From positions 1 through 24,639 of IMG/VR virus record IMGVR_UViG_3300023257_000614: 24,639 bases of DNA; one strand, given 5' to 3'. The first letter of the stretch is position 1. Each line of letters begins with the position of its first letter. This document shows, in pieces, positions 1-24,639 of the stretch. This DNA is from a virus. The notes beneath the pieces were generated by a model that saw nothing but the letters and a program-made list of their open reading frames with translations, ran no database searches and had not been told where the DNA came from. The position numbers and the translations under genes are program-made.

Positions 1-205
1 CTTTAACATATTTAAGCGTACATCCGTCTTGTTTCACCGCTTCCAAGCAAATTTCTTTGTCTTGCTCCTTAACAAATTGAAGCGCCCACCCATTATTTTT
101 CACCGCCGCCAAGCAAATCTCTAGGTCTTGATTTTCAACATATTCAAGTGCGTAGCTATCTTCTTTCACCGCTGCCAAACATTCTTCTCTATCGCTCCAG
201 TCCAT
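1..205 (-). CDS. DUF4116-like repeat protein, N-terminal part (cut by window edge)
   Basis: A minus-strand frame starts at an ATG at 205-203 and stays open to the window edge (68 codons visible). AAGGAG lies 8 nt before the start. The product is a tandem array of about 23-residue units: each begins with a short acidic segment, then [CL]L(A/E)AVK, one or two polar residues, then an aromatic or aliphatic pair and a terminal (Y/F)V(K/E). At least three units are visible. This matches the DUF4116 repeat, a helical repeat of unknown role that I recall from protists, their viruses and protist-associated bacteria. It is divergent from terS and separated from it by 124 bases. The whole protein is not visible, so neither length nor function can be given; a protein-protein interaction or effector role is a guess. 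Confidence 0.72.
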   Translation of the reverse strand, partial: MDWSDREECLAAVKEDSYALEYVENQDLEICLAAVKNNGWALQFVKEQDKEICLEAVKQDGCTLKYVK

Positions 206-329
206 TTTCTGCTCCTTTTTTGTCAAATATACAGTATTACAGCAAAAAAACCATTGCTATTTTAATTTGATCTTGTTTTGATGATAAGGAAAGAAGCATA
301 TCCATGTTTCTCTATAGTAAGGAAATAAA
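206..329. other. Divergent intergenic region between DUF4116-like gene and terS
   Basis: This AT-rich spacer must carry the 5' signals of both divergent genes. Visible are the minus-strand ribosome binding site (AAGGAG, complement of 213-218) and the terS site (AAGGA near 319-323). I see AT-rich -10-like words on both strands but no pair with a convincing -35 and a 16-18 base spacer, so no promoter is called. Confidence 0.4.
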
Positions 330-761
330 ATGGTAGCTGGAAGGCCTGAAAAATGGACTAAAGAAGTCCTCGACAAAATAGCTGAAGAATTCATCGAATG
401 GGCTAAAGATGATGATAATCTTACATTGAGAAAGTTCGCTTCTAGGTATGTCAAGGATGGGCAATGGCTTTGTGAAATGGCTGGAAAAAACGAGAAATTT
501 GCGGAAGCGTTACACTTTTCAAAAAATTTAATTGGCATTAGAAGAGAAGAAAAAGCTATTAGTGGTGAAATAAAAGGTGATACTGGTGTTATTAGAGCAA
601 CTATGGCTACTTATGACCCGGAATATAAAGCGACGCTCATAGAAATGAAAAAAGCTGGTACTGATAAGGGCGAAGCTGCAAAAGCACCAGTTGTTAATAT
701 CATCAGCTACAAAGACGGAACATTCAAAGTACAAGAAAATACAAGCGAAGAGCAAAAGTAA
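330..761 (+). CDS. Terminase small subunit (TerS)
   Basis: A 143-residue protein directly upstream (one insertion aside) of the large terminase. The first 60 residues look like a helix-turn-helix DNA-recognition domain: GRPEKWT, a helix, LTLRKFASRYV, then a W-containing recognition helix followed by FAEALHFSKNLIGIRREEKA. This pattern is typical of phage TerS proteins that bind the packaging site. The central part is helical and suits oligomerisation; the tail (about 115-143) is low-complexity, polar and acidic, as in TerS segments that contact TerL. The start ATG has AAGGA seven bases upstream. Expected role: recognise the genome concatemer and load the TerL motor. Family assignment rests on motif pattern and position, not on a search. 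Confidence 0.82.
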   Translation: MVAGRPEKWTKEVLDKIAEEFIEWAKDDDNLTLRKFASRYVKDGQWLCEMAGKNEKFAEALHFSKNLIGIRREEKAISGEIKGDTGVIRATMATYDPEYKATLIEMKKAGTDKGEAAKAPVVNIISYKDGTFKVQENTSEEQK

Positions 762-766
762 ATTTT

Positions 767-818
767 GCGGTTGGGTTTGATCTACCCTTTGGCGTGCCTC
801 GTTCACGCCCCGCTTTTT
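767..818 (+). terminator. Terminator-like branched hairpin after terS
   Basis: GCGG (767-770) can pair with CCGC (810-813), enclosing a GGGT/ACCC hairpin and a strong 6-bp hairpin GGCGTG/CACGCC (791-796 with 804-809, 7-nt loop). TTTTT follows at 814-818. This is a plausible intrinsic terminator or attenuator separating terS from the inserted gene, so terL may depend on read-through or on another start. Confidence 0.55.
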
Positions 819-835
819 AACCTAACAGGAGGTTA
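818..835 (+). promoter_or_regulatory. RBS-masking hairpin before the AP2-like gene
   Basis: TAACCT (818-823) and AGGTTA (830-835) form a perfect 6-bp stem with loop AACAGG. The Shine-Dalgarno AGGAGG (827-832) for the ATG at 839 lies half in the loop and half in the 3' arm, so the hairpin should limit translation. Free-standing homing endonuclease genes in T4-like phages are known to use this device; that it works here is inference. Confidence 0.6.
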
Positions 836-838
836 TCA

Positions 839-1432
839 ATGCAAAAAGATTTAGTACATATCGGCGATATTCTTGGAAGTTTACGCGTTACAAAACTTGA
901 AAAACATGGTTCTCATTGGAGAGTTTTCGCTTTATGCGAATGTGGTAAGGAAATTAATGTAAGGGTTTCTGATTGGTTAAAAAGAAATACTCCTAATTGT
1001 GGTGATAAGGTTGAACATGTTGATTTATCTAAGATAGGGGCTAAGTACAAAAAACTTACTATAATTGGATGCGAAAGGATAAATAAAGAAAAAGTTTATA
1101 AGTGCGAATGTAAGTGTGGAAATATAATTTATATGGAAATATATAGATGGGGCAAAGTATCTAGTTGTTTCAAATGTATATCTGAATATTTAAAGTATTT
1201 AAATGGACGAACTCTTTCTCAAGTATCAAAGAAATACAATATTTCAAACACCTATTTAGCTGTTTTAGTAAGAAATGGAATAAGAAATGACAAATCTTTT
1301 GAGTTCTTTAGTGGTCTAGGAATAAGACAAAAGATTTATGTAATTAAAAAATTATGGGGTTGTAAACACTCGCTTAGAGGGTCTATTAAAGATATACCAT
1401 TTAGTAAAGAAGAGAAGGAGTTGTCGTGGTGA
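839..1432 (+). CDS. AP2/zinc-ribbon homing-endonuclease-like protein without visible nuclease motif
   Basis: The 197-residue product has two tandem copies of a zinc-ribbon/AP2-like module. Copy one (about 8-56) is GDILGSLRV, W27, CECG (33-36), then NCG. Copy two (about 66-113) is KYKKLTIIG, CECKCG, then W and SCFKC. The pattern GxxxGxLxV...W.CxCxCG...SCG is the N-terminal DNA-binding part of many phage HNH/AP2 homing endonucleases. Residues about 122-150 form a helix-turn-helix-like segment (GRTLSQVSKKYNISNTYLA). I see no HNH, GIY-YIG or LAGLIDADG catalytic core, so it may be a remnant or a DNA-binding protein. It sits between terS and terL, is visibly more AT-rich than they are, and has an RBS hairpin and an upstream terminator. 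All of this indicates insertion. Its stop lies only 4 bases before the terL start. Confidence 0.7.
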   Translation: MQKDLVHIGDILGSLRVTKLEKHGSHWRVFALCECGKEINVRVSDWLKRNTPNCGDKVEHVDLSKIGAKYKKLTIIGCERINKEKVYKCECKCGNIIYMEIYRWGKVSSCFKCISEYLKYLNGRTLSQVSKKYNISNTYLAVLVRNGIRNDKSFEFFSGLGIRQKIYVIKKLWGCKHSLRGSIKDIPFSKEEKELSW

Positions 1433-1436
1433 AAAC

Positions 1437-2732
1437 GTGAACGCAATAAATCTTCCACATAATTTCACACCTAGGGATTATCAGATACCTCTTTTTAAAG
1501 CCTTAGATGATGGATATAAGCGCATACTTGCGATCCTTCATAGACGAGCCGGAAAGGACGCTACAACACTCTCAATGATGATCAGGGAGATGTTCAAGCG
1601 AAAAGGATATTACCTTTATGTATTTCCTACAGCTTCACTAGCTCGCCGTGTTATATGGCAGGGAGCCATGAAGGACGGAACTCGCTTCTTGGACTTCTTT
1701 CCATCTGAACTTATCAAGCGTAAGCAAGATCAAACTATGATGATAGAGCTTACTAATGGCTCTATTTTTCAGCTTGTAGGCTCTGATCGTTTTACAAATG
1801 TAGGAATAAATCCACTTTTAGTTGTCTTTTCTGAATTCAGTTTGCAAGATCCTTCGTGCTGGAATTACATTAGGCCAATCTTGGCGGAGAATGACGGCAT
1901 CGCCATCTTCCAAGGAACTCCACGAGGTCGCAATCATTTTTATGATATGTATGAAACTGTAAAGGATAATCCTAAATGGTTTGTGAAAAAATTAGGTGTT
2001 AATGATACTGGTGCTGTTAGCTTAGAATCTATTGAAGATGAGAGACTTAGCGGACTTAGCGAGGAAGTTATCCAGCAAGAATTCTATGTTTCTTTCACTA
2101 GAGGTGTTGAAGGTTCATATTATGGAAAACTCGTTGATGTAGCAAGACGTGAAGGACGTATAACAAAGGTATTGTGGGAACCTGATTCAGAGGTACACTG
2201 TGCTTTTGATTTAGGGATGAATGATTCTACTACTATATGGTGGTGGCAGAACATTGGTCGCGAGATTCATATAATTGATTATTATGAGATGAATGGAGAG
2301 CCATTGAGTCATTATGTCAAGGTGTTAAAGAATAAGCCTTATGTTTATGGAGATGTATACTTGCCTCATGATGCTCGCGTTAGAGAACTAGGTACTGGGG
2401 TAAGCAGAATAGATACAATGCGCCAGCTTGGCATTAGTCCACAAATAGTTCCGATGCTTCATATTTCTGAAGGAATTGACCGAGTGCGTAATATTTTGCC
2501 TAGATGTTGGTTTGACGAGGAAAAGTGCAAGAAAGGAATTGAAACTTTAGAGTGTTACCATAAAGAGTACAATTCTAAATATGAAGTGTACTCAGAGCGT
2601 CCAGTTCATGATAAATATTCTCACGGAGCGGATTGTTTTAGGATGCTTTCAATTGTTGTTGACAAATCCAGTTTAACTTCAGATCCTAAAGAAATCTACG
2701 CGATGAACCGAGAGAACCGGCGAAGAATTTAA
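1437..2732 (+). CDS. Terminase large subunit (TerL), packaging ATPase-nuclease
   Basis: 431 residues, normal for a compact TerL. Visible motifs: an adenine-binding-like FTPRDYQ (10-16); the Walker A-type loop HRRAGKD (35-41); a Walker B strand LLVVFSEF (127-134) with catalytic carboxylate E133; the coupling motif GTPRG (160-164). The C-terminal RuvC/RNase H-like nuclease shows HCAFDLGMND around D258, a second acidic site in LPHDAR near 312, and a third in HGADCFRM near 398. It pumps DNA into the prohead and cuts the concatemer, working with TerS and the portal. The start is GTG at 1437. The nearest good SD (AAGGAG, 1415-1420) is 16 bases away, which is long and may reflect upstream sequence replaced by the inserted gene, or translational coupling to it. 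Confidence 0.95.
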   Translation: MNAINLPHNFTPRDYQIPLFKALDDGYKRILAILHRRAGKDATTLSMMIREMFKRKGYYLYVFPTASLARRVIWQGAMKDGTRFLDFFPSELIKRKQDQTMMIELTNGSIFQLVGSDRFTNVGINPLLVVFSEFSLQDPSCWNYIRPILAENDGIAIFQGTPRGRNHFYDMYETVKDNPKWFVKKLGVNDTGAVSLESIEDERLSGLSEEVIQQEFYVSFTRGVEGSYYGKLVDVARREGRITKVLWEPDSEVHCAFDLGMNDSTTIWWWQNIGREIHIIDYYEMNGEPLSHYVKVLKNKPYVYGDVYLPHDARVRELGTGVSRIDTMRQLGISPQIVPMLHISEGIDRVRNILPRCWFDEEKCKKGIETLECYHKEYNSKYEVYSERPVHDKYSHGADCFRMLSIVVDKSSLTSDPKEIYAMNRENRRRI

Positions 2733-2752
2733 AAATCACATTTTTAAGATGC

Positions 2753-2777
2753 TTGACAACAAAAAGCTTTTTTTGTC
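2753..2777. terminator. Near-palindromic AT-rich hairpin after terL
   Basis: GACAACAAAAA (2755-2765) is nearly complementary to the T-rich arm ending in TTTGTC at 2777, with one mismatch. Both strands present a T-run in the 3' arm, so it could act as a weak bidirectional terminator after terL. The embedded TTGACA (2753-2758) looks like a -35 box but is 32 bases from the next TATAAT, too far to pair with it. Confidence 0.4.
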
Positions 2778-2787
2778 TAGTGAGGTT

Positions 2788-2796
2788 TGGTATAAT
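2788..2796 (+). promoter_or_regulatory. Extended -10 promoter before the portal operon
   Basis: TGG followed directly by TATAAT (2791-2796) is a perfect extended -10 element (TGN-TATAAT). The -35 position 17 bases upstream is a T-tract, so recognition would rest on the extended -10. Transcription would start near 2803 and serve the small membrane peptide, portal and following genes. Confidence 0.5.
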
Positions 2797-2813
2797 TAAA
2801 TCTTAGGCAATTA

Positions 2814-2888
2814 ATGGAGATATTAGGTATCTTGTCTATTGTTGGCGCTTTGATTATTTTGCGTTTTATTCAAAAGAGGTATTACTAG
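2814..2888 (+). CDS. Small membrane peptide overlapping the portal start
   Basis: ATG at 2814 opens a 24-codon frame ending in TAG at 2886-2888, whose last base is the first base of the portal GTG. The peptide is one hydrophobic stretch (ILGILSIVGALIILRF) with a basic tail (QKRYY), as in single-pass membrane peptides. Only a weak TAGG-type SD lies upstream (about 2804-2807). Its role could be translational coupling to the portal gene, with the portal SD (AAGAGGT, 2874-2880) inside its 3' end, or a true small membrane protein. Chance is possible for a frame this short. Confidence 0.4.
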   Translation: MEILGILSIVGALIILRFIQKRYY

Positions 2889-4900
2889 TGGCTTCAGATA
2901 AAGACGTTATTAAGGACTGGGAAGAGGCATATAATGAGTCTTTAACGAATTGGGCTGAGTATTACGACGAAGCGTACACGGATTTAAAATACTATGTCGG
3001 CGATCAATGGAGTGAAAGCGACAAGAAGTATTTGAAAGGTGAGTCTCGCAACGCTTTGGTCTTTAATAAGATACGCCGTATCATAAAAATGATAACAGGC
3101 TACCAGCGCAAGAATAGGCTGAGCAGCATCATAGAACCCCAAGAAGGCAACGACCAAAACACAGCAGACATCTTCAGTGACCTTCTACTCTGGGTAATGA
3201 ATAACACGCACGGTTACGAGATTATCAGCAGTGCTTTTGAAGGAGCGTGTATTACAGGCGCTAACCTTTTATCAATATATATGTCTTATGATGATGACCG
3301 CGTAAACGGTGACATAAAGATTGTCAAAGAGCCTTTCAACGCTTTCATGCTAGACCCATATTTTACTCAGGCTGATCTCAGCGATTGTCGTTATCTATTG
3401 CGACGGCGTTACGTATCTAAAGACGACGCCAAGGGTCTTCTACCTGGAAAGAACAATGACATTGACAAATTGAAATCTAATAACGGCAACGATGGTCGTT
3501 TTACATACATGCCATACTCAAGAAAAGATAGTGCTGATCTTTTTGCTTACGATGAATACTGGAAGCGTGTTTCTAAGAAGCGCAAACTTTTGGTGGACAG
3601 GTCTACTGGTGAGACGCGTCTATGGGAAGGAGGAGCCTCGCAGCTTTCAGAGTTTAAGGGGCAATTCCCCTGGGTAGACATTATGACGGTCTACGAGAAG
3701 AGTGTTGAGCTTAATGTTATTCTCAATGGCGAGTTAATGTACTCTGGGTCCGATCCTTTTGGACTGGGTGACTATCCTTTTGTTCCTGTATTGGGATTCT
3801 ACGAGTCTCAGTACGATGATTATTCTTATAAGCTTCAGGGAGTTGTGCGTTGCATGCGTGATCCACAAACTGAGTTTAACAAACGTCGATCTAAAATGAT
3901 CGATATTCTCGATTCCCAAGTAAATAGTGGGTGGATATATAAAGAAGGTACGCTACGAAATCCATTAGATGTTTACAAGACTGGTCAAGGCGTTTCACTT
4001 GTAAGAACGCAAGATTCACAACCTGGAGATTTGGAGCGTATTCCTCCAGCAGAGTCCTCACAGTCTCTGTTTGCGTTATCTGAAGAGCTCAACCGAGACA
4101 TCATGGAGATACCAGGAGCTAATGAAGAGCTTTTGGGTGTTGCTGATGCTGGTAACACACAGATGTCCGGAGTGTTGGCGAAAGTACGTTCTGCAAATGG
4201 TCTTACTACCTTGCAGGATCTTTTTGATAATTTATCTTTTGCTCAGAAATTACTAGGGAACAAGATTGTTAAACTTATCCAGGCGAATTTTACGCCGGAG
4301 AAAGTTGAAAGGATTACGCAGAAGCAACCAACTCCCGAATTTTATCAGAAAGATTTTGGGAAGTATGATTGCGTAACTGTTGAAGGAATGCTTACAGATA
4401 CTCAAAGAGCGATGCATTATGCACAGTTGATTCAGGCTAAGTCTGTCGGTATCAATATTCCTGACAGTGCTATAATTAAGGCACTTCCGATACAAAATAA
4501 AGCAGAACTCATGGACGCGTTCGAGCAAGAACAGCAGGCAGCGCAGCAGCAGCAAGCTAAGATCGCCGAACAGGAAGAACTTCAGATGAAGCTTGCGAGC
4601 GCTGAGGTAATAAGCAAGTTATCTCTCAGCAAAGAAAGGCAAGCAAGGGCAAAAGCTGACATAGGATTGTTAATTGAACGTACCTCTGAAGCTTCTCAAA
4701 ATAACTCTCTTGCAGTTCTAAACCAGGTGAAGGCGATGTCTGAGATTTCAGGCATGGAACAGGACAGAATAATGAATGCTCTACAATTTATTATGGCATT
4801 ACAGGACAAGTCAGAACAGGAAGACAAAGAAAGAGAAGCTATAAGTAGCATTGAAGCTAGTATTGCTCCAAGTGAATTACAACAAAAAATGGGCATGTAG
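2888..4900 (+). CDS. Portal protein, P22-like
   Basis: The 670-residue protein follows terL and fits the P22 gp1 portal family (about 700 residues). The N-terminus has the usual DWEEAYNES...LKYYVGDQW segment followed by RNALVFNKIRRIIKMITGYQRKN, which is very typical of this family. The core holds DPFGLGDYPFVPV and the wing region around 320-340 (VVRCMRDPQTEFNKRRSKMID). The last 150 residues are Gln/Glu/Ala-rich and helical (from about 540), which resembles the coiled barrel of P22-type portals. Twelve copies would form the DNA gateway at one capsid vertex, docking TerL during packaging and the connector/tail afterwards. GTG at 2888 was chosen because AAGAGGT lies 7 bases upstream. Confidence 0.93.
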   Translation: MASDKDVIKDWEEAYNESLTNWAEYYDEAYTDLKYYVGDQWSESDKKYLKGESRNALVFNKIRRIIKMITGYQRKNRLSSIIEPQEGNDQNTADIFSDLLLWVMNNTHGYEIISSAFEGACITGANLLSIYMSYDDDRVNGDIKIVKEPFNAFMLDPYFTQADLSDCRYLLRRRYVSKDDAKGLLPGKNNDIDKLKSNNGNDGRFTYMPYSRKDSADLFAYDEYWKRVSKKRKLLVDRSTGETRLWEGGASQLSEFKGQFPWVDIMTVYEKSVELNVILNGELMYSGSDPFGLGDYPFVPVLGFYESQYDDYSYKLQGVVRCMRDPQTEFNKRRSKMIDILDSQVNSGWIYKEGTLRNPLDVYKTGQGVSLVRTQDSQPGDLERIPPAESSQSLFALSEELNRDIMEIPGANEELLGVADAGNTQMSGVLAKVRSANGLTTLQDLFDNLSFAQKLLGNKIVKLIQANFTPEKVERITQKQPTPEFYQKDFGKYDCVTVEGMLTDTQRAMHYAQLIQAKSVGINIPDSAIIKALPIQNKAELMDAFEQEQQAAQQQQAKIAEQEELQMKLASAEVISKLSLSKERQARAKADIGLLIERTSEASQNNSLAVLNQVKAMSEISGMEQDRIMNALQFIMALQDKSEQEDKEREAISSIEASIAPSELQQKMGM

Positions 4901-5101
4901 ATGAAAGCAACGCTTACCTACAATCTTCCCGAAGAAGATGTAGAGTTCAAGGTATATATGAGAGCGTATGATTTTTACACTGCTCTCAACAGCATCAGTG
5001 AGCTAATGCGCCAACATCGCAAAGGAAATATTGTTGACATTGAGAAGATGATTGACGGAATCCAAGACCATATTACTGAAAGTGGGATTTACGAAGTCTA
5101 G
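4901..5101 (+). CDS. Small conserved phage protein of unknown function
   Basis: 66 residues starting at the ATG immediately after the portal TAG, so translation is likely coupled. The sequence has an N-terminal strand-like KATLTYNLPEEDVEFKVYM, then helices (DFYTALNSISELMRQHR) and a C-terminal helix ending in HITESGIYEV. Proteins with this pattern (KA.L.FNLPE..EEF near the N-terminus, a short helical body, then a C-terminal helix and a Gly-containing end) are common small genes next to portal or structural genes of many phages, but I know of no established function. Confidence 0.75.
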   Translation: MKATLTYNLPEEDVEFKVYMRAYDFYTALNSISELMRQHRKGNIVDIEKMIDGIQDHITESGIYEV

Positions 5102-5103
5102 CG

Positions 5104-5142
5104 ATGGCTAGAAAAAGCAAGAGTCAAAAGAAGGGGAAGTAA
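5104..5142 (+). CDS. Possible 12-residue basic peptide
   Basis: ATG at 5104, two bases after the previous stop, opens a 12-codon frame MARKSKSQKKGK whose TAA shares a base with the next ATG (TAATG at 5140-5144). Tight packing on both sides and an all-basic composition resemble a coupled mini-gene, but no good SD of its own is seen and chance is possible. Confidence 0.3.
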   Translation: MARKSKSQKKGK

Positions 5143-5537
5143 TGCCACAGCAGATCGGGGAGACACGAACAGCTCTTAGAGAACGCACACTTTCAAAGAA
5201 ATTGAACGAAGTAGCTGGTGAAACACGTCAAAAGCATGGATGGGAAGAGTTTTGGATAGTGATGTTTCATAAGCCAGACCAGCTTTTATATAATGTGATA
5301 CGCGAAGGGGTAAAGGTTTTCAATGTAGACCCTCGCAAAAGTAAACGTGGAAGATGGCCTCAAGTTGGAAGCATGTGTTTTCATTTCGACTATCCGAAGA
5401 GCCTGATTGAGGCTGTGTGGATACTCCCCCCTGATATTGGTATATTTGATTGCCTTCCACAAGAAGAAAAAGTTTCTGCTATTGTAGGAAAAAGTGTTGC
5501 TAACACCTCACAGTTAGTGGGTGGAAGCATTCTATAG
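5142..5537 (+). CDS. Phage protein of unknown function
   Basis: 131 residues between portal and scaffold. I do not recognise the family. The N-terminus is charged and helical (ETRTALRERTLSKKLNEVAGETRQKHGWEEFW). The middle is beta-like with several Trp/Phe/His residues (FWIVMFHKPDQ, MCFHFDYPKS, VWILPPDIGIFDCLP). The tail ends VANTSQLVGGSIL. The ATG at 5142 shares a base with the preceding TAA, and GAAGGGGAAG is the likely SD. Position suggests a virion assembly or minor head role, by context only. Confidence 0.7.
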   Translation: MPQQIGETRTALRERTLSKKLNEVAGETRQKHGWEEFWIVMFHKPDQLLYNVIREGVKVFNVDPRKSKRGRWPQVGSMCFHFDYPKSLIEAVWILPPDIGIFDCLPQEEKVSAIVGKSVANTSQLVGGSIL

Positions 5538-5563
5538 CGTCGCCGGCTTACGGGCGTAAAATC

Positions 5564-5590
5564 GAGTTATTCGGAAATTCCGAACAACTC
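5564..5590. other. Long hairpin in the scaffold gene leader
   Basis: GAGTT (5564-5568), an A, then TTCGGAA pairs across a one-base centre with TTCCGAA, a C and AACTC (5586-5590). This gives about 11 paired bases with a single symmetric mismatch. It lies just before AAAAGGAG, the SD of the scaffold gene. No T-run follows on the plus strand, so RNase processing, mRNA stabilisation or an operator is more likely than termination. A shorter CGCC/GGCG stem lies just upstream (5541-5555). Confidence 0.5.
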
Positions 5591-5604
5591 AAAAGGAGAC
5601 AAGA

Positions 5605-6276
5605 ATGGTAGAAGATCAAGATACGGGCGTAACCGAGCAATCGGAAGTTTCTGTCGCCGAGGAACAAACCGCGGGCGTTGATGCTCAGGTCGCCGCTGAG
5701 GAGGTTCAGACTCAAAGTGAAACACCAGAAGATAAAAACTGGTCTGCGTTTCGTGAGTCTGCTCGTGAGCAAAAGGAAGAGATCAAGTCGTTGAGGGCTG
5801 AGCTGGCTAGTTTTAGACAAACTCCAGCAAAAGTGCAACAACAGATGGATTCTTTCGAACAGGACATGGATGACATTCCAACCAAGGCTGATGTAGCTAA
5901 CTACATAGCTCGAAAAGAAAAAATTCTCGAGCAAAAAATGGCAGAGATGTCGGTTATGTCAAAACACCCTGATGCTCATGGGATAATTGAAAAGTATGGT
6001 AAACAGCTACCTGATGCAGTAAAGCAAGCGATTGCCTCTGCTCCTAATCCTTGGGAAGCTGCGTATTTTGCTTGCAAGAACTCAGAGGCGCATTATAAAG
6101 ACAGTCTTACGGATGCACAGCATGGAAACGCTAAGAAAGCGGTAGAGAATGCTAAGAAACCAGGATCGGCTAGTGCCGTTGGCAGTAGTGGGGCTTTGAG
6201 TAAAGCAAGCTTGTATGAGAGCATGAGCGACGCGGAGATAGTGGCGATTTCTAATAAATATAAGATGGGGGGATAA
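5605..6276 (+). CDS. Capsid scaffolding protein
   Basis: A 223-residue, highly charged protein directly upstream of the major capsid gene, the standard place for a scaffold. The N-terminus (1-45) is acidic and low-complexity. Residues about 50-120 are helical or coiled coil (SAREQKEEIKSLRAELASF, then IARKEKILEQKMAEM). A more structured segment follows (HPDAHGIIEKYGKQLPDAVKQAI, PWEAAYFACKN), then a Ser/Ala/Gly linker and a C-terminal helix with SMSDAEIVAISNKYKMGG, suitable for coat binding. It would guide prohead assembly and then leave or be cleaved. No protease motif is visible. AAAAGGAG lies just before the ATG. Confidence 0.83.
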   Translation: MVEDQDTGVTEQSEVSVAEEQTAGVDAQVAAEEVQTQSETPEDKNWSAFRESAREQKEEIKSLRAELASFRQTPAKVQQQMDSFEQDMDDIPTKADVANYIARKEKILEQKMAEMSVMSKHPDAHGIIEKYGKQLPDAVKQAIASAPNPWEAAYFACKNSEAHYKDSLTDAQHGNAKKAVENAKKPGSASAVGSSGALSKASLYESMSDAEIVAISNKYKMGG

Positions 6277-6331
6277 CCCTCCAGTTTCTTTCTGTATTCG
6301 GTAGCCATAACGAAACTCAACGGAGATACGG

Positions 6332-7261
6332 ATGGCTAACGTTACAACACGTTCCGAGGTTCCCGCTGCTGTAGACACCTATTATGACAAGGTTCTATTA
6401 GCACGTGCGAAGCCTTATCTTATTCATAGTCTTTTTGGACTAAAAAAATCTATTCCAGCTAAAAGCGGTTCTATTGCGAAATTTCGTAGATATACGAATT
6501 TGTCGACGGCTACCACTGCTTTGACTGATGGAACAACTCCAGCTGGTAGCAAACTATCAGTTACTGACATGACTGCTCAAATTGATGAATATGGTGATTA
6601 TATTACTATAACAGATCAAGTTGAATACATCGTAGAGGACAACGTTCTCAACGAAGCTACTGGAATTCTATCTCGCCAAATGGGTGAAACCCTAGACGAA
6701 CTTGTACGTGATGTTCTTGCTTCTACAGCATCGACTGATCAGTGTACTAATGGTGTAAATGGTTCGACTCCTACCGAGCTTACCTACGCTGACATCCAAG
6801 GTGTCGTAAAGACACTCATGGGCAACAGCGCTCGTATGTTCACACCAGCCATCGAAGGCGCCAATAAGTTCGGTACAGCTCCTGTACGTCGTTCTTTCTG
6901 GGCTCTAGGAGACACTGACATCCTTGATGACCTTGAGGCTATCGACGAATTCATTCCCGTTGCTCAATATCCACAAGCTAGCGGACTTAATGACGCTGAA
7001 TGGGGATCCGTAGGAAACACACGTTGGTTGTTAAGCCCTAATGGTTACGTTTCTTCTAGCACCTACAGCAACTTCATCGTAGGTGAAGAGGCTTACGGTC
7101 TTATTGATCTTAATGCTGGAACTATGAAGAACATTTATAAGCCTTTGGGACAGGGGGACGATCCTTTGAATCAGAGGTCTACAATGGGTTGGCGCGCGTA
7201 TCATGTTAGCCGGATATTGAACGATTCATGGTTAATTGACTTAAATTCAACCCATTCATAA
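6332..7261 (+). CDS. Major capsid protein, N4-gp56 family
   Basis: 309 residues, a usual length for N4-gp56-type HK97-fold coat proteins. Family marks: an N-terminal YYDKVLLARAKPYL; KSIPAKSGSIAKFRRYTNL; a run with LTDGTTPAGSKLSVTD followed by AQIDEYGDYITITDQVE; LSRQMGETLDELVRDVL; and late segments FIVGEEAYGLIDL and QRSTMGWRAYHVSRILND. These elements are characteristic of the family (E-loop, then spine helix and A domain). It builds the icosahedral shell around the scaffold. GGAG lies upstream of the ATG, and it is followed 11 bases later by the decoration-like gene and then a strong terminator. Confidence 0.93.
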   Translation: MANVTTRSEVPAAVDTYYDKVLLARAKPYLIHSLFGLKKSIPAKSGSIAKFRRYTNLSTATTALTDGTTPAGSKLSVTDMTAQIDEYGDYITITDQVEYIVEDNVLNEATGILSRQMGETLDELVRDVLASTASTDQCTNGVNGSTPTELTYADIQGVVKTLMGNSARMFTPAIEGANKFGTAPVRRSFWALGDTDILDDLEAIDEFIPVAQYPQASGLNDAEWGSVGNTRWLLSPNGYVSSSTYSNFIVGEEAYGLIDLNAGTMKNIYKPLGQGDDPLNQRSTMGWRAYHVSRILNDSWLIDLNSTHS

Positions 7262-7272
7262 GGAGGTAAATC

Positions 7273-7908
7273 ATGACTGCAAGAATTAAGAAGTTTAAAC
7301 TTACCTCTGGTGGAGCTGCTTATACTTTAAACGTAGGCTTTGTACCTGATGAAATTGAAGTATGGAACTACACTCAGTGGGCCGTAGACACTAAAACAGC
7401 AAAGAGTTACTGGCACCGTGGTATGACTACTGCATATGCCCTTAACGAGCTTTGCGAAGACACAAGCACCAACCATACAGCTTCTACATCGAATGGCTTT
7501 ACAGTGCTTGAAACGACTTCTATTGTACCTAGCAACCAGAGCATTAGCGCTGTAACAGCTGCTAATCCTCCTGTTGTAACAGTAGGAGCCACAGCGACTT
7601 ACACTACTGGTGATGTTGTTGGTATCCATGACGTGACTGGGATGACACAGATTAATGAAAATCATTACAAAATCACAGTTATCAATAGCACAACCTTTTC
7701 TCTACAAGACATGAACGGTGATGACATCGACGGCTCAGCTTACACAGCTTGGTCAGCAGGTGGAAAAGTCGTAAACGTCTCAGAGAAAGTGGATAACAGC
7801 GGTACCTTTAGAGTTACTCTTGGTACTGATGTAGTTGGCGCTGACTCCGATCTCTTATTCGTGACTTGTACTCAAGCAGATTACGAGGATCTCGGAGACA
7901 TCGGTTAA
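7273..7908 (+). CDS. Decoration-like virion protein with FCCH-type beta domain
   Basis: The 211-residue protein follows the coat gene after a perfect AAGGAGGT SD and precedes the capsid-operon terminator, the usual place for a decoration or minor head protein. Residues about 1-80 form a first module (KFKLTSGGAAYTLNVGFVPDEIEVWNYTQW). Residues about 90-172 match a small beta domain often labelled E1-FCCH-like in phage proteins: SISAVTAANPPVVTV, YTTGDVVGI, VTGMTQIN, YKITVINSTTFSLQD, then SAYTAWSAGG. The end (NSGTFRVTLGTDVVGADSDLLFVTC) is again beta-like. The same beta domain recurs in the gene at 21194. Binding to the capsid surface is inferred from context. Confidence 0.75.
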   Translation: MTARIKKFKLTSGGAAYTLNVGFVPDEIEVWNYTQWAVDTKTAKSYWHRGMTTAYALNELCEDTSTNHTASTSNGFTVLETTSIVPSNQSISAVTAANPPVVTVGATATYTTGDVVGIHDVTGMTQINENHYKITVINSTTFSLQDMNGDDIDGSAYTAWSAGGKVVNVSEKVDNSGTFRVTLGTDVVGADSDLLFVTCTQADYEDLGDIG

Positions 7909-7922
7909 AGTACTTAATACTA

Positions 7923-7952
7923 AGGGGGTTATGATAATATAGCCCCCTATTT
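7923..7952 (+). terminator. Strong intrinsic terminator of the capsid operon
   Basis: AGGGGGTTAT (7923-7932) pairs with ATAGCCCCCT (7939-7948): ten base pairs with one T-G wobble and a six-base loop, followed by ATTT. The stem is very stable; the T-tract is short. It closes the portal-capsid unit and isolates the HNH gene, which has its own promoter directly after. Confidence 0.8.
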
Positions 7953-7979
7953 GACTGTATGTTACGAATCTGATATACT
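7951..7979 (+). promoter_or_regulatory. Sigma70-type promoter of the HNH endonuclease gene
   Basis: TTGACT (7951-7956), a 17-base spacer, then TATACT (7974-7979). TG at 7971-7972 makes the -10 an extended one. Transcription would start near 7986, giving a leader of about 23 nt that is almost entirely the RBS-masking hairpin. Confidence 0.8.
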
Positions 7980-7982
7980 TAG

Positions 7983-8007
7983 CCAGGCCGTTTAAAAGGA
8001 GGTCTGG
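7983..8007 (+). promoter_or_regulatory. RBS-masking hairpin before the HNH gene
   Basis: CCAGGCC (7983-7989) pairs with GGTCTGG (8001-8007), seven pairs including one wobble, with an 11-base loop. The SD AAGGAGG (7996-8002) lies across the loop and the 3' arm, and the ATG at 8009 follows directly. The predicted transcript start falls within the 5' arm, so a slightly shorter transcript would weaken the hairpin. Confidence 0.62.
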
Positions 8008-8008
8008 A

Positions 8009-8626
8009 ATGAAGAAATGTGCAAAATGTGGAATAGAAAAAGATGAATCTGAATTTTATAAAAGCAGGAATAGGAAAGACGGATTCCAGCCATATTGTAA
8101 AGTTTGTGAAAAAATTAAAGGTAAAAAATATCGTACAGATAACGAAGAGAAAGTTTCTTCGGCTTCTAAGGAATATTATCAAAAAAACAAAGAGGCTATT
8201 AGAGAAAAACATAAAAAATATAATGAAAAAAATAGTGAAAAAAAAAGAGAGTGGAATTCTTCATATTATCAAAGTAGAATCGAACATTTTAGACGAAAAC
8301 ACCGACAATATGGAAAAAAACATGTCGAAGAAGCAAAAGAACGCAGAAAAAAATGGGTTATAGAAAACCCTGAAAGAAATAAAGAGTATTTTAGAAATTA
8401 CGATCCATTACGCAAAAAGGCACATTGGACAATTTCTAATGCTTTGCGTGGAGGGAAGGTTAAAAAACCAGAATATTGCGAAGTTTGTGATATGAGGGAA
8501 GAAAAACTTGATGCACATCATCATGATTATTCTAAGCCTTTAGAAGTGATATGGTGTTGTAAAGATTGTCACGGAATGCTAGACAGATTGCGAAGAAAAA
8601 AAGAGTGTGCGAGCACTGATGGTTAA
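8009..8626 (+). CDS. HNH homing endonuclease with N-terminal zinc ribbon
   Basis: 205 residues. The N-terminus is a zinc ribbon, C4-x2-C7 and C30-x2-C33, around KDESEFYKSRNRKDGFQPYC. Residues 40-150 are extremely Lys/Glu-rich and helical, a probable DNA-contacting linker. The C-terminus holds the HNH core: C157-x2-C160, then DAHHHDYSKPLEVIWCC with His170-172, and KDCH ending at H188. That arrangement is the well-known phage HNH type in which AHHxDY supplies the catalytic His and the Cys pairs bind structural zinc. The gene is far more AT-rich than its neighbours and is framed by a terminator before it and a hairpin after it. It has its own promoter and a masked RBS, as expected of a mobile free-standing endonuclease inserted between two structural operons. 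Confidence 0.88.
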   Translation: MKKCAKCGIEKDESEFYKSRNRKDGFQPYCKVCEKIKGKKYRTDNEEKVSSASKEYYQKNKEAIREKHKKYNEKNSEKKREWNSSYYQSRIEHFRRKHRQYGKKHVEEAKERRKKWVIENPERNKEYFRNYDPLRKKAHWTISNALRGGKVKKPEYCEVCDMREEKLDAHHHDYSKPLEVIWCCKDCHGMLDRLRRKKECASTDG

Positions 8627-8646
8627 ACAACCACAACGTGTGTCAC

Positions 8647-8666
8647 CTGAAGGTTTATCTTCAGTT
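8647..8666 (+). terminator. Hairpin after the HNH gene
   Basis: CTGAAG (8647-8652) and CTTCAG (8659-8664) form a perfect 6-bp stem with loop GTTTAT. Only TTAA follows, so it is at best a weak terminator; it may instead protect the HNH mRNA end. Confidence 0.4.
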
Positions 8667-8690
8667 AATGACTAACCAAGGAGACCTAAG

Positions 8691-9059
8691 ATGCCGAGAG
8701 GTCGAAAACCAGGAAGCAAGAACAAACCAAAGAAGGAGAATTCAATGGTTGAAGAGAAGGCAGGTCCAGCGATTGACGCCGTAGCCGAGATTAAGGAGCT
8801 GGAAGTAAAGAAAGTTAAATATGCACGAGGTAGATTTACCAACTATGAGAACCCTGGCTATGCGCTAGATTTTTCACATAATGGAGTGAGCATGTCCTTA
8901 ATGGATGGTAACGAGCATGTTATAAAGTTAGAGATAGCGGAACATCTCAATAAATTAGGGCGTACTAAATACAAATTTGTTGATAATGAAAAAGTGAAAG
9001 CGGGATTTGTTCCACGAACAGGGTTTCAGATCATAGAAGTTATTGAGAAGGAAGCGTAA
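8691..9059 (+). CDS. Phage structural-region protein of unknown function
   Basis: 122 residues. The first 20 are basic and disordered (MPRGRKPGSKNKPKKEN), of a kind common in phage head-tail region proteins. The remainder (from about residue 40) looks like a small beta/alpha domain: YARGRFTNYENPGYALDFSHNGVSMSLMDG, then HVIKLEIAEHLNKLG and TGFQIIEVIEKEA. The TAA stop shares its last base with the ATG of the next gene (TAATG). AAGGAGA precedes the ATG. I do not recognise a family; context suggests a head-tail joining or capsid accessory role. Confidence 0.72.
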   Translation: MPRGRKPGSKNKPKKENSMVEEKAGPAIDAVAEIKELEVKKVKYARGRFTNYENPGYALDFSHNGVSMSLMDGNEHVIKLEIAEHLNKLGRTKYKFVDNEKVKAGFVPRTGFQIIEVIEKEA

Positions 9060-9685
9060 TGGGCTGGAAACTTTCAAACATTCAAGACAAGGTGCGCGCC
9101 CTCACGGGGCGTGCTTCTACTAATCAGTTGTCGGACACGGATTTGACGACTTACATCAATCAATACTACCAATACGTGCTTCCAGCGGACTTAAAGCCTT
9201 TGGAGCTAGAGACTTGGTGGGAATTTGATACTACTGATGGTGATGAAACACAAGTCCTCGACGATGATTCTTATGTAGTGATCTCTTCGCCTGCATATGC
9301 CGATGGTTATGATGTAGAACTGTACTTTGACGCCGAGCGTTTCTATGCTAAATGGCCAGAGCATACGACCTACGACGAGAACATCCCTACAGACGCGCTG
9401 TTCTATGGCCAGACACTGCTCTTGCGTCCTACACCTGATACTGCGTATAGCATGAAGATAAAGGCGTGGACTAGGCCTGCTGCTCTTGCGTCTAGCACAT
9501 CGACACCGACACTTGAAGGGTGGGGACCATTGATAGCTTATGGAACTGCGATGGCGATTTCAGAAGATAACGGTGACACAATTAGAGTCCAAGAGATTAT
9601 GCCTATATATCAGATGGAATTGAATAGGAATATGCGCAAGTCTCAACAGCAGCTAAACGATAGAAGAACGTTTCCAAAGTTTTAG
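9059..9685 (+). CDS. Head-tail adaptor (connector) protein, likely
   Basis: 208 residues, overlapping the previous stop. It begins with a helical segment typical of phage adaptor proteins, SNIQDKVRALTGR...LSDTDLTTYINQYYQYVLP. A beta region with ADGYDVELYFDAERFYAKWPE and LFYGQTLLLRPTPDTAYSMKIKAW follows, and it ends with helices (GWGPLIAYGTAMAISEDNG, then MPIYQMELNRNMRKSQQQLNDRRTF). This helical start, 'RPTPD' beta hairpin and helical end are what I associate with P22 gp4/T7 gp11-like adaptors that bind the portal base. The exact family is inferred. Confidence 0.66.
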   Translation: MGWKLSNIQDKVRALTGRASTNQLSDTDLTTYINQYYQYVLPADLKPLELETWWEFDTTDGDETQVLDDDSYVVISSPAYADGYDVELYFDAERFYAKWPEHTTYDENIPTDALFYGQTLLLRPTPDTAYSMKIKAWTRPAALASSTSTPTLEGWGPLIAYGTAMAISEDNGDTIRVQEIMPIYQMELNRNMRKSQQQLNDRRTFPKF

Positions 9686-9695
9686 GAGGTAGAAA

Positions 9696-10301
9696 ATGGC
9701 ATGGGACAATTCGTTTCCAGCTAATGCGTCACCAGTTCTTACGGGAACTGCTGGCATAAGAGCAAACTGGGCGGCATTAGAGACGACTGTTGGAGTAGAT
9801 CATAATTATATGGGTCAGACTCGCGACGGTCAGCATGCTAAGGTGTCATTGTATGAGACTACGAAGCCTACAGCTGCTACTAAGACAGGAATTGTGTATA
9901 CAAAAGCTGTTTCTACAGCTACTGAGCTTTATTATGAGGATGCTGCTGGCAATGAAGTGAAGATTACCAGTGGAGGCGCTCTTGCTAACACCGATTCTGT
10001 AGTTGCATGGGCAGTTTTCGATGGTGTTACTTTAGCGATTGCAGATAGTTATAATGTTACGAGTGTGGCGAATCCGAGTAATGGTTATTATAATATAACC
10101 TTTACAACTTCATTAGCCTCAGCAAACTATGCTGTTGTTGGTACTAGTGCTTCAACAGTGACTCAAAATTATTTCACTTTTATAAGCCGTCCGTATGGTG
10201 CTACAAAGACTGTCGATGTTTGCAGGATAGTTACTATTAGGGTCACTGATTCAGCATCTTTACAGCCATCGAAACAAATAATGTTAGCATTTATTTTATA
10301 G
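9696..10301 (+). CDS. Virion appendage-like protein (beta-rich)
   Basis: 201 residues starting after TTTAGGAGGT. The N-terminus, SFPANASPVLTGTAGIRANW followed by AALETTVGVDHNY, is a module seen at the start of phage fibre-like proteins (propose-and-align needed). Middle residues about 60-90 (GIVYTKAVSTATELYYEDAAGNEVKIT) are another fibre-like piece. The C-terminal 90 residues form a beta domain with SNGYYNITFTTSLASANYAVVGT, recurrent in phage tip or receptor-binding proteins. Being next to the tail hub genes suggests a tail tip or short fibre role; the substrate is unknown. Confidence 0.6.
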   Translation: MAWDNSFPANASPVLTGTAGIRANWAALETTVGVDHNYMGQTRDGQHAKVSLYETTKPTAATKTGIVYTKAVSTATELYYEDAAGNEVKITSGGALANTDSVVAWAVFDGVTLAIADSYNVTSVANPSNGYYNITFTTSLASANYAVVGTSASTVTQNYFTFISRPYGATKTVDVCRIVTIRVTDSASLQPSKQIMLAFIL

Positions 10302-10309
10302 GTAAAAAC

Positions 10310-10756
10310 ATGAAGTTTATTATATACGAAGAAGATAAAAGCGTTACTGTGGTCTCTCCAGCGTATAGTTTATGTGTTGATGAAGAGAATATTGAGGATT
10401 TTCTCAATAAAATAGCCTTAAAGGTTATTCCTAAAGGACTTAGCTATTTTTTTATTGAAAATACAGAGATGCCTACACTTTTCCGCGAAGCTTGGAAGAT
10501 TTCAGAAGAAAAAATCATCATCGACATGGAGAAGGCTCGTGAAATTAAGATGAACGAGATCCGAGAACTTCGTAGTGCGAAACTTGCAGAGCTTGATATT
10601 GAAGAACTCAAGGTCATGAGGAAGAAGGATAAGATCCAACTTGACGAGCTTTATATCAAGAAGGAGCGTCTTTGTGATCTTCCTGCTACCTATGATTTGC
10701 TGCAATTCGTTACAGCTGAAGAACTTGCTGAGGCTTTGCCCGAGGAGCTGGCATGA
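10310..10756 (+). CDS. Phage protein with tail-assembly-like C-terminus
   Basis: 148 residues. The N-terminal half is unfamiliar (MKFIIYEEDKSVTVVSPAY, then YFFIENTEMPTLFREAWKI). The C-terminal half has IIIDMEKAREIKMNEIRELRSAKLAELDIEELKVMR and ELYIKKERLCDLPATYDLLQFVTAEELAEALPEEL. The pattern A(K)E....RxxRxxKLxxLDxxxxxA....DxxxxxxIxxKKxxLRDLPAxxDLxxxxTPEEL is a recurrent phage module found in fibre-region proteins next to appendages, often annotated as tail-assembly related. It overlaps the start of the next gene by 4 bases (ATGA-type junction), so the two are probably translated together. Confidence 0.6.
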   Translation: MKFIIYEEDKSVTVVSPAYSLCVDEENIEDFLNKIALKVIPKGLSYFFIENTEMPTLFREAWKISEEKIIIDMEKAREIKMNEIRELRSAKLAELDIEELKVMRKKDKIQLDELYIKKERLCDLPATYDLLQFVTAEELAEALPEELA

Positions 10757-12666
10757 CATACCAACCTTTTCTTATTGCGCCACTAGGCGGTTTGGATGAC
10801 CAAGTAGATCCTTGGCTTTTGCCAGATCAGGCGTTCTCTTCATTGAAGAATGTCTATATTGATCGTGGTGTGATAAAGAAAAGGCGAGGGTCAAGTGTTT
10901 TCGGACAACTCGGACGCTTTGTTGATGATGAAGCATATGCGACAGGGAATGGTGGCAAAGGTCCATATACTCATACAGCAAGCAATACTCCTGTAATAGC
11001 AGGAAGTGTTATTATTACTGAAGCAGGTGGTCAGGATATTGTAGATGATGGTGACGGAACACTTTCTGGAGATGGAACAGGGACTGTCAATTATACAACT
11101 GGAGCCATTAGCGCGACATTTACTGCTAATGTTGGAGTTGTAGCAATCACATGCGATTACCATTACAGTGATGCTGGAACAGATAGAGTGGTTCGAGGTG
11201 TTTATCATTTTGATAGAGCTGATGGCTCTACGGAACTTCTGGCTTTTGATAAGCGTCGTGGAAGCAAATGGGATGCAACTTACAAATATTTTAAGAATTT
11301 AGATAACGGTTCAGGGACTTATGATATTTGGAATAACGATAATCTGATATGGGCGTATGCTTATAATGACAAGTTGTGGATTTGTGATAATGCCTCTGTT
11401 ATTTATACATACGACGGCACTGATTTTGGTCTTGAGACCGCTAATTTACAATATGGTTCTGGAGGTACTGACACCATACGCTCTGCTTTGATGATTTTCC
11501 CATATTACGAACGTCTTGTGATGCTTAATACGCTAGAAGGTTCAGCCTCTACGAGATATCCACAGAGGGCAAGATGGTCGCAAGCTGGGAGTGTCAGTGT
11601 CTGGCGTGATGATATTGCTGGTCAGGGTGGATATAACGACGCTCCAACTAACGAAAAGATTGTTTCTGCGGCATTCCTTAGGGGTAAGTTAGTAGTCTTT
11701 TTTGAGCGGTCTGTGTGGCTTTTGGAGTACACAGCGAATCCAGACCTTCCGTTTCGATGGAACAGGATAAACTCAACGAGAGAAATAGATGCTACGTTTG
11801 GAACATTATCTTTTGATCAGTATGTAGTAGGAACAGGAAAATACGATCTCATTGCCTGCGATGGTGTTAACACTCAGACGTTTAACAAGAAACTTCCAGA
11901 TTTCAGCTTAGAGATTGATTACGATTATATCGATTTATGTTTTGGCAATAGATCGAATAGCAATGAGCAAGCATTTTTGGCATATCCTTCTAAAGGAGGA
12001 TCGGTTACCTATCCTGACACATTGCTAGTATACAATTATACCGAAGAAGCGTTCTCAAAGTATCAGTTTACCGATAAGACTGGTGGTGTGATGCAACTGC
12101 GCTGCCTTGAGGATTACACTAAAGGTGCTGATGTTACATTTACTAGCATGCAGAACGGAACATACTGGTCAGAAATAACATCTCCAGCCACATTCACTGA
12201 TTTTACTAATTATATATGGGATGACCTATCTTTTCAGAAAGGAGAGCTTATCTCTATATGTGGGAGTGAAGATGGATATGTTTATGAGCTTCCCAATGCT
12301 AATTCCGATGACGATAATGGCTATGACTATAACTTTGAGATACTTACGAAGCGTTACAATCCGTTTCAGCAACTAGGTAAAGAAGTTGTTCTTGGTCACA
12401 TAGATTTTCTCGTAGATGTTTTCGCTGATGTTGAAGTGCAGGTGGATTTCTATCTTGATAATGAGACATCCCCAACAGGAACACTAACGCGATTTTTTGA
12501 TTGTTCTGGTGATGGAGCAAGAACATGGAAGACGGTGTACTGTGGTGCTTCGGGGGATACGGTACGAATTCGTTTAAAGCATTCTGGCAGCGATGAAACG
12601 TCTATGAATAAGAATTTCAATGTGCATGCTATGCGTCTGAACATGAAACCAGGGGGGCGGCAGTAA
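10753..12666 (+). CDS. Large tail/stabilisation protein (P22 gp10-like by context)
   Basis: 637 residues. The start, PLGGLDDQVDPWLLPDQAFSSLKNVYIDRGVIKKRRGS, is characteristic of phage tail hub or stabilisation proteins whose beta-propeller repeats have many Trp and aromatic residues (LWICDNASVIYTYDGTDF, LVVFFERSVWLLEYTANP, DQYVVGTGKYDLIACDGVNTQTFN). Near residues 72-135 an inserted beta domain appears: PVIAGSVIITEAGGQDIVDDGDG, TLSGDGTGTVNYTTGAISATF, then VVAITCDYHY. That domain is shared with unrelated phage structural proteins. Together with the portal and the adaptor gene this suggests a P22 gp10-type plug/tail hub below the adaptor. Order and overlap with both neighbours fit; the family name is inferred. 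Confidence 0.68.
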   Translation: MTYQPFLIAPLGGLDDQVDPWLLPDQAFSSLKNVYIDRGVIKKRRGSSVFGQLGRFVDDEAYATGNGGKGPYTHTASNTPVIAGSVIITEAGGQDIVDDGDGTLSGDGTGTVNYTTGAISATFTANVGVVAITCDYHYSDAGTDRVVRGVYHFDRADGSTELLAFDKRRGSKWDATYKYFKNLDNGSGTYDIWNNDNLIWAYAYNDKLWICDNASVIYTYDGTDFGLETANLQYGSGGTDTIRSALMIFPYYERLVMLNTLEGSASTRYPQRARWSQAGSVSVWRDDIAGQGGYNDAPTNEKIVSAAFLRGKLVVFFERSVWLLEYTANPDLPFRWNRINSTREIDATFGTLSFDQYVVGTGKYDLIACDGVNTQTFNKKLPDFSLEIDYDYIDLCFGNRSNSNEQAFLAYPSKGGSVTYPDTLLVYNYTEEAFSKYQFTDKTGGVMQLRCLEDYTKGADVTFTSMQNGTYWSEITSPATFTDFTNYIWDDLSFQKGELISICGSEDGYVYELPNANSDDDNGYDYNFEILTKRYNPFQQLGKEVVLGHIDFLVDVFADVEVQVDFYLDNETSPTGTLTRFFDCSGDGARTWKTVYCGASGDTVRIRLKHSGSDETSMNKNFNVHAMRLNMKPGGRQ

Positions 12667-13175
12667 TGACGCTTCCAATAGAAAAGATATTTTCTGAAGA
12701 ACCTGAAGATTTCCAGAGAGATGTAACCGAGATGTATAAGGAGGTTGCACAGGGCATCAATGGCACTATTAAGACATATACGCCTACAGTTTTCGGAAGT
12801 ACCTCTGCTGGAGCAGCTAATACTTATGCTTATCAATACGGGCTTTATCTTCGTCAAGGGTTAATGGTAGATGTATGGGTTGATATTACATGGTCAGTGG
12901 CTCATACTGGTACTGGTACGATTTATGTTTCACTTCCTTTTGTTGTTAAAAAGACTCCTAGTGGTGTTTTCCCATATTTAGGTTCTGTTGATTTGGGAGG
13001 TTTATCTTATACAGCAAATTACACATATGCAGTCTTACTAGCTGAGCCTAATACTACTAGAGCTCATTTAGTTCAGTGTGGTTCTGGTCAATCGAGAGCT
13101 GGAATAGCAATAGCAGCAGCTGGACAAATTAGAGGACATGTCAGGTACTTAGGCCAAGAACAGGAAAAACTTTGA
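12666..13175 (+). CDS. Tail-region protein with fibre-type beta domain
   Basis: 169 residues, ATG sharing a base with the preceding TAA. The N-terminus (LPIEKIFSEEPEDFQRDVTEMYKEVAQGINGTI) is a short helical anchor. From about residue 38 a beta domain begins: YTPTVFGSTSAGAANTYAYQYGLYLRQG, then VDITWSVAHTGTGTIYVSLPF. This recurring pattern (YTPTxxGSTTAG...G.Y.R.G..V......W..HTGTG...ISLPF) is found in many phage fibre and structural genes. It is presumably displayed at the tail or ejected with it; the function is unknown. Confidence 0.62.
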   Translation: MTLPIEKIFSEEPEDFQRDVTEMYKEVAQGINGTIKTYTPTVFGSTSAGAANTYAYQYGLYLRQGLMVDVWVDITWSVAHTGTGTIYVSLPFVVKKTPSGVFPYLGSVDLGGLSYTANYTYAVLLAEPNTTRAHLVQCGSGQSRAGIAIAAAGQIRGHVRYLGQEQEKL

Positions 13176-13588
13176 TGAAATTTGAGAGATGCTACAACCC
13201 TGCTTTCATACCTCGCATCCTTGTTGATCAGATGCCTGACAAGGAAATGTCTCCAGATAGATTCTATGATTTTTTAACACTTGTTATATCATCACCGACG
13301 CATTTTCTTTGGCTTATGATTGACGATGAGAATGAGATTCAAGGGTTTCTTTGGTGTGAGTTGAATCTTATTAATATGAATATAATTGTTAATGAACTTA
13401 GCACAAGAAAATCTCAGTGGAATAGTGGTAAAATGATAGATGTTGTGACAGAGTTTTTAAAGGTTTTCATGAAAGAAAATGGTATAAAGAAAGGTATATG
13501 GGTAACCAATCGCCCAGCCCTCTTTGAGAAGAAAAATTTTACAAGATCAAAAAACGTATATATGGAATACGTTCTAGAGGAGGAATAA
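13175..13588 (+). CDS. GNAT-fold-like phage protein
   Basis: 137 residues from the ATG at 13175, which overlaps the previous TGA (TGATG). A TTG three bases upstream is a possible but less likely start. The sequence has a GNAT-like layout: PDRFYDFL, then FLWLMIDDENEIQGFLWCELNLINMNIIVNELSTRKS, then KMIDVVTEFLKVFMKENGIKKGIWVTNRPALFEKKNF. The last region, with WVTNRPALFEKKNFTRSKNVYMEYVLEE, resembles the C-terminal part of GNAT-type proteins seen between phage tail and ejection genes. The acetyl-CoA loop is not clear, so activity is doubtful. Confidence 0.58.
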   Translation: MKFERCYNPAFIPRILVDQMPDKEMSPDRFYDFLTLVISSPTHFLWLMIDDENEIQGFLWCELNLINMNIIVNELSTRKSQWNSGKMIDVVTEFLKVFMKENGIKKGIWVTNRPALFEKKNFTRSKNVYMEYVLEEE

Positions 13589-13589
13589 C

Positions 13590-14144
13590 ATGGGCGGTGA
13601 ATCAGGTGGCGGAATTGAACAAGTTAATAGGCTTACTTCTGAACAGCAATCTGCTCTTCAAAGATTGCTAGGTGAAGGAACTTTCGGTGGTCTTGAGCAA
13701 GGCTTGGAAGGTTTTAATACAGAGGCGGCTACAAGTGCTTTTGAACAAGGCCCAGCTGCGCAGGCTCGCAAGCAGTTTTCCGAGCAGACTATTCCAGGAC
13801 TACAGGAGCGTTTTACTGCTATGGGTGGTGGTCGCAGTAGTGCGTTACCGCGTATGGCTACGGCTGCAGGAGCAGGCCTTGAATCAGGACTTAGTGGTCA
13901 ATTAGCACAGTTGCTGTTTTCAGGTGAAGAAGCTCAGAAGAACAGACAGATACAAGCTGCTCTACAAGCTTTGGGTCTTGGAATGGGAACTTCAGCCTTT
14001 GATTCTATGGTTAAACCTGGACAAGCTGGACCTGGAGGTGCTATTGGATCTTTAGCTGGTGCTGGACTAGGAGCATTTATGGGAGGTCCTGTTGGAGCTT
14101 CAATTGGTGGCGGTATTGGTGGATCGATAGGATCAATGTTTTAA
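13590..14144 (+). CDS. Glycine-rich ejection-type virion protein
   Basis: 184 residues. The N-terminal two thirds are helical and Gln/Ala-rich with GRSSALPRM in the middle. The last 45 residues are very glycine-rich with periodic hydrophobics (GGAIGSLAGAGLGAFMGGPVGASIGGGIGGSIGSMF), a pattern of small internal virion proteins that can insert in membranes. It sits before the 1034-residue protein, as P22 gp7 sits before gp20/gp16. A role in making the channel for DNA entry is inferred from composition and position. Confidence 0.66.
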   Translation: MGGESGGGIEQVNRLTSEQQSALQRLLGEGTFGGLEQGLEGFNTEAATSAFEQGPAAQARKQFSEQTIPGLQERFTAMGGGRSSALPRMATAAGAGLESGLSGQLAQLLFSGEEAQKNRQIQAALQALGLGMGTSAFDSMVKPGQAGPGGAIGSLAGAGLGAFMGGPVGASIGGGIGGSIGSMF

Positions 14145-14155
14145 GGAGAAAAAAG

Positions 14156-17100
14156 ATGGCTATTTTTGAAGAACCGCAATCTCGAGAACACCCAGCTGAA
14201 AAATATATAAGTACGGCACTTGAAGGTATTTTGGGGTTTGCTCAACAGAAACAACAGCAAAAGCAGGCGCGGGGGATTGCGCCAATGCTTGTAAAAATGG
14301 GGCTTGTCGAGACAGAAGAAGAAGGGATGGCTTTGGCTCAACAGTCTCCAGAGATCCAAAAAGTTTTAGTAGCAGGGGCGATGAAACAGATAGGGAAGGC
14401 CCCTGTTTTATCTCCTTTTGAGAAAAAAATGCAAGAGGGCATGGCCGAGAACGCCATGACTATGTATAAGTCTTTACCAAAGATACAGGCTCAAAAAGGT
14501 ACTCTTAATCGCATACTTTCCCTAAACGAAAAAATGGGAGGCATTCCTGGTTACGCAAAATCTTTTGTTGGGTCAAGAGACGCTACGGAACTTAACGCAC
14601 TTGGCTTAGCTGCTCTTGAACCCGTGCTAAAGGTTTTTAACCCTGCTGGTGTTTTGCCTCAAAGCAAGATTGAAATGATTAAGGATAAATTTGCTCCCAA
14701 GGCATCGGACAGGAGATCGGTAGTCAAAGCTAAGGTTGATGCTATTAAGCGCTTTACAGACATGGCTGAAGAACAGGCCCGTAATGCTTTTTCCTTAATG
14801 AAGACAGGGAAAATAACACCAGAAGAATTTGATGAAGGGTTAAAGAGCAATTTGTCTCTAATAGATCAAGTCCTAGAAGAACCAGCATCGTGGGAAGGAG
14901 AAGAGCAAAAAAAAAAAGAGGAAGAAGTAGAAGAGCCTTTAAAAGAGAAAGAGGCAGAGATGGCTATTCCGCCGGGTACTGGAATTGCTGAAGAGGCAAT
15001 AGGCGAGGAGCTCATGGCTCCGGCAAAAGAAGAAGTCGAAAAAGAGGCAAAAGGTTTTTGGGACAAGTTCTCAGATTTCACTAAAGGGGCGGCGGAGCTA
15101 GAGGCTGTCTCTGAAGAGTTCGAAAGAGCGGCAGAGAGCGGCGTTGAAAGAGAAACTGGTATAGGACTTCGAGCTGCTCCAAAAGCTGTTGGTGCTATGG
15201 TTGACTTTGGCAACCTTATATCTGATCTAGTTATAGGAAAAAAAATTCCGATAGAAAAGATGACAGAGGAGTCCTTTGGCAAGGCCATGTCTTTTCAAGA
15301 TCTTGGAGAAGAATTTTTTGATTATATTACCGGGAAAGAATATGTCCCGGATCATGCTATTGAAAGAATTTTTGAAAAAAGTATTCAAGCTGGTGGAGAA
15401 ATGGCATTAATCCCAGGGGGAGCCAAAGCTGATCTATTTGGAAAAGGATGGTTAAGTGGTCTCTTATCGCAATCGGCGAAAGAATCGGGTCTCGACGAAG
15501 GAAGTCAAGTCATGGCTTCTTTGCTTCCATTTTTGGGCGACTTTAAAGATCTTGCAAAAGGCGGAATAGACTTAATGAAGGGGGCATATGAGTTAGCTAA
15601 AAATCCTAAAAAATTAGAAGGAATGCTTAAAGACTTTTCTTCATATATTAGAGGAAAAAGTCTTAAGCCTTTGGCAGTAGCGACTAAGGCACAACGAAAG
15701 ATAAAACCAGAACAAGTTATTCCGTCTAGGGCTAAAGAGCTGATGGAGGCAAAAGATGTCTCAAAGGTGGCAAAGAAACCGCTTAGCGAACTTTTTGACA
15801 ATGAGCAGGTTTTGTCTATGGAAACACGCATGGCACAATTGCCTGCGACGAAAGAGATTTACAAGCCATTATTTGAGGAGATGACACAAAAATATGTTAA
15901 AGACTATGCCAAGATTTTAGGGGAAGTCTCTAGGACGGACCCAGAAAAAGCGTTTAAATTAATTACTGATGCAACCTCTAAAAAAGAGATTAAAGATTTA
16001 TTTAAAGAGTCGCTATACAAAGAGCGGGCGCTCGCTGACGAAAGTATAGGCAAGGGATTTGACTTGCTGAGGAAATATCGACCTAAAGGTGAGCGGGTAA
16101 GCTGGAAAGACACGAAAGAGCTTATAAAGTCTGTCGATGAAAGTATTGATCATTTACATAAAGGCGGCCTTATTTCAAAAGATTCTGAGCCATTAAAATA
16201 TTTGGAATCGTTCAAGGCTAGGCTTTTGAAGGCTCCTCCTGAGACAGCGGGAGAAATAAAAAAACTAAAGGAAGAAATTGCAGCAATTGAAAAAACAATT
16301 GGAACTACAAGTGTCGTTTCAAAGAAAGAGCTTGCTCCTCGTTTAAAGAAAATTGAAAAATTATCAAAGTCTGGAGCTTTAGTGGAGGAAGTTGAGCAAG
16401 GGTTTCGAAAAATAAATGCAGCGTTAAATTATGGCAAGCCTTTTCAGTATAAAGATATTCCTCGTCTTGATTTGAAGACTAAAATCAAAAAGGCTCTCGA
16501 GAATTATGGGAAGACAAAAAATCCTAAATACTACAAGCAATTTGTTAAGATGAATGAGGTTTATTCGAATTACAAGGACACCCTGAAGTCGGACATCGTA
16601 TTTAATACGCTATCTGGAAAGCGTCCTGATGCAATATACGGGTTATTGGACAATCCGAGTACCATTAAAGACTTTAAGGCAATAATTGCGTCAGGAGATC
16701 TTGAGTTAAATTATCTTGGTAATATGGTTATTACAAGTAAAATCAATGACATTTTATATCCTAAGCTATTTTCAGAGGGGGCGCAGATGAAGGAATCCAC
16801 CAAGCGCTTTACTCAATTAACATCTATGGAGAAAGATAAGTTGGCGGCCCTGATGGGTCGTGATGCATATGATGGTCTGAAGAAGCTACAAGGTGAAATT
16901 GCAACAAACCAGAAAAAACTTAATGCTTACTTAAATACTAGTAAAACTGCTGTGACGTTAACCTCTGATGCAAAAGAGTTTATGAGAATTTCAGGACTAT
17001 TAGACATGTTGTCAGGGAATTTTAAAAAGGGAACAAAGAAATTATTCTATTCAAATTATGAATCAATTTTAGGGGATTTGTATACAGATCAACATTTTCA

Positions 17101-17260
17101 GAAAATGTTATTAGATATCGTGCAAGAGAGTAAAAAAACAAAGCCAACTGTGAGCCCACTAAACAAAGTCGCTTCTTATGTGAAGAAAAAGCTTAAGAAG
17201 TATGATGCGACCTTTAAATCAATTGTGCCTGTGTCGAAGGTTTCTGAAGACGAAGATTAA
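14156..17260 (+). CDS. Very large internal virion (DNA ejection) protein
   Basis: 1034 residues and mostly helical. I see no recognisable lytic transglycosylase or peptidase motif. Residues 30-150 hold a repeated short helical piece (KMGLVETEEEGMALAQQSPEIQKVL) and MQEGMAENAMTMYKSL. An acidic, low-complexity segment with EEQKKKEEEVEEPLKEKEAEM lies near 245-265. The middle (about 330-480) has amphipathic stretches with Gly/Ala. Later parts are long Lys/Glu helices (residues about 690-730 with EIKKLKEEIAAIEKTIG). Place, size and neighbours fit the long ejection proteins of short-tailed phages. The stop is immediately followed by the structured RNA element on the opposite strand. Confidence 0.7.
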   Translation: MAIFEEPQSREHPAEKYISTALEGILGFAQQKQQQKQARGIAPMLVKMGLVETEEEGMALAQQSPEIQKVLVAGAMKQIGKAPVLSPFEKKMQEGMAENAMTMYKSLPKIQAQKGTLNRILSLNEKMGGIPGYAKSFVGSRDATELNALGLAALEPVLKVFNPAGVLPQSKIEMIKDKFAPKASDRRSVVKAKVDAIKRFTDMAEEQARNAFSLMKTGKITPEEFDEGLKSNLSLIDQVLEEPASWEGEEQKKKEEEVEEPLKEKEAEMAIPPGTGIAEEAIGEELMAPAKEEVEKEAKGFWDKFSDFTKGAAELEAVSEEFERAAESGVERETGIGLRAAPKAVGAMVDFGNLISDLVIGKKIPIEKMTEESFGKAMSFQDLGEEFFDYITGKEYVPDHAIERIFEKSIQAGGEMALIPGGAKADLFGKGWLSGLLSQSAKESGLDEGSQVMASLLPFLGDFKDLAKGGIDLMKGAYELAKNPKKLEGMLKDFSSYIRGKSLKPLAVATKAQRKIKPEQVIPSRAKELMEAKDVSKVAKKPLSELFDNEQVLSMETRMAQLPATKEIYKPLFEEMTQKYVKDYAKILGEVSRTDPEKAFKLITDATSKKEIKDLFKESLYKERALADESIGKGFDLLRKYRPKGERVSWKDTKELIKSVDESIDHLHKGGLISKDSEPLKYLESFKARLLKAPPETAGEIKKLKEEIAAIEKTIGTTSVVSKKELAPRLKKIEKLSKSGALVEEVEQGFRKINAALNYGKPFQYKDIPRLDLKTKIKKALENYGKTKNPKYYKQFVKMNEVYSNYKDTLKSDIVFNTLSGKRPDAIYGLLDNPSTIKDFKAIIASGDLELNYLGNMVITSKINDILYPKLFSEGAQMKESTKRFTQLTSMEKDKLAALMGRDAYDGLKKLQGEIATNQKKLNAYLNTSKTAVTLTSDAKEFMRISGLLDMLSGNFKKGTKKLFYSNYESILGDLYTDQHFQKMLLDIVQESKKTKPTVSPLNKVASYVKKKLKKYDATFKSIVPVSKVSEDED

Positions 17261-17327
17261 AAAGAAATGTGGAGCTCTTGTCTAACGATTGACAGATTCA
17301 GGGTATCCCCTTAACTCCACATCTCTA
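17255..17327 (-). ncRNA. Candidate structured small RNA, copy 1 (three-way junction)
   Basis: Read on the minus strand. Closing stem P1 is ATGTGGAG/CTCCACAT (17322-17315 with 17274-17267), eight perfect pairs. Hairpin P2 is AGGG-GATA-CCCT (17311-17300). Hairpin P3 is TCTGTC with GACA(A)GA (17296-17276) around an 8-nt loop AATCGTTA, with one bulged base. Junctions are TTA, GAA and G. A T-rich tract (TTCTTTTT) follows, complement of 17266-17259. A weak promoter lies exactly in register upstream. The element sits between the end of the ejection gene (plus) and the RHH gene (minus). It has no tRNA T-arm and no known riboswitch or ribozyme core that I recognise. The fold and sequence match copy 2 at 19319. 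Confidence 0.55.
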
Positions 17328-17356
17328 ACTTTAGTTGATTTTAGGAAAATATACAA
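17328..17356 (-). promoter_or_regulatory. Candidate promoter of structured RNA copy 1
   Basis: Minus strand: TTGTAT (17356-17351), a 17-base spacer, TAAAGT (17333-17328), then 7 bases to the first G of the closing stem. Each box is a poor match by itself. The exact copy of the spacing seen in copy 2 (17 bases, then 7 bases) is what makes it credible. Confidence 0.35.
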
Positions 17357-17370
17357 TACGAGAAGATATT

Positions 17371-17535
17371 TTAAGACTTTGGCTCAGCCTTCAAAATCGG
17401 ATCTTTGATCTTTAGCGTTTCTCTTATGCACCGCATCACAAAATCTTTCATCGAAATTCCAGCCTTTGCGGCGCTTATCTTTATACGCTTGTGGTCTTCT
17501 TCCACTATTTCTATGGTAAGTTTTTTTGTCAGCAT
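17371..17535 (-). CDS. Ribbon-helix-helix (CopG/HicB-type) small protein
   Basis: A 54-residue minus-strand frame. The ATG at 17535-17533 is preceded by GGAGGT six bases upstream. The protein has an N-terminal beta strand TKKLTIEIVEEDHKRIKI, then helix A, a turn AKAGISM, helix B KDFVMRCIRETLK and a short tail. That is the ribbon-helix-helix layout of CopG/ParD/HicB-type repressors and antitoxins. A promoter with a TATAAT box and an inverted repeat across it lies upstream, which suggests autoregulation. No toxin gene is beside it, so it is more likely a phage regulator or an orphan. Its short length makes it easy to miss in ORF surveys. Confidence 0.82.
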   Translation of the reverse strand: MLTKKLTIEIVEEDHKRIKISAAKAGISMKDFVMRCIRETLKIKDPILKAEPKS

Positions 17536-17555
17536 GTGTTTACCTCCAAGTTGTA

Positions 17556-17573
17556 TTTACCATTATACGTAAA
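17556..17573. promoter_or_regulatory. Operator-like inverted repeat at the RHH promoter
   Basis: TTTAC (17556-17560), eight bases, GTAAA (17569-17573) form an inverted repeat straddling the -10 box of the minus-strand promoter. ACGCGT, itself palindromic, lies next to it (17573-17578). This is a natural site for self-repression by the RHH protein; no binding is shown. Confidence 0.5.
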
Positions 17574-17590
17574 CGCGTACTTTATTACAA
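17562..17590 (-). promoter_or_regulatory. Sigma70-type promoter of the RHH gene
   Basis: Minus strand: TTGTAA (17590-17585), a 17-base spacer, TATAAT (17567-17562). The -10 is perfect and the -35 matches four of six. Transcription would start near 17555, about 20 bases before the ATG. Confidence 0.72.
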
Positions 17591-17639
17591 GTTTTTGTAG
17601 AAGAAAAAAACACCTAGCGCCTAAAGTAAATTTATATTT

Positions 17640-17656
17640 GGAGGTAGTGTGCCTCC
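17640..17656 (+). other. Hairpin in the tail fibre leader
   Basis: GGAGG (17640-17644) and CCTCC (17652-17656) form a short stem with loop TAGTGTG. The stem contains an SD-like GGAGG that is not the one used for the fibre ATG (GAAGG near 17668-17672). No clear promoter for the fibre gene is visible in this stretch, so the leader signals remain uncertain. Confidence 0.4.
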
Positions 17657-17678
17657 ATACAAAAAATGAAGGTTAGCC

Positions 17679-19295
17679 ATGCGCGCACCATTAAGTTACT
17701 TAGGAACTGGAGACGTTCCTGTGCTTACTATAACTACATCAGTACCAGACACTTCCACAGTAGGGAAGCTGGGCGAAATTATTGTAGATAAAACTAATAA
17801 AAATGCTTATATCCTCACCAGCGCTGATGGTGGTATATATACTTGGGAAAGCATTGAAGGCGGCGGAGGTCTCGACTTCCAAGAATCTGTCTTGGCACAA
17901 TTAGCATATGCAAGTTCTACAGCTACAGAAGGTTATCGCTACCTAGCCTCCGGGACTTCTGGTCTGTGGACTAAAGACTACATATACGAATATCAGTCTG
18001 GAGCATGGGAAGCAACAGCACCTTCTAATGGAATGATGACTTACAACGAAGATACTTCCAGCATTCTTGTCTATACCGGATCTGCTTGGGAAGGCGTAGG
18101 CGCTGCTATTCCAGACGCTTCTGAGACTGTTCAAGGTGTTGTCGAACTTGCTACGACCACCGAAGTTGTTGCTGGCTCTGACACAACACGCGCTGTCACA
18201 ACAGCTGGACTAACAGCAAAACTCGGCACACAAACTGCTAATGGTGTAATGCTTGGTGGTGGAGCTGCTGGGTTTAATTTGGGAGCAACTTCAGCGGGTA
18301 CCGCAGGTCAGCCGTTGATTTCTAGTGGTGCTGGTGTTGATCCTGATTGGGGGACTCTTAGTGTCGCTTATGGTGGCACGGGTGCAACAACACATACAAT
18401 TCATGGTGTGTTGATTGGGGCAACTGCTGGTGCAGTAGTTTCTTTAACGGCCGGAACAAGTGGTCAAGTCTTGCTCGGTTCTACTGGAGCAGACCCTGTC
18501 TTCGGAACAGTTGGAAGCACAGATAGTACTATCGCTTGGACACTTGGAGCAGGTACTCTTACAGCACAAGCTCGTGCTGCTTCTGCTACTGTTACAGGTG
18601 TCATCGAGATTGCGACTGACGCTGAAACGACAACGGCAACATCGACTAGCCTATGTATTACTCCTGCTAACCTAGAGGTTCGTCTGGGTACTCAGACCCA
18701 GCATGGTGTAATGCTTGGTGGTGGAGCTGCTGGAACTAACCTTAGTGTTGCTGCTGTTGGTACAAACGGACAAATTCTTTGCGGTTCTACTGGTGCGGCT
18801 CCTGTTATGGCAACTGTAGGACATACAGCCGGTACTTTAACCTCAACGCTAGGCGCTGGAACTCTTAATATTGATACCGCATCTACGATGATTCGTACTG
18901 CTGCAGTAACAATCTCTAATGCTCAACTACAAGCGTTAAATGCGACACCGATACAGCTTGTTGCAACTCCTGGCGCGAATAAGTACCTTGACTTCTTGGG
19001 GGCTATTATTGCCTTGGATTATGGTACAGCTACGATAGACGATTGTGCCGCTGATGGAGATTTACAGATTCGTTATGATGCGAGTACTGTGGTTTCACTA
19101 ACTGTCGAAGCGAATGATTTGGTAGACGCTGTAGCAGATGCTGCATCTACAGCTAAACCGTTGGCTACTGATGTTACGTTATTGGCTGATAAGAAGTTGG
19201 AACTTTACAACAACGGCGCTGAGTACACAGTTGTTGGTGGCGGAGATGGAGTTTTGAAAATCCTCATCAACTACCGCATACTAGACTTGAGCTAA
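17679..19295 (+). CDS. Tail fibre protein with repeat modules (first fibre)
   Basis: 538 residues. The N-terminus holds GKLGEIIVDKTNKNAYILTSADGGIYTWESIEGGG, a module (G..I.D.....Y.LT....W..V.GG) common at the start of phage appendage proteins and recurring at 21768. A trimeric fibre stalk follows. It includes two copies of a classic repeat (ETVQGVVELATTTEVVAGSDTT, then ATVTGVIEIATDAETTTATST), each followed by LGTQT-x2-GVMLGGGAAG with a 31-bp DNA repeat. The C-terminus (about 420-538) is a beta domain with DFLGAIIALDYGTATIDDCAADGDLQIRYDASTV, which resembles fibre tip domains. It should bind a host surface receptor. GAAGG lies before the ATG, and the gene lies between the two copies of the structured RNA. 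Confidence 0.85.
   Translation: MRAPLSYLGTGDVPVLTITTSVPDTSTVGKLGEIIVDKTNKNAYILTSADGGIYTWESIEGGGGLDFQESVLAQLAYASSTATEGYRYLASGTSGLWTKDYIYEYQSGAWEATAPSNGMMTYNEDTSSILVYTGSAWEGVGAAIPDASETVQGVVELATTTEVVAGSDTTRAVTTAGLTAKLGTQTANGVMLGGGAAGFNLGATSAGTAGQPLISSGAGVDPDWGTLSVAYGGTGATTHTIHGVLIGATAGAVVSLTAGTSGQVLLGSTGADPVFGTVGSTDSTIAWTLGAGTLTAQARAASATVTGVIEIATDAETTTATSTSLCITPANLEVRLGTQTQHGVMLGGGAAGTNLSVAAVGTNGQILCGSTGAAPVMATVGHTAGTLTSTLGAGTLNIDTASTMIRTAAVTISNAQLQALNATPIQLVATPGANKYLDFLGAIIALDYGTATIDDCAADGDLQIRYDASTVVSLTVEANDLVDAVADAASTAKPLATDVTLLADKKLELYNNGAEYTVVGGGDGVLKILINYRILDLS
18241..18271 (+). repeat. 31-bp direct repeat in the tail fibre, copy 1
   Basis: This 31-bp stretch is identical to 18703-18733 (462 bases downstream). 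Both encode NGVMLGGGAAG or HGVMLGGGAAG of the stalk repeat. Identity at the DNA level, including third codon positions, points to recent duplication or gene conversion within the fibre gene. Confidence 0.8.
18703..18733 (+). repeat. 31-bp direct repeat in the tail fibre, copy 2
   Basis: Second copy of the repeat at 18241-18271. The bases just outside differ, so the identity is limited to the GVMLGGGAAG part of the stalk repeat. Confidence 0.8.
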
Positions 19296-19315
19296 GCTTA
19301 AGTTTCTGATATAAT
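19287..19315 (+). promoter_or_regulatory. Strong promoter of structured RNA copy 2 and P63C gene
   Basis: TTGAGC (19287-19292), a 17-base spacer, TATAAT (19310-19315), with TG just before the -10 (extended). The -35 overlaps the end of the fibre gene. Transcription would start near 19321-19323, exactly at the 5' strand of the RNA's closing stem. Confidence 0.82.
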
Positions 19316-19318
19316 ATA

Positions 19319-19386
19319 AGCCGTAGGTCAGGGAGATATCCCGAGTCTCGACAGTGAGTAGTTGAGAGCCTACAGCTTTTCTTTAA
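19319..19386 (+). ncRNA. Candidate structured small RNA or leader, copy 2 (three-way junction)
   Basis: Closing stem P1 is GTAGG/CCTAC (19323-19327 with 19369-19373), extended by AGC/GCT across one mismatch. Hairpin P2 is GGGA-GATA-TCCC (19331-19342). Hairpin P3 is TCTCGAC/GTTGAGA (19346-19352 with 19361-19367) around an 8-nt loop AGTGAGTA. Junctions are TCA, GAG and G. TTTTCTTT follows (19377-19384), so a transcript from the promoter at 19287 could end as an RNA of about 65 nt, or continue as the 5' leader of the P63C gene. The same layout with mostly different stem bases is found in copy 1. Confidence 0.6.
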
Positions 19387-19409
19387 TCTCTAACTCAGGA
19401 GAAATTCTC

Positions 19410-20273
19410 ATGTGCAGCAAACAAAAACTTCCCAAAGCAACACATTCAGGAAATATATATATCGGAAACAAAACGATTGCGTGTGCTGTTTTGGAAGATG
19501 GAACTCGCGTTATCACACAAAGCACTATGCTAAAAGCTCTAGGAAAATCAAAAGGAGGAACTCAAAAATATAGTGGTGGGGGGCCGCTACCATCTTTTCT
19601 AGACTATAAGGGACTTAAACCGTTTATTTCTAATGAGTTAGAGGTGTGCGCCCGCCCATTAATATTCAAAACGCCAAAAGGAGCAAATGCTTACGGATTC
19701 AGAGCAACACTGCTTCCAGATATTTGTGACGTATATCTTTCAGCAAGAAAAGCAAAAACGCTTCCGCATAATCAACAACATATAGCTGAAGAATGTGAAA
19801 TCATTGTGCGCGCTCTTTCTAAAATTGGTATAATTTCACTTGTTGATGAGGCTACTGGATATCAGTATGAAAGAGAACGCGATGCACTGCAAATAATTCT
19901 ATCAAAATTTATTTCTAAAGAATTTCTTCCTTGGGTAAAGCGATTTCCTATTCAGTTTTTCAAGTTATACAAACGAATGTATGATGTAGAAACTGAAAAA
20001 GGATGTCCTCCACATGTAGGACATTTTATCAATAGCTTTATCTACAAAAAATTAGCTCCTGGTGTGCTGGAAGAACTTCGTATTAAAAATCCCATAACTG
20101 AAAAAGGTTACAGAAAGCAAGCACACCATCAATGGTTAACGAATGATACTGGGTGCGATTCATTGAACAGACAAATTCTTCAAGTTATCACTTTAATGAA
20201 AGTTTCAGAAAATAGAGAAGACTTTGAAAGATTATATAATAAAGCTGGTGAAATAACTAAAGAATGGGTTTAA
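19410..20273 (+). CDS. P63C-domain phage protein
   Basis: 287 residues from the ATG at 19410, chosen because AGGAG lies 8 bases upstream; an upstream in-frame start at 19362 would run through the RNA element. Residues 1-110 have CAVLEDGTRVITQSTMLKALG, a domain that often precedes P63C. From about residue 140 the P63C signature is clear: ALSKIGIISLVDEATGYQYER, DALQIILSKFISKEFLPWVKRFP, KLAPGVLEELRIKNP, then YRKQAHHQWLTNDTGCDSLNRQI. The domain is found in phages and conjugative elements; its biochemical role is unknown. It is moderately AT-rich compared with the fibres and sits with the small RNA promoter. Confidence 0.88.
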   Translation: MCSKQKLPKATHSGNIYIGNKTIACAVLEDGTRVITQSTMLKALGKSKGGTQKYSGGGPLPSFLDYKGLKPFISNELEVCARPLIFKTPKGANAYGFRATLLPDICDVYLSARKAKTLPHNQQHIAEECEIIVRALSKIGIISLVDEATGYQYERERDALQIILSKFISKEFLPWVKRFPIQFFKLYKRMYDVETEKGCPPHVGHFINSFIYKKLAPGVLEELRIKNPITEKGYRKQAHHQWLTNDTGCDSLNRQILQVITLMKVSENREDFERLYNKAGEITKEWV

Positions 20274-20308
20274 AACTTAAATGTATTTGCTAAAGAAGGA
20301 GACGCATA

Positions 20309-20422
20309 ATGATTGAAGATTATTTTGTCTACTTGATAGGCCCAAACTTAGCTGCTGGCATATCGATTATTCTGATGTTTACCTTAGTTTTAATTTTATT
20401 TTCAAGGCTAATAAAAAGTTGA
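20309..20422 (+). CDS. Small single-pass membrane protein
   Basis: A 37-residue frame (20309-20422) with a perfect AAGGAG seven bases before its ATG. It begins MIEDYFVYLIGPN and continues with one strong membrane segment (ISIILMFTLVLILF) and a basic end SRLIKS. Lengths and charges fit a single-pass inner membrane protein with the N-terminus outside. It could be a small lysis or holin-like component or a superinfection-related peptide, but nothing in the sequence decides this. Confidence 0.68.
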   Translation: MIEDYFVYLIGPNLAAGISIILMFTLVLILFSRLIKS

Positions 20423-20444
20423 AAGCGATTCTTGCCTCAAAAGT

Positions 20445-20466
20445 TTGCTATTCGCTAAAATAGCAA
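20445..20466. other. Perfect hairpin before the acidic protein gene
   Basis: TTGCTATT (20445-20452) pairs with AATAGCAA (20459-20466), eight perfect pairs, loop CGCTAA. No T-run follows. A weak promoter (TTGCCT at 20432-20437, 18-base spacer, TAAAAT at 20456-20461) overlaps it, so it could be an operator; neither is certain. Confidence 0.4.
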
Positions 20467-20502
20467 TCGAACGACCGAAGTTCAAAAAATAAGGAGTCAC
20501 CA

Positions 20503-20799
20503 ATGACAGAAGAAAAAAAAGAAGTAGAAGAAAAACAAGAGCCAGTAAAAGTCACGACCTATGTAGGTAACTTAATATCAGTAACTACAGTCTTCGGAGA
20601 GCAATCCTGCACTCTCTTAGTCCCAGGACAATCAGCTACATACGAAACACTGATCGACATCTTGCATAAGATGACAGAGCAAGTCATCGAAGGCAAAGCT
20701 GTTGCCGAAGCTGCTGCGGAAAATGCTAAGGAAGAGGAAGTTGCAGAGGAATCAGAAGAAATTGTAGAATCTGCAGATCTTGACGAGGAAATTCTTTAA
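20503..20799 (+). CDS. Small acidic phage protein
   Basis: 98 residues with AAGGAG before the ATG. The N- and C-terminal parts are Glu-rich and likely disordered. The middle (about 15-65) is a small beta/alpha domain with KVTTYVGNLISVTTVFGEQSCTLLVPGQSATYETLIDIL, then a helix (HKMTEQVIEGKAVAEAAAEN). I do not recognise it. The gene ends right before a strong terminator. Confidence 0.68.
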   Translation: MTEEKKEVEEKQEPVKVTTYVGNLISVTTVFGEQSCTLLVPGQSATYETLIDILHKMTEQVIEGKAVAEAAAENAKEEEVAEESEEIVESADLDEEIL

Positions 20800-20857
20800 A
20801 GGAAAGCCTTTTTGGCTCCTTTGGCTTCCTACGATTTATCGTGGGGGGCCTTTTTTT
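20798..20857 (+). terminator. Double hairpin with strong T-tract terminator
   Basis: The first hairpin is AAAGG-(AA)-AGCC with GGCT-CCTTT (20798-20822). The second pairs GGCTTCCTACGA (20823-20834) with TCGTGGGGGGCC (20839-20850), twelve pairs counting wobbles, loop TTTA, and is followed by seven T residues (20851-20857). This is the best intrinsic terminator in the window. The minus-strand gene at 20829 ends inside it. Confidence 0.85.
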
Positions 20858-21056
20858 CTATTTCTTTGTGTTTTAAGAACAACAACTCTCCGATTTTGTG
20901 CGCCGCTTCTGCAGCCTGTGCGTATGTGTGCCCTGTTGGGATCGATAGATAATAGGAATCCTCACCGGTTTTCGTATGAATTTCAACGCGTGCCAATGCA
21001 ACGAAATTGGGTGATTGGAAATCCTCTTCTGTGAGAATTTTTGTTTCTTCTTTGAT
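20829..21056 (-). CDS. Minus-strand small protein with apparent ATC start
   Basis: A 75-residue frame, minus strand, ending in TAG at 20831-20829. It has a perfect AAGGAG (21068-21063), a 6-base spacer, and then ATC, with no ATG, GTG or TTG in frame between the SD and the upstream in-frame TAA. The protein looks real: KEETKILTEEDFQSPNFVALARVEIHTKTG is followed by EDSYYLSIPTGHTYAQAAEAAHKIGELLFL, a helix, then a polar tail. The function is unknown. If ATC is not used, an in-frame TTG at residue 21 is the next choice, without an SD. The ending overlaps the terminator hairpin, and the start faces an operator-like cluster. Confidence 0.62.
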   Translation of the reverse strand: MKEETKILTEEDFQSPNFVALARVEIHTKTGEDSYYLSIPTGHTYAQAAEAAHKIGELLFLKHKEIEKKAPHDKS

Positions 21057-21093
21057 TTTGTGCTCCTTGACAAATTAAAGTTTTTTGACAATA

Positions 21094-21155
21094 GTGGTGA
21101 TAACCACAGATCTATAGTACAATACTGTTCTTGTGGTTACAACCAACATTTGGTT
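21094..21155. promoter_or_regulatory. Cluster of TGGT-type inverted repeats between divergent genes
   Basis: Three inverted repeats share half-site (G)TGGT(T)A: GTGGTGA/TAACCAC (21094-21107), GTGGTTAC/AACCA (21133-21145) and AACCAA-CAT-TTGGTT (21141-21155). They lie between the minus-strand gene at 20829 and the plus-strand gene at 21194. Two TTGACA words (21067-21072 and 21085-21090) and a TATAGT/TACAAT region (21113-21123) are nearby, without a well-spaced pair. This looks like a multi-site operator, or as RNA a set of alternative hairpins in the 5' leader. Confidence 0.5.
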
Positions 21156-21193
21156 AGCCGTCGTAGACGAGCCCTTTTACAAAGGAGAAAGAT

Positions 21194-21733
21194 ATGTCAA
21201 GAGCAACTCGTCCCATACAATTAAGGGACGCTCAAGGAACCATTTTAGCCACAACAGCTGGCGATCTAAGTATGACCTCTTCCAGGGGTGGTACTGTAAA
21301 TATAACTCATCTTGCATACTCTCGTCCTGGCACAGCGCTTACAGCTGCAGGATGGAAGATCATGAAACATACATATGATGCAACGAATACAGTAGTACGT
21401 ACTAGATATGTCATTGACTCTAAAGACTATGCAGACTTTGATCAGATATGGGATGATTCTTCTGCAGTTGCTATTAGTGCAATTACGAAAGCAGCGGATG
21501 GTCAAGTAACGACTAGTACGGCGCATGGCTATAATACAGGCGACAAGATTGAGATTGTTTCAGTTTCTGGAATGACAGAGGTTGATGGAGATGGATACGG
21601 TTCTATCGTATTTACGATTACAAAAGTTGACGCTACGAAGTTCACACTCGGAGTCGACACAAGCGGTTACACGACATATACAAGCGGCGGCAATTGCTTT
21701 GCACGTGACTATCTAAACTACACCTATGCGTAA
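21194..21733 (+). CDS. Virion protein with FCCH-type beta domain
   Basis: 179 residues after AAAGGAG. Residues 1-85 form an N-terminal module (RPIQLRDAQGTILATTAGDLSMTSS, then YSRPGTALTAAGWKIMKHTYDATNTVV). Residues about 93-172 are the same small beta domain as in the gene at 7273: ISAITKAADGQVTT, AHGYNTGDKIEI, VSGMTEVDG, FTITKVDATKFTLGVD, GYTTYTSGG. Placed directly before a long fibre, it may link fibre to virion. That role is inferred from order only. Confidence 0.68.
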   Translation: MSRATRPIQLRDAQGTILATTAGDLSMTSSRGGTVNITHLAYSRPGTALTAAGWKIMKHTYDATNTVVRTRYVIDSKDYADFDQIWDDSSAVAISAITKAADGQVTTSTAHGYNTGDKIEIVSVSGMTEVDGDGYGSIVFTITKVDATKFTLGVDTSGYTTYTSGGNCFARDYLNYTYA

Positions 21734-21767
21734 TAGCTTAACCATTAAACACTTAGGAGAAATTTAG

Positions 21768-24281
21768 ATGTCTACATACGGATTTAACCCATATACCAAT
21801 CAGCTTCAGGCTATTGGCATAAAGAGCATACAAAAAGCTGTTGCTCCTACCAGTTCAGATTATCAGTATCAACTTGGCACACAATGGGTTGACACTACTT
21901 CGGATGATATTTGGTTTTTAGTAGATGTAACAGGAATCGTAGCTACCTGGGAAAAGGTAGTCGGTGGAAGTACAGGGATGACTAGCGCGGGAAGTGATTC
22001 AGGAACAGCGACACCAACATCAGGAGCTATCAACTGGGTAGGAGGGGAGGGGATCAACACCTCTGGGGCTACTAATGTTTTGACGATTGCTTGCGAATTA
22101 TCAACGGCTGCCGCTAACGTCGGAGCTTCTAACATCGGGGCATGCTCATTCTTAGATTCTGACTTTGGCGTTTCCTCTGGATTCACCTCGTTGAACGATG
22201 CCGTCGTCAAGAGCGTTACCACTGACAGTGGTGCAATGACACCATCATCACACAGCTTCTCTCTGTTAGGCGGCGAGGGCATGGATGCTACGCATTCCGG
22301 TACTACAATTACCGTAGCCGGCGAGGATGCTACTGACACTAATAAGGGAATCGCTTCTTTCGATGCTTATGATTTTGGCGTATCTTCTGGAGCAGTATCG
22401 TTGCGTCCAGGTAGCGCATGTTATTTCGTAGGCAAGTGGGGAAACGATAGTGCCGACGGTCTTACATATAGCAGCGCGAAGCTTACTGTTCAAAATGCTG
22501 TTACTGCTGCCCCGGCAAATTCTACAATTTTAGTCTATCCCGGGACATATGCAGAAACCGTGACTTTTGATGCAAATGGCCAAACTCTTATAGGTATGGG
22601 TAAATCGCAAAACGTTGTTATCCAGCAAGCAGATGCTAATGTAATCAACTTTAACACTCGTTCTTCTATTCAGGTGGAAAATATTAAACTTGAGGTGACT
22701 GCTGCGACAACGGCAATTAGCACTATTACAGGAACGACCGGAACCTGCTCCATAAAAGAATGTACTATCATAATGACGACAGCAGCAGACATAGCAGCGG
22801 CCTCGCAGCCGTGTGTCGGTACCGTGACAGGCGCTGGTACATTAGCTGTCCGTTTAGGTCGATTTACGTATACACATACAGGTGATGGTGGAGGGACAGC
22901 TCAGAAAGGTGCTTTTTGTGTTGGTACAGGCGGTACTATAGAACTAGATACCATCAACAAAGGAATAATAACAACCTCAGGTACAGAGTTGTTTACCTCT
23001 ATTGCTCTTGACTTGTCGAGCACTGGTGTAATTAAGATGCGCTTTTGTAATGTTGAGATTACAGGTTCCAGCACTCTTGTCGCTGGTCTTGCCTATCTTG
23101 GCGGAACAGGTATAACACACGAGTTTTGGCGTAATAGACTTGAGATTGACGCTACAGGAGCAACGCTTGCCTATGGCTTCTTTGCTGCCGACACTGCGAC
23201 TACTTCAAGGTTTTTCTATAACCATATTCATGTTGAAAATGCAGGAACTAATTACTCGTTTTACGTCGGAACAGGCTCAACGGTAATATCGCATTTTGAT
23301 GATATTGTCGCTGTTAACGGAGTTTCTGGGGCCGGAACTTATCATTATGTTAACTCAGCAGCTGATGGAGATTTAGCACTGTCTGGTGCTCTCACACTTG
23401 GCACTGATTTGACTGTTCCTAACGGAGGTACCGGTGCCTCAACGTTTACTGATGGTGGAGTTCTTATTGGTGCTGGTACCGGAGCCTTAGAGGCCCTATC
23501 TGTTGGGGGTGCCGGCACGATTTTAACTGGTGTTGCAGGAGCTAATCCAGCATGGACGACTGCTACCTATCCAGCAACAACTACGCAGGGAGATCTCTTG
23601 CTTAGTGCTGCCAACAACGTGGTATCTGTTTTAGCAAAAGACGCCACCGCTACACGGTATCTTTCCAACACTGGAACCACAAATAATGCTGCATGGGCAC
23701 AGATTGAAATGACTAACGGTGTCACTGGAATTCTTCCTGTAGGCAATGGCGGAACTGGTCTTGCAGATCCTACCGATCATGTTATACTTGTTGGCTCTGG
23801 TAATGCTGCAATGACAGAACTTGGAGTGGCTACACATGGACAACTCATCATAGGTTCAACAACTGCAGATCCTGTGTTGTCGACTTTGACAGCTGGAGCA
23901 GGCATTTCGATTGCAAACGCTGCTGGATCAATCACAGTAACGGCTACAGGCGGCGGAGTTACTTGGGCTATAGTCACAGATGCCTCTGCAACCATGGTCG
24001 CATCCAATGGTTATATCGCTAACAGGGGAACATTAGTAACACTAACACTACCAGCGACAGCAGCTCTAGGAAATCACTTTAAAGTAGTGAATAAGGGAGG
24101 CGGATTCGTTCGCATAGCACAAAATGCTTCTGATCAAGTAACGTTTGGAAATCAAGCGACTACAGCAGGTGCTGGTGGATATATTGAAGCAACTGCCATT
24201 GGTGATGCTATTGAAATCATCGCAGCAGCAGCAAACGAATACTACGTATTAAGTTCAGTCGGAAACTGGACAGTTTCTTAA
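21768..24281 (+). CDS. Large appendage protein with beta-helix and fibre repeats
   Basis: 837 residues. The N-terminus includes YQLGTQWVDTTSDDIWFLVDVTGIVATWEKVVGGS, the same module as the first fibre. Residues about 225-480 hold KWGNDSADGLTYSSAKLTVQNAV, then ILVYPGTYAETVTFDANGQTLIGMG, a DUF1565/pectate-lyase-like right-handed beta-helix start. Stalk repeats (about 555-700) have the phage fibre pattern GGTGASTFTDGGVLIGAG and IVGNGG. The C-terminal region ends W..VTDASATMVASNGYIANRGTLVTLTLPATAALGN, then GNQATTAGAGGYIEATAIGDAIEI, a domain common at the C-terminus of metagenomic phage fibres. It probably binds or degrades host surface polysaccharide; no active-site residues can be named. Confidence 0.82.
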   Translation: MSTYGFNPYTNQLQAIGIKSIQKAVAPTSSDYQYQLGTQWVDTTSDDIWFLVDVTGIVATWEKVVGGSTGMTSAGSDSGTATPTSGAINWVGGEGINTSGATNVLTIACELSTAAANVGASNIGACSFLDSDFGVSSGFTSLNDAVVKSVTTDSGAMTPSSHSFSLLGGEGMDATHSGTTITVAGEDATDTNKGIASFDAYDFGVSSGAVSLRPGSACYFVGKWGNDSADGLTYSSAKLTVQNAVTAAPANSTILVYPGTYAETVTFDANGQTLIGMGKSQNVVIQQADANVINFNTRSSIQVENIKLEVTAATTAISTITGTTGTCSIKECTIIMTTAADIAAASQPCVGTVTGAGTLAVRLGRFTYTHTGDGGGTAQKGAFCVGTGGTIELDTINKGIITTSGTELFTSIALDLSSTGVIKMRFCNVEITGSSTLVAGLAYLGGTGITHEFWRNRLEIDATGATLAYGFFAADTATTSRFFYNHIHVENAGTNYSFYVGTGSTVISHFDDIVAVNGVSGAGTYHYVNSAADGDLALSGALTLGTDLTVPNGGTGASTFTDGGVLIGAGTGALEALSVGGAGTILTGVAGANPAWTTATYPATTTQGDLLLSAANNVVSVLAKDATATRYLSNTGTTNNAAWAQIEMTNGVTGILPVGNGGTGLADPTDHVILVGSGNAAMTELGVATHGQLIIGSTTADPVLSTLTAGAGISIANAAGSITVTATGGGVTWAIVTDASATMVASNGYIANRGTLVTLTLPATAALGNHFKVVNKGGGFVRIAQNASDQVTFGNQATTAGAGGYIEATAIGDAIEIIAAAANEYYVLSSVGNWTVS

Positions 24282-24299
24282 CCAGCGAGGAGACAAAAG

Positions 24300-24639
24300 A
24301 TGGTTTCACAAAATGCAATAAACAGGTCATCAGACACTCTCTATGTGACCACACTTGACACAAACGTCGCTGCGGCGGGGGTTACATTAACGGCAACAAC
24401 GCTTTCGACAGATGGAACAGATGCTAATATTCCTTTGGTATGCAATGGAAAGGGTACTGGCCCGCTGCAAACAACTAAGATTGGTATTGGCACTGCTACT
24501 GTTCCGCATGGTGGCGAAGGTTTTGCATTATTCGCGATGCACGGCGGTACTGCAGTAGCAACTGCACCTATTGTGCAGTGGACAACGACTGATGATGATA
24601 AACCTATTGCGCAGTTTACTCCATTAACCCACGATAATA
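24300..24639 (+). CDS. Appendage (fibre) protein, 5' part, cut by window edge
   Basis: An open frame from the ATG at 24300 to the window end (113 codons), with GAGGAG before the ATG. The start MVSQNAINRSSDTLYVTTLDTNVAAAGV, then TLSTDGTDANIPLVCNGKGTGPLQTTKIGIG, is beta-like and Thr/Gly-rich, similar in flavour to fibre proteins; the region near FALFAMHGGTAVATAPIVQW is unfamiliar. It is probably a third appendage protein. The complete length and any head-binding module cannot be judged. Confidence 0.65.
   Translation, partial: MVSQNAINRSSDTLYVTTLDTNVAAAGVTLTATTLSTDGTDANIPLVCNGKGTGPLQTTKIGIGTATVPHGGEGFALFAMHGGTAVATAPIVQWTTTDDDKPIAQFTPLTHDN

Follow-up and report, generated by a model that had tools for sequence, protein, structure and literature searches.

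Gene layout around the two elements

The window, that is, the whole 24,639-base viral contig that was analyzed, encodes a P22-like portal, a terminase large subunit, and a major head protein, together with tail-fibre-like ORFs, a small ribbon-helix-helix gene, and a P63C-domain gene. A search of the 24,639-base contig for end repeats found none. Two copies of a structured element are present (Table 1), and each begins shortly past a stop codon on its own strand. Copy 1 follows the ribbon-helix-helix gene on the minus strand, and the last codons of the plus-strand 1034-aa ORF overlap the end of its U tract on the other strand. Copy 2 lies on the plus strand between a tail-fibre-like gene and the P63C gene. 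At 19390-19402, a weak hairpin can form between the P63C ribosome-binding site AGGAG and UCUCU shortly upstream of it.

Table 1. Coordinates of the two elements, promoters, and neighboring genes in the window.
Feature	Position	Strand	Details
Copy 1, three-way junction and U tract	17259..17324	-	U tract 17265-17259
Copy 1 helices	closing 17323-17315/17274-17266; hairpin 1 17311-17300 (GATA loop); hairpin 2 17296-17276 (8-nt loop)	-	
Copy 2, three-way junction and U tract	19318..19384	+	U tract 19377-19384
Copy 2 helices	closing 19319-19327/19369-19377; hairpin 1 19331-19342 (GATA loop); hairpin 2 19346-19367 (8-nt loop)	+	
Promoter TTGAGC-17-TATAAT with TG extension	19287..19315	+	just upstream of copy 2
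Likely ribbon-helix-helix promoter TTGTAA-17-TATAAT, 10/12	17562..17590	-	copy 1 would be at the 3' end of its transcript
Tail-fibre-like ORF, 538 aa	17679..19295	+	stop 23 nt ahead of copy 2
P63C-domain ORF, 287 aa	19410..20273	+	3' of copy 2; AGGAG at 19397-19401
Small ribbon-helix-helix ORF, 54 aa	17371..17535	-	stop about 47 nt ahead of copy 1, same strand
1034-aa ORF	14156..17260	+	convergent with ribbon-helix-helix gene

Structure of the two copies

An earlier note, made from the sequence alone, had described the two copies as sharing one three-way junction, and folding confirmed this for minus 17324-17259 and plus 19318-19384. The minimum free energies are -21.3 kcal/mol for copy 1 and -23.6 kcal/mol for copy 2 (z-scores of -4.2 and -3.7, respectively), and none of 200 shuffled sequences was as stable as the native ones. 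The closing helix has nine positions that enclose both hairpins, with standard pairs at all nine in copy 1 and at eight in copy 2, where one C-A mismatch lies near the base. In copy 1, the closing helix extends outward to about 13 pairs. The second arm comprises six pairs and one bulged A in copy 1 and seven pairs in copy 2. The loops (GATA and the 8-nt AATCGTTA and AGTGAGTA) and the junctions (TTA/TCA, GAA/GAG, and G/G) read as the note had given them. Unpaired positions that are identical between copies include the U and A of the first junction, the GAUA loop, the GA of the second junction, the A, U, and UA of the 8-nt loop, and the single G preceding the closing helix. Overall, 13 of the 19 unpaired positions are identical, compared with 15 of the 37 paired ones, which is a weak excess (one-sided p = 0.04).

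The copies can be aligned without gaps in the closing helix, and the match was tested in three ways. First, a covariance model was built from copy 2 alone and recovered copy 1 at 40.0 bits (E = 3.7e-9; the E-values are rough, given a short calibration). The next matches in the window were the reverse strand of copy 2 itself (17.7 bits) and, as the best unrelated place, a site at 11.8 bits. Over 499 kb of other DNA, the highest scores of this model were 22.4 bits (in coding sequence) and 17.5 bits, both in stretches that a pattern had preselected; outside these, the best was 16.3 bits. Second, a sequence-only model that lacks the structure missed copy 1 when searched against the window. Third, 9 of the 20 pairs are changed on both sides with pairing kept, as the note had seen in the differing stems, compared with zero to two in slid controls; standard pairs occupy 97% of the pair cells. 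Taken together, the match to the copy-2 model, the miss by the sequence-only model, and the compensatory pairs indicate real paralogues that are held together by structure. These results support a real two-copy structured element that is kept by compensatory change between the copies. A search for a third copy in the window found none.

Searches for homologues and known families

The search of Rfam that the note had called for returned no family at the gathering score, and a lax E-value gave only matches far below threshold. ARAGORN found no tRNA genes, in agreement with the view that these elements are not tRNAs, and the hammerhead core (CUGANGA) was absent by reading. Patterns of the exact core gave only weak matches in viral contigs and in one genome per GTDB species. 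The better-scoring ones that were inspected (L002, L022, L063, and L060) were rejected, as they lie in coding sequence and the complete fold is missing; that of L022 sits in a glutamyl-tRNA synthetase-like reading frame. These pattern-scan matches are chance matches in coding sequence.

The 1034-aa protein and the P63C protein, used as single baits, found no viral relative, and relatives were gathered instead with alignments of the major capsid and P63C proteins. A model built from both copies found no match in 30 related records, in 80 P63C loci, in nine other P63C phages, or in about 1,030 genomes of three phyla. The same search method recovers both copies in the window; a model built from only two copies has a limited reach in distance.

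Related phages at the same locus

Two relatives, G004 and G005, have major capsid proteins with 57 and 70% identity to that of the window, respectively. The G004 tail-fibre homologue is similar through its last residue, and an ordinary terminator comes directly after the gene (TAGCCCTC-TTAAT-GAGGGC-TTTTTTA). The G005 tail-fibre gene ends at 3735 and matches that of the window in its N-terminal part; a G-rich hairpin with T6 is present at 3715-3686. After this hairpin, G005 has ORFs of 102 and 191 aa that by reading resemble the 98- and 179-aa ORFs of the window, and it lacks a P63C gene where the window carries one. Given that G005 continues straight to the 102- and 191-aa ORFs, the P63C gene looks like an insertion in the window.

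The relatives also have ribbon-helix-helix genes on the opposite strand between the structural operon and the tail fibre, which puts copy 1, too, at the terminus of an accessory island on the antisense strand. A ribbon-helix-helix gene transcribed divergently from the tail-fibre gene is found in the window (17371-17535), L025 (6640-6795), and L023 (about 7440-7590). The neighbors of this recurring gene differ (HNH-like and ParB-like), as in an accessory-gene island at one fixed place. In the two closest P63C homologues, a small ribbon-helix-helix gene lies directly upstream (L069, about 2820-2985; L070, about 1560-1715). This arrangement suggests that the ribbon-helix-helix and P63C genes may form a two-gene module, the members of which flank the tail-fibre gene in the window.

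The repeats ATGCTTGC/GCAAGCA precede P63C genes in many phages (L069-L148; also L026, L027, L029, L031, and L034). The 8-mer is present upstream of P63C in 24 of 69 de-duplicated loci, the control coding segments all lack it, and the corresponding counts for GCAAGCA are 31 and 3. These repeats look like a shared operator. The spacer of the P63C promoter in the window has GCTAAGCTTAAG in place of the repeat of the other loci.

Promoters

The earlier note had assigned each copy a promoter of its own, which holds for copy 2 and fails for copy 1. Of all extended -10 sites in the window, the promoter just upstream of copy 2 is the best match, and it is the only one among both strands of the 24.6 kb with a perfect -10, a TG extension, and at least 4/6 at the -35. 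From the usual start distance, its +1 probably falls at about 19322-19323, within the 5' arm of copy 2. The site claimed for copy 1 (TTGTAT-17-TAAAGT, 7/12) is not credible, and copy 1 RNA more likely comes from the ribbon-helix-helix promoter (17590-17562). The claim that exactly seven bases separate the -10 from the stem is true of copy 1 only if the stem is cut short, as its closing helix reaches about 13 pairs.

A proposed reading: branched terminators

The U tracts directly follow the stems (TTCTTTTT and TTTTCTTT). Each has T at seven of eight positions and is interrupted by a C, which bears out the T-rich tract that had been noticed after each copy; such 7/8-T tracts account for 0.28% of the 8-mers in the window. 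AATCT trails the U tract in both copies, and sequence similarity stops there. Among compact Y-shaped folds that are flush with a U tract and have a free energy of -23 kcal/mol or lower, only about 10 others were found in 1.29 Mb, and none has this geometry. Both copies thus have the stable stem, adjacent U tract, and upstream same-strand stop codon of intrinsic terminators, and neither is a single uninterrupted GC-rich hairpin, given the three-way junctions, the mismatch in copy 2, and the bulge in copy 1. A simple hairpin, TGGGGG-GATA-ACCCTCCA, with a T-rich tract is present at 6266-6283 between a scaffold-like ORF and the major capsid gene; it has the same GATA loop as the two copies and was not seen in the relatives.

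The post-stop position, the U tract, and the ordinary terminators in the tail-fibre slot of two relatives lead us to read the two copies as paralogous Y-shaped (three-way-junction) intrinsic terminators, of which copy 2 is possibly conditional. We see about an even chance that this reading, in which termination itself is inferred, is correct. Copy 1 would form the 3' end of the minus-strand ribbon-helix-helix transcript, where the convergent structural operon is met, and copy 2 would stop the tail-fibre transcript. Copy 2 may also overlap the start of the P63C transcript and act as a conditional terminator. RNA from the tail-fibre gene would form the full closing helix of copy 2, flush against the U tract. 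With a +1 in the 5' arm, native P63C transcripts (5' end at about 19322-19323) would lose the outermost pairs and keep a gap of three to four unpaired bases ahead of the U tract. Consistent with this, truncation at 19323 gives -20.8 kcal/mol, compared with -24.5 kcal/mol for the full structure, and a shorter closing helix that is off the U tract. The shortened RNA from the P63C promoter would terminate less, such that the P63C gene is reached. The suggestion that copy 2 is a leader regulator is compatible with a terminator that doubles as an attenuator.

Several observations count against terminators. The unpaired bases are kept more than the paired ones, which a plain terminator does not need, and termination alone does not explain the conservation of the junction and loop bases. 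The 59-nt stem is long, the U tracts are interrupted by C, and copy 2 has a mismatch near its base. In addition, one would not expect a good promoter directly upstream of a terminator, as is seen at copy 2, unless the conditional model is true.

Alternative explanations

It is possible, if well short of probable, that the two copies represent a new class of three-way-junction cis-regulatory RNA with a sequence-specific core. Such an RNA may bind a phage factor or RNA polymerase and switch termination at accessory-gene boundaries according to where transcription originates.

The earlier note had favored a pair of phage small RNAs or leader regulators. As small RNAs, the two copies would be about 55-70 nt long, and their conserved loop bases would pair with targets or bind a chaperone. 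Copy 2 would then run from its own promoter to the U tract, and the ribbon-helix-helix mRNA would release copy 1 from its 3' end. The strong promoter just ahead of copy 2, the U tract at its end, and loops and junctions that are conserved more than the stems fit this idea. However, copy 1 has no credible promoter of its own (best 7/12), the usual start point lands within the 5' arm of copy 2, the hairpin loops match only in part, and neither a target nor a homologue was found. We therefore consider small RNAs unlikely, and the placement of the copies fits intrinsic terminators better than free small RNAs.

A cis element that binds a protein or ligand, with the junction (G-TYA / GAR-TCT / AGAG-C) and the GATA loop as the binding site, appears decidedly unlikely. 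The binder would perhaps be a phage protein regulating both the ribbon-helix-helix gene and the P63C gene. The nine two-sided stem changes point in this direction, as do the identical GATA, first-junction U/A, second-junction GA, and single G, and copy 2 lies within the P63C leader. In contrast, copy 1 is 3' of its own gene, which is not where a leader regulator acts, and neither the nine other P63C phages nor the 80 P63C loci gave a match.

We regard as very improbable a factor-independent antiterminator like HK022 put, which would bind RNA polymerase and carry it past terminators such as 20823-20850. The copies are on opposite strands, copy 2 at a promoter and copy 1 about 235-240 nt from the ribbon-helix-helix promoter, a spacing that resembles HK022. 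However, put consists of two stem-loops lying side by side, has no closing helix, and does not require a U tract, and only the antisense of structural genes lies 3' of copy 1 on its strand.

A DNA-level element, in which inverted palindrome-rich sites around the tail-fibre gene serve recombination or cassette exchange, is hardly credible: the copies are oppositely oriented, flank the tail-fibre ORF, and both lie at accessory-gene boundaries, but they agree at only about half of their positions, which is too much divergence for a crossover core. The window has no evident recombinase gene, and the U tract belongs to one strand only. The divergence of the flanking copies also led us to reject site-specific inversion of the tail-fibre segment.

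Significance and comparison with known systems

If the two copies terminate transcription, a branched stem would perform the job of an intrinsic terminator while being kept by compensatory change. A phage could then insert an accessory gene and its promoter inside an existing terminator without silencing the inserted gene, because RNA begun in the 5' arm could not build the full stem. Should the core prove to bind something, the element would be a new regulatory RNA. Under either reading, two copies in one genome with nine two-sided pair changes provide a good basis for a family model.

Similar to intrinsic (rho-independent) terminators, the two copies have a stable stem flush with a U tract right after a stop codon, and they occupy the gene slot of the ordinary terminators in G004 and G005. 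They differ from these terminators in being branched, with a three-way junction of about 60 nt rather than a single hairpin, and in being present twice, with stems that covary and junction and loop bases that are conserved. A limited literature search found no branched intrinsic terminator of this form, which is not proof of absence.

Phage HK022 carries two related put RNAs of about 70 nt, with putL just past PL and putR about 270 nt past the PR start (PMC9378689). Each consists of two side-by-side stem-loops that form a V with an RNA triplex, and a closing helix and U tract are absent (PMC9378689). As with putL and putR, one phage here has two related RNA structures, the first sitting at a promoter and the second lying about 240-270 nt past a different promoter. 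In contrast to put, a closing helix surrounds both hairpins here, so the two are not simply adjacent stem-loops. The extended start-associated sequences (ESAS) of cluster K mycobacteriophages are 17-bp inverted repeats with a variable spacer, located directly upstream of the 13-bp start-associated sequence (PMC3203893). They are likewise repeated intergenic inverted-repeat elements of phages with arms that vary between copies, but ESAS is a simple repeat present in many copies, whereas the element described here is a three-way junction present in two.
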